A DNA stretch of 61,946 nt from Deltaproteobacteria bacterium (GTDB lineage Bacteria > Desulfobacterota > Desulfarculia > JACQYL01), in contig JACQYL010000011.1 of NCBI GenBank assembly GCA_016208165.1, positions 1-61,946 on the forward strand. Reading direction: 5' to 3'. The notes under the pieces are model-generated. The model searched no databases and was not told the origin of the DNA. It was given only the letters and a program-made list of their open reading frames with translations. The stretch's first letter is position 1, and each line of letters opens with the position of its first letter. Below, piece after piece: positions 1 through 61,946 of this stretch. Position numbers and translations under genes: made by a program.

Positions 1-135
1 AATTTTAGAGGCAATCTCCAGGCTCTTACGAAAAACCTTGTCCACTATCCGACCAGGACGAAAGAACCCAAGAAGAAAAGGTCCCAAGCTGAAGCTCTTC
101 GCTATGGCCTACAAACCTATCGCTTAAGTCAATGA
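1..135 (+). CDS. Possible C-terminal fragment of an unknown protein, cut by the window edge
   Basis: Frame 1 is open from the first base to a TGA at 133-135 and would encode the last 44 residues of a basic protein rich in Lys and Arg. A second frame is open over the same stretch, so coding is not certain. No family is recognised and no start is visible. It could equally be non-coding sequence. Confidence 0.2.
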   Translation, partial: NFRGNLQALTKNLVHYPTRTKEPKKKRSQAEALRYGLQTYRLSQ

Positions 136-223
136 CATTGACCGTCCCCTGATAAAGATACATTACCTGGAAATGCGAAACGACTCCTTCACTCGGCAGC
201 GCCGAGCCTATGTCCCCTCCCGG

Positions 224-358
224 TCACCTGGGAGGGAACAACCTAAGAAGGCCGTAGAGGATCAGATATATACCGATGATGTAGTTTAATAGGCGGGGGA
301 TGATGAGAATGAGAATTCCGGAAATTAAGGCCAATACAGCTTCAAAGGGAAAATGCAT
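224..358 (-). CDS. DUF3096 small membrane protein
   Basis: A 44-residue protein that is almost entirely one hydrophobic hairpin. The pattern ISGILILIIPRLLNYIIGIYLI followed by a short Gly/Leu/Arg tail matches the DUF3096 family of tiny inner-membrane proteins of unknown function. The frame is open further upstream, but I chose the internal ATG because AAGGA lies 8 bases before it and the extra 22 residues are polar and unlike the family. Family members are usually 40-55 residues and often sit near stress genes, as here (Yip1, Usp, superoxide reductase). The role is unknown. Confidence 0.72.
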   Translation of the reverse strand: MHFPFEAVLALISGILILIIPRLLNYIIGIYLILYGLLRLFPPR

Positions 359-1143
359 ACATACGGTCCTTCTGCCTGAGGTGGTGTAAGACAATGAATT
401 CGGCTGTGAATGGCTGAGATCCAATTTGAGGTCCCGGGGCCGCCGTTGCGAGGAGTTGAGGCGAACCTATCCCGTCTCGCGAGCGGATATGGATGGGATA
501 GGAGGCGCATAAAAACGTAAACCGACCCATAAGACAATCTACCTTACCAAAATACACCCGGATGCAGGAAAAGCACATGGGGTCAATACCCGGTTTTTAG
601 TCGAGAAGCACCTGAGATAGTGTCCATCCAAAAAATGAAGTGTGGGCGCTATGGGGTTTCCGGATCAGAATGTGTCATTTTTTATAAGTTCAAGGAAATC
701 AAACGATTCCGCGGAGGCGTACGAGAGGTACGTCGGAGAGGTACGTCGCACAAGGAATCGCGCGGATTGACGCCGAAATTGTGAAAAAGGGCCATTTCTG
801 GATGGAAACCGAGATAGGTTACGGCGGCGCTTTCTTACACTCTTTCCACGTCGGCTACATGCCGGATGATTTCAATGACGCGATCCGAATTCAAGGATAT
901 GGAATCCATTCCTTTATTCACCAGGCAGTTGCGAATCCCGGACCCCTGCTTCCGAGTTTCGGGTGCAGTCCACTCTGAGTTATATGAACCTCAAGGGTGA
1001 ACGCATCCGAAGAGGGTTCGGTGGCTGGTCGCGACGATCGGTAACCAGTGGAAGCCGGTCGAGCCGGCGCCGGCTTCCTTGCCGGCTGGAGAATAGGGCC
1101 GGCTTTCGTGTGGTCGGCCTTGGACACCGAGGTGTCCCGTTGT
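359..1143. other. Intergenic region without a supported gene
   Basis: About 785 bases with only short open frames, none resembling a known family. A frame at 781-978 (GTG start) could give 65 residues but has no ribosome binding site and no recognisable domain. Near 715-755 the stretch GAGAGGTACGTCG occurs twice in tandem. Nothing else is seen. Confidence 0.5.
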
Positions 1144-1677
1144 TTACGTCATCGCACCGGCTGCGCGCGTAATCAACGCGAAAATCCAGATGATGGCGAT
1201 GTTGATGGCCCACCCGATGAGACAGACCCCAATGGCGCGCGCGGTGCTCTTGTAGTCCAGCGCCTGCCGCACGGCGATGACCATGGCCGCAAGCATCCAA
1301 ATACCGGACACGATGAATACGAAGTTGGTCAAGAAAGGAATAACGCCCAGTACGCGGATCAAACCCGGAGCGCTTGAAAAACCGATGGCTCGAAGCAGTT
1401 CTCCATGGGTGGCGTGGGTCTGGGGTTCGGGCAGCCATTTGGTGCCCACGTAATACGTAATGAATGCCCAAACGTACCAGGCTATGAGAGCGATAATCGT
1501 CCCGAAAAAGAGTCCGGCGAGGCCCGATTGGGCAATGCTCCCAATCCCGGCGGCAATGCCGGAGGCAATGACTACGGTGATGGCCTGGTTTAGGGCTCGG
1601 GGGTCGGCTTCCACCTCTTCGTAGACCTGAGGATCCAGCTTGGCCGCCCGAATGACTCGGTCAGCAATTCCTTCCAT
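1144..1677 (-). CDS. Yip1 domain membrane protein
   Basis: A 177-residue integral membrane protein. An amphipathic N-terminus (about residues 1-30, rich in charged residues) is followed by five hydrophobic segments, starting near 33-70 and ending near 150-172. This layout and the conserved 'Y.V.......LP' stretch after the second helix fit the Yip1 family (PF04893). Bacterial members are of unknown function; eukaryotic Yip1 acts in vesicle transport. The ATG is preceded by GGGAGAAG at good spacing. It lies upstream of the frameshifted small membrane protein's 3' end and the trehalose genes in the same orientation, but more than 80 bases separate the genes, so a shared transcript is only possible. 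Confidence 0.7.
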   Translation of the reverse strand: MEGIADRVIRAAKLDPQVYEEVEADPRALNQAITVVIASGIAAGIGSIAQSGLAGLFFGTIIALIAWYVWAFITYYVGTKWLPEPQTHATHGELLRAIGFSSAPGLIRVLGVIPFLTNFVFIVSGIWMLAAMVIAVRQALDYKSTARAIGVCLIGWAINIAIIWIFALITRAAGAMT

Positions 1678-1764
1678 AGTGTCTTCTCCCTTCCTGCTAA
1701 ATGTAATGCCGGACGCCTCCGGGCCGGAGTCCGGAGCACCCAGCCTGCTAACGGCTAAGCCTTG

Positions 1765-1967
1765 TTATGAGGCAAGATACCGGATAATAATGACGGCTGC
1801 AAGCAGGCCGAGAAATACCCAAAGGAAAACCCAAAGCGCCATGAATACGATGAGAACGAACAGAGCGGTACATTGGCCCGCGGACCCCTGCGTCGAAACA
1901 CGGTCAAGAATAGGGCCGACAGGACCAGGGCCACTATCAGTGCAAACTCTAAGTGAGGGACGATCAT
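1765..1967 (-). pseudogene. Small two-helix membrane protein, split by a frameshift
   Basis: The ATG at 1967 has GGGAG just upstream and starts a hydrophobic helix (about residues 4-22) ending in the polar stretch RRRGPRAN. Directly after Asn the zero frame turns into an unrelated Ser/Cys/Pro-rich tail, while the -1 frame continues as a second clean helix (ALFVLIVFMALWVFLWVF and onward) ending ...RYLAS at a TAA at 1765-1767. Together the two frames give a plausible 67-residue, two-helix protein. There is no obvious slippery heptamer at the junction (around 1868-1875), so mutation or a sequencing indel is likelier than programmed shifting. The family is not identified. Confidence 0.55.
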
Positions 1968-2034
1968 AAAACAGCTCCCGTTCGTCGTATCGAAGAAGAC
2001 TTCCTTTCCGGTTCGGGAGAACCCGACGAGCGAA

Positions 2035-3270
2035 TCACAGTTCGATCCTACCCTTCGCGTTATTGCTCATCGCAACCATGAGGGTGAGATATTCGCGCAA
2101 GTGTCGGGTGATCAGGAAATTATGCAACACGAAGGCTCTCCCTTTTTCTCCCATTTCTCTGGCGGCGTCCTTGCGCTTCAGCAAGTATCGTATCCGGAGC
2201 GCCGCGCCTTCAGGGCTGTTCACCAGAAATCCCGTATGATGATTGACCACTTGAAGACGAATGCCGCCGGTGGCCCCGCCAATAACGGGTTTACCTTTCC
2301 ACAGCGCTTCCGTTACGGTCAGTCCGAAACCCTCTTTGACCGATTTCTGTATCACAATATCGGATACCCGTTGAAGGGCATTGATGGTCCGGTGGGCATC
2401 CGGAGGGAGTAAGAGGACCTTAATCTGCGGATCGTCTCCCGCTGCGACCATGACCTCGTCCAGCACCTCTTTACCCTCCGGGTCATCGGTCGCTCCTCCT
2501 CCGGCCAATACCAACTGAAGGGGCGTATACTTACGAACCATGCGAAAGGCCTGAATAACGCCCACCGGATCTTTGAACCGATCGAATCGGGACACTTGCG
2601 CGACGATCGGCACCCGAGGATCCAGGCCGAAATGCTCCATGGTGGTTTTCAATTCCTGTTCCTCGAGTGGGATGTTCTTCTCGCTCAACGGGTCGATGCT
2701 GGGCGGGACCAGGTAGAGGGGATGAGGAAGTTTCTGCGCGAATGCGGCCATGGACCAAATGCTGGCATCGTAGTCTCGAACAAACCGTCTGAGATATTTC
2801 CATACAGGCAGGTACGGGTGACTGACATCTATGTGGCATCGCCAAATCCATTTTCCCCTCCTCTCCGGACATAGATTCAAGAAGAGGGCGGGTTGCGGGT
2901 CATGAATGAAAACGAAGTCGGACTCAACCTGCCTGTCCTTCAGGAGTTCATAGTTTTCCCGGTTGGCGCTCTCATAGGCTTCGATCATGGATCGGGAAAG
3001 ATCGCTTCGTTTTCCTTGAAGAGCGTTGTGCATGGTTTTGGTGCACCGATAAAAGTCGCTCTCACCGGTGATCACCTGCCAGTCCGCCTCCAGTCCCAGT
3101 TCGCGCATCAGCGGTACCAGACGATTCAGAATCTCCGCCACTCCTCCGCCTTCCTTGGTGGAGTTGACGTGTAAGATCTTAGACCCTTGAAGGGGTCCGG
3201 CAAGTTGGAAGAGATGTTCGATAACGGCTTCGCCAACTATGGCTTCGTAGCTTTCGATCAGGGTACCCAT
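2035..3270 (-). CDS. treT: Trehalose synthase, glycosyltransferring (GT4)
   Basis: A 411-residue GT-B glycosyltransferase of family GT4. TreT joins NDP-glucose and glucose to make trehalose, a compatible solute. The N-terminal Rossmann half shows ILHVNSTKEGGGVAEIL (about residues 32-48), typical of TreT. The C-terminal half has the donor-binding region QVSRFDRFKDP (near 238) and the E-x7-E type motif in KEGFGLTVTEALWKGKPVIGG (near 316-337). The length fits TreT. It starts 4 bases after the DUF5752 gene, so both are probably translated from one message, and DUF5752 proteins are regular neighbours of treT. Start ATG with GGTGAG upstream. Confidence 0.88.
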   Translation of the reverse strand: MGTLIESYEAIVGEAVIEHLFQLAGPLQGSKILHVNSTKEGGGVAEILNRLVPLMRELGLEADWQVITGESDFYRCTKTMHNALQGKRSDLSRSMIEAYESANRENYELLKDRQVESDFVFIHDPQPALFLNLCPERRGKWIWRCHIDVSHPYLPVWKYLRRFVRDYDASIWSMAAFAQKLPHPLYLVPPSIDPLSEKNIPLEEQELKTTMEHFGLDPRVPIVAQVSRFDRFKDPVGVIQAFRMVRKYTPLQLVLAGGGATDDPEGKEVLDEVMVAAGDDPQIKVLLLPPDAHRTINALQRVSDIVIQKSVKEGFGLTVTEALWKGKPVIGGATGGIRLQVVNHHTGFLVNSPEGAALRIRYLLKRKDAAREMGEKGRAFVLHNFLITRHLREYLTLMVAMSNNAKGRIEL

Positions 3271-3274
3271 ATCG

Positions 3275-3931
3275 TCAGCTCACCCCATCCATGTATGCGT
3301 CCAGAATGAAGACAAGATCCGCTTTCAGGTCGACCAACGTCGTGAAATAGGGGTCAATTTCCGCGATTTTGTCGGCCAATGCTAGATACTTTTCACCAAA
3401 CTGCAAAAGCCAACCGGAGAAATCATTCGCTCCGGTGTAGGATCGTCCTCGCCCGTCGATCAAGTGATAGTAGATACTTCCCACCGACATGAGGGGAGCA
3501 TTGATCCTAAGGTCTTCGGGCTCATGCAGCCTAACTTTGGTATCGAAGATCACCAGTTGGGAATTGATAAAATGGAATTCGAAATTGGCGGCTTTCCATT
3601 TCGCTGTTTCCGATTCGTCAATATGTTCCTCGATGACGTCAATCAACTCTTGACGCAACTCCTCGGTATCGGGGAACGCCGTTGGATCGATGATGGACAG
3701 CCGTTCGGCCAAAACCGCGTCGTTGAGACCGTGCCAAGCCCATGCGGCGAAATCGTTCTGATATTCCGGATCTTCAAGACCCGGCCTGAGTAATCCTCCC
3801 CAAAAGTGATGATAAATACTCGAGGCATCGACCCTCGCTACGGCTTCCGCAATTTCCCGGCAGGTGAAGGCTTTTAAGCCCGTGGCAAGCGTGATGAGCG
3901 CACAGTCTTTGACCTCAAAAGGTTCCGACAT
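3275..3931 (-). CDS. DUF5752 family protein, trehalose-linked
   Basis: A 218-residue soluble protein matching DUF5752 by its opening (PFEVKDCALITLATGLKAFTCREI), the central YHHFWGG and the FAAWAWHGLND segment. The function is unknown; members usually sit beside trehalose synthase or glycosyl hydrolase genes, as here, 4 bases upstream of treT. A longer frame with a TTG start exists, but the ATG at 3931 is chosen because GGGGAG lies 6 bases before it. It likely acts in the cytoplasm with TreT; that partnership is inferred from context only. Confidence 0.75.
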   Translation of the reverse strand: MSEPFEVKDCALITLATGLKAFTCREIAEAVARVDASSIYHHFWGGLLRPGLEDPEYQNDFAAWAWHGLNDAVLAERLSIIDPTAFPDTEELRQELIDVIEEHIDESETAKWKAANFEFHFINSQLVIFDTKVRLHEPEDLRINAPLMSVGSIYYHLIDGRGRSYTGANDFSGWLLQFGEKYLALADKIAEIDPYFTTLVDLKADLVFILDAYMDGVS

Positions 3932-4016
3932 ATTTGACTCCCCAAGCAAGCATAAACACTCCCCCGAAATCGAGGATCAGATTCTTCGACGAACCCGAAA
4001 GGGTCATGATTCGCGG

Positions 4017-4302
4017 CTACGACTCAGTCAGTTTATACGTGGTTTCAAACGCATTGAACAGATCAATATGCGGTTTTGGATAACCACTGATCAAAAGTTG
4101 TTCCTCAACCATGGCTTGGGCGCGTTTACCCACGGATCTGCGGAACTCGTGTTCCTAAGGTGGCCGGACCATGCAGTCCGCCGCTTCCTCCCGAATCGTG
4201 ATGATCGCCTCGACACCCCACCTTGAGCTCAGGAGCGATAACCGTACCGCGAACAGTCACCTCCAAACAGGGGTTCATCGCTAAGGTTATCGGTTTTTTC
4301 AT
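4017..4302 (-). pseudogene. Decayed gene of unknown family (frameshift plus amber stop)
   Basis: Reading from the ATG at 4302 gives MKKPITLAMNPCLEVTVRG followed by TVIAPELKVG. One base later the +1 frame carries on naturally as VEAIITIREEAADCMVRPP, then hits TAG, and then continues in the same frame as EHEFRRSVGKRAQAMVEEQL and on to YKLTES before a second TAG at 4017. Without the two lesions the product would be about 95 residues, soluble and charged. No family is recognised. The frame extends upstream to a possible ATG at 4338. This is probably a dead gene; sequencing error could explain the frameshift but less easily the stop. Confidence 0.45.
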
Positions 4303-4587
4303 CTCTTGGTTATCGTGAATCCTTCGAATTTCCGACATTATGATGGCTAACTTGCATCCGACGTATCAGTTGGACAACCCAATTTAGGGAAAAGGACCAT
4401 GTAGATCTGAAGATGAGTCGAGATGATCTCCGGCCGGAACGGTGTGTTCCAACAGATGGTCAATCCGATAGGAACAAATACTGCATAGACCTTATATGCG
4501 AGATCGGCGCTTCGTGGTAATCAATCGGATAGCATATGCTTATGTCTCCGGGGCGGTTCCGGAAAGAAATGAGCGAGGAGAATCATC

Positions 4588-5064
4588 ATGCTATTACCCA
4601 TCAAAAAGATACTCTGTCCCACCGATTTCAGCGAAGCCTCCAATGTTTCAATCAGGGTGGCGGACGAATTGGCTCTTCATTTTGGCGCGGAGCTGATCCT
4701 GATTCACGTCGTTTCGCCCATGACTGCCGTTCGACCTACAGGGACAATTCCTATCTTCACGAAGAATAACTACTTGGATGAAATGCAAAGAGCGTCTGCG
4801 GAGTCCCTTAAAGACCTAATTGAAAATCGCGTTTGCAAGAGCGTATCCGCTCGACCCTTCGTGGCGATCGGGCGTGCGGGAGAAGAAATCACGCGCCTGG
4901 CAGAAGAGGAGCACGTGGATTTGATCGTACTTTCCACGCACGGCGAAACGGGCTTGACGCGAATGATTTTCGGATCGGTTGCTGAAAAGGTGGTGCGACT
5001 CAGCTCGTGCCCCGTGCTCACTCTACATCCTACGGAAGAAACGGGCGCCTCGAAGAATTCGTAG
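4588..5064 (+). CDS. Universal stress protein, UspA family
   Basis: A 158-residue Usp-fold protein. It opens with KKILCPTDFSEAS, the usual first strand of UspA, and carries the ATP-binding type motif late in the chain, THGETGLTRMIFGSVAEKVVRLSSCPVLTL (about 118-147; the G-2x-G-9x-G(S/T) pattern is recognisable). This points to a nucleotide-binding Usp rather than a non-binding one. GAGGAG lies before the ATG. It is a single gene on the plus strand between a decayed gene and a histidine kinase. Usp proteins help survival in starvation or oxidative stress; the specific role here is not known. Confidence 0.88.
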   Translation: MLLPIKKILCPTDFSEASNVSIRVADELALHFGAELILIHVVSPMTAVRPTGTIPIFTKNNYLDEMQRASAESLKDLIENRVCKSVSARPFVAIGRAGEEITRLAEEEHVDLIVLSTHGETGLTRMIFGSVAEKVVRLSSCPVLTLHPTEETGASKNS

Positions 5065-5592
5065 CGACGGCCTGGGTACTCGCCCAAACGGGAACCTATT
5101 GTAATGTAAACACAAAAGGCTATCGCCTCGATGCCGGCGCGGACTTTCTATTTCCATTTTGGATCAACGCCTCCGTCTCTTGATACAGGCTTCGGAACCA
5201 GTTCGTCCGAGGAACGGATCTTCTCAACACCTAGGGCCCCGGAACCATCAATGGTATCCGGCAAGTCCTGCAAGGTTCGATCCGGGCTCGATGTTTAAAC
5301 CCTTGCCTCCATGAGGCCGGGAAAAGGAGGTGGAACGATCACCAGACGCATTCGATCGGATACTGACCGGCCAGATGGGCCCGTGCGCACGCGGGCGGTG
5401 TCCAATATGCCCGACAGGTCCCTTAGTACAGCTTTTTTTCGACTAGGATGAGGTTTATAACCTATACAAAATGTTTTCCATCGGACGTAGAATGCTGTTA
5501 GCTGCTTTACGGAACTTTGGAGCAAGCGAACGAGCTCAAATGAAGGCACGCCAGGGCACAAGGATCCGCACCAACGGTATTTAAGGCTATAA
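5065..5592. other. Intergenic region, nothing recognised
   Basis: 528 bases between the Usp gene and a kinase. A minus-strand open frame at 5295-5561 has no ribosome binding site and no family resemblance, so it is not called. No clear terminator or promoter is seen. Confidence 0.5.
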
Positions 5593-6540
5593 TTGTCGGG
5601 AGTTGACGATCCCGTGTTGACGGTTTGGCGATTGCAGGTAATTGGACGTATGATTGAAGGTGGCCGTAAATCCTGTTCGGAGAGAGAATCTTGGCGACGG
5701 ATCCGGGAGATCGTTCATGTATATAATCGGATGTTGAATGGATTACCCGAGGATGAACGCTCGTTGAGATCACTGGTGAATGAAGTGAAGAAGCACACGG
5801 AGGAATTGCTCGCCCATATCGAGGAAGGCATCCCCCTGAAGAAATCGTTTCCACCTCGGGGCGATCAGGTACTTTCGCCGTTGAAGGCGATTCTATACTT
5901 CGATGAGCGTGAAAGAAAGCATGTTACGGCCGGCCTCCGAGATGAAGTTTCTCAGACCTTGGCATCCATTAAAATGCTGTCGGAAAACGCCGCTATCCTC
6001 GTGAATTCCGAGCAGAGCGAGCTGTTGGAGCTGCTCGAACAGATTTCGGCGGCGAGCCTGTTCGCCCTGTCCGAAGTTGAACACATCATTGACGAAGTGA
6101 GGCCTTCTATCCTGGATGTCCTCGGGATTACGTCAGCCTTGTCCTGGACCCTGCGAAAATTTCGGGAAGCGAATCCCTCGATCCATATCGTCGAGCACCT
6201 TAAAGTAGATGATGCAGACATTCCCGACCAGCTCAAAACGGACGTTTTTCGTGTGTTCCAGGCTCTGATCAACAACGTGGCTCAGCATAGTCAGGCACGC
6301 CGGATGGAGGTCGTCCTTGCAATCGAGTGTGGATTCCTGGAATTGCAGGTCGAGGACAACGGGAGCGGCTTCGATAAGAAGCGGACAAGGGCGGATGCGA
6401 GCGATACACAACATGCACATGCGGGTGACAGCATGCTCGTTACGCAGGCGCGAATGCGCCTCCGCGGAGGCCGTCTGAAAGTTTTTGCTCGGGATAGGGA
6501 AGGCACCTGTGTCGCCGCGTTCTGGCCGCTCGCAGCTTGA
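5593..6540 (+). CDS. NarX/LiaS-like histidine kinase lacking the phospho-His
   Basis: A 315-residue cytoplasmic protein with a long helical N-terminus, a HisKA_3-like dimerisation helix (about 103-140) and a C-terminal HATPase domain with N-box NNVAQHSQAR (about 221-230) and G1 box VEDNGSGFD. In this family the phosphoacceptor lies in a LHD motif; here the matching place reads GLRDEVSQ with Arg116 where His belongs. It may therefore be a pseudokinase, phosphatase or signal partner. The listed start is TTG; a GTG at 5614 has GGGAG 11 bases upstream and could be used instead. The convergent NarL-type regulator at 6642-7301 is a possible partner. Confidence 0.72.
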   Translation: MSGVDDPVLTVWRLQVIGRMIEGGRKSCSERESWRRIREIVHVYNRMLNGLPEDERSLRSLVNEVKKHTEELLAHIEEGIPLKKSFPPRGDQVLSPLKAILYFDERERKHVTAGLRDEVSQTLASIKMLSENAAILVNSEQSELLELLEQISAASLFALSEVEHIIDEVRPSILDVLGITSALSWTLRKFREANPSIHIVEHLKVDDADIPDQLKTDVFRVFQALINNVAQHSQARRMEVVLAIECGFLELQVEDNGSGFDKKRTRADASDTQHAHAGDSMLVTQARMRLRGGRLKVFARDREGTCVAAFWPLAA

Positions 6541-6641
6541 ATGTACTGGCCTTCGCGAACGCTCTGCTTTTGGGAGACACTCCTCCGGTGGTTACTTGGA
6601 ACTCCATTCAATTCGATGCCGGCGTTCTTCGAACGATCGAT

Positions 6642-7301
6642 CTAAAAGTCCACGATGAGCCCTTTTTTCGCTGCAAAAGCCGTGAGTTCGGAGGCGCTAT
6701 GCAGATCCAGTTTCCTCATCAGGTTGGCCCGGTGTGTTTCGACAGTCTTTACGCTGATGAAAAGATGATCTGCAATTTCTTTATTGGTATGCCCCTCCGC
6801 AATCAGCTTGAGGACCTGACGTTCACGGGAGGTCAGTGTATCCCAAGACGTTAGCTCTTTGAGCGACCTCGCTCCTTGCAGAAATCCCACCAGAACCCTT
6901 TCGCTGATCATCGGGCTGATGAAACGCTTGCCCTCGAGGGCCGTGGCCAATCCCATGAGCAATTCGTTCTGGGATTCGTGTTTCAACACGTAGCCATCGA
7001 CACCGGCTCGAAACGCTTCCAGCACGAATTCCTCCTCCTTGTGCACGGTTAGAATAACGATCCGCGTGGATGGGAGTATGGATTTGATCTCAACTACGGC
7101 TTCCAGTCCGTTCATCTTGGGCATGGAAATGTCCATGAGCACCAGGTCCGGCTCCAATTCACGGACGATGCGAATCGCCTCCAGGCCATTGGCGGCTTCC
7201 CCAACGATTTGATAGTCCGTCTTGGCGGAAATCAGCGTCTTCAAGCTCTGACGGATGACCTCGTGATCTTCGACGATGACCATGCGTCTTGGGTTTCCCA
7301 C
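6642..7301 (-). CDS. NarL/FixJ-family response regulator
   Basis: A 219-residue DNA-binding response regulator. The receiver domain (about 6-120) has the acidic pair ED, the phospho-Asp in LVLMDISMPKMNG, a conserved Thr in ILTVH and Lys in YVLKH. The C-terminal LuxR helix-turn-helix (about 155-215) reads LTSRERQVLKLIAEGHTNKE and on to VKTVETHRANLMRKL. I chose the GTG at 7301 because AGAAGG lies 7 bases upstream; the frame is open 20 codons further but without signal. It faces the Arg116 kinase gene tail to tail, with about 100 bases between the stops. Confidence 0.88.
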   Translation of the reverse strand: MGNPRRMVIVEDHEVIRQSLKTLISAKTDYQIVGEAANGLEAIRIVRELEPDLVLMDISMPKMNGLEAVVEIKSILPSTRIVILTVHKEEEFVLEAFRAGVDGYVLKHESQNELLMGLATALEGKRFISPMISERVLVGFLQGARSLKELTSWDTLTSRERQVLKLIAEGHTNKEIADHLFISVKTVETHRANLMRKLDLHSASELTAFAAKKGLIVDF

Positions 7302-7514
7302 GTTATAACCTTCTTTCTGATTCACAAGTCTTAAAAAATTCGATGGAAAGATTAAGAACATGGATACGTCAATTTCAGTACATCGATAAGATTATATGCT
7401 CTGAATGAGCGAATGTCATCCATTTCCCGGTCACCAAGATGCCATCCCTTCATCAGGATTTATCATCCACCGGCTAACGCCTTAAACCTCAACCGGGCTG
7501 CTTGAATTCATAGG

Positions 7515-7541
7515 AAAAAAGCCGATGCTTCCTCCATCGGC
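7515..7541 (-). terminator. Rho-independent terminator after the superoxide reductase gene
   Basis: On the minus strand a perfect 7-bp stem (GCCGATG / CATCGGC, loop GAGGAAG) is followed at once by six T. It lies about 100 bases past the stop of the superoxide reductase gene and would end that transcript. Confidence 0.8.
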
Positions 7542-7638
7542 GGAGTCGCGGAAATGCCGGAGGGGTCGGTTCCGTTCGATCAACGGGCATTCCCCCCCGG
7601 CGCTGTTCCGTACTGAAATCCACTCGGCTCGTCTGATG

Positions 7639-8025
7639 CTAACCCAGTGAGACGGCTTTTGAATTCTCCCACAATCCATGGATGTTGCAGAGGGATGTCG
7701 CGAAGATGGTTCCGCTTTTCTTGATTTTCATTTTGGCTGCTGCGCAATGATGAGTGTAAACCGGACCCGTATTCGGACCTTCCGTGGATTCGCCATGAGC
7801 CGTAAACTCGAATGCTCCGACCTGGTAGGCGACCCGGGCGCTTTCCGGCTTAAAGTAGAGCTGAATCCTGCGAATATGGTGCTCAGTCGTGTTTGGGTGA
7901 TCCACTTCCTTACCAATGGTCACTTTGACCTCAAACATCTCGTCCGCTTTGACCTTCTCAGGACATTCGATGACGGGAACGTGCTTTTCGGTTTTCCAAT
8001 CTTCCGTAGCGTTCGACGAATGCAA
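7639..8025 (-). CDS. Class II superoxide reductase (neelaredoxin type)
   Basis: A 128-residue protein with the single Fe(His)4(Cys) centre of superoxide reductase, which reduces superoxide to peroxide without making oxygen. The ligand motifs are all present: EKHVPVIE (His15, preceded by the conserved Glu13 and Lys14), HPNTTEHHI (His43 and His49 or 50) and CNIHGLW (Cys113, His116). There is no N-terminal desulforedoxin Fe(Cys)4 domain, so it is the one-iron class. No signal peptide is seen, so it is likely cytoplasmic. A strong terminator follows. This enzyme is typical of anaerobes that face oxygen. Confidence 0.9.
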   Translation of the reverse strand: MHSSNATEDWKTEKHVPVIECPEKVKADEMFEVKVTIGKEVDHPNTTEHHIRRIQLYFKPESARVAYQVGAFEFTAHGESTEGPNTGPVYTHHCAAAKMKIKKSGTIFATSLCNIHGLWENSKAVSLG

Positions 8026-8052
8026 AAAGGCTGCGAGTGGATGGCGGATCTC

Positions 8053-8340
8053 TTAAGGCGCTTCCGGCAAGTAAACGAAGACGTATTCCTCGTCATTGAT
8101 GTCGATCACCAAGCTGCCACCCCTCGATTCTGCATATACGAGCCATCCGGGCTTTTCCTCGCTGCAGCATTCCACCTGCGGTGAAAATACCTGTCTCCGG
8201 CGGTCGAACCACGCCAGCAGCATAGGGGAAGGCGCGCTCTTCCGGGCAACGGTGTCCGCCGTTTGTTTGGCCGTTTCAAAGCTTAGCCGGTGATCTCCCA
8301 TGTGGATGCGAACAGGATCGTTCAGCATCTGCCGGGTCAT
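8053..8340 (-). CDS. Small conserved protein, AF1514-like
   Basis: A 95-residue soluble protein. The segment PSPMLLAWFDRRRQVFSPQV, then ECCSEEKPGWLVYAESRGG and the ending DINDEEYVFVYL, matches a small conserved family that I associate with the name AF1514; the function is unknown. The start is uncertain: a TTG at 8376 or ATGs at 8340 and 8328 are possible and none has a clear ribosome binding site; 8340 is a compromise. It lies 27 bases upstream of the superoxide reductase gene in the same direction, so the two may be co-transcribed. Confidence 0.6.
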   Translation of the reverse strand: MTRQMLNDPVRIHMGDHRLSFETAKQTADTVARKSAPSPMLLAWFDRRRQVFSPQVECCSEEKPGWLVYAESRGGSLVIDINDEEYVFVYLPEAP

Positions 8341-8562
8341 TTGAGTGCAGGGAACCACGAGCCCGACTTTTCGCAATGGTGTTGGAGGAAAACGGACAAG
8401 TTCTACTTCACATTCCTTTTACTTCCGGTACTTTCTTCTTGGGCTTCTTGCGACGCCCTCGGTTTAAACGGGTCACCATCCCGGAATCATCTGCCTGACA
8501 TCCTGAACGGGGGTGCTTAAGTTGGAGTCCGGCTACGAACTCGGAACTATCCGAGCATGGGG

Positions 8563-9705
8563 TCAATCCTCTTCCAAGTCGACCTTGAGGGCCAGGAAAC
8601 TCAGCATGTCTTTCAAGGAAATGATGCCCACCAGCTTGCCTTCGTCAACAACCATCAGGCGACTGGCTCCGTTACGCCTCATGACGGAGAACGCCTGAAC
8701 GGCATCGGCGTGCGGAGAGATGGAGTTCTTTTCGGAACATCTTTCCGCTATGTATTCCACCTGCCTTTCTTTCCAGTCAGCTCTGGGTATTTCTTTCACC
8801 TGTTTGATCGAAACGCATCCAATCAGGTTTTCCGAAGCAGTGACGACCGGAAACATCTTGTAGTGATACTTGTAGAAAAAGTCTTCGACGAGGCTCTCGA
8901 TGGTCAGATCAGGGCGCACCGAGACCGGATTCTTGTTCATGAAGCGGCCGATGGATTCGCCTTCGAGGGCCCGTCGCGTCAGCATCTCCTGGTACGATCC
9001 TTTGGCTGCACCCTGCAGGAGCATGCCGATGAGGAACCACCACATGCCTCCGATGAAATTGCCTCTCAAAATGTTCAGCACGCCCAGTATGATGAATGCG
9101 ATCCCGAAACCGGCCCCGATCTTCGAAGAAACTCCCGTGGCCCATCTCAAGTTTTTCTTCCAAACCCAGAGAGCGGAACGCAAGATACGGCCGCCGTCAA
9201 GAGGAAATGCCGGCAAGAGATTGAACGCGGCCAACAGGATGTTGATCAAGGAAAGATATCCCAGAACGCCGCCCACAGGCGAGGGTAACCTCCCTTGCCC
9301 GAATACGTAGAGAGCATAAAAGAAACCGGCCAAAACCAGGCTGGTGAGGGGTCCGACAACCGCCATCAGGAATTCGGCTTTGGCGCTGTTGGGCTCACTC
9401 CCCATCTCGGCAACGCCTCCAAAGATAAACAGGGTGATTCCTTTCATTGGGAGACCCTGAGCCCGAGCGACCACGGAGTGCGCCAGTTCATGAATGATGA
9501 TCGAGACGAAGAGTCCGATAGCGCCGATGGCTCCCATCAGCCAATAGGTGGATTCCGCCAAGTTCCTGTAATAGAAAGGAAAGTAGCCTGAAGAAAGTGA
9601 CCATGTGATCAAGATGGCAAGTATGATCCAACTCAGGTCAATTTTTACATCGAAGTCCAGGAGCCTGAAAATACGTATGCGTCGTCCGAACATGTTTTCC
9701 TCCAA
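8563..9705 (-). CDS. Site-2 protease (M50) with two C-terminal CBS domains
   Basis: A 380-residue intramembrane zinc protease. The first zinc motif is HELAH (residues 72-76) at the end of a hydrophobic segment, and the second is FPLDGGR (about 174-180), whose Asp completes the site. Several membrane helices fill residues 25-225. The C-terminal third holds a CBS pair (about 240-375), which in this subclass is thought to bind adenine nucleotides and tune activity. Members cleave membrane-bound regulators such as anti-sigma factors. GGAGG stands before the ATG. No substrate gene is obvious nearby. It is a single gene on the minus strand. Confidence 0.88.
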   Translation of the reverse strand: MEENMFGRRIRIFRLLDFDVKIDLSWIILAILITWSLSSGYFPFYYRNLAESTYWLMGAIGAIGLFVSIIIHELAHSVVARAQGLPMKGITLFIFGGVAEMGSEPNSAKAEFLMAVVGPLTSLVLAGFFYALYVFGQGRLPSPVGGVLGYLSLINILLAAFNLLPAFPLDGGRILRSALWVWKKNLRWATGVSSKIGAGFGIAFIILGVLNILRGNFIGGMWWFLIGMLLQGAAKGSYQEMLTRRALEGESIGRFMNKNPVSVRPDLTIESLVEDFFYKYHYKMFPVVTASENLIGCVSIKQVKEIPRADWKERQVEYIAERCSEKNSISPHADAVQAFSVMRRNGASRLMVVDEGKLVGIISLKDMLSFLALKVDLEED

Positions 9706-10129
9706 AACGGCATGCCGGCGCGGATGTGAGTCATGTCGCCTAGTACAACCATACGTTGCAGTATTCCGTCAAGATATAGATTAAATACCTTAACATGTAG
9801 TTTGCACAAAAGTCCCTTGTTAAGTCGCGAACACCCTCGAAGCTACCAGAGGGAAGAGGGGAGGTAGGCATCGGCCGGGGAGAGGATGTTGTTTGCTGCC
9901 TGAGGGTAAATATGCCTTCCGGCCCGGGCCTACAGACACGAGGCTTCCGTGAGTTTCACATGATAAGGCCGCGCGGTTCGGAGCAACGCGTTGTCTGTGG
10001 CAGAGGTATCAACGAAGGCCCGATGGGTCCGGTCACAATCCGACGCTCACCACCTTGGTGGGCTAGGTCGGCATACCGCATCCAGCGAGTGTGACTCGGC
10101 ACATGCCGCCTTGGGGCGCGGCGGCCTCC
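9706..10129. other. Intergenic region, nothing recognised
   Basis: 424 bases between two minus-strand genes. No supported reading frame, terminator or repeat is seen. The part next to 9705 should hold the protease promoter. Confidence 0.45.
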
Positions 10130-11134
10130 CTATGGCTTATGGAGATTGGCATCCCACTCGCAGACGATGCGGGTGCCACGGCCAACCTCGGTCTCGATCA
10201 TGAATTTGCCGCAACTGGCGTGAACGCGGTCCTGCATGCTCGTAAGTCCCATGCCTTTGACCGGGCCGTTTTTGTTGAGAGCAGCTCGTGGATCGAAGCC
10301 GTTCCCGTTGTCTTCGATGACAAGCTGGAGCGCGCTGCCATCGCGACGGAGAGAGACCGTAGCCGTCTTGGCGTCACTGTGCTTGTAGATGTTGTTGATG
10401 GCTTCCTGGACGATTCGGTACATCACTACTTGGAGGGAGTCGCGGATATCTGCTGGATCCGCAGTAATTTCGGAACGAACATCCACCAGCGAGCCGGATA
10501 GTTTGAAGGCATCAAGAGCTTGCTCGATCGACTTCTTAAGCCCTTGTTCCTTGAGGTTGGGCGGCTTCAGCTGGGCCATGATGCATCGAATGTCGTTTTC
10601 CGTTTTGCGCGCCGTCTCAAGGGCCTGCCGGATCATTTGGCAATTTGCCTTTTCCGTTTCAGCCTTGAACAGGACGGTTTCCAGCAGAATTCGGAGTCCA
10701 ATCAAAGACTGGCACACACCATCGTGCAGATCTCTGCTGACGCGTTTCCGTTCTTGTTCCTGGGCGTCGACGACCTGAGCGGAAACCGTTCTCAGTTGGC
10801 GTCTCAATTCCTCAATTTCTATGTATTGCAGTGTCCGGACCGATCCGTTGTATGTACCGTATGTGGCGCGGACCATACGGCCGTCGGGCGTGAGCGCGTA
10901 ATTCCGAACGGACTCGTTCATGCGTGGAAACCCTACGTCATCCAGATAGAAAGGCGAGGAGGAGTGTTGCCGCACCGGTTCTTGCCCTTCGACCAATTGT
11001 TTCAAGTCCCGATTTTCGTCTTTCAATATGCCGGCCAACCTCTCCAGGGCTTCATATTTGTCTTTCATCTTTGCAGTGGCGCTTTCGCCAACGTCGATGG
11101 CCTCGTATTGCGTCGAAACTTGGTATTCTGACAC
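10130..11134 (-). CDS. NarX/LiaS-type sensor histidine kinase, cytoplasmic
   Basis: A 334-residue kinase without membrane segments. The N-terminal 30-60 residues look coiled-coil, then a small unknown region is followed by the HisKA_3 helix with the phosphoacceptor in SRDLHDGVCQSL (His137) and the HATPase domain (about 225-330; DNGNGFDPRAA and a GMGLTSMQDRV lid). The GTG start is supported by GAGGTGAAC upstream. It is followed, upstream in map order, by a STAS-like protein and two receivers on the same strand, so it may belong to a multi-part relay. The partner regulator is probably the NarL-type protein at 13408-14079, whose own kinase gene is broken. Confidence 0.85.
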   Translation of the reverse strand: MSEYQVSTQYEAIDVGESATAKMKDKYEALERLAGILKDENRDLKQLVEGQEPVRQHSSSPFYLDDVGFPRMNESVRNYALTPDGRMVRATYGTYNGSVRTLQYIEIEELRRQLRTVSAQVVDAQEQERKRVSRDLHDGVCQSLIGLRILLETVLFKAETEKANCQMIRQALETARKTENDIRCIMAQLKPPNLKEQGLKKSIEQALDAFKLSGSLVDVRSEITADPADIRDSLQVVMYRIVQEAINNIYKHSDAKTATVSLRRDGSALQLVIEDNGNGFDPRAALNKNGPVKGMGLTSMQDRVHASCGKFMIETEVGRGTRIVCEWDANLHKP

Positions 11135-11310
11135 GGCCGTTCACCTCTCGATCTCCTTGAAAAGGTTGTTTCCTGGGCGGTCTTGCCTGACGGAGCCGCT
11201 CAATTTGGTGCGGAAATTACTTCGAACCTGCACCGTCGCCGGGGAATGTGCCAGAGCCCTTGGTCTCGCCGGCGTAGCCCGCGCAGAGCCGGATGGTGCT
11301 GGTTCCTCCT

Positions 11311-11613
11311 TCATTTGAATCCTTCCGTCACCGCGCTGCCTCCCAACGCCAGGTCAGGGGCGCACTCACCGGTAAAGATGATGGCCGCCGAATCGTTCTG
11401 TTTGAAGCCGGATTGGCTCCTGAACACCTCCTTACCAAAAGGAAGCACTTTCTTGAGACCGTTGGTGTGGATGAACACCTTCGAGAACCGGGTCCTCTTT
11501 GTTTTCAACAGGTTGATCAATTCGTATGCGGAAGATCCATCGAAATCCCCCGTCAAGCGTAAGTGCAAATTGGAACCGCTGATGTGCATAAGAATGTTGA
11601 AATTGCCGGCCAC
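11311..11613 (-). CDS. STAS-like small protein
   Basis: A 100-residue protein whose core HLRLTGDFDGSSAYELINLL, then KVFIHTNGLKKVLPFGKEVF, resembles the STAS fold of anti-sigma factor antagonists: strand, 'GDFD' turn, helix, then 'F..V.IHTNGL'. The usual phosphorylated Ser of SpoIIAA-like proteins is not clear here. The GTG start is chosen because GAGGAG lies 8 bases upstream. It sits between a kinase and two single-domain receivers on the same strand and may be a partner-switching module for them; this is inference. Confidence 0.6.
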   Translation of the reverse strand: MAGNFNILMHISGSNLHLRLTGDFDGSSAYELINLLKTKRTRFSKVFIHTNGLKKVLPFGKEVFRSQSGFKQNDSAAIIFTGECAPDLALGGSAVTEGFK

Positions 11614-11698
11614 CTGAATTCCTCCTCGTGTCACTCGAATGCGGCGCCTACACCTGGGGAATCATCAGGCGTCGGAAGCCGCTTGGTTCCGGTGAAGA

Positions 11699-12157
11699 TC
11701 ATTCGGAACGGCTGTTATACGTCAGCAGTAGAGGAGGCTGAGTCGCGTTCTGCTGCAGCGATGCCGGAAGCATAGGCGACTTCGGCAGGTCCCACCGGAA
11801 GGCCGAAGCGACCTCAAGAATCGACCTGATCTTGGTTTTTAGCTCCGTCATGTCGATACTCTTGATCACGTGCGCGGCCACCAACACATCCCTCTCTATC
11901 GGCAGATTCAACGTCGCCGTATTGAGAATCACCGGCAGTGTCGGGCAATCCTTACGGACCGTCTTGAGTAAATCCCACTGGTCTTCCTTCTCCAGATGAA
12001 TCTCCATTACCAACACATCCGGTTTCTTCATGCTGATGACATCCATCAGACGTGACACATCTCCCCACGTGATTATGTCATATCCTTCTTCGGCTAATTC
12101 TTCGGCATACAGGGCCCGAATATGATAGTCATCGTCTACGAAGAGTACTCTAGACAT
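11699..12157 (-). CDS. Receiver-domain protein with Glu in place of phospho-Asp
   Basis: A 152-residue single receiver domain with a 35-residue Pro/Gln-rich tail. The fold is clear: VLFVDDDYHIRALY at the N-terminus, LPVILNTAT, and the conserved Lys in HVIKSID. At the phosphorylation site, however, the sequence reads VLVMEIHLE, so residue 52 is Glu, not Asp. Such receivers cannot be phosphorylated normally and may mimic the active state. Its start overlaps the end of the next receiver gene by 22 bases (12136-12157), so the two are translated together. GGAGGGAAG precedes the ATG. There is no output domain, so it should act through protein contacts. Confidence 0.8.
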   Translation of the reverse strand: MSRVLFVDDDYHIRALYAEELAEEGYDIITWGDVSRLMDVISMKKPDVLVMEIHLEKEDQWDLLKTVRKDCPTLPVILNTATLNLPIERDVLVAAHVIKSIDMTELKTKIRSILEVASAFRWDLPKSPMLPASLQQNATQPPLLLTYNSRSE

Positions 12158-12534
12158 CTTCCCTCCATGCCTTTGGTTAAATGTGCAATGAGGAGTTCGT
12201 GGATCGTCGATTTGATCTCCGTAGTGTCCACGCTTTTCATCGCGTATCCGTCGCAGGTCACCTTGTCCGATTCCGCCCTGCCCGAGTCGTACACACTCAT
12301 GAGAATCACGGGGAGGTGGGGATATTCCTCCTTAAGGCGCTCCACAAGGCGGTATCCGGATAAGTCCCTATAAAAGGGGTCTATCAGCACGATATCCGGC
12401 TGGAGTGTGTCGACGGCTTCGAGGATGTTGTCCGTCCCGGGCCCCGAGCAAATCCGGTGTCCCTCTTGTCGGAGTTCATAGGCCAGGTAATCCCTATAGA
12501 ACGCCTGATCGTCGATAATCATAATGCGAGCCAT
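12136..12534 (-). CDS. Single-domain response regulator (CheY-like)
   Basis: A 132-residue receiver domain with all the key residues: acidic pair DD at 8-9, phospho-Asp52 in IVLIDPFYRDLSG, Ser80 in VILMSVYDSG and Lys100 in GYAMKSVD. No output domain. It is the first gene of the overlapping pair with the Glu52 receiver and shares about the same layout, so they look like an ancient tandem duplication in which one copy lost phosphorylation. AGGGG lies upstream of the ATG. It may carry phosphate from the nearby kinase at 10130-11134. Confidence 0.82.
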   Translation of the reverse strand: MARIMIIDDQAFYRDYLAYELRQEGHRICSGPGTDNILEAVDTLQPDIVLIDPFYRDLSGYRLVERLKEEYPHLPVILMSVYDSGRAESDKVTCDGYAMKSVDTTEIKSTIHELLIAHLTKGMEGRCLEYSS

Positions 12535-13407
12535 GTGCTTACCCCTTGTTAGCTGTCTTACTAAACACGTCTTAAAGGATCGTTGGTCTGATAAGCTATG
12601 GGAATCCGGTAATTGAATGAGTTTGTCATTTTAAGTACCATACAGATAATTCATACTACACCGCATTCAGTCTGATCCTTATCGATATAAAAGCTACAAA
12701 ACATACTATGTGGCTTATTAATACATGGATATTGCCCTAATGTTTCAGGCAGCATACTTTTTAATAATTGTTTATGTGGTTGTATACTCAATAGCTAATT
12801 TTGAGGATGTCCTTATTGATAATTCTAATGTCCCGGTTGGTTGAGAGGATCAGTCTAATTGCTGTAGGCCTGACATGGCCGCTGTGAATGTTTGTTTCTC
12901 TAGAGGAGATAACCGGTCTCTTTAGTTTGGAATATAAGCTCATGCAGGCGAAAAGGTCTATCGGGATAAGCCTGATTTTTACTAAGGAATATCGCAGAAA
13001 AGGGTCAGTTCAAGTGGCATACCATATATTGTAGGAAATGAAATGAGGTCATCAAGATGTTGTGTAAGTACCCAGTGCAAAAGCACATTGAAAGGCGTCG
13101 GACGGCGGCGCTTTGCGAGAAGATCCCTCATTCCGGTCCATTTTCAGAGGGAGAGTGCGGTGAAGGCTATGTGGAAAAAGTAAGCGAATCAGCGCGGTAT
13201 ATCTATTGGTTACGAACCTCCGCCTCTCCCTACCCTCCTGGAAAGGGACGGGGCGAGGTCAGCTTTCTCTCGTGCTGTTCAGAACCCGAGCCTGTCGAGG
13301 GGGAAGGCTCCCAGCGAGGGCGGGTGGTGGTTCAAAACGGTTCCGAATGCGGTCCTTCAACAAGATCGCCTATCGGGAAATGCCTGATTCAGGCCCGAAA
13401 ATGTATT
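12535..13407. other. Long AT-rich intergenic region
   Basis: 873 bases. From about 12560 to 13050 the sequence is visibly richer in A and T than its neighbours and has no supported reading frame; it should contain the promoter of the receiver pair. From about 13200 to 13340 it becomes GC-rich and contains a segment (CCCGAGCCTGTCGAGG) of a kind often seen in dispersed bacterial repeats. An open frame at 13057-13461 runs antisense into the next gene and is not called. Confidence 0.5.
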
Positions 13408-14079
13408 TCAAAGTTCAATCAGATCCTTCCTGATGGCTATTTTCGTCAAGGCGGCGACTGAGCGGACGTCCAGTTTTTCCATAATGTTGTACTTGTGGCT
13501 CTCAGCGGTCTTCGGACTGATACTAAGCTTGTCGGCGATCTCCTTGGGGGTATAACCGTCGGCCAGCAGGACGAACACCTCCTTCTCCCGAACGCTGAGC
13601 TTCGCTATCTCGTCACCGGCTTCGGTGTGGTCTCTCACCTCGCCCAGTTCCAGCTTCCTCATGTGATCCTGAAGCTTCTTCTGAATGGCTTTGCTGTAGA
13701 ACGTTCCACCCGCTCGTACGACCTTGAGGGCCAGCACCAGATCCGACAAAGGCTCTTCCTTGAGCACGTAGGCGGAAACACCGTGCCTGAACAACTCGGT
13801 CACATACGCCGTGTCCGAAAACATGGTGAATATGACGATACGGCTTCGGTCGCTGCATTGCCGGATCTCGGACGCTGCTTCGACTCCATCCAAATTCGGC
13901 ATGGAAATATCCAGAACGATCAGATCCGGTTTGAGGGATTTGACCTGTTCGATGGCCTGGAGTCCGTCCGTGGCCACTCCCGCCACCTCCAGATCGGGTT
14001 CCTTTTCAATGGCCCTGCGGATGCCTTCGGCCACCACGTGATGGTCGTCCGCAATCAGCACGGTCGCCTTTTCACTCAT
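13408..14079 (-). CDS. NarL/FixJ-family response regulator
   Basis: A 223-residue regulator. The receiver (about 5-120) carries ADDHH at the N-terminus, phospho-Asp in LIVLDISMPNLDG, Thr in IFTMF and Lys in YVLKE. The LuxR-type helix-turn-helix (about 155-220) reads LSVREKEVFVLLADGYTPKE and on to PKTAESHKYNIMEKLDV. GGAGGT precedes the ATG. The gene just upstream (14128-14592) is the remnant of a PAS kinase ending in a typical HATPase C-terminus, so this regulator has probably lost its own kinase and may now answer to another one. Confidence 0.87.
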   Translation of the reverse strand: MSEKATVLIADDHHVVAEGIRRAIEKEPDLEVAGVATDGLQAIEQVKSLKPDLIVLDISMPNLDGVEAASEIRQCSDRSRIVIFTMFSDTAYVTELFRHGVSAYVLKEEPLSDLVLALKVVRAGGTFYSKAIQKKLQDHMRKLELGEVRDHTEAGDEIAKLSVREKEVFVLLADGYTPKEIADKLSISPKTAESHKYNIMEKLDVRSVAALTKIAIRKDLIEL

Positions 14080-14127
14080 GTTGCTTGACCTCCGGAAGCG
14101 TGTCGGATGTTCGCTGGTGAGTCCGCT

Positions 14128-14592
14128 TTAGTCCATCGGAATTTCAAGGAGTACGTGGGCGCCATTCCCGATCTGCGTTTCCAGTTGACATGAGATTTGA
14201 TTGAAGGTCTGTTTGTTCGTGAACGGCGGCATTGAAATCCGCGACATCGGTTCCTCCAATATGGTTCCGGGGGATAAGGATGAGCCGTGACATTGCTCTA
14301 TTGGCGAAGACCTCCCCGCCATCTTTGTCCGGCACGGCCATAGGCTCGAAATCCATGTCGAGAATGGCGTGCTCCAGATCCCAGGCTCTCTCCGTTTCTT
14401 GATCAGTTTATGGAGACCCTCGTGGCTATTTCTCCGACCGTCAATCGATGAGCAGGTAAGTACTGCGCCATGGATCCGATTGGCCGTTGTGCGATTGAGC
14501 AAAATGTATAGAAACCACCATTCACCGCCTGCGGTTTTCCTGTGAAGAAAACCTTTTAAAACGGCGAAAACGGCGGCCGTGGGCCGGCCCAT
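14128..14592 (-). pseudogene. Remnant of a PAS sensor histidine kinase
   Basis: The zero frame begins with a PAS-like tail (WWFLYILLNRTTANRIHGAV, then HEGLHKLIKKR), shifts frame into a second PAS-like start (WDLEHAILDMDFEPMAVPDK, FANRAMSRLI), and ends in the zero frame with NGAHVLLEIPMD, which is how HATPase domains of histidine kinases finish. Nearly the whole dimerisation and ATPase region is missing, so at least one large deletion and frameshifts have occurred. It stands directly upstream of the NarL-type regulator on the same strand, fitting a former kinase-regulator pair. Confidence 0.55.
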
Positions 14593-14838
14593 CTACTCCA
14601 CAGGAATCTCTTCGCCTTGTGTCCGGAGCGGCCATTCGATTTCGATCAGGCCTTTTTCCACGAACCGGACTTTAATGTCTCCTTTTTCGACCCCTTTGTT
14701 TATCCTGAGGCGCAGCAGGTTCGAATCGGAAGTTCGCGAGTATTTCACCCTGAAAGGTCTGGGCCCCAAAAACGCTCCCATGCCGAAAGGACCGATTCTT
14801 ACATCGAACAAATCGTCCCAGTCATCCTCAAATTTCAT
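14593..14838 (-). CDS. Small conserved protein with Hsp20-like core
   Basis: An 81-residue protein: an acidic start (FEDDWDDLFD), a Gly/Pro/Phe stretch (GPFGMGAFLGPRPFRVKYSR), and a part resembling the end of an alpha-crystallin domain (LLRLRINKGVEKGDIKVRFV and GLIEIEWPLR), where Hsp20 proteins have 'L..LPG(V/A)..EDI.V....G.L.I'. It is shorter than true Hsp20 and lacks the C-terminal IXI motif. GGGAGAAGG precedes the ATG. It may be a small chaperone-like protein; this is inference from the core only. Confidence 0.55.
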   Translation of the reverse strand: MKFEDDWDDLFDVRIGPFGMGAFLGPRPFRVKYSRTSDSNLLRLRINKGVEKGDIKVRFVEKGLIEIEWPLRTQGEEIPVE

Positions 14839-15094
14839 GTCCCTTCTCCCTGAGTATACTCGTAATTTTTAGTCGGTATAACAAGTACTTTAACTCTGAC
14901 ACTAGCCTTGACAGAAGTCAAACATAACTTATCCGGGGATGAAAGCTCATTCCACGTCTCCCCCGTTCCACGAGGGACCGAGCGTCCATAGGGGGCCGTG
15001 TTGACACTGAAGGGAAAAGCTGCTACGCGGTGAATCGGCGCGGAAGGAACACCTTTGCTGCGCGGAACCTTAGGAGGAGCCAGGAGGGAAGGCT

Positions 15095-15796
15095 GTGGAG
15101 GATTTTCGAGTGAAAAAGATGTTCGAGTCCATAGCCTTCTCTTATGATTTTCAGAACAGCGTCCTTTCCCTATGGCAAGACGCACGTTGGAGGCGAATAC
15201 TGGCAAAATCCCTCAAGTTTGAAAGCGGTCCGCTGGTGCTCGATCTGGCCACCGGCACCGCTGAAGTGGCGATGGAGATTTGCGGGCGCCATGCCGGGGC
15301 CCGGGTTATCGGAGTGGATTTTTCTCCCGGCATGCTGTCGATCGGCCGGAAGAAGATCAAGGCAATGGGCCTGGAAAACCGGATTCATTTGCTGGTTGGA
15401 GACGCCCGCCGATTACCGGTCGGAAGCGTCTCTTTCGATTGCGCGACCATCTCGTTCGGTATCCGCAATATTGAAGAGCGCCGGGTCGTTCTGGATGAAA
15501 TGAGGCAGGCGTTGAAAGAAGGCGGTCAGCTTCTGATCATGGAGTTCGACTTTCCGGATGTCGCCGTGCTGAACCGACTCTATGGCATCTATTTTAACCA
15601 CATTTTACCACCGTTGGGAAATTGGCTGTCCCGGACCGACTATGCTTACTCGTATCTCGTGGAATCCATTCGCGGGTTCCCCACTGATGCGGAGTTTCGC
15701 GCCGAGATCGCGGAAGCCGGGTTCGAGCAAGTGAAAAGCCGGAGCCTTACCTTCGGCATCGCCAAAATTTACAGCGGAATCAAACGTTCTTCCTAA
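15095..15796 (+). CDS. ubiE: UbiE/MenG-type quinone C-methyltransferase
   Basis: A 233-residue class I SAM methyltransferase. Motif I is VLDLATGTAEVAMEI (about 49-63), the acidic loop is VIGVDFSPGML, and the UbiE signatures are present: FDCATISFGIRNIEER (about 110-125) and the Gly-rich KEGGQLLIMEFDFP followed by YFNHILPPLGNWLS and Y.YL.ESI.GFP. This is the family that methylates demethylmenaquinone or the ubiquinone precursor. GTG start with AGGAGGG just upstream. The next methyltransferase gene starts 7 bases later, so they form an operon. In an anaerobe menaquinone is the likelier product. Confidence 0.85.
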   Translation: MEDFRVKKMFESIAFSYDFQNSVLSLWQDARWRRILAKSLKFESGPLVLDLATGTAEVAMEICGRHAGARVIGVDFSPGMLSIGRKKIKAMGLENRIHLLVGDARRLPVGSVSFDCATISFGIRNIEERRVVLDEMRQALKEGGQLLIMEFDFPDVAVLNRLYGIYFNHILPPLGNWLSRTDYAYSYLVESIRGFPTDAEFRAEIAEAGFEQVKSRSLTFGIAKIYSGIKRSS

Positions 15797-15802
15797 AAAA
15801 TC

Positions 15803-16396
15803 ATGAAAGTCAATTGGCCTGAACGAATTTGGGTGAACAGCCCGGTGCGTATGCTGGCACAGACGAGGGAGGCCCTCTGGTTCAAACAAGTTCGCCCTCT
15901 GGCGCCGGGCGGCCGTTGTTTGGAAATCGGCTGCGGGCGCGGCGTGGGCGCAAAAATGATTTCCAGAACCTTTTCCCCGCGAAGAATCGATGCAATTGAC
16001 ATCGATCCGGCGATGATCGAGCTTGCGGTTCGAAAGCTTACCGGATCAGGCAAATGCCGAATCTTTTTCCTGGTGGCGGATGCGCAGCACATTCCTTACG
16101 GGGACGCCTGTTTCGACGCGGTCTTCAACTTCGGGATCATACATCATCTCGAGGATTGGAGACAGGGAATCAAGGAGATTTCCCGTGTGCTTGTCAAAGG
16201 CGGGGCTTTCTACTTCGAAGAGATCTATCCGCCTCTCTACGCCAACCGGCTCTTCCGACGTCTTCTGGTCCACCCTACGCAAGACCGTTTCTTCGGCCCG
16301 GATTACCGGAATGCCTTGTCGGGAGTTGGTCTGAAGCTCAGATCCTCCTATCGTGAAAGCCGCTTTGGTATTCTGGGAGTTGCCGAAAAGGAATAG
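15803..16396 (+). CDS. Class I SAM-dependent methyltransferase
   Basis: A 197-residue methyltransferase with motif I CLEIGCGRGVGAKM (about 39-52), acidic IDAIDIDPAMI, and post-motifs VADAQHIPYGD and FNFGIIHHLEDW (the 'Methyltransf_11' layout). The substrate is unknown. It begins 7 bases after the ubiE stop, so it is likely co-translated and could act on the same quinone pathway. The gene ends close to and faces the stop of the convergent UbiB gene. No membrane segment is seen. Confidence 0.75.
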   Translation: MKVNWPERIWVNSPVRMLAQTREALWFKQVRPLAPGGRCLEIGCGRGVGAKMISRTFSPRRIDAIDIDPAMIELAVRKLTGSGKCRIFFLVADAQHIPYGDACFDAVFNFGIIHHLEDWRQGIKEISRVLVKGGAFYFEEIYPPLYANRLFRRLLVHPTQDRFFGPDYRNALSGVGLKLRSSYRESRFGILGVAEKE

Positions 16397-16439
16397 ACGG
16401 AAATTGCCTGGAATAGGCATTTGCCACTGGTCGAAGCCA

Positions 16440-18152
16440 TCAAAGCCTCCCCTTCCGAAATATGGAGATGATCAACCAGAGACCCAGGATCGTAGCGATG
16501 CCGTACCCGCAAATGCCCAGAAGGCCGGTCAAAGATATGGTTCTGTCGCCCAGGAACTCGATGGTAAATTCCATGATCGTTTGAGAGGAATTCAGAACGA
16601 GGGAACCTCCTATCACGGAAGCACAAACAATCATTCCCACTGTCAGGCGGTTGACCGCCTTGTCGATCTGCACGTCAAGATCGTGAAACCCCCCGTGCAC
16701 GAGTTCGATGCGCTGTTTCCCTTCGGCCACTTGTCTCAGGATTTCGTGCATGAACTTCGGCATGACTTTCACGTGTCCGCCAACGTCCCGGGCTTCACGG
16801 TTCATCCTCCTGAACGCCTTCCTTGGATCGTGCTCCCGTTCGATCAATCGGATGGCGTAAGGCCGTGTCACTTCGAGAATGCTCGCGTCGCTTTTCAAGA
16901 TCTTGCCAAGGGCTTCGGTCTGCACGAAGGTTTTTAGGAGCAGCAAGAGGTTTCTGGGAAGGCGGACACGATACTTGAGCACGAGGCGCATAATCTGGTC
17001 GTACATGTCCTTGAATGAAATGGTACTCAGGGACCGGCCGTAAAAGGTTTCGCTCATGTCCTCCAAATCCGCCCGGAAGTTCCCCAGTTTCTGAGTTTGT
17101 TCGTCGACCAGGCCAGCGTTCCGCAAGGCGTCCATGACCATGTCGTAATCGTGTTCGGCGTAACCCAGAAAGAGATTGGCAACCTGTTGCTTGGTATCGT
17201 TATCGAGGTAGCCTGTAATGCCGAAATCCACGAGAGAGACCTTGCCGTCACGCAACACGATCGTATTCCCGGGGTGGGGGTCCGCATGAAAAAAACCGTA
17301 CTCCATCAACTGTTTCGAAAAAGAGCGCAGACCGATCAAAGCCACTTCTTTGGGGTCGATGCCCTGAGCTTCGATCTCCTGTACATGATCCATTTTGATG
17401 CCGTCGATATGTTCCATCACGAGCACGGACTTGGTCGTATAGTCCCAATACACCTTGGGGATGTAAATCTCGCTGCTCCCCCGGAAGTTCTTTCTGAATT
17501 TCTCGATGCTCCCCCCTTCGATGAACATGTCGAGTTCTTTGTAGATGACGCGTTCGAACTCTTTGACCAATTCCGTGGCTCCGATGATGCGGCCCATTTC
17601 GAACGTTTTCTCGAATCTAGCGGCCAGGTAGTACATCAATCGGATGTCCTCTTGGATCTTTCCTCGTATTCTGGGTCTGATTACCTTTACGGCTACTCTC
17701 TCGTTGTTCCGCGTGGTGGCGAGATGAACCTGCGCAACCGATGCGGCGGCCAGTGGCTCAGGGTCGAATTCAGCGAATACTTCTAGAAGAGGGCGCCTCA
17801 GCTGTCCCTCGACAAGCTGCTTGATGTCTGAGAAAGGCGCCGGGGGAACCTGATCCTGAAGCTTTTTGAACTCCTCGATATATTCGGGAGGAAAGATATC
17901 CGCCCGAGTGCTCATCAATTGTCCCATCTTTACGAAGGTGGGCCCCAGGTCTTGGAGGGCCATACGGAATCTCGTGGGTGTCGGAAATCCGGATCTGAGC
18001 CACAAATGCTCGTCGGCCGCTTCTTTCCCTCTCTTCGTCCTACCCAGAAGCCGCTCCGTCACATCTCCAAGGCTGTGTTTCATCACGAGCAACGAGATGA
18101 CGGCGGCCCTTTTCAATGGTATCCGGCCACCGGGAGCCCCAATAGGTCTCAT
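16440..18152 (-). CDS. ubiB: ABC1/UbiB-family atypical kinase
   Basis: A 570-residue protein-kinase-like protein of the UbiB/ADCK family, needed in many bacteria for quinone synthesis. The family marks are the KMGQ motif in PTFVKMGQLMSTRADIFPPE (about 69-88), the Ala-rich loop AAASVAQVHLA that replaces the normal Gly-rich loop, the invariant Lys in VAVKVIRP, HADPHPGN in the catalytic loop and VDFGITG for metal binding. Two hydrophobic helices at the C-terminus (about 505-565) anchor it to the membrane. GGGAG precedes the ATG. It runs against ubiE but sits in the same quinone neighbourhood. Confidence 0.88.
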   Translation of the reverse strand: MRPIGAPGGRIPLKRAAVISLLVMKHSLGDVTERLLGRTKRGKEAADEHLWLRSGFPTPTRFRMALQDLGPTFVKMGQLMSTRADIFPPEYIEEFKKLQDQVPPAPFSDIKQLVEGQLRRPLLEVFAEFDPEPLAAASVAQVHLATTRNNERVAVKVIRPRIRGKIQEDIRLMYYLAARFEKTFEMGRIIGATELVKEFERVIYKELDMFIEGGSIEKFRKNFRGSSEIYIPKVYWDYTTKSVLVMEHIDGIKMDHVQEIEAQGIDPKEVALIGLRSFSKQLMEYGFFHADPHPGNTIVLRDGKVSLVDFGITGYLDNDTKQQVANLFLGYAEHDYDMVMDALRNAGLVDEQTQKLGNFRADLEDMSETFYGRSLSTISFKDMYDQIMRLVLKYRVRLPRNLLLLLKTFVQTEALGKILKSDASILEVTRPYAIRLIEREHDPRKAFRRMNREARDVGGHVKVMPKFMHEILRQVAEGKQRIELVHGGFHDLDVQIDKAVNRLTVGMIVCASVIGGSLVLNSSQTIMEFTIEFLGDRTISLTGLLGICGYGIATILGLWLIISIFRKGRL

Positions 18153-18677
18153 TGTCTTCTCCCTCCCTGACGACGGGCTGAGATGAGCGCCTCAGCCGAG
18201 GGCCTGGACGGCTGATCTCCGGGGGTCGTCAAGAACCTAGTCTTTTGATCGGATTGAGCGGCGAACCTGTTACTGGTCACACCTTCCAAGCCTCCGAAAT
18301 GTCTCACCGGAGGTTTCGTTTCCAAGGTGGCTGTTCGTGAGGGGTGTCTTGTCGTGAAGCAACGACGTGGTCAGAATACGCTCTTACCGGCCGATTGTAA
18401 AGACGGACCTGCCGGATCCTCCTGCGGCTCTTCTGATGGGAAATGACGATGGGGTACTACGGTATGTCGTGTAGTTTGAGCCCGGAATCACCCGGTCTTC
18501 GTTCACGAAGACCGTACGTATTGAACCGCGTTGATTCCTAGGCTTGAATAAGATACATTCGAATGGCCCCTTTTTATTGGAGTTTTCCATTTGTTACAGG
18601 AATCTCGTCTTATGCGGACAAGAGGAAAAGGAGGGACGAATGCCGTCCGGAAACGGACTTGAGAGCTTGCCGCCATT
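18153..18677. other. Divergent intergenic region with inverted repeats
   Basis: 525 bases between the divergent UbiB and UbiA genes. At 18493-18514 lies a 10-bp perfect inverted repeat (CGGTCTTCGT / ACGAAGACCG, 2-base centre), which could be an operator or hairpin. A 7-bp stem GGCTGAG / CTCAGCC lies at 18176-18197, in the expected leader of the UbiB message. No supported gene. Confidence 0.5.
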
Positions 18678-19637
18678 ATGAGAAATCCAGATGTGATGCT
18701 TGGTCGGAGGGTCCCGGCAGGTCTTTCACGACTGAAGCCTTTCTTAGCCCTTTCTAGAACTCCCCATCTGCTCCTAGATCTTGCGGCGCCGGCTCTTTCA
18801 GCGCTCCTGTGGTTGAGGGCTTTTCCTTCGGCGCGGGTCATGGTCCTGGGGTTCGTCACGGCCTTTGCCGGGTACACGGCCGTATACGCTTTGAATGATC
18901 TGGTCGACTTCCGGAACGATAGAAAGAAAGTCCTGGAGGGAGGGTGCCGGCAGTGCGAGAACTATCTCGATGGGGCCATGGTGAGACACCCTATGGCGCA
19001 GGGTCTGCTGAGTTTCCTGGAAGGGCTGCTGTGGGCCGGTGGATGGGCCCTCGTATCCCTGATTTGCGCCTACCTTTTGAACCCGGTGTGTGTTCTCATT
19101 TTCCTTGCAGGCGCCTCCCTCGAGATCGTCTATTGCCTCTTGTGGAAAATCAGCCCCTTTCGCACAGTGGTCAGCGGCGCCGTGAAAACATGCGGCGCTC
19201 TCGCCGCCGTCTATGCCGTGGATTCCAGTCCTTCCTTGCTTTTTCTGGGAATGCTTTTTTGCTGGCTTTTTTCCTGGGAGATCGGCGGCCAAAACATACC
19301 CAACGATTGGGCGGAGATTGAAGAAGACACGCGTTTCCAGGCAAAAACGGTGCTGATTCAGTTCGGCGCCAAACGGGCTAGCGTGATTGCCCTTGCCTGC
19401 GTTTTCGTCGCGTTCATCATGAACCCGGCTCTTCTCCTCGTGAAGGACCAAGAGTTCCCAATCCTGTATGGTGCGGCCTCTTCTTTTATCGGATTCTATC
19501 TGCTCCTGATTCCGGCCTACCGGCTCTTTCGAACCAGGGAGCGCCTCCAGGCCCTGATCCTGTTCAAGAAGGCCAGTTACTACCCTTTGGCCCTGCTGAT
19601 TGTTTTGACGATCAGGATTCTTGCCTACTCTACTTGA
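18678..19637 (+). CDS. UbiA-family prenyltransferase
   Basis: A 319-residue membrane protein with eight or nine hydrophobic helices. The first aspartate-rich motif is NDLVDFRNDRKK (about 73-84), the NDxxDxxxD signature that binds the prenyl diphosphate with magnesium. The second motif is altered: GGQNIPNDWAEIEEDTRFQAKT (broken here: GGQNIPNDWAEIEED near 201-215), with Asn-Asp-x3-Glu instead of the usual Asp-x3-Asp. UbiA enzymes attach a prenyl tail to an aromatic ring, as in quinone synthesis. It lies between UbiB and a radical SAM gene and upstream of cydAB. The acceptor ring is not known. The ribosome binding site is weak. Confidence 0.82.
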   Translation: MRNPDVMLGRRVPAGLSRLKPFLALSRTPHLLLDLAAPALSALLWLRAFPSARVMVLGFVTAFAGYTAVYALNDLVDFRNDRKKVLEGGCRQCENYLDGAMVRHPMAQGLLSFLEGLLWAGGWALVSLICAYLLNPVCVLIFLAGASLEIVYCLLWKISPFRTVVSGAVKTCGALAAVYAVDSSPSLLFLGMLFCWLFSWEIGGQNIPNDWAEIEEDTRFQAKTVLIQFGAKRASVIALACVFVAFIMNPALLLVKDQEFPILYGAASSFIGFYLLLIPAYRLFRTRERLQALILFKKASYYPLALLIVLTIRILAYST

Positions 19638-19969
19638 TCCACGCACAACGCTCGAAAGATCATATCCGATTTGGCCATGGTCCTTCGTGTGGTAATTATC
19701 CTGGTTTGGTTCGTGGGGGATCCAAATTCAGCGGCCGACAAATGTGAAGTGGAGAAGAGTGTAGATAGGCATAGGGTGGCCTTTCATGTGTTGACCCTAT
19801 TTTGGAGTAAAGCCGGATGTTCTAATGTGTCATCCTGCTCGCGATTCACATTGGGTAGAATCCCTGACCGCAACGTGTGGTGTTCCTTTTGCTGGATTCG
19901 GATACGCCTTTGGGGCATTATGAGGAGAATGTTCGGTCTCCCGAAATCCTTTTTGACGAGTTTTCTTGA
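19638..19969. other. Intergenic region, nothing recognised
   Basis: 332 bases between the UbiA and radical SAM genes. A plus-strand open frame at 19671-19973 ends against the next start but has no family resemblance and is not called. Confidence 0.45.
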
Positions 19970-21031
19970 ATGAGATTCGACAGGTTCTGGCTCTATCGTC
20001 GCATTCTTCTCTCGAGTCGCTTTGCTGCGTGCCTGTGGCGGTCGAGGCAGAATATCCTCGCGGACCGGCAGGGGCGGCCGCCGGTTTCAGGTCCGTTCAT
20101 GGCCGAGCTCGACGTCACCTATCGCTGCGACTGCCGGTGTCGGATGTGTCAGAGATGGAGGGATCATCGCCGGGGTGAGTTGACACTCGGGGAATATGAG
20201 CGGCTCGCTGACGTCTTCCGGAGGATGGGGGTACAGCTTGTGAGTATCGCCGGCGGCGAACCCCTGCTGCGTGAAGACATTTTCTCCATCATCCGATGCT
20301 TCGCCAAATACGGCATGTGCGTCAATCTGTGCACGAACGGCTTGTCCGTAGAGGAACACGTCAAATCCCTGTCCTACAGTGGCGCTTCCTGCGTTACCGT
20401 GAGCGTGGATGGCGCTGCGGCGGATACTCACGACACGATTCGGGGCGTCCCCGGCTCCTACGAAAGAATCGAAAGAGGGGTCAGACGCCTGATGGCTTCC
20501 TCGCCGCATGATCGCCCCCTCGTTCGCGTGAGAATGACCGTTTCCAACCGGAACGTGGATGAAGTGAAACGCTACTACCGGAAATGGAGTCAAATCGCCG
20601 ATGATGTACTGTTCCAACCCGCGCACTTCTGTACCGGCGCCTTTTACACCGGCTTGGACAAGGAGACCTTTGGACTGGATCCTGTGAGACTCGCCCGCCA
20701 AATCGACGGAACTCCCTTGAGGAAGGGGAAGTATTTGGACGGGCTTATACGCAGTCTCAGGCAGGACGGCGTTTACCCGGCCATGCGCTGTTACGCCGGA
20801 ACGCTCATGGTTCGTATCGATCCGTGGGGTAGCGTCTATCCCTGCCTGGAACAGCACGTGTGTGTCGGATCGGTGCGCGAGCAGGGTTTCCGGACGATCT
20901 GGTATTCAGAACTATTTAACCATACCCGTAAGGAGATCGCGAGAAATGGGGACTGCAGGTGCTGGTATAACAACACCGCCATGATCAGTCACTACGCGAA
21001 GGTTCTCAGTCGTCTGACGACGGTTAAATGA
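19970..21031 (+). CDS. Radical SAM protein with SPASM-like C-terminus
   Basis: A 353-residue radical SAM enzyme. The cluster motif is CDCRCRMC (Cys53, Cys57, Cys60 in CX3CX2C), followed by the SAM-binding GGEP (SIAGGEPLLREDI, near 86). The C-terminal part holds further Cys (MRCYAGTLMVRIDPWGSVYP, then CLEQHVCVGSV and GDCRCWYN), typical of SPASM or twitch extensions that bind extra iron-sulfur clusters. Relatives modify peptides or small molecules. Its place after UbiA and before cytochrome bd makes a role in quinone or lipid modification possible, but no substrate peptide gene is seen nearby. The ribosome binding site is weak. Confidence 0.8.
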   Translation: MRFDRFWLYRRILLSSRFAACLWRSRQNILADRQGRPPVSGPFMAELDVTYRCDCRCRMCQRWRDHRRGELTLGEYERLADVFRRMGVQLVSIAGGEPLLREDIFSIIRCFAKYGMCVNLCTNGLSVEEHVKSLSYSGASCVTVSVDGAAADTHDTIRGVPGSYERIERGVRRLMASSPHDRPLVRVRMTVSNRNVDEVKRYYRKWSQIADDVLFQPAHFCTGAFYTGLDKETFGLDPVRLARQIDGTPLRKGKYLDGLIRSLRQDGVYPAMRCYAGTLMVRIDPWGSVYPCLEQHVCVGSVREQGFRTIWYSELFNHTRKEIARNGDCRCWYNNTAMISHYAKVLSRLTTVK

Positions 21032-21259
21032 TTAAATGTTTATTTTTTAAGTCTCCTCGACAGATGTTTTTGAGTATCGGCCCGGCGGGGGCTTGGGCGG
21101 CTTTGAAAGGAACCCCGTTACTCGAAAGGGCTCCTCGGTCCTACACACTTATTTAGACAAAGAGCCAGGATTCGCCCCTATGAATCAGCGTCCCGTTCGG
21201 GGATGATGTTCTCCGTCCATCAGTAACGACCCGCTGTTCGCTAAAGGAGGACGTTCACC

Positions 21260-22606
21260 ATGGAAATCCTGCTCGATCACGTCATGTTGTCCAGGCTTCA
21301 ATTCGCCTTTACGGCCATGTTTCATATCATCTGGCCGGTTCTGACCATAGGACTGAGCCTGTTCATCGTTCTGATGGAAGCCCTGTGGCTCAAGACCAAA
21401 GAAGAAGCCTATTACCGGCATGCCCGTTTCTGGACGAGGCTGTTCGTTCTGAATTTTGCCGTGGGCGTTATCACGGGCATTCCGATGGAATTCCAGTTCG
21501 GCACCAACTGGAGCGTCTTTTCGGGAGCCGGGGGGGATATCTTCGGCCATTTGTTGGGATTCGAGGCGACCATGGCGTTTATGCTGGAGGCCGCCTTTCT
21601 CGGCATTATGGTGTGGGGCTGGAAAAGGGTCTCTCCCCGGGTCCACCTCTTTGCTACCTCAATGGTCGCCTTTGGCTCCTCGCTTTCCGCTTTCTGGATC
21701 ATGTCCGCTAACGCCTGGATGCAGACTCCCGCCGGAGGCGTCTTTCAAGATGGCCGTTTTTTCACGACGAGCAACCTCGAATCCATTCTGAATCCGGACC
21801 TGCCATGGGCGGTTTCCCACATGTGGGTAGCCTGCCTCGAAGTCACGATCTTCGTGGTAGGCGCCATTAGCGCCTGGCGCCTGCTGAAGAGGCGTCACGT
21901 GGACTTCTTTCTAAAATCTTTCAGGATCATGGTCATTGCCGCCATCGTCATTACCCCTTTGCAGATCTATCTTGGAGACGGCTCGGGACAGAAGGTCGCG
22001 GAAACCCAGCCCGCCAAACTGAGCGCCATGGAGGCGCACTGGCGCACCAATCCCGAAGGCGAAGGCGCATCCTGGAACTTGCTGGCGTGGCCCAACGAGT
22101 CCAAACAAGACAACGATTGGGCCATCACAATCCCCGACGGACTGAGTCTGCTTGTTACCCGATCGTTCACAGGCCGAGTCCAGGGGTTACGGGACTTTCC
22201 GGCGGAAGACCAGCCTCCGGTCTGGCTTCCCTTTTATTCCTTCCGTGTTATGGCCGGTCTGGGCTTTCTCTTCTTTTTCCTGATGGTTTGGACGCTGTGG
22301 GCGTGGCGGAAAGGTCGATTAAGGCCGGACGTCATCTCGGAGCAAAAGAAGCTCCTGTTGTCATGGATGGCGGCTCTGCCCTTGAGCTATGTCGCCGTGG
22401 AATCGGGCTGGGTGACCCGCGAGGTCGGACGCCAGCCGTGGGTCATCTATGGAGTGTTGCGCACGCACGAGGCCGCCAGCCCTTTGCCGGCCTATCCCAT
22501 AGGAACATCCCTTCTGGTTTTTGCAGGGATCTACTCGGTATTGTTCATCGCTTTTCTGCTCTTCGCCGGGTATATCGTCAACAGGGGACCCGAGGGAGTT
22601 GAGTAG
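21260..22606 (+). CDS. cydA: Cytochrome bd quinol oxidase subunit I
   Basis: A 448-residue membrane protein with about nine helices. Heme ligands fit the family: His22 (FTAMFHIIWP) for b595, a His in DLPWAVSHMWVACLEV (near 190) for b558, and the GRQPW signature (EVGRQPWVIYG). The periplasmic Q-loop is short, as in the CioA-like or CydA' group, so the enzyme may be less cyanide-sensitive. It oxidises quinol and reduces oxygen to water. AAAGGAGG precedes the ATG. The cydB gene follows after 33 bases. With complex I next door this completes an aerobic chain. Confidence 0.93.
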   Translation: MEILLDHVMLSRLQFAFTAMFHIIWPVLTIGLSLFIVLMEALWLKTKEEAYYRHARFWTRLFVLNFAVGVITGIPMEFQFGTNWSVFSGAGGDIFGHLLGFEATMAFMLEAAFLGIMVWGWKRVSPRVHLFATSMVAFGSSLSAFWIMSANAWMQTPAGGVFQDGRFFTTSNLESILNPDLPWAVSHMWVACLEVTIFVVGAISAWRLLKRRHVDFFLKSFRIMVIAAIVITPLQIYLGDGSGQKVAETQPAKLSAMEAHWRTNPEGEGASWNLLAWPNESKQDNDWAITIPDGLSLLVTRSFTGRVQGLRDFPAEDQPPVWLPFYSFRVMAGLGFLFFFLMVWTLWAWRKGRLRPDVISEQKKLLLSWMAALPLSYVAVESGWVTREVGRQPWVIYGVLRTHEAASPLPAYPIGTSLLVFAGIYSVLFIAFLLFAGYIVNRGPEGVE

Positions 22607-22639
22607 GTTTAGATCGGGGTTTGAGAAAGGGGGAAAGAT

Positions 22640-23635
22640 ATGGAATTCTCGCTTGCCGGTCTCTGGCTCGCAATCATAGGCTTTTTTCTTCTGTACTATG
22701 TGGTAAGCGACGGTTTTGGGCTGGGTGTGGGAATACTCTGTCTCTTTCCCGGCAAGAACGAAGACCGAAAGGCCATGATGGAGAGTGTGGGTTACATCTG
22801 GCACACGAACCAAACCTGGCTCGTCGTTGTTGGTGGTATGCTGTTCGGCGCCTTCCCTCTGTTTTACAGCATCCTGTTCTCCGCACTCTACATCCCTGCG
22901 GTGCTCATGCTGGTGGGCCTGATATTTCGAGGGATTGCCCTCGATTTTCACGAACATTCGCGGAGCAAGCGTCTCTGGGCTAGAATGTTCGGCGCGGGGA
23001 GTCTGGTCGCCGGGATGGCGCAGGGCCTGCTCCTGGGGGGCCTGCTTTCAGGAATTCATGTCAGGGACGGCCATTTTGCGGGCGGTGTATGGGACTGGGC
23101 CAATCCCCTCTCTTTTCTTGTCTGCCTTGGGGTCGTGGCAGGCTATGTCCTGCTGGGATGCAATTACCTTGTCCTCAAAACGGAGGGGGACTTACAGAAA
23201 CGAGTCTTTGGCTATGCCCGGTTCCTGTTTACTGTGACGTTGGTCCTCTCCTCAGTAGTCCTCCTCTGGATCAATATGAGATATTCCTATGCTGCGGGGA
23301 AATGGACGTTCTTGCCGGATGCATTCTATAGAGTGCTCGCCGCCTCTCTGACCGCCCTTGCGTTTTTCATGCTGTTCCGCAGTTTGCGCGGAACTCGGGA
23401 GGCCGCTCCCTTTTTCTGGAATGCCGTCACGGTGGTTTTTAGTTTTGTCACTCTATCGATAAGCGTGTATCCGTACATGATTCCCCATGTCGTTTCTCCC
23501 ATTACCGTGCATCAAGCGGCCGCTTCATCGGGAACGTTGGCTTTCATGCTTGTGGTCACGGGAATACTGATCCCAGTCATGGTGTTCTATACCACGTACA
23601 CCCACCGGGTTTTCCGGGGTAAAGTCAAAGCTTAA
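22640..23635 (+). CDS. cydB: Cytochrome bd quinol oxidase subunit II
   Basis: A 331-residue membrane protein with about eight helices. The start FSLAGLWLAIIGFFLLYYVV and SDGFGLGVGIL, with GYIWHTNQTWLVVVGGMLF (near 50-68), are typical CydB, and the pairing with cydA is immediate. GAAAGGGGG precedes the ATG. I see no cydX-like small gene downstream; the gene ends 53 bases before the convergent stop of nuoN. A short perfect inverted repeat (TTAACA-GCC-TGTTAA) overlaps its stop codon at 23632-23646. Confidence 0.92.
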   Translation: MEFSLAGLWLAIIGFFLLYYVVSDGFGLGVGILCLFPGKNEDRKAMMESVGYIWHTNQTWLVVVGGMLFGAFPLFYSILFSALYIPAVLMLVGLIFRGIALDFHEHSRSKRLWARMFGAGSLVAGMAQGLLLGGLLSGIHVRDGHFAGGVWDWANPLSFLVCLGVVAGYVLLGCNYLVLKTEGDLQKRVFGYARFLFTVTLVLSSVVLLWINMRYSYAAGKWTFLPDAFYRVLAASLTALAFFMLFRSLRGTREAAPFFWNAVTVVFSFVTLSISVYPYMIPHVVSPITVHQAAASSGTLAFMLVVTGILIPVMVFYTTYTHRVFRGKVKA

Positions 23636-23688
23636 CAGCCTGTTAAGGAGAGTGAAAGGGCAGGATCCGGGCTCGATCGCATTTCGTA

Positions 23689-25104
23689 CTAACCTGCGAG
23701 GGCTCTTGCCGCCGCCAAGGCCGGTCCGTAGAAAATATCCGGATACATTCCGCCCACGAGGAGCGAGATAACGATTGCGACAAGCAGCAGCTTGGTCGGG
23801 AACGAGAGTTCGATGGCGGGCAACGGTTCCTCCGGGTCGAGAAAGTAGGCCGCTTTGACCACCAGCACATAGTAGTAGAGAGAGACCAGCACATTCAACA
23901 TACCGATGAGAACGAGATAAAAATAGCCCTTTTCCATAGCTGCAGTGAATACTAGAAACTTCCCCGTGAACCCGGCGGTAGGGGGAAGGCCGCCCAGGCT
24001 GAAGACGCCGGCCATGATCGAAACGGCGAGTAAGGGCGAACGGCGGTGCAGCCCTGCCAGGCCGGAGACCAGCACGTTGCCTCCCTGCTCACCCACCTTC
24101 ACCACCACCACGAAACAGATGAAGTTCATCATGAGGTAGGCTGCGGCGTAAAAGATGGCCGCTGCGAACCCGCTCTCGCTCATACAGAGGATCCCGATGA
24201 GGATGTACCCTGCCTGGGCCACGGTGGAGTAAGCCAGGAGACGCTTCAGATCCTTCTGACCAATGGCCGCCAGGTTGCCGAGGGTCATGGAAGCGATAGC
24301 CAGGGCCACGAGAATGTGAACGAGGTAGACGCTTTCCGCGCCCACGGTCGCAAACCGCAGCAGAAGGGCGACGGCCGCCGCCTTTGTGGCTGTGGCGATG
24401 TACGCCGTCACCTGATTCGCCGCACCTTGATACACGCCGGGCGCCCAGAAGTGGAAGGGGAACACGGCCAGCTTGAAAAAGAAACCGCACAGCGTGAGCA
24501 TCAGCCCGATCACCAGCATAGGGGAAGCGATGTCGGCTGAAAGGGCGTTCGCGATCGCCGACACATTGGTCTCTCCACAGGCGCCGTAAAGCAAGGCCAT
24601 GCCGAATAGCATGATGGCGGAAACGGCGGCGCCCATGAGAAAATATTTGATCCCCCCTTCCAAGGAGTGGCCATTCCCTTTCCTAAGGGCCACCAGGATA
24701 TAAAGAGAGTAACTGCTGAGTTCCAGAGACACGTAGATGGTAAGCAGGTCAACGCTGCTTACGAGCACCATCATGGCAAGGGTGCAGACGGACAGAAGAA
24801 GGTAGAACTCCGGGTGGCGCTCTTCCCTGATGCCGTGAAGCTGGAGGCAGATGCAGACGATCAGGAAAAAACCCATGGCCAATAAGACCTTGAATATCTG
24901 AGAAAAGAGATCGACCCGGTAGAACTGGGAAAAACCCCCGTGAAGCTTCACGCAGGCCAAGGTCACCAAAACCGCCGGCAGCGCGAGAACAAGAGCCGTG
25001 ATGTAGTCTCGTTTGGCGTTGGGCCTGGAGATCATGGCGAAGGTGAAAAACACGGCGGCCGTGAAAAGGAAATAAAGCTCGGGAGCGGCGATGATCCAGG
25101 TCAT
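23689..25104 (-). CDS. nuoN: NADH-quinone oxidoreductase subunit N
   Basis: A 471-residue antiporter-like membrane subunit of complex I, with 13-14 helices. The conserved proton-channel region is clear: ELSSYSLYILVALRK (the helix 5 Glu), FKLAVFPFHFWAPGVYQGA (the Lys/His-containing discontinuous helix) and FTGKFLVFTAA. It is the last gene of the nuo operon and its ATG overlaps the nuoM stop by 4 bases, which signals translational coupling. Confidence 0.93.
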   Translation of the reverse strand: MTWIIAAPELYFLFTAAVFFTFAMISRPNAKRDYITALVLALPAVLVTLACVKLHGGFSQFYRVDLFSQIFKVLLAMGFFLIVCICLQLHGIREERHPEFYLLLSVCTLAMMVLVSSVDLLTIYVSLELSSYSLYILVALRKGNGHSLEGGIKYFLMGAAVSAIMLFGMALLYGACGETNVSAIANALSADIASPMLVIGLMLTLCGFFFKLAVFPFHFWAPGVYQGAANQVTAYIATATKAAAVALLLRFATVGAESVYLVHILVALAIASMTLGNLAAIGQKDLKRLLAYSTVAQAGYILIGILCMSESGFAAAIFYAAAYLMMNFICFVVVVKVGEQGGNVLVSGLAGLHRRSPLLAVSIMAGVFSLGGLPPTAGFTGKFLVFTAAMEKGYFYLVLIGMLNVLVSLYYYVLVVKAAYFLDPEEPLPAIELSFPTKLLLVAIVISLLVGGMYPDIFYGPALAAARALAG

Positions 25105-26582
25105 TTCGGTAAGCCCTCCATAAAGGGGAACACGGAGGCGTGGATCAGATCCAGCATCAGAGAGGGGAAAAATCCGAACAGAAGTAAAGTCGCGATCAGG
25201 ATGATTCGAGGGACACCCAGACCCGGAGTCACATCAGGCAACTTGGCGAAACGTTCGTTTGTTGCACCATAGAAGGTCTGCTGGACAACCCGCAGCATGA
25301 AGAGGGCGCTTACGACGAGGGCCAGAATGGCCGTCACCCCGCTGATTGGATAGACTCTCAATGAGGAGAGGATGACGGTCAGTTCCGCCCAGAAATTGGC
25401 GAACCCCGGGACCCCCATACCCGCAAGAGCACCCACAATAAAGTAGGTGGAAGCCACGGGCATGATTCGGCTCATGCCTCCGAGTTCGGGTATGGATTTT
25501 GTATCGGTCCTGTCGTGGAAATATCCCACCGAGGAAAAGAGAAGGGCCGTCATAATGCCGTGGGCAAACATCTGAAACACGGCGCCGCTAAGGCCTTCCG
25601 CCGTGACTGTGGCTAGACCGAGCCCGACAATCCCCATATGCGAAACGCTGGAATAGGCCACCACGAATTTGAGGTCCTTCTGCACCAATCCGACAAGCAC
25701 GCCGTAGATGATGCCGATGGTGGCCAGGACGGCCATCCATGGAGCCCAGTACTCCCATCCCAGCGGACAGAGAAAAATGGCGACCCGCAGCACGCCAAAT
25801 GCGCCCAGCTTCATCAGCACGCCGGCGTGAACCATGCTGACCGATGTGGGAGCGGCCACGTGGCCGGAGGGCGACCATGTGTGAAAAGGCCAAACGCCCG
25901 CCAGGATGCCGAATCCTAAATAGAGAAAAAGGAATGCGAATTTCTGTTGAAAAGGGCTGAAAGTCCCCGGCTGAATCAAGCTAGGGATGTCGAATCCGAC
26001 TCCGCCCGATTGAACGAAAAGATAGATCATCGCAGGAAGGATGAGCGCGCTTCCAAAAAGGAGGTAGAGAAAGAGTTTCATGCCCCCGTATTCCTTGCGG
26101 GTGGAGCCCCATATGACGATGAGCGGATACATGGGAAAAAGAGACACGTCGTACCATACGAACAGAAAGAACAGATCCATACTCATGAAGAAACCGAAAA
26201 CCCCGGTCACCAGAACGAAGTACAAGGCGAAGAACTCTTTCACTCGCCTTTCCAGTTCCCACATGGAGAGTACGCCCGTGAAGTGAACGATTCCGGTGAG
26301 CAGGATCAGCGGAAGGTCGAAGCCGTCGGCTGCATTGAAGTACTGGATCCCCAGGGATTTCACCCAGGTGATCTTTTCCACGAACTGAAGCCCCCCCTGG
26401 GTTCTGTCATAGGCCGCGAAAAGATAGATGGAGAGAACCAGGGATATACCGGAAAAACAGGCGCTCACCCACCGGATGAGATCCTTCCGCCGGCCGGGAA
26501 TCAGCAGAATCGTCACCAGCCCCACGATGCAACTGAGCAACGTGGCGGACAGAAAAGGAAACGTTGCGAGGGATACATTCAT
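25101..26582 (-). CDS. nuoM: NADH-quinone oxidoreductase subunit M
   Basis: A 493-residue antiporter-like subunit. It has the helix 5 glutamate region (FVLVTGVFGFFMSMDLFFLF, then WYDVSLFPMYPLI), the channel segment GVWPFHTWSPSGHVAAPTS and the late FWAELTVILSSL. Note that the helix 5 'E' commonly written as FFxxxE in family members reads FVWYDVSLFPM here, so Asp may stand in for Glu. It overlaps nuoN by 4 bases and lies 197 bases after nuoL, an unusually long gap inside this operon. Confidence 0.92.
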   Translation of the reverse strand: MNVSLATFPFLSATLLSCIVGLVTILLIPGRRKDLIRWVSACFSGISLVLSIYLFAAYDRTQGGLQFVEKITWVKSLGIQYFNAADGFDLPLILLTGIVHFTGVLSMWELERRVKEFFALYFVLVTGVFGFFMSMDLFFLFVWYDVSLFPMYPLIVIWGSTRKEYGGMKLFLYLLFGSALILPAMIYLFVQSGGVGFDIPSLIQPGTFSPFQQKFAFLFLYLGFGILAGVWPFHTWSPSGHVAAPTSVSMVHAGVLMKLGAFGVLRVAIFLCPLGWEYWAPWMAVLATIGIIYGVLVGLVQKDLKFVVAYSSVSHMGIVGLGLATVTAEGLSGAVFQMFAHGIMTALLFSSVGYFHDRTDTKSIPELGGMSRIMPVASTYFIVGALAGMGVPGFANFWAELTVILSSLRVYPISGVTAILALVVSALFMLRVVQQTFYGATNERFAKLPDVTPGLGVPRIILIATLLLFGFFPSLMLDLIHASVFPFMEGLPK

Positions 26583-26779
26583 GCGGCGATCTTCCTAGGA
26601 TATACGCCCCTTGGCCATTGCCAAACGCTTTCGTCAAACGAACCGTGAGCCGACAAAGTCGATGATTTCAATGCGCCCCACGAAGAAACACCGGGTTGAT
26701 ATGTCGGACTTTGTTTTAAACGGTATAGAGATAACGCTTTCAAGAGCCGAGATATAAGCATGTCGAATATGTCCGTATT

Positions 26780-28636
26780 CTAAGCCAGGAAAAAGTAAAG
26801 ACCGACCAGCGCCAGAACGAGAAACATCGCCATCAGGTTGAACCGCACACGACCCGCCTGTACATAGGAAAGGATTCTGCCGCTTTCTATGGTAAAGCGA
26901 CAAATTTCATCGATCCCCCCATCGATGACCTTCTGGTCGTTCCGATGCAAATTTTCGGCGAAGACCCGATAGACTACCTTGTTCAGCAGAAATGCGTACA
27001 GGTCGTCCAGGAACCACCGCTTCAGGAAGAACCTTTTCACCGCAGGAAACCGTTCCACAAAGCCGATCTGTGAAGCCGCGTTTCTGCCGAACTCGCACCA
27101 CGTCAGGAACACTCCGGAAGCCGCCAAGAAGACGCTCACCGGCGCAACCCAGGGGTGCTCCTGCGGTGCTTCCACACCAAGGAAGTTTCCGAAAGTGCTT
27201 TTGAAAAAGCCGAGCATTGTAGTCACCGCAGCGAGGAAGAGCAGAGGCCAGGCCATGGCCCGGTAGGGCCCTTTCGAAAGGTGCTCCTTCTTCACAGATT
27301 CCGTTATCCGAGGAAAAAGAATAATGAAGATCGGGCGGAAGGCATAATAGGCGGTCATGAAGACACCCAGCAGGCCGGCCAGAAACCACACTGGATTGGG
27401 TTTTTCGAGCAGGGCGGACAGAACCATTTCTTTACTGAAGAACCCTGAAAAAGGGGGGAATCCCGAAAGGCTCGCCGCCGCCAGGATGGTGCAAGCGAAC
27501 GGTATCTTCAGGCTTCGTCCTCTCTTCTTAGCGATCTCGTAGATATCATTGGTCTCGAAATAGTGGATCCAGACGCCGGAGCATAGAAACAGGAGCGCCT
27601 TGAATGTGGCGTGCGTGGTCAGATGAAAGAAACCGGCGAAGGAACTGCCCGCCGAAAGGCCCATTACCATGTATCCCAGCTGGCTGATGGTGGAGTAGGC
27701 CCATACCTTCTTGATATCATTGTCCACCATGGCCATCGTGCCGGCCATGAGCATGCTGAGCGTGCCCACGGCGAGGCAGACCGTCATGGCGGTGGGGGAA
27801 TGGCTGAAAAAAGGGAAGAGGCGGTTGAACAGAAAAACACCGGCAGCCACCATAGTGGCGGAATGCAGCAGGGCGCTGACCGGTGTGGGTCCTTCCATGG
27901 CGTCCGGCAGCCACGTTAGGAGGGGGAACTGGGCGCTTTTCCCAATGACGCCCCCGAATATGAGCAGAACGGAAAGCGTCAGGAAGGCAGGCGAAAGCCG
28001 GCTCGCCGCAAGCGGGTCGTTCAGTTGAATGATGCTCACATTGCCCAAATGCGCCAACAGCAGCAGCATGCCCAGGAAGAAAGAGGCGTCCCCTAGGCGG
28101 GTCATCACAAAGGCTTTCTTTCCGGCCTGCGTGGCGCTGAACTTTTCATACCAGAAGCCGATGAGCAGATACGAGCACAACCCCACGATCTCCCAAAAAA
28201 TGTAAAGCTGGAGCAGGGAAGAGGACACGCAGAGAGAAAGCATGGACCAGGCAAAGAGGGACTGAAAGGCATAGTAACGTGAAAATCCCGGGTCCTTGCG
28301 CATGTATCCCAGAGAGTACATCTGCACCAGAAAGCAGATCACGGCCGCCAGGGCGAACATGATCAGGCTCGAGGGATCGAGCAGAAACCCGAAAAAGAGA
28401 GAAAATCCTTCGCCATTGTACCAGAGGGCGGAATACTCGATGGGTCGTGCCATGGACCCTAGGCGCGAAAGGAGCACAAGCGCGGCGGCCATCGAGATAC
28501 CCACGCCGGCTATGGACAGAGTTGCGGAAACACGAGGATACGCTCTCGTGAAAATCATGATCACCAGGAAAGCGACAAAGGGCGAACCCAAGGCCGTTGC
28601 CGTCGTCAGAAAATTGAAATCCGCGGGCGGGGTCAT
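26780..28636 (-). CDS. nuoL: NADH-quinone oxidoreductase subunit L
   Basis: A 618-residue antiporter-like subunit, the distal pump of complex I. Key regions: FWEIVGLCSYLLIGFWYEK (helix 5 Glu), IGKSAQFPLLTWLPDAMEGP (channel Lys/His with the TWLPDAMEGPTPVSALLHSA signature, about 222-250) and FFSKEMVL. The C-terminus has the long lateral-helix region expected for NuoL and ends in a final membrane helix. It starts 9 bases after nuoK ends. Confidence 0.93.
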   Translation of the reverse strand: MTPPADFNFLTTATALGSPFVAFLVIMIFTRAYPRVSATLSIAGVGISMAAALVLLSRLGSMARPIEYSALWYNGEGFSLFFGFLLDPSSLIMFALAAVICFLVQMYSLGYMRKDPGFSRYYAFQSLFAWSMLSLCVSSSLLQLYIFWEIVGLCSYLLIGFWYEKFSATQAGKKAFVMTRLGDASFFLGMLLLLAHLGNVSIIQLNDPLAASRLSPAFLTLSVLLIFGGVIGKSAQFPLLTWLPDAMEGPTPVSALLHSATMVAAGVFLFNRLFPFFSHSPTAMTVCLAVGTLSMLMAGTMAMVDNDIKKVWAYSTISQLGYMVMGLSAGSSFAGFFHLTTHATFKALLFLCSGVWIHYFETNDIYEIAKKRGRSLKIPFACTILAAASLSGFPPFSGFFSKEMVLSALLEKPNPVWFLAGLLGVFMTAYYAFRPIFIILFPRITESVKKEHLSKGPYRAMAWPLLFLAAVTTMLGFFKSTFGNFLGVEAPQEHPWVAPVSVFLAASGVFLTWCEFGRNAASQIGFVERFPAVKRFFLKRWFLDDLYAFLLNKVVYRVFAENLHRNDQKVIDGGIDEICRFTIESGRILSYVQAGRVRFNLMAMFLVLALVGLYFFLA

Positions 28637-28645
28637 ATCAGGCGC

Positions 28646-28951
28646 CTACCATCTCAAAAAGTCGTACCGGTCCGGATCAACGGATCCTGTGATCCGGTGG
28701 GCTGCGACCACCAGAGCGAGTCCAACGGCGACCTCTGTTGCGGCCACCCCAAGGATGAAGAGAACAAACGCCTGGCCGTCGATCCGCTGCCAGTGCAGCG
28801 CCGCACCAACAAACGCAATGGCTGCCGCGTTCATCATGATCTCGATGCCGATCAAGGTCATGATCAGATTACGACGCGTCAGGACACATATCAGCCCAAG
28901 AAACAGCACGGCTCCCGCCAGCATTAAGACATGGTTGAAAGGAACGATCAT
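28646..28951 (-). CDS. nuoK: NADH-quinone oxidoreductase subunit K
   Basis: A 101-residue three-helix membrane subunit. The helix 2 and 3 glutamates that carry protons are both present: MTLIGIEIMMNAAAI and LFILGVAATEVAVGLALVV. Length and order match NuoK. It overlaps nuoJ by 4 bases (ATGA), so translation is coupled. Confidence 0.92.
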   Translation of the reverse strand: MIVPFNHVLMLAGAVLFLGLICVLTRRNLIMTLIGIEIMMNAAAIAFVGAALHWQRIDGQAFVLFILGVAATEVAVGLALVVAAHRITGSVDPDRYDFLRW

Positions 28952-29484
28952 GATTCTTCTCCCGCCTCGCTTTCGGTAGGACTTGCTTTCTGGTTCCCGC
29001 CTCTTCCCACCAGGACGGCGGCCAGAAGAGCCAGGAGCAAAAGGATGGAGATGATTTCAACGGCCAGCCAGTAACGCTCGAAGACAAAACGGCCGAATCC
29101 CCCCGGCCCCACCGTGGCGGACTTCAGGATTTCGGCGCTGCCGGGTTCCCTGAACACGGCCAAGGCCGAGAGCGCCAAAAACGGGAAACCGATCACGATC
29201 GACGGCAGCCACCGACGCAGAGAAAGGCCAGTCTTTTCGGCCAGGTCCACCCTGAGCATCATGATCACAAAAAGGAAAAGGATCATGATGGCGCCCGCGT
29301 AAATGATCACTTCGAGGGCGGCAAGAAAAGGGGCCCCGAGAAGGAAAAAGAGCATGGCGCTGCCCAGGAAGGAGAAGATCAGAAACACCACTACGTGCAC
29401 CAGGTTCCTCCGGGTGATCGCCAGCCCGGTGGACACCAGAATAAACGCCGCAAGAAAGTAGAATATCGCCGGCTGCAGACTCAC
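28948..29484 (-). CDS. nuoJ: NADH-quinone oxidoreductase subunit J
   Basis: A 178-residue membrane subunit with five helices, including the pi-bulge helix LEVIIYAGAIMILFLFVIM (about 58-76) that couples quinone reduction to pumping. GTG start with GGAGGGAAG upstream. It lies 11 bases after nuoI and overlaps nuoK. Confidence 0.92.
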   Translation of the reverse strand: MSLQPAIFYFLAAFILVSTGLAITRRNLVHVVVFLIFSFLGSAMLFFLLGAPFLAALEVIIYAGAIMILFLFVIMMLRVDLAEKTGLSLRRWLPSIVIGFPFLALSALAVFREPGSAEILKSATVGPGGFGRFVFERYWLAVEIISILLLLALLAAVLVGRGGNQKASPTESEAGEES

Positions 29485-29495
29485 GCTTCCCTCCT

Positions 29496-30059
29496 TCAGG
29501 GCAGGTTCTTTTTCAGGTTGACGGGTTCTTCCTCGTTGATGTGAGAACCTTTGTCTCCCACCATCGTCACCCCGGCGTATCGATAAAAATTGTACTCTCC
29601 GTTCTTGCCGCCGTGGTCTACCAGCAGGTCTTCCTTTTCGGCCACCAGGTTGAGGATGTCTCTGTCACAGAATTCAAAGTCGGGGGTCAGTTGAATGGCG
29701 AGAGTGGGACACGCCTCTTCGCACAGTCCGCAATAGATGCAACGCGCGAAATTGATGCGAAACCATCGGGCCCAGCGGCGGCCGTCCTCGCGCTCTTCTC
29801 CCTCCATGGAGATGCAGCTTACCGGGCAGGCGGCGGCGCAGAGGAAACACGACACACAACGTTCTTCGCCGTCCGGGTCACGGGTAAGAATGATTCTAGC
29901 CCTCGTTCGCTCGGGCAGCGGACGCTTGTATTCCGGGTATTCCTCCGTAATTTTTCGGCGAAAGAGATGGACCAAGGTTGTACCCATGCCTTGGGTCAGG
30001 CCCTGGAAGATCTCGATGGTCTGCTGAACGTACCCGTCTTTCTTCTTGTTGTCCGTCAT
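29496..30059 (-). CDS. nuoI: NADH-quinone oxidoreductase subunit I
   Basis: A 187-residue peripheral subunit with two [4Fe-4S] clusters N6a and N6b: [16 protein letters not shown] and [16 protein letters not shown]. It passes electrons towards the N2 cluster in the NuoB part of the fused protein. The N-terminus is amphipathic and docks to the membrane arm. GGGAAAC precedes the ATG. Confidence 0.93.
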
Positions 30060-30128
30060 GTGTTTCCCGCTGAGATGTGCAGATTGCCTATGTCCGAAGA
30101 TACCCTATGTTCCATTGGCCCGTGAGGA

Positions 30129-31121
30129 TTATCCTTTAATGAGCAAGGCCAGGCCCCCGGTGGCCACAATGTTGAGCAGGGCCGCCGGGATCAGAATCTT
30201 CCATCCCAGGTGCATCAGCTGGTCATATCGGAGCCTGGGCAGCGTTCCTCTGAGCCAGATCAAGACGAACACGACGGCCGCCACTTTCAGGAAAAACCAG
30301 AGCACGGGCGGCAGTAAGGGGCCTCGCCAGCCTCCCAGGAAGAACACCGCGACGAGAGCACCCAGAACGATCACGGTGACGTATTCCCCGAGAAAATAAA
30401 GAGCGAAGCGCATGCCGCTGTACTCCGTGTGGTAACCGGCCACCAGTTCGTTTTCCGCTTCCGGCAGGTCAAAGGGAATCCTCTTTGCTTCAGCCACCGA
30501 GCTGATGAAGAAGATGAGAAACGCAACCGGCTGAACCAGGATAAACGGATACTTGGCTTGAGCCTGTACGATATCCACAAGGCTGAATGATTGGGCCAAC
30601 ATGACCACAGGAACCAGCGCCAAACCAAGAGAGAGTTCATAACTGATCATCTGGGCCGCCCCTCGGATCCCACCCAACAGGCTGAACTTGGAATTCGACG
30701 CCCATCCCCCGAGGGCCACGCCGTAGACACTGATGGAAGAAAGGGCCAGCACAAAGAGCAGTCCAACGTTGAGGTCGGTGACGATCAATGGGAATCGCAT
30801 TCCAAAAAACGTCCAGGTGTCTCCAAAGGGCGCCACGGCGAACATCAGCATGGCCGTTACCGCAACCACAGCGGGAGCGTAGAGAAAAATCCACCGGTCC
30901 GCTCCCTCGGGCACGAGATCTTCCTTGGTCAGCAGTTTTACGACGTCGGCCGCGGGCTGGAGGAGGCCCCACGGGCCTGCACGGTTCGGACCCAGACGGA
31001 TCTGGATCCATCCCAACAGCCTGCGCTCCCCTAAGATGAGCCAGCCGGCCCCCAGCAGGAGCGCCACCGGCACGAAAACGATCTTCAGTACGAGCAGGAC
31101 GGTTCCCAGGGCGAGGTGCAT
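30129..31121 (-). CDS. nuoH: NADH-quinone oxidoreductase subunit H
   Basis: A 330-residue membrane subunit with about eight helices that forms the quinone cavity together with NuoB and NuoD. Typical stretches are RLLGWIQIRLGPNRAGPWGL (about 33-52), SSVAEAKRIPFDLPEAENEL (about 207-226, with the conserved acidic loop) and YHTEYSGMRFALYFLGEY. It starts 11 bases after nuoG. The ribosome binding site is weak (GGGATCC), consistent with coupling to nuoG. Confidence 0.93.
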   Translation of the reverse strand: MHLALGTVLLVLKIVFVPVALLLGAGWLILGERRLLGWIQIRLGPNRAGPWGLLQPAADVVKLLTKEDLVPEGADRWIFLYAPAVVAVTAMLMFAVAPFGDTWTFFGMRFPLIVTDLNVGLLFVLALSSISVYGVALGGWASNSKFSLLGGIRGAAQMISYELSLGLALVPVVMLAQSFSLVDIVQAQAKYPFILVQPVAFLIFFISSVAEAKRIPFDLPEAENELVAGYHTEYSGMRFALYFLGEYVTVIVLGALVAVFFLGGWRGPLLPPVLWFFLKVAAVVFVLIWLRGTLPRLRYDQLMHLGWKILIPAALLNIVATGGLALLIKG

Positions 31122-31132
31122 CGCTTGGATCC

Positions 31133-33616
31133 CTACATTTTATGAATGCGATCGTCCGGCACGAACGCCGGCCAATCCGTTAAGTTCCGCCATTCCACCT
31201 GACGGTGCCTGGGCGCCACGACCACGCCGACCGCCATACTCGACCCGATGCCGAGCTGAAAAACCACTTCCCCTCCGTCCAATCGAAGGGCCACTTTATC
31301 TCCCTCCATCAGACCCAGCCTCGCGGCGTCATCAGGGTGCAGGAAAAGAGTTGGAGTTGATTCACCCCTCCGGGCGATACGGGAATAGGAGGAGAGCTCC
31401 TCCGTCCCGAACGTCCAATCCGTGAGCACCAGTTCCATTCCCTCTCCGCCGGATTCGATGTCCCCGATCCTGGAGAAAGAAAAATCATCCTTCGAGATCT
31501 CACGAGGCACGAAACGATCCCCATTCGGCGAAGAGAGAGGCGCATTGAAGACCGGATGTTCCCTGGCCAGCCAATCCCACAGGTTTTTCAGGAGGGTTCC
31601 GTGATTTTGCCCCGAGAGGGCCGAATACAGTTCATCCAGCGCCTCATGGGCCGCCTTGGGATCCCCGCCGGGAATGTGATCCTCGAACGTTCTGGGCGGA
31701 TGGCTTCCCCCACTGATCCGTGAAATGGGTGTGCCCCCCCGGTGGATGGGCCGGGCCTCCTGAGGTCTGCCTTCCTGGTTCACAAAGCTGGACGATGTGC
31801 GCTCAAAAAGGGAGGTCGTCGGCAGGAACACGTCGGCCGTCCCGGCGGAGCGAGAAGGGATATAGTCGAGGACGATGAGACATTCCACTTTCTTCATCGC
31901 CTGTTCGAGTCGTCCGCGATCGGGGTAGAGCCGGAAAGGATCCTGTTCTACTAGGACCAAGGCTTTGACTTTGCCCGTTTCCAGCGTATCGGTCACCGCG
32001 CTTTGATCCTGCGCCGAAGACAATAGGGCGGCCCCAAAGGCGTTGGGACCGGGCAAGAGGTAGAAGAGTCCGGTTCTCTCCGTGACTTGATGAAAAAGAT
32101 AGGCAAGGTCGGCAGCCAGTACAGGTGTGAGTTCTCTGACAATGTCCGTGCCGCACACGATCACGGGCCTTTTGCTGGTCCCGAGTTTTTCGGCGACTTC
32201 CTCGATGCGGGCTTCCAATTCCGGGTTCTGCCGGTGATGTTCGGGAAGGGATTCGAGGAACCTTGCCGCGTTCCTGCTCAGGCCCTTGGCTCCATTCCCA
32301 CCGAGAGCACGTTTGCCGATCATGGCGGCGTAAAGGTCTATGTGATCCGGCTTAACGGCCAGGTGAGAGAAGGGGAAAGGGAGAAAAACGGGCCTTGGAT
32401 CTATCACCGCCACTGTTGCACCCTTGCGTTGGGCCTGACGCATGGCCAAGGCCAGCATGGGACCTTCGTTGACGGCATCGGCGCCCAGGGCCAGAATGAA
32501 GTCCGCGTCTTCGACCTGCCGCATGGAAACGGCCACCTGCTCGTCCAGCTTTGTCACCGCAGTCTTGACCTTTTTCAAGATGGCAGGCTCCACGAAGAAC
32601 CTGGGATCCGGCCAACCCGAGAGCCTGCAAAGGCGCTTGAGCGCACCCTGGGTTTCCAAGCTGCATCGAGCCGAGCCGACGCAAAGCACAGCCTCGGCTC
32701 CGGCCTCGCGGCCGATCCGGTCGAGCCTGTCGGCGGCCGCCCGAATCCCTTCCTCCCAGGGAACCTCCCGGTCGCCCACCCGCGCTTTTCGCATGCGATC
32801 GGGGTGGTTGGCGAAATCGAAACCAAAACGCCCCCGGTCACAAATGAAATAGCCGTTTACCTTTTTGTTCAAACGACCTTCCTGCCGTACCATCTCCCGG
32901 TAGCGAGCGCTGCCCGAGGTGTTGCATCCCAGGGAACAATGAATACACAAGGAAGGACCTCGTTCGAAGTCCCACCGGCGGCCCTTGAAGCGGGCGGGTT
33001 TATCCGTGTATACGCCTGTGGGGCAGAGGTCGATGAGATTCCCGGAAAAGGGGCTCTCCAAAGGCCCGCTCTGGAATCGGCCGAAATAGGTATGGTTCGC
33101 GATTTGCATGGCTCCCAGGTCGCGATAACCCGCAAAATCCTGATAAAAGCGCCGGCATCTCCAGCAGTGAATGCATCGGTTCATTTCGTGCTGCACAAAA
33201 GGACCCAGGTCCTGGTCCCGATAGGTGCGTTTCTTCCCAAGATAACGTCTGATCCCGTGGCCTGCCGAGACGGTTTCATCCTGGAGGAGGCAGTGGCCTC
33301 CTTCGTCACACACAGGGCAATCGAGGGGATGATTCAACATGAGGCATTCAATGATCCATTTTCGGAACGATACGGCCTCGGGGTCCACGGTGGAAACCAC
33401 CATGCCGTCCTCGGCTTCCACCATACAACTCATTTCTATGCCTTTGACCGGACCCTCTTTGAATTTCACGGCGCACATGCGGCAGGCTCCTAAGGATCCG
33501 AGAGCCTCATGGTAGCAGAAACGGGGAATCATGATGCCGAGGCGCTCTGCGGCTTGGATCACCTTGGTTCCGGCTGGAACCTCGACTTCCCGATCGTCAA
33601 TGGTCAGCTTTGGCAC
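31133..33616 (-). CDS. nuoG: NADH-quinone oxidoreductase subunit G
   Basis: An 827-residue peripheral subunit. The N-terminal ferredoxin-like domain holds the [2Fe-2S] N1b motif (FCYHEALGSLGACRMC, about 33-48), then DCPVCDEGGHCLLQDE (N4 region), the N5/N4 cluster MNRCIHCWRCRRFYQDF and a further CIHCSLGCN motif that suggests the extra N7 cluster. The rest is a molybdopterin-oxidoreductase fold that has lost the cofactor. A 55-residue Gly/Pro-rich insertion (about 655-690) is unusual. GTG start with GGAGG upstream; 6 bases from nuoF. Confidence 0.93.
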   Translation of the reverse strand: MPKLTIDDREVEVPAGTKVIQAAERLGIMIPRFCYHEALGSLGACRMCAVKFKEGPVKGIEMSCMVEAEDGMVVSTVDPEAVSFRKWIIECLMLNHPLDCPVCDEGGHCLLQDETVSAGHGIRRYLGKKRTYRDQDLGPFVQHEMNRCIHCWRCRRFYQDFAGYRDLGAMQIANHTYFGRFQSGPLESPFSGNLIDLCPTGVYTDKPARFKGRRWDFERGPSLCIHCSLGCNTSGSARYREMVRQEGRLNKKVNGYFICDRGRFGFDFANHPDRMRKARVGDREVPWEEGIRAAADRLDRIGREAGAEAVLCVGSARCSLETQGALKRLCRLSGWPDPRFFVEPAILKKVKTAVTKLDEQVAVSMRQVEDADFILALGADAVNEGPMLALAMRQAQRKGATVAVIDPRPVFLPFPFSHLAVKPDHIDLYAAMIGKRALGGNGAKGLSRNAARFLESLPEHHRQNPELEARIEEVAEKLGTSKRPVIVCGTDIVRELTPVLAADLAYLFHQVTERTGLFYLLPGPNAFGAALLSSAQDQSAVTDTLETGKVKALVLVEQDPFRLYPDRGRLEQAMKKVECLIVLDYIPSRSAGTADVFLPTTSLFERTSSSFVNQEGRPQEARPIHRGGTPISRISGGSHPPRTFEDHIPGGDPKAAHEALDELYSALSGQNHGTLLKNLWDWLAREHPVFNAPLSSPNGDRFVPREISKDDFSFSRIGDIESGGEGMELVLTDWTFGTEELSSYSRIARRGESTPTLFLHPDDAARLGLMEGDKVALRLDGGEVVFQLGIGSSMAVGVVVAPRHRQVEWRNLTDWPAFVPDDRIHKM

Positions 33617-33622
33617 GAAATT

Positions 33623-34921
33623 TCATTCCTCCCTTTTTTCCACTGACGGCCCGCCTGACTTGAAAGGGCACTGCTTCCGGCTGATGTGTTCCTGCACCTC
33701 ATCCATGAAGTACTTCAGCAGGTGGTGAACGGACGCCGCCGCCCCGGGGGCAAAGGCGCAATAAGCGTGATCCATAAACGACGCCATTTCGCGCAGCATG
33801 GGAATGAAGGATTCTTCCCCTTCTCCGTTTTCGATTCGTTGAAGCAGATCCAGGACAAAAGGCAATCCCTCCCGGCAAGGCGTGCAGAACCCGCAGGACT
33901 CGCGAACGAAAAATTGGATGAGGTTCAGAGTGACGCCGACCAGGCACGTGTCTCGATCGAAAACGATGATGGCGCCGGTGCCAAGTCGCTGCCCCGCCTT
34001 CTTCAGGGGGTCGAAGTCCATCTGGGTGTGGTAGAATTCTTTCGACATAAACCCGGTAGAGGCGCCTCCCGGCAAGCACGCCTTGAACTCCGCACCCGGG
34101 AGCATGCCTCCGGCGGGGCCTTCGATAATTTCGCTCAGGGGCGTGCCCATGGGCATCTCGTAGCAACCGGGCCGACAGACCTTCCCCGAAACGGTATAGA
34201 GCTTGGTTCCCGCTCCCTTCTCCGATTTTGCCAGGCCTTTGAAGCAATCGGGTCCGTGTCTCAGTATGTACGGCACACAGGAGAGTGTTTCGACATTGTT
34301 TACCAGAGTCGGCCGTTTCCACAGGCCCTCTTCGGTCATGTGGGGACCGCCCTTCACAGGATGCGGTCGCTTACCCTGGATGGCGTTGATCTGAGCCGTG
34401 GCTTCCCCGCAAATGTATCGGCCCGCGCTCCGATGGACGGTGATGTCGAAGGAAAACTCACTTCCCAGAATACGATCTCCGAGGTATCCGGCATTTCTGG
34501 CGACTTCAAGTTCCCTCTCGATGAGTTCCGCATCCATTTCATAAGAAGGACGGACGAAAAAGATCCCCCTTTGCGCTGAAATGGCGTAGGCCGCCAGCAC
34601 GATACCCTCTATAACCAGATGAGGATCTGCATTGACCAGAACGCGATCCTTGAAGGTTCCCGGTTCCATCTCGTCCGTATTGGGCACCACATATCTCGGG
34701 AACGGAGCCGTCTCGGGAACGCCGGACCACTTGATTCCCGTGGGGAAGCCGGCGCCCCCCCGGCCCCGCAGTCCGGAGTCCTTGACCTGCTTAACCACCT
34801 CGTTCGGTTTTAGTGTCAGAACCGCTTTGGTAAGGGCTTCGTAACCGCCGCTCCGGCGATACTCATCAATCGTCGCGGGTCTGTCCGGCCTGTAGTTCTT
34901 GAGAAGTACGAGCTCGCCCAT
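33623..34921 (-). CDS. nuoF: NADH-quinone oxidoreductase subunit F
   Basis: A 432-residue subunit that binds NADH, FMN and the N3 [4Fe-4S] cluster. FMN site: GLRGRGGAGFPTGIKW (near 50). NADH/FMN region: YVVPNTDEMEPGTFKDR. Cluster: ESCGFCTPCREG (about 340-351) plus the later Cys in MDHAYCAFAPGAAA. I chose the ATG at 34921, which gives the family's usual opening; the frame is open 10 more codons. It follows nuoE by a few bases. Confidence 0.93.
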   Translation of the reverse strand: MGELVLLKNYRPDRPATIDEYRRSGGYEALTKAVLTLKPNEVVKQVKDSGLRGRGGAGFPTGIKWSGVPETAPFPRYVVPNTDEMEPGTFKDRVLVNADPHLVIEGIVLAAYAISAQRGIFFVRPSYEMDAELIERELEVARNAGYLGDRILGSEFSFDITVHRSAGRYICGEATAQINAIQGKRPHPVKGGPHMTEEGLWKRPTLVNNVETLSCVPYILRHGPDCFKGLAKSEKGAGTKLYTVSGKVCRPGCYEMPMGTPLSEIIEGPAGGMLPGAEFKACLPGGASTGFMSKEFYHTQMDFDPLKKAGQRLGTGAIIVFDRDTCLVGVTLNLIQFFVRESCGFCTPCREGLPFVLDLLQRIENGEGEESFIPMLREMASFMDHAYCAFAPGAAASVHHLLKYFMDEVQEHISRKQCPFKSGGPSVEKREE

Positions 34922-34926
34922 GGGAA

Positions 34927-35421
34927 TCACCGGTCCGGTACCAAAGTGCAATGCTCTATTCTTAGCTTTTCCAAAATGTCATCGATCCTCGCCGGTGTCA
35001 GGTGGCCATAAAACTCTCCGTTGATGAGCATGGCCGGGGCGTAATCGCAATAACCGATGCAGACGGATGGTAAGACGGTAAACAGGCCGTCCTTGCTCGT
35101 TCCGCCCATGTTGATATTCAGTTTCCTGCAGAGGTAATCCACCACGGATACCTCGCCGAACATCCAGCACACCGCCCCGTCACAGGCGTGGATTACGAAT
35201 CTCCCTACCGGTTCGCGATAAATGAAATCATAGAACGTGGCGAGTTCCTCGAGCTCCAGAGGCGTCAGGCCAAGAAGGGAAGCCGACTCGCAGAGCGCCT
35301 CATCGCTCATGTAGCCGTAATGATTTTGGACGGCGTACATTACGTTGACTACTTCTTCGCGGGGGTGCTCGTTCTCCTCGATCTGTTTTTGGAGCCTCTC
35401 CTTAAGTTCCTTCGGCAGCAT
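34927..35421 (-). CDS. nuoE: NADH-quinone oxidoreductase subunit E
   Basis: A 164-residue thioredoxin-fold subunit with the N1a [2Fe-2S] cluster. The ligands appear as HACDGAVC (CX4C) and VCIGYCDYAPA (CX3C). It completes the NADH-input module E-F-G, so the complex should use NADH rather than only ferredoxin. It lies 10 bases after the fused nuoBCD gene. Confidence 0.92.
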   Translation of the reverse strand: MLPKELKERLQKQIEENEHPREEVVNVMYAVQNHYGYMSDEALCESASLLGLTPLELEELATFYDFIYREPVGRFVIHACDGAVCWMFGEVSVVDYLCRKLNINMGGTSKDGLFTVLPSVCIGYCDYAPAMLINGEFYGHLTPARIDDILEKLRIEHCTLVPDR

Positions 35422-35431
35422 GGGAGCATTC

Positions 35432-37828
35432 CTACCTGTCCGTGTCGGGCATAACGTAATCGACCGAACCGATGATGGCGATGAGGTTGGCGATGGGTTC
35501 GCCCACAGCCATCAACGGCATGGCCTGAATATGAGCAAAATCGGGTGTACGGATCCGCATCCGATAAGCCATGTTGAGACCGTCACTTACTACGTAATAG
35601 CCCTGTTCTCCTCGTGGACTTTCAGTGGTCAGGTAGGCCTCACCACGGGGGATCTTGGGGCCGCGGGTCACGTTGATAAAATGGTGGATCAGGGTCTCGA
35701 TGTCTCTCAGGGTCTCATTTTTCGGGGGAATGGCGTATCGGTAATCATCGGTCACATAACGGCCCGGAGGCATCTGCGCGGCGGCCTGCTCGACGATTCG
35801 CAGGCTCTGGCGCATTTCTTCGATTCGGACCAGATACCGTGCGTAACTGTCTCCCTCGCTGAAGCAGGGAACATCGAAGTCGAACGCTTCGTAACCCGAG
35901 TACGGCATGCTCTTACGCACGTCCCAATCCAGACCGCTGCCGCGCAGGACCGGCCCAGAAATTCCCCATTCGATGGCGTCATCCAATGAGAGATAACCCA
36001 CGTCACGGGTTCGGCCCTCGAAAATGGCGTTGTGCGTCAGCAGTGACTCGTACGCTTTGATGCGGTCAGGAAACACACGCACAAAGTGGTCCACGGCTTC
36101 CTTCCACCCTTCCGGAAGGTCGGCCGCCAATCCGCCCAGTCGAAACCAGGCCGGATGCAGCCGGGCGCCGGTAATGAGCTCGACGATGTCCATGATCCTT
36201 TCGCGATCGCTCACCGTGTAAAAGACGGGACTCATGGCGCCCGTGTCGTGGGCGAGTTCTCCGAGCCACATCAGATGGTTGCTGATACGAAAGAACTCCG
36301 AAAGCATCACCCGTATGAATTGGGCCCTGTCAGGAACTTTGATATCCGCCAGCGTCTCCACGGAGAGTACGTAGGACATATTGTTGGCCGCACCACTGAG
36401 GTAGTCCACCCGGTCCGTGTAGGGCATGAATTGGTGCCAGGACTGGCGTTCACCGATTTTCTCGACGCCCCGGTGGTGGTAGCCGATATCCATGTCCAGG
36501 CCGCGGATCGACTCTCCTCGGGCCAGCAGGATAAAGCGCATGAGGCCGTGGGCGCCCACGTGGTGAGGACCGATATTGAGCAGATACTCCTCGTCGCCCT
36601 GAGGGGCGAAATAGTCGCCGGCATCGAGGGGCTGGAGCCTTTCAGCATCCGCGCGGGTGTAGGGGGCCATTTCCGTCGCCCGCCCGGGAAAGCTTTTCCG
36701 CAGGCTGTGCCCTTCCCAATCGGGGGGCATGATGAGCCGGCGCAGCCTGGGATGGCCCTGGAATCCTATTCCGAAGTGATCGAACACCTCCCGTTCGTAC
36801 CAGTTGGCGGAGGGCCAGATCTCCGTGATGCTTGGAGCGATGGGGTCCTTTCCGTACAGGGGGACCTTCAGACGCACCCGGCCGGCGGAATCGTAGGAAA
36901 GCAGATGATATACCAGGGTGTAGTCCGGGTATTCCTTTGGATTGCGGCGGGCGGACTCGTCAATGGCCGTCAGATCGTCCAGCCGCCGGAATTTTGGATT
37001 GGATTCCGTCTTCAGAAAACGCAAGACGTCCTTTAGAGACGCAGCTTCCACATGCAAGGTGAGCATGTCGGAAGTGTACGGCGTTTGCCGTATACGATCT
37101 CCAAACCGCTCCTTCAGAGAAGCGGCCAACCGACGGTCCCTCTCGCTGATTTCGATGCGGCGCGGAGGCGGGGTCCACATGAGATCGGAGCGGCTCTCCC
37201 AAAATGCCGGCGGCGTCACGGCCGTGCCCCGGGGCGGTGTACCGTGGTAACCGGGTCCGCGGGGTTCGCGGGACTTGGTGACTCCGTCCACGAGGATCGC
37301 TTTTTGGCTACCCTGGGTTCCTCCCGAAAGGCGGAGGATGGACCGGAGAGGTCTCTCCTCGGACGATATCTTTTTCTGAAGAAGCATCAGCCCTTGCATG
37401 ACGGCTTCGGGCCGGGGAGGACACCCCGGAATATACACATCGACTGGGAGGATCTGGTCGATCCCCTGGACAACGCTATACACATCGTACATACCGCCGC
37501 AGTTGGAGCAGGAGCCCATGGACATGACCCACTTGGGTTCGGGCATCTGCTCGTACAACCGAAGGATCACAGGCGCCATTTTTTTAAAAATGGTGCCCGA
37601 AGTGATGAGAAGATCCGATTGTCGCGGAGTGCCACGCAGGACCTCGGCCCCGAATCGGCTGATGTCGTACCGCGATGTGTATGTGACCATCTGCTCGATG
37701 AAACAGCAGGAAAGACCGAAAAACATGGGCCATAGACTGTACCCGCGACACCAGTTGATAAGATCGTTGATCTTACTTTCGATAAAATCTTCAACGTCTT
37801 GTGGCGCTTTTACTCTGCCTTCTTCCAA
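35432..37828 (-). CDS. nuoBCD: Fused NADH-quinone oxidoreductase subunits B, C and D
   Basis: A 798-residue triple fusion. Residues 1-185 are NuoB with the N2 ligands Cys41-Cys42 (GLSCCFIEQ), Cys107 and Cys136 (IPGCPPRPE); the spacings of 65 and 29 match NuoB. A Gly/Pro-rich linker (about 186-225) leads to NuoC (about 230-400, with [16 protein letters not shown] and the end [11 protein letters not shown]). NuoD follows (about 405-798, with [17 protein letters not shown] and [20 protein letters not shown]). Start TTG, supported by AAGGAG 7 bases before; it overlaps nuoA by 19 bases. CD fusions are well known; BCD in one chain is rarer. Confidence 0.93.
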
Positions 37829-38196
37829 TCAAGCGCTCCTTTTTTCCAGACATAGAAGAGACTGAACAGTAGCACGACAATAAAGAACGTGATCCTCAGA
37901 TAACCAATCCAGCCCAGTTGCTCGAACGCCACAGCCCAGGAAAATATGAAGGCGGCCTCCACGTCGAAAATCAAAAAGAAGATGGCCACCAGGTAAAAAG
38001 GGATAGGGTAGTGAAACCGAGCCGAACCCGTGGGGATGATGCCGCACTCGTAGGGGCGTGCTTTTTCCGGGCTTGGTTTCTTCTCCCCGAGCCGGCTACA
38101 GAAGAAAAGCAGGATCCCCGTCATCGCCAGGACCACCGCCGTGTAGGCGAAAAGACTTAGAATACCCGGTTCCCAAGGTGAGAAGCCGTTAGACAC
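37810..38196 (-). CDS. nuoA: NADH-quinone oxidoreductase subunit A
   Basis: A 128-residue subunit with three membrane helices and the conserved [20 protein letters not shown] loop between helix 1 and 2 (Glu-Cys-Gly near the quinone site). I chose the GTG at 38196 because GGGAGG lies 6 bases upstream; the frame extends 15 codons further to an ATG without such a site. First gene of the nuo operon. Confidence 0.92.
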
Positions 38197-38269
38197 GGAT
38201 CGCCTCCCTTGCGTTGGTAAGAACAGCCTTTGGATGATCAAGAGCTTAGGAACTTATCCGATTTTTTCT

Positions 38270-38318
38270 GCTTTCACGAACCTGTGAAAGCTTCACTCCG
38301 GATGTGGGTCATATTATA
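38270..38318 (-). promoter_or_regulatory. Probable nuo operon promoter and leader hairpin
   Basis: A perfect TATAAT lies on the minus strand at 38313-38318, with AT-rich sequence upstream but no strong -35 at the ideal distance. In the leader that would follow, an 8-bp perfect stem (GCTTTCAC / GTGAAAGC, loop AGGTTC on the minus strand) lies at 38270-38291, about 75 bases before the nuoA start. No T-run follows it on this strand, so it is not a classical terminator; it may protect or regulate the message. Confidence 0.5.
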
Positions 38319-38412
38319 CAGGTTAAATGAGAATATATATACAATCGAAGGGTGAAAGATCGAGCCGACCGCGCCATAAGGACGTTGTCGCTCACGGACT
38401 TGCGAGGGATCT

Positions 38413-39828
38413 TCACGACTCCCAATCCGTGTGAAACGTTCCTTCCGCATCGGTCCTTTCGTATCTGTGTGCTCCAAAATAGTCCCTCTGAGCCATGATC
38501 AGATTGGCGGGAAGTCGAATGCTCCTGTAAGAGTCGTAGTAGGCAAGCGCAGACATGAACCCTGGAACCGGAATGCCGAGTTCGACTCCGGTGCACACCA
38601 CACTCCGGAGGTGTTCTTGCGCTTGCAGAAGGCGTTCGCCTATCTCCGGGGAAAGGGTCAAATTCTCCAGGTCCGGCTGCATCCGGAATGCGTGACGAAT
38701 GTCTTCAAGCAGGGCGGCTCGAATGATGCACCCCCCTCTCCAGATTCGGGCCACCGCTTCCATGTCCAGGTCGTATTCGTACGTGAGGGAAGCTCTCCTC
38801 AGCAGGCTCATTCCTTGTGCATACGTTAGAAGGACGGCGGCAAAGAGCGCCTTTTCCAGCTCTTGTATGAAGATTTCCCGAATTCCAGTGAACGAGTTGG
38901 AGGGTCCCCTGAGCGCTGCGCCCGCCTTCCGGCGTTCTGAAGCGTAATCCGACATGTTCCTCATCGCGACTGCAATGTCAATTGTAGGAACAGGAACCTG
39001 CAAATCCAGCGCGTCCCTGGAGGTCCATTTACCCGTACCCTTCTGGCGGGCGCGATCGAGGATCATGTCGAGCAGAGGATTGCCGCTTTTGCCGTCTTTT
39101 TGGCCCAGGATCCGAGCCGTGATTTCGATGAGGTAACTGTCCAATATTCCCGCGTTCCATTCTTCATAGATCGATTGCAGGTGTTCAATGTCAAAACCGA
39201 GGCCCCGTCTGAGAAGATCATAACTCTCGGCAATGAGCTGAATAATCCCGTACTCGATGCCGTTGTGAACCATCTTCACATAATGTCCCGAAGACCGGGG
39301 ACCGAGATAGGCAACACAGGGTTCTCCTTTTACCCGGGCGGCGGAAGGCTCCAGGATGGTTCGGACCCGTTCGAAGGCTTCTTTTGGTCCCCCCGGCATC
39401 AGACTGGGACCATGACGGGCGCCGGACTCGCCTCCCGAGACCCCCATGCCGAGGAAGAGAACGCCTTCCTTCGAAAGCGACTCTTCCCTCCTGTCGGTAT
39501 CCTTGAAGTGGGAGTTTCCACAGTCGATGATCAGGTCTCCGGATTCAAGGTTTCTCACCAGTTCGCTGATCACCTCATCCACCGCATCCCCCGCTGGAAC
39601 AAACAGGAGGATTGCTCGGGGTTTCTTCAGGATTCCGATGAATTCTTCCAGAGTATATCCTGCTTCAATCGATCGATGACCCGCCTCGTCGCTCATGAAC
39701 AGGCGGGTCTTTTCTTCCGTCCGGTTGTAGACTGCCACGTGAAAACCCTTGTCGGCCATGTTAAGGGCAAAGTTCTTGCCCATGACCCCCAGGCCTACCA
39801 ATCCGATGTCGCATGATCTGTCGGTCAT
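38413..39828 (-). CDS. gnd: 6-phosphogluconate dehydrogenase, decarboxylating
   Basis: A 471-residue NADP-type enzyme that converts 6-phosphogluconate to ribulose 5-phosphate. N-terminal Rossmann motif GLVGLGVMGKNFALNMADKG (about 9-28) with NRT after the second strand, substrate motif MGVSGGESGARHGPSLMPGG (about 128-147), and the all-helical C-terminal domain with VKMVHNGIEYG. The length fits the long (decarboxylating, dimeric) class. GGTGGG precedes the ATG. It lies downstream of tal and tkt on the same strand, about 170 bases upstream of nuoA's promoter region. Confidence 0.93.
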   Translation of the reverse strand: MTDRSCDIGLVGLGVMGKNFALNMADKGFHVAVYNRTEEKTRLFMSDEAGHRSIEAGYTLEEFIGILKKPRAILLFVPAGDAVDEVISELVRNLESGDLIIDCGNSHFKDTDRREESLSKEGVLFLGMGVSGGESGARHGPSLMPGGPKEAFERVRTILEPSAARVKGEPCVAYLGPRSSGHYVKMVHNGIEYGIIQLIAESYDLLRRGLGFDIEHLQSIYEEWNAGILDSYLIEITARILGQKDGKSGNPLLDMILDRARQKGTGKWTSRDALDLQVPVPTIDIAVAMRNMSDYASERRKAGAALRGPSNSFTGIREIFIQELEKALFAAVLLTYAQGMSLLRRASLTYEYDLDMEAVARIWRGGCIIRAALLEDIRHAFRMQPDLENLTLSPEIGERLLQAQEHLRSVVCTGVELGIPVPGFMSALAYYDSYRSIRLPANLIMAQRDYFGAHRYERTDAEGTFHTDWES

Positions 39829-40013
39829 GTATTCCCACCTCGTTGTTCTTCAAGCGGATCGCCGATGCCCGGACCGAGAATGCCGACGGGATCTTCACTC
39901 ATAGCGATCTTCCTCCGGCGAGCGCCTCTTGAAGGATTTTCCTGAACTGAACAATCCCCCGGCGGCAGCGTCTTTCTCCAAATGCCCGATCGTTTCACGA
40001 ACCGCTCTCTCAT
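39825..40013 (-). CDS. Uncertain small open frame between tal and gnd
   Basis: A 62-residue, Arg/Gly/Pro-rich frame without any recognised domain. Its stop overlaps the gnd start by 4 bases (ATGA), an arrangement typical of real coupled genes, which is the only reason to list it. It could serve as a translated leader for gnd or be spurious filler in a 212-base gap. Confidence 0.25.
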   Translation of the reverse strand: MRERFVKRSGIWRKTLPPGDCSVQENPSRGARRRKIAMSEDPVGILGPGIGDPLEEQRGGNT

Positions 40014-40040
40014 AGCCTCCCGGTTCGAGTGGTCGGGCGT

Positions 40041-41174
40041 CTACCCTTTCCGCCGGGCGGCGGCGCGCTTTTCTTCAAGGTTCGACATCAAATTGTCATA
40101 GGGTTGGTTGAACTTTTCGATGCCTTCGTCTTCCAGTTGCCTGGTCACCTGATCGATGTCGATACCCAGGTCGGATAAGCGTTCGAGCACTTCTCCGGCG
40201 GCTTCAAGGTCGTCTTCCAGCCTCGGGGCCGGGTTTCCATGATCTCGATAAGCGTTGAGCGTTTCCTGAGGCAAGGTGTTGATGGTTTCCGGACCGATCA
40301 ACGGCTCGACGTACTTCACATCGTAGTAATTCGGATTCTTGGTGCTCGTGCTGGCCCACAATACTCTCTGGGGTCGGGCTCCTTCTTCCTGCAACTCACG
40401 GAACCGCTTTCCACCAAAAATCTCCTTGTAGATCCGGTAGGCCTCCTTGGCGCTGGCAATAGCCACTTGGCCAAGGACTGCCTTCGCAACCGCCGCCTTG
40501 GGACCGCCTTCCTTGATCAAATTCTCGAGCATGGGATCGACGAGCACGTCGATCCGGCTCAGGAAAAAGCTGGCCACCGACGAAATTGTATCGAGCGATC
40601 TTCCTGCCTTGGCTCTGTCTTCCAAGCCGAGTATGAAAGCCTGAGCCACTTCGCGGTGCCTCGGGAGACCGAAAAGCAAGGTCACGTTGACATTGATCCC
40701 TTCGCTGATCAGTTGACGGATGCATTGAAGCCCTTCTTTGGTGGCAGGGACCTTGACGAATACGTTGGGTCGATTCAATAACTTCCACAACCGGCGAGCT
40801 TCCGAATTGGTTCCTTCGACGTCCCGAGCCAGATGGGGGTTGACTTCAAGGCTCACAAATCCCGCTTTGCCTTCGGATTCATCGTATACGGGTAGAAACA
40901 GGTCCGACGCGTCCTGAATGTCTTTTACCGTCAGCGCCTCGTAGATTTCTTCCTTGCTCTTTCCTTCCAAGGCGAGCGTCCTGACGTCATCGTCATAATC
41001 TTGGCTTCCGGTGATGGCTTTGTCAAAAATACTCGGGTTTGAGGTCATCCCCCGAAGGCCGTCTCGTTCAATAAGCTCCTGTAATTCGCCGGAGGCGATC
41101 ATCTTTCGGCTCAAATAATCCAGCCAAATGCTCTGGCCCAGGTCCCGGACTTTGAGTAACGGATTCTCTTTCAT
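40041..41174 (-). CDS. tal: Transaldolase, long-type
   Basis: A 377-residue transaldolase of the longer class (similar in size to actinobacterial and cyanobacterial Tal). It moves a dihydroxyacetone unit between sugar phosphates through a Schiff base; the lysine sits in NVFVKVPATKEG (about 136-147). Other marks are GMTSNPSIFDKAI near the N-terminus and the late VLWASTSTKNPNY. GAGGAAGG precedes the ATG. The tkt gene ends 109 bases upstream, so one operon is likely. Confidence 0.92.
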   Translation of the reverse strand: MKENPLLKVRDLGQSIWLDYLSRKMIASGELQELIERDGLRGMTSNPSIFDKAITGSQDYDDDVRTLALEGKSKEEIYEALTVKDIQDASDLFLPVYDESEGKAGFVSLEVNPHLARDVEGTNSEARRLWKLLNRPNVFVKVPATKEGLQCIRQLISEGINVNVTLLFGLPRHREVAQAFILGLEDRAKAGRSLDTISSVASFFLSRIDVLVDPMLENLIKEGGPKAAVAKAVLGQVAIASAKEAYRIYKEIFGGKRFRELQEEGARPQRVLWASTSTKNPNYYDVKYVEPLIGPETINTLPQETLNAYRDHGNPAPRLEDDLEAAGEVLERLSDLGIDIDQVTRQLEDEGIEKFNQPYDNLMSNLEEKRAAARRKG

Positions 41175-41283
41175 GGTTTTCCTTCCTCTTTCAGTCTAAA
41201 CCTAATGATTGGAAATCAACAGTCGACGCTTGGCCAACTTGCCTTCCAAACTATTTCAGAGATCTCGCATGACGCCGGGCCGA

Positions 41284-43122
41284 TCAGCCCAACTTCTCTT
41301 TAACCGTTCCGACGATGGCCTTACTGGAAATACCTTCATAATCCAAGAGCTCGGAAGGTTTTCCGCTCCTCGGTCTTTTGTGCACCGCCAGAGAGTGGAC
41401 AGGCGTCGCCGAGCCGGAGAGAACGCTTTTGACCGCTTCCCCTAGGCCTCCTTCCGGATAATGATCCTCGACGGTGACGATAAGGCCGGTATCCAGCGCG
41501 GCGGTTTGCAGCGTCTCTCTGTCTATGGGTTTCACGCTGTACAGGTCTATGACCCGGACCGCGATGCCTTGTTTTTTCAGCTCCCCATGTGCGGCCAAGC
41601 ACTCATGCAGGGTCACTCCGGCGCCGATCAATGTGGCTTTGTCATGGTCGCTTGTTCTCAGGGTTTTGGATCCTCCGATGGGGAAGGTTTCATCGTTATC
41701 GTAAATGACCGGGGCGCCGCCACGAGTCGTACGAATGTACACGATGCCTTCATGCCCGGCCGCTGCTTCCACCAGCCGGTCGGCGGATACCGCATCGCAG
41801 GGGTAGAGGACCACGCTTTCCAGGATCGAACGAAACAGGGCGATATCCTCGAGTCCCATCTGGGAGGGGCCGTCCTGCCCGATGGACACCCCCGCGTGGG
41901 ATCCCGCGAATTTGATGTTGGCGTTCGAGTAGGGGCTCATGCGGATCTGGTCGAAGGCCCGGCTCATGAAGGCGCCGAAGGTGGAAACAAAAGGTAGCTT
42001 TCCGCGGGTGGCAAGACCTAAAGCCGCCCCCACCATATTTTGCTCTGCAACGAACATTTCGAAAAAACGTTGGGGATGCTCTTTCTTGAAGTATTCAGCT
42101 TGGGTGGAATTACTCACTTCGCCGTCAAGGCTGACCAGGTTCGGGAATTGTGGGAAGACCCGTTTCAGTGCATTTCCATACGCGTTCCGGGTTGGAATGG
42201 ATTCCCCTTTCCGGTAGGACGTTGCCGCCGCCATTCTCCTGTCGGGTTCTTCAGGTCTCAGATCCCGGGGTTTCGCGATCTCTCCCCGAACCGATGTATC
42301 CACTTCGCCCATTTCCTTGAGCGCTTTCTCCAGATCCGCCTTGCTCAAGGCCTTGCCGTGCCAGCCGTCCTTGTCTTCCACAAAGGAGACCCCCTTACCT
42401 TTGATGGTCTTGGCAATGACCATGACGGGCCTTTCCGTCACGGCGGAGGCTCTCTTGTAGGCATCCAGGACTTCCTCGAACGAGTGACCGTCAATCAGGA
42501 TGGTTTCCCATCCGAAAGCGGAAATCCTTTGCCGGTAGGCCTCCAGGTCATGACCGTACATGGTTTCCCCACGCTGGCCCAGACGATTTACATCGAGGAT
42601 GCCTACGAGGTTGTCCAGCTTATAATAGGCCGCCAGTTGCAGAGCCTCCCATTGAGAACCCTCCGCCATTTCACTGTCGCCGAGGAGCACGTACGTCCTG
42701 TAAGGAAGCTCGTCCAGATACTTTGCATTCAGTGCGATGCCCAGACCGATGGACAGGCCCTGTCCCAGCGAACCGGTAGCCGCTTCCGTGAAGGGGAACG
42801 CAACAGTGGGATGCCCTTCCAAGGGACTGCCGAATTCCCTGTAGGTCATCATTTCTTCCGCTGTCACCTTTCCCGCGGCAAGCCACAACGCATAAAAGAG
42901 CGGCGAGGCATGTCCCTTGGAAAAGAGCAGACGGTCGTTGTTGGGGTGCTCAGGATGATCCGGATCGAAGCGGAATAGGCCTCCGAACATAAGCCCTGCC
43001 ATCAGTTCCGTGGCCGACAGGGAAGAAGTGGGATGGCCCGAACCGGCCTTTGTTGTAGCGGTTAGGATATAGTAGCGGATCAGCTTCGCTAATTTTTCCA
43101 GTTTTTCAAGCTTGTCCGACAT
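41284..43122 (-). CDS. tkt: Transketolase
   Basis: A 612-residue thiamine-diphosphate enzyme in one chain, a little shorter than E. coli TktA (about 660). N-terminal part: AGSGHPTSSLSATELMAGL, then the cofactor region LGDSEMAEGSQWEAL...NLVGILDVNRLGQ (GDG(S/E)-type motif with ~30-residue spacing to the N). C-terminal pyrimidine-binding and transketolase-C domains follow (MFVAEQNMVGAALGLATRGK, with the catalytic Glu). AGAGGAGAA precedes the ATG. It provides the non-oxidative branch together with tal. Confidence 0.92.
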   Translation of the reverse strand: MSDKLEKLEKLAKLIRYYILTATTKAGSGHPTSSLSATELMAGLMFGGLFRFDPDHPEHPNNDRLLFSKGHASPLFYALWLAAGKVTAEEMMTYREFGSPLEGHPTVAFPFTEAATGSLGQGLSIGLGIALNAKYLDELPYRTYVLLGDSEMAEGSQWEALQLAAYYKLDNLVGILDVNRLGQRGETMYGHDLEAYRQRISAFGWETILIDGHSFEEVLDAYKRASAVTERPVMVIAKTIKGKGVSFVEDKDGWHGKALSKADLEKALKEMGEVDTSVRGEIAKPRDLRPEEPDRRMAAATSYRKGESIPTRNAYGNALKRVFPQFPNLVSLDGEVSNSTQAEYFKKEHPQRFFEMFVAEQNMVGAALGLATRGKLPFVSTFGAFMSRAFDQIRMSPYSNANIKFAGSHAGVSIGQDGPSQMGLEDIALFRSILESVVLYPCDAVSADRLVEAAAGHEGIVYIRTTRGGAPVIYDNDETFPIGGSKTLRTSDHDKATLIGAGVTLHECLAAHGELKKQGIAVRVIDLYSVKPIDRETLQTAALDTGLIVTVEDHYPEGGLGEAVKSVLSGSATPVHSLAVHKRPRSGKPSELLDYEGISSKAIVGTVKEKLG

Positions 43123-43646
43123 GGTATTTCTCCTCTTGACTGCATGTTGCAGAAAATAATCTCCCGGTGCGATGTATTGAGAACAGAATAGTAGGACTTT
43201 ATTTCAAAAGAATCCATTCAGTCCTGTATTTAAGGATTATGAGGATGGTATCTTTTTGATCAACGGAACAAGACCGGAGACGAAAACGATCTCGAGTACA
43301 CTCACAGAGAAAGAAATCCGACGCCCGGAGAAAACTAGAACTCGAGCGTCTTCCCCGGCAGGGACGAACACCTTTGATTTCAAGGAATTCATCGGAGTGT
43401 ACGGGCTGCAGGAGGCGGCAAATAGTGTATCGTTTGCCTGAGAATGCACCATGGACCCTATTCCTTGGCATGATCCGACATGAGATAGGAAACAGAATAA
43501 GGGCGACTCGTTACCGGGGGAGACGGCCGAGGCTCCCATCCTGAAAGAACGCCCTCACGGAAATTGAACGGGAAGCCTGGATGAGAAAGCCGGCGCCGAC
43601 AATGCGTGGCCTTATTATAGGGAGGCCTGCGTGGAGGAGACAAACC
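43123..43646. other. Divergent intergenic region between tkt and zwf
   Basis: 524 bases that must hold both promoters. Overlapping short frames on both strands have no ribosome binding sites or family matches. No clear operator palindrome is seen. Confidence 0.5.
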
Positions 43647-45203
43647 ATGAAAGCGAACGCACATCTTGATCCTACCGTATTCATCATTTTCGGCGCCGCA
43701 GGGGATCTCACCCAGCGCAAGCTGATGCCTGCGCTTCACAACCTCTTTCTCGACGGGTTACTGCCCGAGCGGTTTGAAGTCATCGGAATCGGTCATGGAG
43801 ACATGAATGACGAGAACTTCCGAAACCATCTGCGTGATGGGGTAAAAACGTTTTCACGCCGGGGCCGGGCCGACTCGGAATCGTGGGAATCCTTTGCGTC
43901 GCATCTGAAATTCCTGAAGGTCGACCTGAGCAAGAAAAAGGCCTATACCGACCTTGCGAAAAAACTTGCGGCACAGGACAAGGCCTTTAAGACACGGGCA
44001 AACAGGATTTTTTACCTTGCTTTGCCGCCCGGGATGATCGAGACGGTGACCCAAGGACTGGCTGGAGCAAATTTACATCAGGACAGGGAGCGGGACCGAA
44101 TTGTCGTAGAAAAGCCTTTTGGCCGCGACCTGGATTCTGCTCGGAAACTGAACCGGATCCTCTCCGATGTGTTCCGCGAATCACAGATATTTCGTATCGA
44201 CCACTACCTTGGAAAAGAAACGGTTCAGAACATTCTTGCTTTCCGCTTCGGCAACACCCTTTTCGAGCCCGTGTGGAACAGGCGCTATATCGATCACGTA
44301 CAGATTACGGTTGCGGAACAAGTGGGAGTCGAGCATCGAGGCCATTATTACGACAGCGCCGGAGCATTGAGGGACATGGTGCAAAGCCATTTGCTTCAGA
44401 TCCTGTGCCTGGTGGCCATGGAAGCTCCTGTCTCGTTGGCGGATGACGAAATTCGCAACAAGAAGGTGGACGTGCTTCATGCCATCCGTCCGATCGCCAC
44501 GGAACAGATCCATCAGTTTGCCGTCAGCGGCCAGTACGGCGCCGGCTGGATCGAAGGGAAGCATGTATGCGGCTATCGCGAAGAACCGAATGTCGAACCG
44601 AACTCGTTCACCGAGACTTTCGCCGCCGTGCGGCTCTTTGTAGACACATGGCGGTGGCAGGGCGTGCCCTTCTATCTGAGGACCGGCAAACGTCTTCCTG
44701 CCAGAGTCTCCGAGATATCCATTCAGTTCCGAACCGTACCTCACCAGACCTTCCCTCCGACCACGGTGCTGGATTTGCATCCGAACCGTTTGATCATCGC
44801 CATCCAGCCTGAGGAGGGCATTCTGCTTCGCTTCGAAACCAAATATCCGGGGGCAACCATGCAGCTCTCTCCGGTGACCATGCGGTTTTTCTATCACGAG
44901 GTCTTTAAAATACCTTCGCCGGATGCCTACGAGACGCTGCTGTTGGACGTCATGCTGGGGGACCGCACATTATTCATGCGGGGGGATGAGACGGAGGCGG
45001 CATGGTCGGTGATTACGCCCATTCTCGATGTTTGGGGGAGTATGAAGTTCACCGGCTTTCCCAATTACCAGGCGGGCGCCTGGGGCCCCGAAGAGGCGGA
45101 AGTCCTCATTGCTCAGGACGGGTTCAGTTGGGTCATACCCACGCTCCTCGTATGTGACGACCATGCCTCTTGCGGAGTCCGTGAGGAATCGGCGGCGAGG
45201 TAA
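43647..45203 (+). CDS. zwf: Glucose-6-phosphate dehydrogenase
   Basis: A 518-residue NADP(H)-linked enzyme, first step of the oxidative pentose phosphate route. N-terminal nucleotide motif IIFGAAGDLTQRKLMPAL (about 12-29), EKPFGRDL, and the active-site signature RIDHYLGKETVQNI with the catalytic His. The frame opens 22 codons earlier, but the ATG at 43647 has GGAGGAG upstream and starts like family members. It is divergent from tkt-tal-gnd. I see no 6-phosphogluconolactonase gene in the window. Confidence 0.93.
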   Translation: MKANAHLDPTVFIIFGAAGDLTQRKLMPALHNLFLDGLLPERFEVIGIGHGDMNDENFRNHLRDGVKTFSRRGRADSESWESFASHLKFLKVDLSKKKAYTDLAKKLAAQDKAFKTRANRIFYLALPPGMIETVTQGLAGANLHQDRERDRIVVEKPFGRDLDSARKLNRILSDVFRESQIFRIDHYLGKETVQNILAFRFGNTLFEPVWNRRYIDHVQITVAEQVGVEHRGHYYDSAGALRDMVQSHLLQILCLVAMEAPVSLADDEIRNKKVDVLHAIRPIATEQIHQFAVSGQYGAGWIEGKHVCGYREEPNVEPNSFTETFAAVRLFVDTWRWQGVPFYLRTGKRLPARVSEISIQFRTVPHQTFPPTTVLDLHPNRLIIAIQPEEGILLRFETKYPGATMQLSPVTMRFFYHEVFKIPSPDAYETLLLDVMLGDRTLFMRGDETEAAWSVITPILDVWGSMKFTGFPNYQAGAWGPEEAEVLIAQDGFSWVIPTLLVCDDHASCGVREESAAR

Positions 45204-45226
45204 GTCCGCTGAAGAATAGAAACGCA

Positions 45227-45282
45227 CAAAATCAACCCCGTCCCCCTTCCCATGCAAAATCAACTCCGTCCCCCTTCCCATG
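45227..45282. repeat. Two tandem copies of a 28-bp repeat
   Basis: The unit (45227-45254 and 45255-45282; one C/T difference) reads AAAATCAACCCCGTCCCCCT in its core. On the minus strand this is AGGGGGACGGGGTTGATTTT, close in style to the GGGGACGTCC and AAAGGGACGTTGTTTC ends of the RAYT-derived elements further right, so it may be a pair of element ends or a REP-like remnant. Confidence 0.6.
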
Positions 45283-45953
45283 TTTTCTCTTCGATCCTGA
45301 TTTGCTCGTCTCTGCGCATCTCACCAATGCGGCACAAAAGCCACATGTCCCGATCCAGCAGCATCGGCATCACCTCCTGATGGGCGAAAAAGACAAGCGA
45401 GCCATCTGCTTTTGGCTCATTGGTTTTCAGCGTAGCGAAAAGGAGAATGAGCGAGCTTGGCGAGCCCGGAAGACAGGGATGCGCGGTGGATTTTGGGACA
45501 TGTGGCTGCGTATTTGAGTGAGCTATTCGACGGGACGATAAGAGGCTGATATAGAGGAGCGAGGCTCTTGGAATGTATTGTCCCAATCAGCGCTTTGGTT
45601 GACGAATTATGGCTTAAAAGTACAGGCGTCAGAAATGCTTTGACGATAGGACGTGAAGGGTTTAATTTATCCAAATAATGGCAAATGTTCATTTTTTGTT
45701 CGCATACTTCGGAAAAGGCCCAAAACGCTCCAAGGATGGCGCAGGACTCGGTCCTTGTTTCGGACTCGCCCCAATACCGCGACTGCAGCCCTGAACGGAG
45801 GTTCGTAAACAAGGCGTGCATCATTCCTGCAAAAGACTCTTGAAGGCAGAACGCACGTACACATAGGTGTTCGAGGCCTCTAATTTATTGATACACGAGA
45901 TGCAACTGTCTGATGAACCGGGGTCACGCATTCTTTAATTTAGGACATACACC
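45283..45953. other. Region without a supported gene
   Basis: About 670 bases. Minus-strand frames of 108 and 135 codons (45260-45586 and 45417-45824) overlap each other, lack ribosome binding sites and resemble no family. The stretch probably marks the left end of the accessory region that runs to the tRNA at 60.5 kb. Confidence 0.45.
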
Positions 45954-48884
45954 ATGGAAGCGAATGAGTATCCAACGAACCTTAGATATGAATCGGGAAA
46001 AGTGGATTCAGAACACAAAGAAAGGAACTCGATACCTGACGGTTTCAAGACCATTGTGGAACAATCACAAGATGGAATTTTTCAATATGATATTATCTCA
46101 ACGGAATTTGTATTATGGAATAAGAAATTCGCTGATCTGTTTGGAATTGACGACAAAGAACACGGTCGAATAGTAAGTCGAAAGACTGTGTTGATGCGTA
46201 TCCATCCAGACGACAGGGACAAGGTGCGGAAAGCGGCGCAAGCATCTCTAGTACCGGGTTGCCCCGGCGGAGAGATTGAATACCGGTTTTTGGATGAGGA
46301 TGGATCCGTTCGATGGATGCATGACAAATGGGTTGTAATCCGTGATGATTCCAGCCGTCCCGTTGCCTTCCAAGGGATTGTCCGCGACAATACAAAGCAG
46401 AAGAAGGTCGAAAGAGCCCTGGAGGAAAGCGAAAAACGGTTCACGGAACTGGCGGAAAACATCCAGGACGTGTTTTTCCTGGCTACCTTCGAAAGGCCGA
46501 GGCGAATTCTGTATCTCAGCCCCTCCTTTGAACAGGTGTGGGGCCTTAAGCGAGAGGAGGCGTACAAAGATCATAGGAAATGGCTGGAAGCCGTGCATGA
46601 GGAGGATCGACAGAAGGTGTATTTGACCTTGGAAGCGTTCCTTCAGGGCCGGGCGGAATACAATATGGAATTCAGGATCGTCCGACCTGACGGTTCCATT
46701 CGGTGGGTCTGGGCCAGAGGCGTCCGGATCCAAGGGGAGGAAGGCAAAACTGACCGGGTCGCCGCAATCGCGCGGGACATCACCGAACGCAAGAAAATGG
46801 AGCAGGCTCTGCAAGAGGCCAAACTGGCGGCCGAAACCGCCAACCGCGACCTGTTGCAGCTGAACGGGCAGCTTGAACAAGCCATTGCGGACGCGAACAG
46901 GATGGCCTTGGCAGCGGAGATAGCCAACGTGGCCAAGACTCAATTTCTCGCCAATATGAGCCACGAAATTCGTACCCCTCTAAACGGTGTCGTTGGAATG
47001 ACCACTTTGCTCCTCGATACGAAGCTCACCCCGGAACAGCACGATTACGCTGAACTGATTCGCACGAGCTCGGATGCTCTGCTGGGCCTGATAAACGATA
47101 TTCTGGACTTCTCCAAAATCGAAGCCGGAAAACTGGAGCTGGATTCCGTCGACTTTGATATCAGGGTCACCGTAGAGAATCTTGTCGATACCCTGGCTGT
47201 TAAAGCCAGCGAAAAGGGGCTTGAGTTTGTGTGCTGGGTTGCCCCCGAACTTCCCTCGCTCCTGCGCGGTGATCCCGGTCGTTTGCGTCAAATCCTTGTC
47301 AACCTGGCAGGCAATGCCATCAAGTTAACCGAAAAAGGCGAGGTGTTCATCCGAGTTGGGATAGAAGAAGAAACCGATACCCACGTACGGGTGCGTTTCA
47401 GCGTTTTCGACACCGGAATCGGTATTCCCGAGGACCGAGTTAGTAGTCTGTTTCAACCTTTCACTCAGGTGGACGCCTCGACCACGCGTAAATATGGTGG
47501 CACAGGTCTGGGATTGGCCATTTCCCGTCAACTGGTGGAGGCGATGAATGGACGGATTAGGTTGGAGAGCGCCGAAGGCAAGGGATCTATGTTCTGGTTT
47601 ACAGTGAATTTGGAAAAGCAACCAGAGGGCCGGGAGGCGGAGATCGTCATTCCCGAGGATATCCGAGGGCAGCGGATCCTAGTCGTGGATGACAACGCCA
47701 CCAACAGGAAAGTATTTACGGGGTACCTTGGATCATGGGGTTGCGTCTATGAAGAGGCCGTGGATGGAAAGCAGGCGATCGAGAAGCTGACAGAGGCCGC
47801 ATCTCAAAAGAGGCCCTTCGGTGTTGCCATCCTGGACATGCACATGCCTGAAATGGACGGTGAGACGCTCGGAAAAATCATCAAGGGAGATCCGAATCTG
47901 GCGAGCACCATCCTTGTCCTTCTTACGTCCGTCGGCCAGCGGGGTGATGCCGCCCGCCTGAGGGAAATCGGTTTTGGTGCGTACCTCACCAAGCCGGTTA
48001 AACGTTCTCAGCTTTACGATGCGATAGCCACTGCGGTCGGCGCGAGAAGCGCTGGTGTGACGGCGCCGGCTCCCTCCCTCATTACAAGGCATACACTGGC
48101 GGAAAACCAGAAGGGCCGGTTTCGTATTCTCGTTGCCGAGGACAACATCGTAAACCAGAAGGTGGCTTTAGGGATGCTGGGCAAACTTGGCTACCGCGCC
48201 GATGTGGTTTCGAACGGCGCGGAAGCCGTCGAGGCCCTTGAACGGAAGTCCTACGACCTGGTCTTAATGGATGTCCAGATGCCGGAAATGGATGGCTTTG
48301 AAGCCACCCAGACCATTCGGGACCCCCAATCCAGGGTTCGTAATCCAAGAATTCCCATAATCGCCATGACCGCACATGCCATGGAAGGGGATCGAGAACG
48401 ATGTCTCGCCGCGGGAATGGACGATTACGTGAGCAAGCCCATCCAGCCCAAGGAACTCGCGGATGCCATAGAGAGACAGTCTTCCGGAACTCTGCGGTTG
48501 GAACCCCCTGAACCCCCCGAAGCACCGGCGCCGGAATCGGAAAAAGAAATCTTTGACGGGACATCACTACTCCATAGACTCGAGGGGGACGAGGACCTGT
48601 GTAGGGATATCCTGATGGGTTATGTGGAAGATCTGCCTATTCAGATGGAAAAGCTGGAATCTGCCTTGAGAAAGAACGATATGTCAGTCGCAGTTCGGCA
48701 GGCGCATTCGATTAAAGGAGCATCCGCCAACATCGGAGCCCAGCGATTGCGCGACACGGCTCTCGAGATAGAATCCGCGGGAAAGCGCGGTGAAACAGAA
48801 ACCATGCTCTTCCTTGTTCGGAAAATGGGCCGGGAATTCGAACGGTTCAAAGCCTTGGCTTCGCATGCGACATTCGGAGAATGA
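45954..48884 (+). CDS. Hybrid sensor kinase: PAS-PAS-HisKA-HATPase-REC-REC-HPt
   Basis: A 976-residue cytoplasmic hybrid kinase. Two PAS/PAC units (about 30-155 and 160-282), HisKA with FLANMSHEIRTPLNGV (His337), HATPase (about 440-560; DTGIGIPEDR, GGTGLGLAIS), a first receiver (about 570-690; VAILDMHMPEMDG), a second receiver (about 722-845; LVLMDVQMPEMDG) and an HPt domain with AHSIKGASANIG (about 883-894). No membrane helix, so it senses an internal signal. A diguanylate cyclase with its own receiver follows after 43 bases, and is the likely target of the phosphorelay. Confidence 0.9.
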   Translation: MEANEYPTNLRYESGKVDSEHKERNSIPDGFKTIVEQSQDGIFQYDIISTEFVLWNKKFADLFGIDDKEHGRIVSRKTVLMRIHPDDRDKVRKAAQASLVPGCPGGEIEYRFLDEDGSVRWMHDKWVVIRDDSSRPVAFQGIVRDNTKQKKVERALEESEKRFTELAENIQDVFFLATFERPRRILYLSPSFEQVWGLKREEAYKDHRKWLEAVHEEDRQKVYLTLEAFLQGRAEYNMEFRIVRPDGSIRWVWARGVRIQGEEGKTDRVAAIARDITERKKMEQALQEAKLAAETANRDLLQLNGQLEQAIADANRMALAAEIANVAKTQFLANMSHEIRTPLNGVVGMTTLLLDTKLTPEQHDYAELIRTSSDALLGLINDILDFSKIEAGKLELDSVDFDIRVTVENLVDTLAVKASEKGLEFVCWVAPELPSLLRGDPGRLRQILVNLAGNAIKLTEKGEVFIRVGIEEETDTHVRVRFSVFDTGIGIPEDRVSSLFQPFTQVDASTTRKYGGTGLGLAISRQLVEAMNGRIRLESAEGKGSMFWFTVNLEKQPEGREAEIVIPEDIRGQRILVVDDNATNRKVFTGYLGSWGCVYEEAVDGKQAIEKLTEAASQKRPFGVAILDMHMPEMDGETLGKIIKGDPNLASTILVLLTSVGQRGDAARLREIGFGAYLTKPVKRSQLYDAIATAVGARSAGVTAPAPSLITRHTLAENQKGRFRILVAEDNIVNQKVALGMLGKLGYRADVVSNGAEAVEALERKSYDLVLMDVQMPEMDGFEATQTIRDPQSRVRNPRIPIIAMTAHAMEGDRERCLAAGMDDYVSKPIQPKELADAIERQSSGTLRLEPPEPPEAPAPESEKEIFDGTSLLHRLEGDEDLCRDILMGYVEDLPIQMEKLESALRKNDMSVAVRQAHSIKGASANIGAQRLRDTALEIESAGKRGETETMLFLVRKMGREFERFKALASHATFGE

Positions 48885-48927
48885 ACACCCGGGTTTGAAA
48901 TGGAACCCAAGAAATCGGAACCGCATT

Positions 48928-49845
48928 ATGAGGGTATTGATTGCTGAAGACGATGTGACCAGCCGCCGCATCCTCGAATCCACGCTGGCAAAGTGCGGCT
49001 ACGAAGTCACCGCCGTCCGTGACGGAGCCGAGGCATGGCGCGCGATGCAAGCGGACAATCCACCTCTACTGGTCGTGCTTGATTGGATTATGCCTGAAAT
49101 GGATGGTGTGGAGGTGTGCCGCAATATCAGAGCCCATATCCCCATGCACGAACGCTACGTGTACATCATCCTGCTGACTTCGAAAGGGTCAAAGGAAGAG
49201 GTTGTGGTCGGCATAGAAGCGGGTGCGGATGATTATATGGTGAAACCGTTCCACCCTCAGGAGCTCCGAGTGCGCATCCGAGCCGGCCAAAGGATCGTGG
49301 AACTTCACTCCGAACTGGTTTCCGCAAAGGAGGCTTTGAAGATACAGGCAACTCTTGACACGCTGACAGGGCTCCTTAATCATGGCGCCATTCTCGAACG
49401 GCTCAAGATGGAACTCTCCCGAGCGCGACGAGAAAGAAGGAGCCTCGGTGTGGCAATGATTGACATTGACCATTTCAAGCGAGTGAACGATTCTTTGGGA
49501 CATTTGACGGGCGACGGGGTGCTGAGGGAATGCGCCAAGAGAATCCTTTCCACAGTCAGGGACTACGACTCCGTAGGGCGGTACGGAGGAGAGGAATTCT
49601 TGATTATTCTTCCAGGGGTCCAGGAAGTTGAAGCGAAAAACGTATTGGAGAGAGTGCGAATGGCCGTTGGAGAGCGAGAGATGGTCTTAGCGGATAAGGC
49701 CATTCGGGTGACTGTAAGCTCGGGTGTGGTGAGCTCAGACGGGAGCGGAAATGCGGATGAGGTAATACAAGCTGCAGACGCTGCACTATATCAAGCCAAG
49801 AAATTGGGGCGCAATCGCGTTGAATGCTCCAAGGATAATGAATAA
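48928..49845 (+). CDS. Response regulator with GGDEF (diguanylate cyclase) domain
   Basis: A 305-residue protein: receiver (1-120; phospho-Asp in VVLDWIMPEMDGVE, Lys in YMVKPFHP) and a GGDEF domain (about 145-300). The active-site loop reads RYGGEEFLIIL, so it should make cyclic di-GMP, and an inhibitory-site RxxD (RDYD) lies five residues before it, so product feedback is expected. The frame is open 46 codons upstream inside the kinase gene, but the ATG at 48928 starts at the receiver's first strand MRVLIAEDD. It follows the hybrid kinase and probably takes its phosphate. Confidence 0.9.
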   Translation: MRVLIAEDDVTSRRILESTLAKCGYEVTAVRDGAEAWRAMQADNPPLLVVLDWIMPEMDGVEVCRNIRAHIPMHERYVYIILLTSKGSKEEVVVGIEAGADDYMVKPFHPQELRVRIRAGQRIVELHSELVSAKEALKIQATLDTLTGLLNHGAILERLKMELSRARRERRSLGVAMIDIDHFKRVNDSLGHLTGDGVLRECAKRILSTVRDYDSVGRYGGEEFLIILPGVQEVEAKNVLERVRMAVGEREMVLADKAIRVTVSSGVVSSDGSGNADEVIQAADAALYQAKKLGRNRVECSKDNE

Positions 49846-50458
49846 TCGCACTGGATCGGTTTGAAAAAGATCGGCGTATCGATAAATTAGGCGATCCCGA
49901 CACAGTGCCGTTAGGTAATCACACGTTGATTCCGGATGTTATCAGCCGATCGTGAATCACAGGGTGGTTACAATGTCGTCTGGAGCTTAGCGGATGTGAT
50001 TATCCACAACAGGGTTAGCTTTCATTTCGTCGGGCGAACAAACCGCCAACATAAATCTTGCTTCATATGGAAGGCGGCAAAGCGCAAGATTTTATAGGCG
50101 ATTTACGGCGAACCGTGGTTCGCGGCGGCCATCCCACCTATCCCGGATTTCCCCTGGTGCAAGGTGGTTAAAGCGGGTACGGCCGAGGCCTTTACCGTGT
50201 GGCGTTTTCGTTCCCTTATGATCCTGGCGCTGGTATTGGGGACTCTGGGGTTGCTGATGCCGGCAGGGTTGGTCCTTCAATAACGCAATCTCGGCAACTG
50301 CACCGATCCGGGACCGCATTGCGTGGCAGCATGGAAAAGCACGTCGTCAGGGTTTCTCCGGCCCAGAAGGGTTTCGGCCGTTGTGCTTGGTTTGGGCCAA
50401 GGCTGGATAAGCGACAAAGGAACTGGGTGGGATTGCAGATGAGGTCGAGGGAAATAAT
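49846..50458. other. Region with gene debris, no supported gene
   Basis: 613 bases. One plus-strand stretch ending with TAA near 50283 encodes a hydrophobic tail (RSLMILALVLGTLGLLMPAG) without a credible start, probably a fragment of a lost membrane protein gene. Nothing else can be supported. Confidence 0.4.
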
Positions 50459-50751
50459 GGGGACGTCCGTGCTTTTATACCTTTATTCTCCCGATCCTGA
50501 ACAAGAGATGGGCGTGGTTTTCTATACTCGGCCAGGCCAAACAGTCGGTTCTCGTTTCGGGGGCGAATTTCGAGGGCCGGTTAACGAAATTCAACCGATC
50601 AGAATCGCACCGGAATATCCTCCGTCTTTCGACCCCTGTGACGATCACATGATGCAGCGCCCCCGGCGCGTCTATTCTTGCTTTCCGAGGCATGGGCCTC
50701 TCATATCAAGTGAAATGAATTCTTATAAAGCTTAAAAGCATGGACGTCCCC
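50459..50751 (-). mobile_element. Non-autonomous RAYT-derived element, copy 1
   Basis: A 293-bp element with perfect 10-bp ends GGGGACGTCC that extend, with one difference, to 19 bp (GGGGACGTCCATGCTTTTA). Between the ends on the minus strand lies only the start of an IS200/RAYT-type transposase (MPRKARIDAPGALHHVIVTG, then ERRRIFRCD...LNFVNR), so it is an internally deleted derivative that would need a transposase in trans. A second copy of equal length lies at 53686-53978. Both are preceded by GGAAATAAT, which may be the target flank. Confidence 0.75.
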
Positions 50752-50832
50752 ACCATGTCCCCTGTTTCAAAAATTCGAAAGGAATCCGAGGAAAACTCCT
50801 TAAAGTTCCCCGCAGCCTCACGCCATTAAACA

Positions 50833-51153
50833 CTATTTTACGGTCCCGCGGTAGGTCCCTGCCTTTTGGAGAGCAGCCTCCATCTCTTCTATGGAGATCA
50901 GATCAGGGGAATAGTCTACTGTGTTGATCTCTTTGAAGTTCATCCTTGCTCTCTCGACCCTTGTTACGCCTTTCAGCCCTTCCAGGGCCGTTTTCCCCAC
51001 ATCGGTTCAAGATGCATAGCCACTTAATAGCAAGTTTACTATGATTGGAATAAAATCTGATTTATCACTCTCGGCTGTTGAAACCGAATTGGTTAAGAAA
51101 AATGCGATGGCAAAAATCAGTACGGCCACGGATGGGCGGATTCTCACGGCCAT
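50833..51153 (-). CDS. Candidate selenoprotein: exported MerP/HMA-like protein with in-frame UGA
   Basis: An ATG at 51153, preceded by GGAGGT, opens a frame with one TGA (51007-51009, codon 49) that otherwise runs to TAG at 50833: 106 residues if the TGA is read as selenocysteine. Residues 1-27 form a signal peptide (VAVLIFAIAFF, then STAES). Residues 34-102 resemble a heavy-metal-associated domain (FIPIIVNLLLSGYAS-U-TDV; GKTALEGLKGVTRVE; NTVDYSPDLISIEEMEAAL; KAG). The TGA falls where HMA proteins carry the second metal-binding Cys, 8 residues before the conserved Leu; the first Cys is replaced. A SECIS-like hairpin follows. The alternative is a pseudogene with a nonsense mutation. Confidence 0.55.
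50974..50990 (-). promoter_or_regulatory. SECIS-like hairpin downstream of the in-frame UGA
   Basis: On the minus strand CGGCCC-TGGAA-GGGCTG forms a 6-bp stem (one G-U pair) with a 5-base loop UGGAA. The loop starts 22 bases after the UGA. Bacterial SECIS elements sit inside the coding region, with 16-37 bases between UGA and a small loop that has a G in its first two bases; this hairpin meets these rules. The family knowledge is established, the assignment is inferred. Confidence 0.5.
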
Positions 51154-51363
51154 GTGCGACCTCCATTTCTCTTATTGGATTCGAATACATTGTAATCCGG
51201 TAGACCGCCGAACAGGTAACGATCACATGCCAAAGACTCAAACAGCGGGGGACAAGCGGTTGATTGAGATTGTCATCAGTCTGTCAAAATTGCAAATATC
51301 ATCGTACCCTTTAGTTATAAATTAAATTTTACACGATTCTTCAATATACTGTCAATTTTTACG

Positions 51364-51373
51364 TGAAATTGCT
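51364..51373. repeat. Left target-site duplication of the IS4-like element
   Basis: TGAAATTGCT directly left of the element, repeated exactly at 53620-53629. One more shared G could extend it to 11 bp. Confidence 0.8.
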
Positions 51374-53619
51374 CTGGATATTCGAAATAGTGATTCAAAG
51401 ATCCTGAAGGCAATCTTTTTAAGAGCAAAAAAAATTAGGAAAATTTCCCCTGGTCGTTGTTTTTCGATTTTTCTCTTGCCATTCCGAGGGCCGCCATATG
51501 CCCTCGCCACGTGGGCTGAGACGGCCACAGGATGGCGTAACGTAAGCATGATACATCCCCCCCCTCGATCAACGGTCAAATGCCCGTCCCGTTAGGATAT
51601 GGCGGCCTATTTTAGTAGTATTATCAATATGTTATATCTAATACCCGTTTGACAACTCCCACCTCGCCTGCTACGCTCGCACACCATGGATTTGATCAAA
51701 CGGGCCTCTCAACGAATCGCCGAACGACTCACCTGGTGCGTCGCCCACAGGGACCAGGCCGGTATCGCAAAAGACCTCGCCGAGGGCAAAGACATCTCCG
51801 AAGTCTATGGCCTTGGCGAAGCAGGACTCTTCGATGAGTTCTTCTACTTCCTGGATCAGTTCGGCATCATGGATCTATTCCTGGACCTTGACCCTCAACA
51901 TACCCAGCGCTCAAGCAATGTCACCTTCCCTGCCGTCATCCTTATTTATGTGATGCGCATCGTGGCCGGCCTTGCCTTCTTTTGGCATATCCACCCCGTG
52001 CTCCTTCGATCCCAACCCCTTATGAGGATTGTGGGATTCAACGGCACACAGATACGCCACGGCACCTCTCAGAGGGGAAAAAAGAACTCTTCCGCTCCTC
52101 CTGCCGATCAAAACTCAGAGGACAACATCCGAGGTCCTCTCTGCCCTGATTCCATCGCCGCCTACATTCAGGCCATCTCCGCACACGCCCTGGAACGTTT
52201 CTTTAACCGTGTGATCTCTATCCTGGCAGCCAAGTCCTTCTTCCCCAAGCGCATCCACGCCCTTTTGGATTCCTCGGAGATTCAATCCACCGAAGCGTGT
52301 GAAGGCTGCGGGAAAGTCGGCAAAGAGAAAGCCCCCCAGCTTCGTCGTAGAAAAAACCGTATCCGTAAAGTCATGGAAGCCGTCTTCGGTTTTAAGCTCT
52401 GGGTCGTCTGGGACCCTGTCAGTCGTCTTCCCCTTGCCATCCGCTTTGCGACAATCGAGCACAGCGATCTGGATTTCGCCCGCGAAGTCGTCAGCCAAGC
52501 CGTAAGCAACCTTACCCCCCATGCCACGATTGCATCTCTGGCCATTGATCGGGGTTTTGTGGACGGCCCGTTTCTGTGGTGGCTTGCACAGACCATGCAG
52601 ATCACCTTCTACATCCCGGCCAAGACCAATATGAACGTTTATAAGGACGCTCTTTCCCTTATAGAGACAGGCATTGCCCAAACCAGAGAGAGAAAACGCA
52701 CCATTGGGGCCGGGAAAAACAAGACCACCGTGATGGATCGTTGGCGCGTGGTGGGCATCGAGGGCCTTATCTCTGCCGGCTTTTACGGGGAGAAGGGAAG
52801 TGGGAGTCATGAAAATCGTCCCGACTTTGCCCCCAACCCTATCAACGCCGTGGCGGTCGTAGACGACCCTTACAAGGTCAATAACCCCAATGCCGACACT
52901 CTCGTTATCCTTACCAACGCCCCCGTACAAAAACCCCTTAAGGTCTATGACGGCTATGACGCCAGAAGTGAGATCGAAAATACCGTGTTCCGCGAGGCCA
53001 AGCAGGCATGGTTCATTCAACGTCCGCCCCGCAACAATGCCTCCGCCTTCCGAGCCCATGTCTATCTGACCATGATCGTCATGGCCCTTACCACCGCCTT
53101 CCAAACCTGGATGGACCAGCAGGATAGACTTGAGCAGGCCGGAAACGAGACCGGCATACGAAAGTTTCGCCAAAAGGTTAAACAGGAAAACGGCAACAAG
53201 CTGATTCTCTTTGACGAACACCGCTATGCAATCTTTGACACCTATGAGGTCCTTATCCTCTGCGGCCGAACCGTCCTCATGCCCACGGGCGTCCCCGAAA
53301 CCATCACCAAAAGGGATATATTGCTCAAGTACGGCGCATTACTGGAATAACCTCATACGCTCTTTCGGCCGTTCTTATTTTCCCTGACCCGAATCAGTTT
53401 TCAGGTTCCCGGTTGGTCTCTCCTCTCCTTTTTTACGCTTTCCCCATCACACGCCAACTTCCGACCTCCTTCTCGCATGGAGGATGTTTCACTCCTTTTG
53501 CCGCCCCTGATTCCCCCCTTGCACACAATTCTTGCCTCTCCGTACGTCTCGCTGAAGCCCTCTGACACCCATTCTGACAAGAATCCTCAAACCCAGGTTT
53601 CACTATCTCAAATATCCAG
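51374..53619 (+). mobile_element. IS4-like insertion sequence with terminal repeats and 10-bp target duplication
   Basis: A 2246-bp element. The left end starts CTGGATATTCGAAATAGTGA and the right end, read on the minus strand, starts CTGGATATTTGAGATAGTGA (18 of 20 identical). It is bordered by perfect direct repeats TGAAATTGCT. It carries one transposase gene. The clean duplication indicates a recent or undisturbed insertion. It lies about 220 bases upstream of the candidate selenoprotein start and might affect its promoter. Confidence 0.85.
51686..53350 (+). CDS. DDE transposase, IS4 superfamily
   Basis: A 554-residue transposase. The catalytic triad can be read as Asp in HALLDSSEIQ (about 188-197), Asp in LAIDRGFVDGPF (about 286-297), and Glu in GYDARSEIENTVFREAKQAW (about 425-444), the last resembling the Y-x2-R-x3-E ... 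K signature of the IS4 group. A zinc-knuckle-like CEGCGK and a basic stretch (RRRKNRIRK) lie between the first and second Asp. The gene is intact, with no frameshift or internal stop, and fills most of the IS between the terminal repeats, so the element may be active. Confidence 0.85.
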   Translation: MDLIKRASQRIAERLTWCVAHRDQAGIAKDLAEGKDISEVYGLGEAGLFDEFFYFLDQFGIMDLFLDLDPQHTQRSSNVTFPAVILIYVMRIVAGLAFFWHIHPVLLRSQPLMRIVGFNGTQIRHGTSQRGKKNSSAPPADQNSEDNIRGPLCPDSIAAYIQAISAHALERFFNRVISILAAKSFFPKRIHALLDSSEIQSTEACEGCGKVGKEKAPQLRRRKNRIRKVMEAVFGFKLWVVWDPVSRLPLAIRFATIEHSDLDFAREVVSQAVSNLTPHATIASLAIDRGFVDGPFLWWLAQTMQITFYIPAKTNMNVYKDALSLIETGIAQTRERKRTIGAGKNKTTVMDRWRVVGIEGLISAGFYGEKGSGSHENRPDFAPNPINAVAVVDDPYKVNNPNADTLVILTNAPVQKPLKVYDGYDARSEIENTVFREAKQAWFIQRPPRNNASAFRAHVYLTMIVMALTTAFQTWMDQQDRLEQAGNETGIRKFRQKVKQENGNKLILFDEHRYAIFDTYEVLILCGRTVLMPTGVPETITKRDILLKYGALLE

Positions 53620-53629
53620 TGAAATTGCT
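53620..53629. repeat. Right target-site duplication of the IS4-like element
   Basis: TGAAATTGCT, identical to 51364-51373. Joining the flanks restores the sequence before insertion. Confidence 0.8.
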
Positions 53630-53685
53630 GTTTGCCGGATTCCTTATAAACGGCAAGTGCGCCTCGACCTTTCCTAGGAAATAAT

Positions 53686-53978
53686 GGGGACGTCCGTGCT
53701 TTTATACCTTTATTCTCCCGATCCTGAACAAGAGATGGGCGTGGTTTTCTATACTCGGCCAGGCCAAACAGTCGGTTTTTCTTTCGGGGACTCATTCCGA
53801 GGGCCGGTTAACGAAATTCAACCGATCAGAATCGCACCGGAATATCCTCCGTCTTTCGATCCCTGTGACGATCGCATGATGCAGCGCCCCCGGCGCGTCT
53901 ATTCTTGCTTTCCGAGGCATGGGCCTCTCATATCAAGTGAAATGAATTCTTATAAAGCTTAAAAGCATGGACGTCCCC
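53686..53978 (-). mobile_element. Non-autonomous RAYT-derived element, copy 2
   Basis: Same length (293 bp), same ends and nearly the same interior as copy 1, with a few base differences in the middle (around 53779-53803). It again encodes only the N-terminal stretch of a RAYT-type transposase on the minus strand. Copies 1 and 2 are in direct orientation and frame the selenoprotein candidate and the IS4-like element. Confidence 0.75.
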
Positions 53979-54255
53979 ATTGTATCCTCGCTTGGAAGGC
54001 GGGGAAAAATTGGCCAAAGGGCGGAAGCTCCGAAAACACCCTTCTGAACAAATCGGAATCCTTGAAGAAATTGGTTTAGAAAAGGCTGTTTTTACCGATA
54101 CCAAATGTGTCGGGACCTCTCGGGGCCGAGCGCCTGAGCCTTTCTCCGACAAGGTTTCCCCGAATTTGATGTTCACCGGCCTGGGAAGATCCATGATCAG
54201 CTGAGGTTCATCATCGCGCCCCGACCATCCGGATCTCCAAAGAAAGCGACTAAAT

Positions 54256-56667
54256 ATGAGAGACCACCACAAGAGCAAGAAGCAACTCCTCAACGAGCTG
54301 AACGAACTCCGCGCGAGGATCGATGAACTCCAGGTATCGAAAGAAGAGGCCAGGAACACTGAAAAGGCTTTGTACGAGAGCGAGGAACGGCTGAAACTGG
54401 CGCTCGAGGGAGCCAGGGAAGGTCTCTGGGATTGGAATATCGAAACGGATGAACTCTATTTCAATTCGCGGTGGGTGGAAGCGCTTGGCTATACCGTTGA
54501 TCAGGTGCCCCGGCGGATGAGCTTTTGGAAAGGCCTTGTCCATCCGGACGACCTGTCGGTTATTAGAAAAGCACTGATCGATCACTTCAAAGGAAGTACG
54601 GAATTCTATCGGGCCGAACACCGCATGAGAACAAGAGGAGGGGAATGGAAGTGGGTTCTGGACCGTGGAAAAGTGGTGGAACGGGATGAACATGGGAGGG
54701 CGCTTCGGGCCATTGGAACCAACGTGGATATTGATGCCCACAAGAAGGCCGAGCAGCAGCTCGACGGGCTTCGAAGGCAGCATCAACTGATCCTGAATTC
54801 GGTCTGGGAGGGAATACTCGGAGTGGACACCAGTGGCATTCACACGTTTGTCAACCCGGCAGCGGCGCGAATGCTCGGTTATGAAACAGGAGAGCTTGTC
54901 GGCAGCCATAGCCATTCGACCTGGCACCACTTCAAAGCGGACGGGAGTCCCTATCCGGAAGAGGAATGCCCCATTTGCGCCCCTTTGAGGGAAAGCATTT
55001 CCAATTTTGCAGGGGAAGAGGTCTTCTGGAAAAAGGATGGCGCCGCCTTCCCCGTGGAATTCACAGCCGGTCCGGTTGGCGAAGACGGCGGGATTTTGGG
55101 AAGGGTGATCGTTTTTCGGGACATCACCGAGCGAAAGCAGTCGGACGAGGCATTAAGAAAATCGGAACAACGAAATCGACTCCTCATCGAAGGGTCCCCT
55201 CTCGGCATCGAGATTTTGCAGGACGATAAAGTCGTCTATGTCAATCCGACGTTCCTGAAGTTCTTTGGATATGAGAGCCCACAGGAGGTTCTTGGTGCGT
55301 CCCAGGAAGATCTTGTCACCAGTGAGACCCAAGAGCTTATTGTAAAAAGACGAATAGCACGCCGGGCCGGGAAGTCGATTCCCGGCTTTTTCGAGGGAAC
55401 GGCCCTGAAAATGACCGGAGAACTGCTCGATCTGGTTTTCTGGCCGAAGAGAATTGATTACCTTGGAGAGCCTGCCCTTTTATACTTTTTAGCAGACAGG
55501 ACCGAAGAAAAAAAACTGAGGGCGCAGCTTTTTCAGGCCCAGAAAATGGAAGCTATAGGGACGCTGGCAGGCGGAGTTGCGCACGACTTTAACAATATTC
55601 TGGCCATTATCCTGGGCTTCTCCGAGTTGCTTCTGTCGGACAAACCATCGGAGCACCCGGATCGGGCGGATCTCGAAAGGATAGCCGAGGCGGGCAGGAG
55701 AGGAACCGACCTGGTGCAGGGATTGCTTGCTTTCAGTCGCAAGTCTGCGATGAAGCCCCGGCCTATAGACATGAACTTACAGCTGAAACAGATCAGGAAT
55801 ATCCTGAGCAGAACCATTCCCAAGATGGTCGAGATCGATTTGAAACTTGCCCATGATCTAGCCAGGGTCAATGCGGACCCCACCCAGATGGATCAAGTAC
55901 TGATGAACCTTGCGGTCAATGCCAGAGATGCCATGCCCGAGGGTGGCAAGTTTACCATTGAAACTGCAAATGTCACTCTGGATGAAGAGTTTTGCATGCT
56001 GCATCCGGGAGCCGTACCCGGTGATTACATACTGCTCACCATATCGGACACCGGCGTCGGCATGGATAAGGAAACGCTTCAGCACGTATTTGAACCCTTC
56101 TTCACCACTAAGGAATCAGGAGCGGGCACAGGTCTGGGACTTGCCATTGTTTACGGAATCGTCAAGCAAAATATGGGCTATATCGCCTGTTACAGCGAAC
56201 CCGGCCAAGGCGCTACGTTCATGATTTACCTTCCGGCGCTCATAGACGAGCCACGGGTATCCCACTACGAAACGGAAAGAGCCATACCCAGTGTCGGAAC
56301 TGAGACCATTCTGCTTGTGGATGACGAGGAACTCTTGAGAGACCTTGGGAAAAAGGTCCTCAGCCAAGCGGGCTACACCGTTATCACTGCTTCCAACGGA
56401 CAAGAAGCATTAGAGCTTTACGCACGCCGACGGAGCGGCATCTCCCTGGTAATCTTGGACTTCATCATGCCGAAGATGGGAGGAAAGGAGTGCCTCGAGA
56501 AGCTGTTGAAAATCGATCCGAAAGCAAAGGTTATTATTGCCAGCGGGTATTCCGCCAATGGATCTTCGGCGGCGGCTATTCAATTCGAGGCAAAAGAGGT
56601 TCTGAGCAAACCCTATGAAATGAGGCGGTTGCTGAAGGTGGTTCGGGAGGTCCTGGACGCGGCGTAA
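54256..56667 (+). CDS. Hybrid sensor kinase: PAS-PAS-PAS-HisKA-HATPase-REC
   Basis: An 803-residue cytoplasmic kinase. A coiled-coil start (1-40) leads to three PAS units (about 45-165, 175-295, 300-420; the second contains the Cys pair EEECPICAPL). The kinase core has GTLAGGVAHDFNNILAIILG with the phospho-His near residue 444, then HATPase (DTGVGMDKET, GTGLGLAIVYGIVKQ). A C-terminal receiver (about 680-800) carries VDDEE, LVILDFIMPKMGG and LSKPYE. This 'AHDFNN' kinase type is common in deltaproteobacteria. The ribosome binding site is weak. It stands alone between two RAYT-derived elements. Confidence 0.9.
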   Translation: MRDHHKSKKQLLNELNELRARIDELQVSKEEARNTEKALYESEERLKLALEGAREGLWDWNIETDELYFNSRWVEALGYTVDQVPRRMSFWKGLVHPDDLSVIRKALIDHFKGSTEFYRAEHRMRTRGGEWKWVLDRGKVVERDEHGRALRAIGTNVDIDAHKKAEQQLDGLRRQHQLILNSVWEGILGVDTSGIHTFVNPAAARMLGYETGELVGSHSHSTWHHFKADGSPYPEEECPICAPLRESISNFAGEEVFWKKDGAAFPVEFTAGPVGEDGGILGRVIVFRDITERKQSDEALRKSEQRNRLLIEGSPLGIEILQDDKVVYVNPTFLKFFGYESPQEVLGASQEDLVTSETQELIVKRRIARRAGKSIPGFFEGTALKMTGELLDLVFWPKRIDYLGEPALLYFLADRTEEKKLRAQLFQAQKMEAIGTLAGGVAHDFNNILAIILGFSELLLSDKPSEHPDRADLERIAEAGRRGTDLVQGLLAFSRKSAMKPRPIDMNLQLKQIRNILSRTIPKMVEIDLKLAHDLARVNADPTQMDQVLMNLAVNARDAMPEGGKFTIETANVTLDEEFCMLHPGAVPGDYILLTISDTGVGMDKETLQHVFEPFFTTKESGAGTGLGLAIVYGIVKQNMGYIACYSEPGQGATFMIYLPALIDEPRVSHYETERAIPSVGTETILLVDDEELLRDLGKKVLSQAGYTVITASNGQEALELYARRRSGISLVILDFIMPKMGGKECLEKLLKIDPKAKVIIASGYSANGSSAAAIQFEAKEVLSKPYEMRRLLKVVREVLDAA

Positions 56668-56678
56668 CCGACCGCAGA

Positions 56679-57079
56679 AAAGGGACGTTGTTTCATTGTT
56701 GACTTATTTCGGTCTCGAGCAATTCCCGAACGGCTGCTCCGGCTGCGATCAACTCTTCATCCCCCTTCGCCCTCTTCACCGCACGGCAGATGGCCGAACG
56801 GTCTACATTCAGACGACGCGCCACTTCGCTTCCGGAGATCGATAAGCCGAACTCCATTCCGGTAAGCCTCCCTGACCATACGCCACCCACCGGCCGCATT
56901 CCGAGAGCCGATTAACGAAATTCAACCGGTCATCATCGCACCGGAATATCCTCCGTCTTTCTATCCCCTCGAGGATCAGATGCAGCGCCCCCGCCGCGTC
57001 TATTCTTGCTTTCCGTGGCATGGGCCTCTCGTATCAACTGTAATGAATTCTTATAAAGCTCAAAATCATGGACGTCCCC
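56679..57079 (-). mobile_element. Chimeric RAYT-derived element
   Basis: A 401-bp element whose two ends belong to different families: the left end is AAAGGGACGTTGTTTC, as in the full RAYT element at 58484-59385, and the right end is GGACGTCCCC with the flank of copies 1 and 2. On the minus strand it encodes the first 40 or so residues of one transposase (MPRKARIDAAGALHLILEG) joined to the C-terminal helix-turn-helix part of the other (SISGSEVARRLNVDRSAICR). The middle, with the catalytic HUH and Tyr, is gone. Confidence 0.7.
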
Positions 57080-57215
57080 ACCATGTCCACTGTTCAAAAT
57101 GCAGGCGCCACATCATTCTTTGTTGCCAAGCGAGGGGATATGAGTTAAGTGCACTCTTGAAAGCAAAGCACCGGCCGGGGCCAACATATCTACAGGGGCC
57201 CTATCCGGATTCCTC

Positions 57216-57243
57216 TTGACTTGGTATCAATTGATACTAAAAT
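57216..57243 (+). promoter_or_regulatory. Promoter and palindromic operator of the MqsR-type toxin operon
   Basis: TTGACT (57216-57221) and TAAAAT (57238-57243) are spaced by 16 bases. Between them lies a perfect 14-bp palindrome GTATCAATTGATAC (57224-57237), extendable to 20 bp with one mismatch per arm, a good site for the antitoxin's helix-turn-helix. The start codon is only 5 bases after the -10 box, so the message would be almost leaderless. Confidence 0.65.
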
Positions 57244-57248
57244 AGCCA

Positions 57249-57605
57249 ATGAAACAACCTTCGCGCAAGGAACTGTCCGGAAAGCTTGCAAGAGCCCGGC
57301 AACGGGTCGCAAGCTCTTCGATCGAGGTGGTCGACCAGGAGAGTCTGGTTGCGGATCTCCTTGACCTCGGGTATCTGGTCGAGGATCTTCCATCGATTCT
57401 TAGGGCTTTGCTCGACGAAGTCAGGGAGCAGGACTACTCGGGAGGAAATCCTCCACAGAGATCGTACAAAGAGGTGATTCGCGATAGTGAGCTTTTCGCC
57501 TTCACCTGGTGGAGTAAGCGACTGGGGTGTCGAGCCTACCTCAAGTTCGCGCTCAAAGGAAATACACTTTGGCTCGTATCGTTACATGAGGCCAGAAAAC
57601 CATGA
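57249..57605 (+). CDS. MqsR-family toxin (RelE-like mRNA interferase)
   Basis: A 118-residue protein. The C-terminal half fits MqsR: a long helix pair (DLGYLVEDLPSILRALLDEV, then YKEVIRDSELFAFTWWS), followed by the sheet RAYLKFALKGNTLWLVSLHE, close to the ending of E. coli MqsR (VYLKITVIHDVLIVSFKE, from memory). MqsR cuts messenger RNA at GCU. It precedes its antitoxin with a 4-base overlap (ATGA), toxin first as in mqsRA. No ribosome binding site is seen before the ATG, fitting the leaderless promoter. The N-terminal 30 residues are basic and not typical. Confidence 0.75.
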   Translation: MKQPSRKELSGKLARARQRVASSSIEVVDQESLVADLLDLGYLVEDLPSILRALLDEVREQDYSGGNPPQRSYKEVIRDSELFAFTWWSKRLGCRAYLKFALKGNTLWLVSLHEARKP

Positions 57606-58429
57606 CGCCTACATTCGAAGCACACACGAAGGACTGCCCCAACGAGTGCGGCTCGATGGACTTGAAGAAGCATAAGGCCAAAGGCAGCTTCCGGGGGGTG
57701 GATACGGAGTATGACTCCGAAAGGTACGTCTGTGACCGATGCGGACTGGAGACGTCCACATTGGAGCAGGCGGCCGAGGCCCAAAAGGCTTTGTCGGAAA
57801 GCTACAAGAAAACCGTCGGGCTCATGACCGGCGAGGAACTCGCTGCCCGGCGTAAGGAACTCGGCCTGTCCCAGGAGGCCCTTGCCAGGTTACTGAATAT
57901 CGGCGTTGCGAGCGTCAAGCGTTGGGAGACCGGACTGATTCAGACAAAGTCCATGGATCGTCTGTTAAGGGAAACCTTGGATAAGAACAAGCCGTCGGGT
58001 GATGTCTCGCGGGGAAACAGGGAGCTTAGCTTACCAAGGATTAAGCGCGTGTTGAAGTGCTTCGAAAAACACCTGAATCGCGTTTTACTTTCACAGAAAA
58101 TGCTTTACGGTGCAAAGTACCTTTGGTACGCGGATATGCTGGCGTTCAGGGAACTCGGGCAGGGGATGACGGGAGCGTGCTACGCTGCGCTGCCCCAAGG
58201 TCCCCAACTGGACAACTACAGGGAATTGATACCGGTCATCATCGAAGCTGATGAGAATGAATCCGAGTCCTTGACCAGGGAAGAAGAAAGGATCATTGCC
58301 CGGGTCGCCAACACATTTCCCAAAAACAAACAAGTATACGACGCGGCTCACAACGAATCGATCTGGAGCCATACCCCCACAGGTCACCACATCAAATACA
58401 GCGATGCTGAAAAATTGCAGGCCGTATAG
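57602..58429 (+). CDS. Antitoxin: MqsA-like zinc finger, XRE HTH and Panacea (DUF4065) domain
   Basis: A 275-residue protein. The N-terminal zinc site is Cys12-x3-Cys16 ... Cys44-x2-Cys47 as in MqsA. An XRE-type helix-turn-helix follows (about 75-125; RRKELGLSQEALARLLNIGV, ASVKRWETG). The C-terminal half (about 155-270) is a Panacea/DUF4065 domain (YGAKYLWYADMLAFRELGQG, GACYAALPQGPQ, then SHTPTGHHIKYSDA). Panacea domains are known as antitoxin modules that pair with many toxins. The HTH should bind the palindrome at 57224-57237 and repress the operon. Confidence 0.8.
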   Translation: MTPTFEAHTKDCPNECGSMDLKKHKAKGSFRGVDTEYDSERYVCDRCGLETSTLEQAAEAQKALSESYKKTVGLMTGEELAARRKELGLSQEALARLLNIGVASVKRWETGLIQTKSMDRLLRETLDKNKPSGDVSRGNRELSLPRIKRVLKCFEKHLNRVLLSQKMLYGAKYLWYADMLAFRELGQGMTGACYAALPQGPQLDNYRELIPVIIEADENESESLTREEERIIARVANTFPKNKQVYDAAHNESIWSHTPTGHHIKYSDAEKLQAV

Positions 58430-58434
58430 AAGTG

Positions 58435-58480
58435 TAACCCCTTGATTTTACTGGCACGCCCGACAGGATTCGAACCTGTG
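58435..58480. repeat. Second copy of the tRNA-Arg 3' end (direct repeat)
   Basis: These 46 bases match 60480-60525 with two differences. They include the last 29 bases of the tRNA-Arg gene (CCA, acceptor and T-arm on the minus strand) plus 17 bases of its 3' flank. The copy breaks off 3 bases before the RAYT element at 58484. Such repeats are the usual trace of an integrase acting on a tRNA 3' end. Confidence 0.8.
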
Positions 58481-58483
58481 GGG

Positions 58484-59385
58484 AAAGGGACGTTGTTTCA
58501 TTGTTGATTTATTTCGGTCTCGAGCAATTCCCGAACGGCTGCTCCGGCTGCGATCAACTCTTCATCCCCCTTCGCCCTCTTCACCGCACGGCAGATGGCC
58601 GAACGGTCTACATTCAGACGACGCGCCACTTCGCTTCCGGAGATCGATAGCTGCTTCCCAGGATCCGCTCGTCACCGGCAAGCCGAACTCCATTCCGGTA
58701 AGCCTCCCTGACCATACGCCACCCACCGACCGAACGGATCAATCCTCCGCCGGTCAACTCAGGGCGCGGCCCTTTGGCGGACCATTCGGATAAATGCCTC
58801 TGCAGGTTTCTCCTTGCCTCCGCCAACGTCCTCCCAAAGAGACCCAGTACAAACGCCGTATCCTGCCACGCACGCACACTTTTCCCCATCAACACGCCGT
58901 GCCCGGTCCAGGGATAGGTTTTCAACGCCGCAACATCCGCTACGATTCCGGCTCTGACCGGATTGAGGTGGATATATGCAACCAGCTGCGTGAAATAGGC
59001 GTCTTCCTCGCAAAGGATGGATTTGTAGCGGTTTTGAAAAAGATGGCCGCGGCGGCCGTGCCTTTTATTGAACCTCAGCGCGTAGCCGGTCAAAAGCCGC
59101 CGCATGATCGTCGCGATCGGCACGGTTCCGGTACGAAGGAGCAGGTGCACGTGATTGGTCATCAGCGCCCATGCGTAGCAGGGCGTGGCCGTCTCAAGGA
59201 GCAGACCGGACAGCCTTTCAAGAAAGTCCGCCCGATCATTGTCATCCTCGAAAATCGCCCGGCTTTCGATTCCTCGGATAATGATGTGATGCAGCGCACC
59301 GGGCGCGTCAATGCGACCTTGCCTTGGCATGCGTATCCGATAAGCGTTTTGCACCTGCATGTCAACAAAGAAACAACGTCCCTTT
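58484..59385 (-). mobile_element. Nearly complete RAYT/IS200-like element
   Basis: A 902-bp element with perfect 16-bp inverted ends AAAGGGACGTTGTTTC, extendable to 24 bp with one mismatch. It contains one transposase frame on the minus strand. It sits directly next to the truncated tRNA-Arg copy and may have cut it off. Confidence 0.8.
58498..59330 (-). pseudogene. RAYT-family (Y1/HUH) transposase with a C-terminal frameshift
   Basis: From the ATG at 59330 (MPRQGRIDAPGALHHIIIRG) the protein shows the HUH motif MTNHVHLLLR and the catalytic Tyr region YFTQLVAYIHLNPVRAGIV, typical of REP-associated tyrosine transposases. The zero frame ends at 58614 with the tail SSYRSPEAKWRVV. The -1 frame at the same place gives QLSISGSEVARRLNVDRSAI and on to ETEINQQ, stop at 58498, which is the family's C-terminal helix-turn-helix. 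The gene is thus split near its end, either inactive or shifted during translation. The frame upstream of 59330 lies outside the element. Confidence 0.7.
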
Positions 59386-59624
59386 TTACCACGCGCGAAC
59401 GGGGAAATATACGCCGCCGGTGGACGCGGAATCCCCTCTCGCCTACCACAAAAGATCTCCGGATCATTACTTTGCTGTAAACTCTTTTCGAATTCTTCCG
59501 ATCCTTTCAGCAGAGAAGCCATTAAAAGCCTTCTCAAACTAGTTGCGAAAATGACCATTTGGAGTATTATTACATGTAGGGAAAGAAAAGAAAGAAAAGA
59601 AGCACAGCGTGGAGGTCGATTGCC

Positions 59625-59966
59625 ATGGAAACCATCCGGGGCGAAATGAATATTCAGCTTCCGGTGCGGATCGGGCGCGAGGATGATTATTTCGTCGCTT
59701 TCTGCCCTGCTTTAGACGTGGGGTCCCAAGGTCGAACCGAAAAAGAAGCTCGAGACAACATTGTGGAGGCCCTTGCGTTATTTATCATTTCATGTATGGA
59801 AAGAGGAACGCTGGATGAGGTGTTGCGGGCTTGCGGCTTTAAACCTACGCTTGGCTCTGCTGCAGAGCCACTTTCCAGCGTAACGCTTCCGGGTCATGAG
59901 GAATATGTGAATGTACCCATTCACCTGCTCGCTAATTCGCGTGATCCTAAGAGATGCCACGCATAA
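59625..59966 (+). CDS. hicB: HicB-family antitoxin
   Basis: A 113-residue protein with the HicB partial RNase H fold: YFVAFCPALDVGSQGRTEKE (the strand-turn-helix signature) and ARDNIVEALALFIISCMERG, followed by a short C-terminal tail without a clear DNA-binding motif. GGAGG lies before the ATG. Its end overlaps hicA by 13 bases. Antitoxin first is the reverse of the classical hicA-hicB order but is common in other genomes. It neutralises the HicA RNase. Confidence 0.82.
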   Translation: METIRGEMNIQLPVRIGREDDYFVAFCPALDVGSQGRTEKEARDNIVEALALFIISCMERGTLDEVLRACGFKPTLGSAAEPLSSVTLPGHEEYVNVPIHLLANSRDPKRCHA

Positions 59967-60187
59967 CGCCGGTACATTGGAAGACGCTTGAATGCATTTT
60001 TTTGAAAGATGGGTTCGTTTTCGAGCGACAGGTTGGAAGCCACCGCTCGTACGTTAAGGAGGGGGTTGCGAGGCCTATTGTCATACAACAACGCTCTGAG
60101 ATTGCAGTAAGCCTTATTCAGAGTAATATGCGGACAGCGGGCATGTCGCGAGACCGGTATTTTGAATTGTTCACCCAGTGTCGTTAA
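59954..60187 (+). CDS. hicA: HicA-family toxin (mRNA interferase)
   Basis: A 77-residue dsRBD-like protein. The catalytic His lies in VGSHRSYVKEG (about 27-37), followed by PIVIQQRSEIAVSLIQSNMR and the ending AGMSRDRYFELF, all typical of HicA/YcfA. It overlaps hicB by 13 bases, which couples their translation. Together they may help keep the segment next to the tRNA gene in the genome. Confidence 0.82.
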   Translation: MPRITPVHWKTLECIFLKDGFVFERQVGSHRSYVKEGVARPIVIQQRSEIAVSLIQSNMRTAGMSRDRYFELFTQCR

Positions 60188-60496
60188 TTACCAAGCCCCA
60201 GGATCGGGCGCTTCTGGGGCCTGTTCCTTCCGCCCAACCCATTATTTAAAACTTCCATGTATCCAACCTGTTAAAGGAACCCTCTTATACCTCCTAAATT
60301 AGAATGATCCCAACCTTCCTTTCGAAGGGATGTTGTTCGTTCTCCATGGTAATGTCCAAGAGATGACCCACTTTTCATTCATGGCGCGGAAAGTTTCAAC
60401 ACTCCCGTAGCCCGTTTGGGTTGGACTATGGTTGGACAAATGGTCAGGAAAAAGGAAGGGGCTACATTCAAAGTCCTTATAACCCATTGATCTTAC
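60188..60496. other. Intergenic region up to the tRNA 3' end
   Basis: 309 bases with no supported gene and no integrase. The last 17 bases belong to the repeat also found at 58435-58480. Sequence just before it (around 60400-60445) may be debris of an older integration event; this cannot be shown from the sequence alone. Confidence 0.45.
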
Positions 60497-60525
60497 TGGC
60501 ACGCCCGACAGGATTCGAACCTGTG
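60480..60525. repeat. Direct repeat overlapping the intact tRNA-Arg 3' end
   Basis: Partner of the repeat at 58435-58480, two mismatches in 46 bases. It holds the CCA end, the acceptor 3' strand and the T-arm of the tRNA gene, and likely represents an attachment site. Confidence 0.75.
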
Positions 60526-60573
60526 ACCTGCGGATTAGAAGTCCGCTGCTCTATCCAACTGAGCTACGGGCGC
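60497..60573 (-). tRNA. tRNA-Arg (anticodon UCU)
   Basis: A 77-base tRNA on the minus strand. 5' GCGCCCG pairs with 3' CGGGCGU (one G-U), the D-arm contains AGCTCAGTTGGATAGAGC, the anticodon stem-loop is GCGGACTTCTAATCCGC with UCU, and the T-loop is GGTTCGAATCC. The CCA end is encoded. The 3' end is duplicated 2 kb away, marking this tRNA as an integration target. Confidence 0.95.
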
Positions 60574-60669
60574 TTGAGTTTCCTTTTAGAACCGAACCGA
60601 CTAATTTTCAAGTCGAAAAACGTGAGTGTTGATTGGATCGGGAACCGTTGTCGGAGCGGACAGACGATT

Positions 60670-61110
60670 ATGTGTTTTCTACAGGTTTTTCGTTTGCCCA
60701 AACGCATCGAAGGGCAGGGGGTCTGTCTGGCGGCACGGCCCAGGCCTCTGTGGCGACTCCTGCTGACGCCGCTCTCCCAGGGCCGTTTCACGCTGGAATT
60801 CGTGATCCGGCTTCAAGGTGGCGAACGGGTGGGACAGGTGGAAGTGCGGATGGACACGCAGGGTTTGAAACAGGCGGAAATCGGCATGGAGGTGGATCCT
60901 GCACATCGAAGCCAAGGCTTGGGGAGGCGGGCTCTTCAACTCATTGAATCGTATCTTGCGGATACTTTGGGTGTGGAAACGGCCACGGTTCGTGTCCGGG
61001 AGGACAATTCTCCCAGCCGGGCCTTTGCTGAACAGGCCGGTTACAGGATGGCCGAGCACGATCCGAACGGCATGATCCATTTCAAGAAACGCATTGGAAA
61101 CAGTACGTGA
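60670..61110 (+). CDS. GNAT family N-acetyltransferase
   Basis: A 146-residue acetyltransferase. The acetyl-CoA loop appears as HRSQGLGRRALQLIESYL (Q/R-x2-G-x-G/A), preceded by AEIGMEVDP and followed by VRVREDNSPSRAFAEQAGYR, the usual last third of GNAT folds. The frame is open across the antisense of the tRNA gene, so the true start must be further in; the ATG at 60670 is the first credible one, although GGAG is about 14 bases away. The substrate is unknown. A strong palindrome follows 60 bases after the stop and may end the transcript. Confidence 0.7.
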   Translation: MCFLQVFRLPKRIEGQGVCLAARPRPLWRLLLTPLSQGRFTLEFVIRLQGGERVGQVEVRMDTQGLKQAEIGMEVDPAHRSQGLGRRALQLIESYLADTLGVETATVRVREDNSPSRAFAEQAGYRMAEHDPNGMIHFKKRIGNST

Positions 61111-61140
61111 ACAACCTTGAACTGATGGGTTTCGCTGTGC

Positions 61141-61668
61141 TCAACTCATCCTATGGGAGCTGGGCTTCACCGCGGGGGAAAACTTTCGAGAAAGTTTTCC
61201 CCCGCGCCCCTTTTCAAAGCTCTTCGCGCAGGCCTCGCAGCCGTCGGCGGAGAGGCTGGGGGGGAACGGATTGCCGAAGTATAGAATTCGGCACGTGAAA
61301 CGTCCTACGGAGTGCCTTCCAGGCGTAGGTTCTTGCGCCGGGGCCCATGACTGTTGGGTTGAGGAACGAAACCCAACAAATTCAACCCCAGATGCCGGGT
61401 TACGCTCTCTGCGCTCCCTAACCCAGCCTACGATTTCCAAGAGGGAGATGGTTTTAAGTTGTTTTATTTGCAGAAGTGATTCCAGGACTGCATAAATTTG
61501 GTCTTGGTTTAAATAACCTCTCTCAAACATTACTTGCGGGATACGTTTATCTACCCCCAATACTTGGAGCGAGCTCACTTCGCGCATCGCCTGACGGATC
61601 GTCTCTCGCTCTGCAAATTGATATGAAGCTACCGTACGGCCGAAAAGAATATCGCTTTGCCGGATCAT
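61141..61668 (-). CDS. Unknown protein whose C-terminus is overwritten by repeats
   Basis: A 175-residue frame. Residues 1-79 look real (FGRTVASYQFAERETIRQAM, QVMFERGYLNQDQIYAVLES), a two-helix module of unknown function that resembles N-terminal segments of some signalling or secretion proteins. From about residue 80 the translation comes from repeat DNA (GTTGGGTT/AACCCAAC and GGGTTA/TAACCC inverted pairs at about 61340-61430, and the 36-base palindrome at 61171-61206). The ATG overlaps the stop of the upstream phosphatase gene by 4 bases, so the two are coupled. Probably truncated or fused to repeat sequence. Confidence 0.5.
   Translation of the reverse strand: MIRQSDILFGRTVASYQFAERETIRQAMREVSSLQVLGVDKRIPQVMFERGYLNQDQIYAVLESLLQIKQLKTISLLEIVGWVRERRERNPASGVEFVGFRSSTQQSWAPAQEPTPGRHSVGRFTCRILYFGNPFPPSLSADGCEACAKSFEKGRGGKLSRKFSPAVKPSSHRMS
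61171..61206. repeat. 36-base near-perfect palindrome, possible terminator
   Basis: A 17-bp perfect stem: CGCGGGGGAAAACTTTC, a GA centre, then the exact reverse complement. On the plus strand it is followed by CCCCTTTT, so it could end the GNAT transcript. Its symmetry and position inside a minus-strand frame also fit a dispersed palindromic repeat. Confidence 0.7.
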
Positions 61669-61946
61669 AACTGCTCAGTAGTATTAACCTCGACGATTAC
61701 TAATGTCACATCATCCATTTCACGGCTGCCCTTGGAAAAATCTGCGACGATTTTTTTAATGGTGCCCGCTAAAGCCGGCGCACCCATGCTCCCAGCCTGT
61801 TCGATTACTTCACACAGACGTTCCAGGCCGAATTCCTCGCCGGTCTTTGATTTAGCTTCGGTGATACCATCGGTATATTGGAGGATTACATCGCCAGGCA
61901 TTATGGGAATTTCTACCTCTTCGCAATTTAACGCCCACGGCACTCC
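61665..61946 (-). CDS. SpoIIE/RsbU-type PP2C phosphatase, C-terminal part only
   Basis: The visible 93 or so residues are the end of a SpoIIE-like serine phosphatase: GDVILQYTDGITEAKSKTGEEFG, the metal-binding Asp-Gly of the second half, then ERL and the closing DDVTLVIVEV. The gene begins beyond the right edge. It overlaps the next gene by 4 bases. Proteins of this kind control anti-sigma antagonists (partner switching), often with a receiver or GAF domain at the N-terminus, which is not visible here. Confidence 0.8.
   Translation of the reverse strand, partial: GVPWALNCEEVEIPIMPGDVILQYTDGITEAKSKTGEEFGLERLCEVIEQAGSMGAPALAGTIKKIVADFSKGSREMDDVTLVIVEVNTTEQL

Follow-up and report, generated by a model that had tools for sequence, protein, structure and literature searches.

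Selenocysteine (Sec) forms of methionine sulfoxide reductase A (MsrA; PF01625, motif GUFWG), such as that of Clostridium oremlandii, carry Sec where helix 1 of a ferredoxin-like core begins, and the roles of Cys51 and Glu94 of MsrA have been described (PMC6210582). Sec also occupies the second motif position in the HMA-like domain of NF041115 (UxxU_metal_bind (seleno)protein), while NF041383 (VPGUxxT thioredoxin-like (seleno)protein type 2) is a 287-residue model with a thioredoxin-like half. Marine surveys of 2007-2008 listed a selenoprotein named 'Mercuric transport protein MerP' with two sequences and 0 Cys homologues (PMC2398784, Table 2). The gene described here belongs to a family for which none of the NCBIfam and Pfam models reaches its cut-off. 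The survey 'MerP', compared by description only, could be the same family because it likewise has no Cys homologues; a 2026 list covering 119 families of prokaryotic selenoproteins contains no matching entry, and the survey 'MerP' is absent from it as well. The family is probably uncatalogued, the new points being its association with Msr genes and its Sec-only pattern.

The gene lies on the minus strand of the window, the whole 61,946-nt stretch of DNA that was analysed, and runs from ATG to TAG over 107 codons with a single in-frame TGA (Table 1). The frame, ribosome binding site, signal peptide (by eye) and 6-bp hairpin with a UGGAA loop proposed by the sequence-only reading were all confirmed. 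Ordinary annotation breaks a gene of this type into pieces at the TGA.

Table 1. Features of the selenoprotein gene in the window.
Feature	Position	Strand	Remarks
Selenoprotein gene	50833..51153	-	106 residues with TGA as Sec; predicted exported small ferredoxin-fold domain
In-frame TGA, Sec codon 49	51009-51007	-	TGA at the same column in 54/55 unbiased homologues
Shine-Dalgarno GGAGG	51164-51160	-	from sequence
Probable signal peptide MAVRIRPSVAVLIFAIAFFLTNSVSTA	51073..51153	-	judged by eye from the sequence; the model has an N-terminal helix at 7-21
Conserved core GYASU-TDVGKTALEG...EINTV...TYRG	50836..51021	-	5 family-conserved residues replaced in window copy
SECIS hairpin CGGCCC-UGGAA-GGGCUG, 6 bp	50990-50974	-	loop begins 22 nt past TGA

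A survey of 98 relatives gave homologues with TGA at the same column, one of them being a paralogue from the window's own genome (G000:C79, L017). Since bias at the TGA column was to be avoided, 85,000 species genomes were searched with a profile query beginning one codon past the TGA. The search returned 55 loci, of which 54 have TGA and none has Cys at the Sec site, and the check proposed for codon 49, whether TGA or Cys is conserved there, is thereby answered for TGA. The sole exception (L071) has GCA at the site, and in none of its frames can the conserved N-terminus be recognised; it is most likely broken upstream. A distant relative (L015, 38% identity) with Ser at the site and no Msr neighbour in the examined stretch was treated as an outgroup. 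Family members derive from bins labelled Desulfobacterota, Nitrospirota, SAR324 and Myxococcota; no relatives were found among viral contigs. The residues F-4 and V-2 ahead of the TGA are at least 90% conserved in the family, indicating that translation passes the TGA. In 19 of the 54 members the stop codon is itself TGA, from which it follows that the triplet keeps its stop meaning and is not simply reassigned; decoding as tryptophan was rejected on the same ground. A Sec-only family without a Cys form escapes any gene finder that relies on finding Cys homologues, and it raises the question of why sulfur cannot replace selenium at this site.

The window copy is the most divergent member by conserved residues, breaking 5 of 22 highly conserved positions where the next worst member breaks 3, and its end branch is 0.96 versus 0.30 for the paralogue of its own genome. 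The structural model of the window copy shows an insertion and an altered, low-confidence strand ahead of Sec, and the active-site strand is poorly predicted. A DDE transposase gene (51686-53350) lies nearby, and the two genes are flanked by 300-nt copies (50450-50749 and 53677-53976) that are 97% identical, the second having 29-nt terminal inverted repeats (53676-53704 / 53960-53988) in a MITE-like arrangement. No msr genes were found within the window. These features would be expected of a recent pseudogene of the family in which the TGA was inherited and selection on the protein has gone, a reading to which we give a substantial though minority chance. Against it, the frame, ribosome binding site, signal peptide and full SECIS stem are retained, and the window copy and paralogue differ by a dN of 0.19 against a dS of 1.05. 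Moreover, when copies were simulated as neutral, with 0.3-0.4 changes per site, just 6-9% of them escaped new stops. The excess of dS over dN, together with the open frame and intact SECIS element, argues that the window copy was selected for most of its history. We read it as a fast-diverging paralogue outside the msr setting, among mobile elements and possibly early in decay, that can probably still be decoded as a selenoprotein whose function is altered or relaxed.

Family members share the motif FYVxUYDVGKAALEG...REINTV.YDP...AGTY, in which Sec, E, N, T and Y are invariant. A high-confidence model of a canonical member has the order beta-alpha-beta-beta-alpha-beta over a domain of about 60 residues, and helix 1 starts with Sec. 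The fold search returned MerP and other HMA domains on top (MerP 1osd, Z 11.0, rmsd 1.6 over 66) and also matched MsrA (1ff3, rmsd 1.4, TM 0.61). Profile comparison gave an E value of 1.1e-11 for HMA, over the part past Sec, and 1.6e-9 for MsrA, in an alignment where Sec falls on the catalytic Cys and the acid Glu lies next to the invariant Glu; HMA is thus slightly better in the profile comparison and clearly better in the fold comparison. Individual sequences score poorly with either Pfam model: PF00403 reached only E 0.09 with the window copy, below its cut-off, and PF01625 gave no match to the window copy and matched 2 of the 54 members at E <= 0.01 (best 1e-3), short of the MsrA cut-off. 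The domain is thus intermediate, not MsrA by cut-off and not HMA by motif, and it offers a possible bridge from the HMA fold to the MsrA fold that is testable on an 80-residue domain.

The family aligns with Sec-MsrA without gaps between beta-1 and the G-Tyr/Trp motif. Further points of resemblance are Sec starting helix 1 of a ferredoxin-like core, an invariant Glu where MsrA has its acid, and genes that adjoin msrA or msrB. The closeness of Sec to this Glu is suggested by topology and alignment. Unlike MsrA, the family has no long loop and no C-terminal half, showed no Cys forms, and remains below the PF01625 cut-off. In place of GCFWG it has UYDVG, and the segments with the two substrate Tyr are absent. 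With Phe-Trp after the catalytic residue replaced by Tyr-Asp, and without the Tyr82 and Tyr134 regions, canonical methionine sulfoxide reduction is therefore unsure. A set of exported MsrA proteins from Desulfobacterota (L138-L150) mostly have GCFWC and not GCFWG, that is, a CxxC at the catalytic site.

Weak matches to NF041115 were obtained for 48 of 54 members (best 1.4e-9), in keeping with the shared HMA-like domain and Sec at the second motif position, but the window and canonical copies scored 26.8 and 22.5 bits where the cut-off is 95. Moreover, the first motif position is Y, A, G or another residue, never Cys or Sec, so that the window copy has Y-x-x-U and not U-x-x-U. Positions 136-204 of NF041383 matched 53 of 54 members (best 1.1e-10), whereas the thioredoxin-like half of that model is absent from the family and the score was 38 bits versus 275. 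Positions 136-247 of the same model also match MsrA genes across the phylum, and the second half of NF041383 is therefore MsrA-like. With MerP and other HMA domains (PF00403) the family shares the fold and periplasmic export, but it lacks GMTCxxC.

Genes for msrA and/or msrB were located within 700 bp on the same strand at 29 of the 55 loci, either before or after the selenoprotein gene. At one locus (L038) an in-frame fusion joins the selenoprotein domain to MsrB, and the canonical paralogue of the window's genome, on another contig, begins 132 bp past an MsrAB gene. A PF00174 molybdopterin oxidoreductase of the sulfite-oxidase fold lies directly upstream in 7 further loci. Identification of this neighbour as MsrP was dropped: the nearest NCBIfam models were SorA, SoxC and MsrP with every score below cut-off, and hence only the fold is claimed. 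Neither kind of neighbour was present at 19 of the 55 loci, some of which are on contigs that end nearby. An exported 225-aa protein without a Pfam match (L032:7072-7749) is encoded upstream of the selenoprotein gene in three loci (L032, L033 and L050).

The msr and molybdoenzyme neighbours tie the family to extracytoplasmic methionine-sulfoxide repair, and since the genes usually adjoin msr genes the protein probably helps to mend oxidised proteins outside the cytoplasm. This would link selenium to such repair in bacteria of anaerobic lineages. The window gene is a genuine member of a Sec-only family of small exported proteins, and its most likely role, proposed with moderate confidence, is that of a periplasmic selenol redox protein of methionine-sulfoxide repair. 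The association with Msr genes is observed; the chemistry could be that of a reductase, an electron partner or an Msr-protected metal-binding protein. In the proposed mechanism, SelB, tRNA-Sec and the SECIS hairpin within the conserved ALEGL codons direct decoding of UGA as Sec, as the conservation shows. After export, Sec, where helix 1 begins, would take the place of the MsrA catalytic Cys, beside an invariant Glu aligned with the MsrA acid catalyst. The protein might then act as a miniature MsrA-like sulfoxide reductase, which is somewhat preferred, or alternatively as a selenol partner, returning the MsrAB encoded next door to its reduced state or working alongside the molybdoenzyme. The specific proposal of a minimal 60-residue Sec-only MsrA-like sulfoxide reductase, periplasmic, working with MsrAB or a molybdoenzyme and having no Cys counterpart, is tentative.

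The domain could instead be an HMA-fold metallochaperone or metal trap with a single selenolate ligand, next to msr genes because its own methionines, or metal stress, require methionine-sulfoxide repair. The fold matches to MerP and other HMA domains and the HMA profile match given above favour metal binding, as do the two-component genes (sensor kinases or response regulators) near several members. There is also a precedent in E. coli, where MsrPQ, copper-induced through CusSR, repairs the chaperone CusF (PMC9302797). Nevertheless we consider it unlikely: no member has a CxxC or a second loop ligand Cys, the invariant Sec, E, N, T and Y resemble an active site, and no recurrent metal transporter neighbour was seen among the neighbourhood clusters listed. 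The sequence-only reading had assigned an HMA/MerP-like domain. The HMA-like fold bears this out, while the weak PF00403 match and the absence of mer genes from those noted in family neighbourhoods do not. That reading had also treated replacement of the first Cys of the metal motif as unusual, leaving Sec as a single ligand. The replacement is real in the window copy but is the family norm (FYVxUYDVG), Cys occupying the first position in 0 of 54 members; together with Sec at the position of the MsrA catalytic Cys and the Msr neighbours, this weakens the single-ligand idea. The Tyr three residues ahead of Sec was considered as a lost ligand and rejected, being a strand 1 residue that is common in the family.

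The capacity to decode Sec accompanies the family, selB being present in 20 of 20 tested genomes with a member. Of the sel genes in the window's own genome, on which the selenoprotein assignment had been made to depend, selB, tRNA-Sec(UCA) (selC) and selD are all present, whereas selA (L027, G000:C48:84608-85842) is in two pieces in different frames with about 50 conserved model positions missing. The split in the assembled sequence comes either from an error of assembly or from damage to the gene, and it is the one weak point for this organism.

Bacterial SECIS elements are hairpins just downstream of the TGA with a G in the apical loop (PMC1088965), and such a hairpin, with an invariant GG in the loop, was found in the window gene and throughout the family. 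The Rfam model RF00031 (SECIS_1) gave no match, the controls being silent as well. The fold z of the 39-nt window element was -2.1 and that of the paralogue element (L017) was -0.4. Codons within the hairpin are synonymously frozen relative to the codon use of each locus: Leu+8 is CTG in 55 of 55 loci (18 expected), Ala+7 is GCC in 51 of 55 (23 expected) and Gly+10 is GGG in 51 of 54 (11 expected, z 13.7), whereas Gly codons elsewhere in the same genes vary freely. Conservation of the hairpin, including covarying stem pairs, was established. A reading in which the TGA truly ends translation or stems from a sequencing error, and the hairpin arose by chance, is very improbable and already contradicted for the family as a whole, for although TGA is normally a stop in bacteria and strong folds also arise in shuffles for some members, such as the paralogue, independent genomes share the TGA (54/55), conservation on both sides of it, the synonymous freezing and the covariation. 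The homologues, frozen synonymous sites, covariation and Sec genes together strongly support the selenoprotein and SECIS assignment. In the stem, 94.8% of cells are paired and both sides have changed in 12 cells, a covariation score equalled in 0 of 500 shuffles and reached by no slid register. In one member (L079) a stem pair has changed from C-G to U-A together with an amino-acid change.
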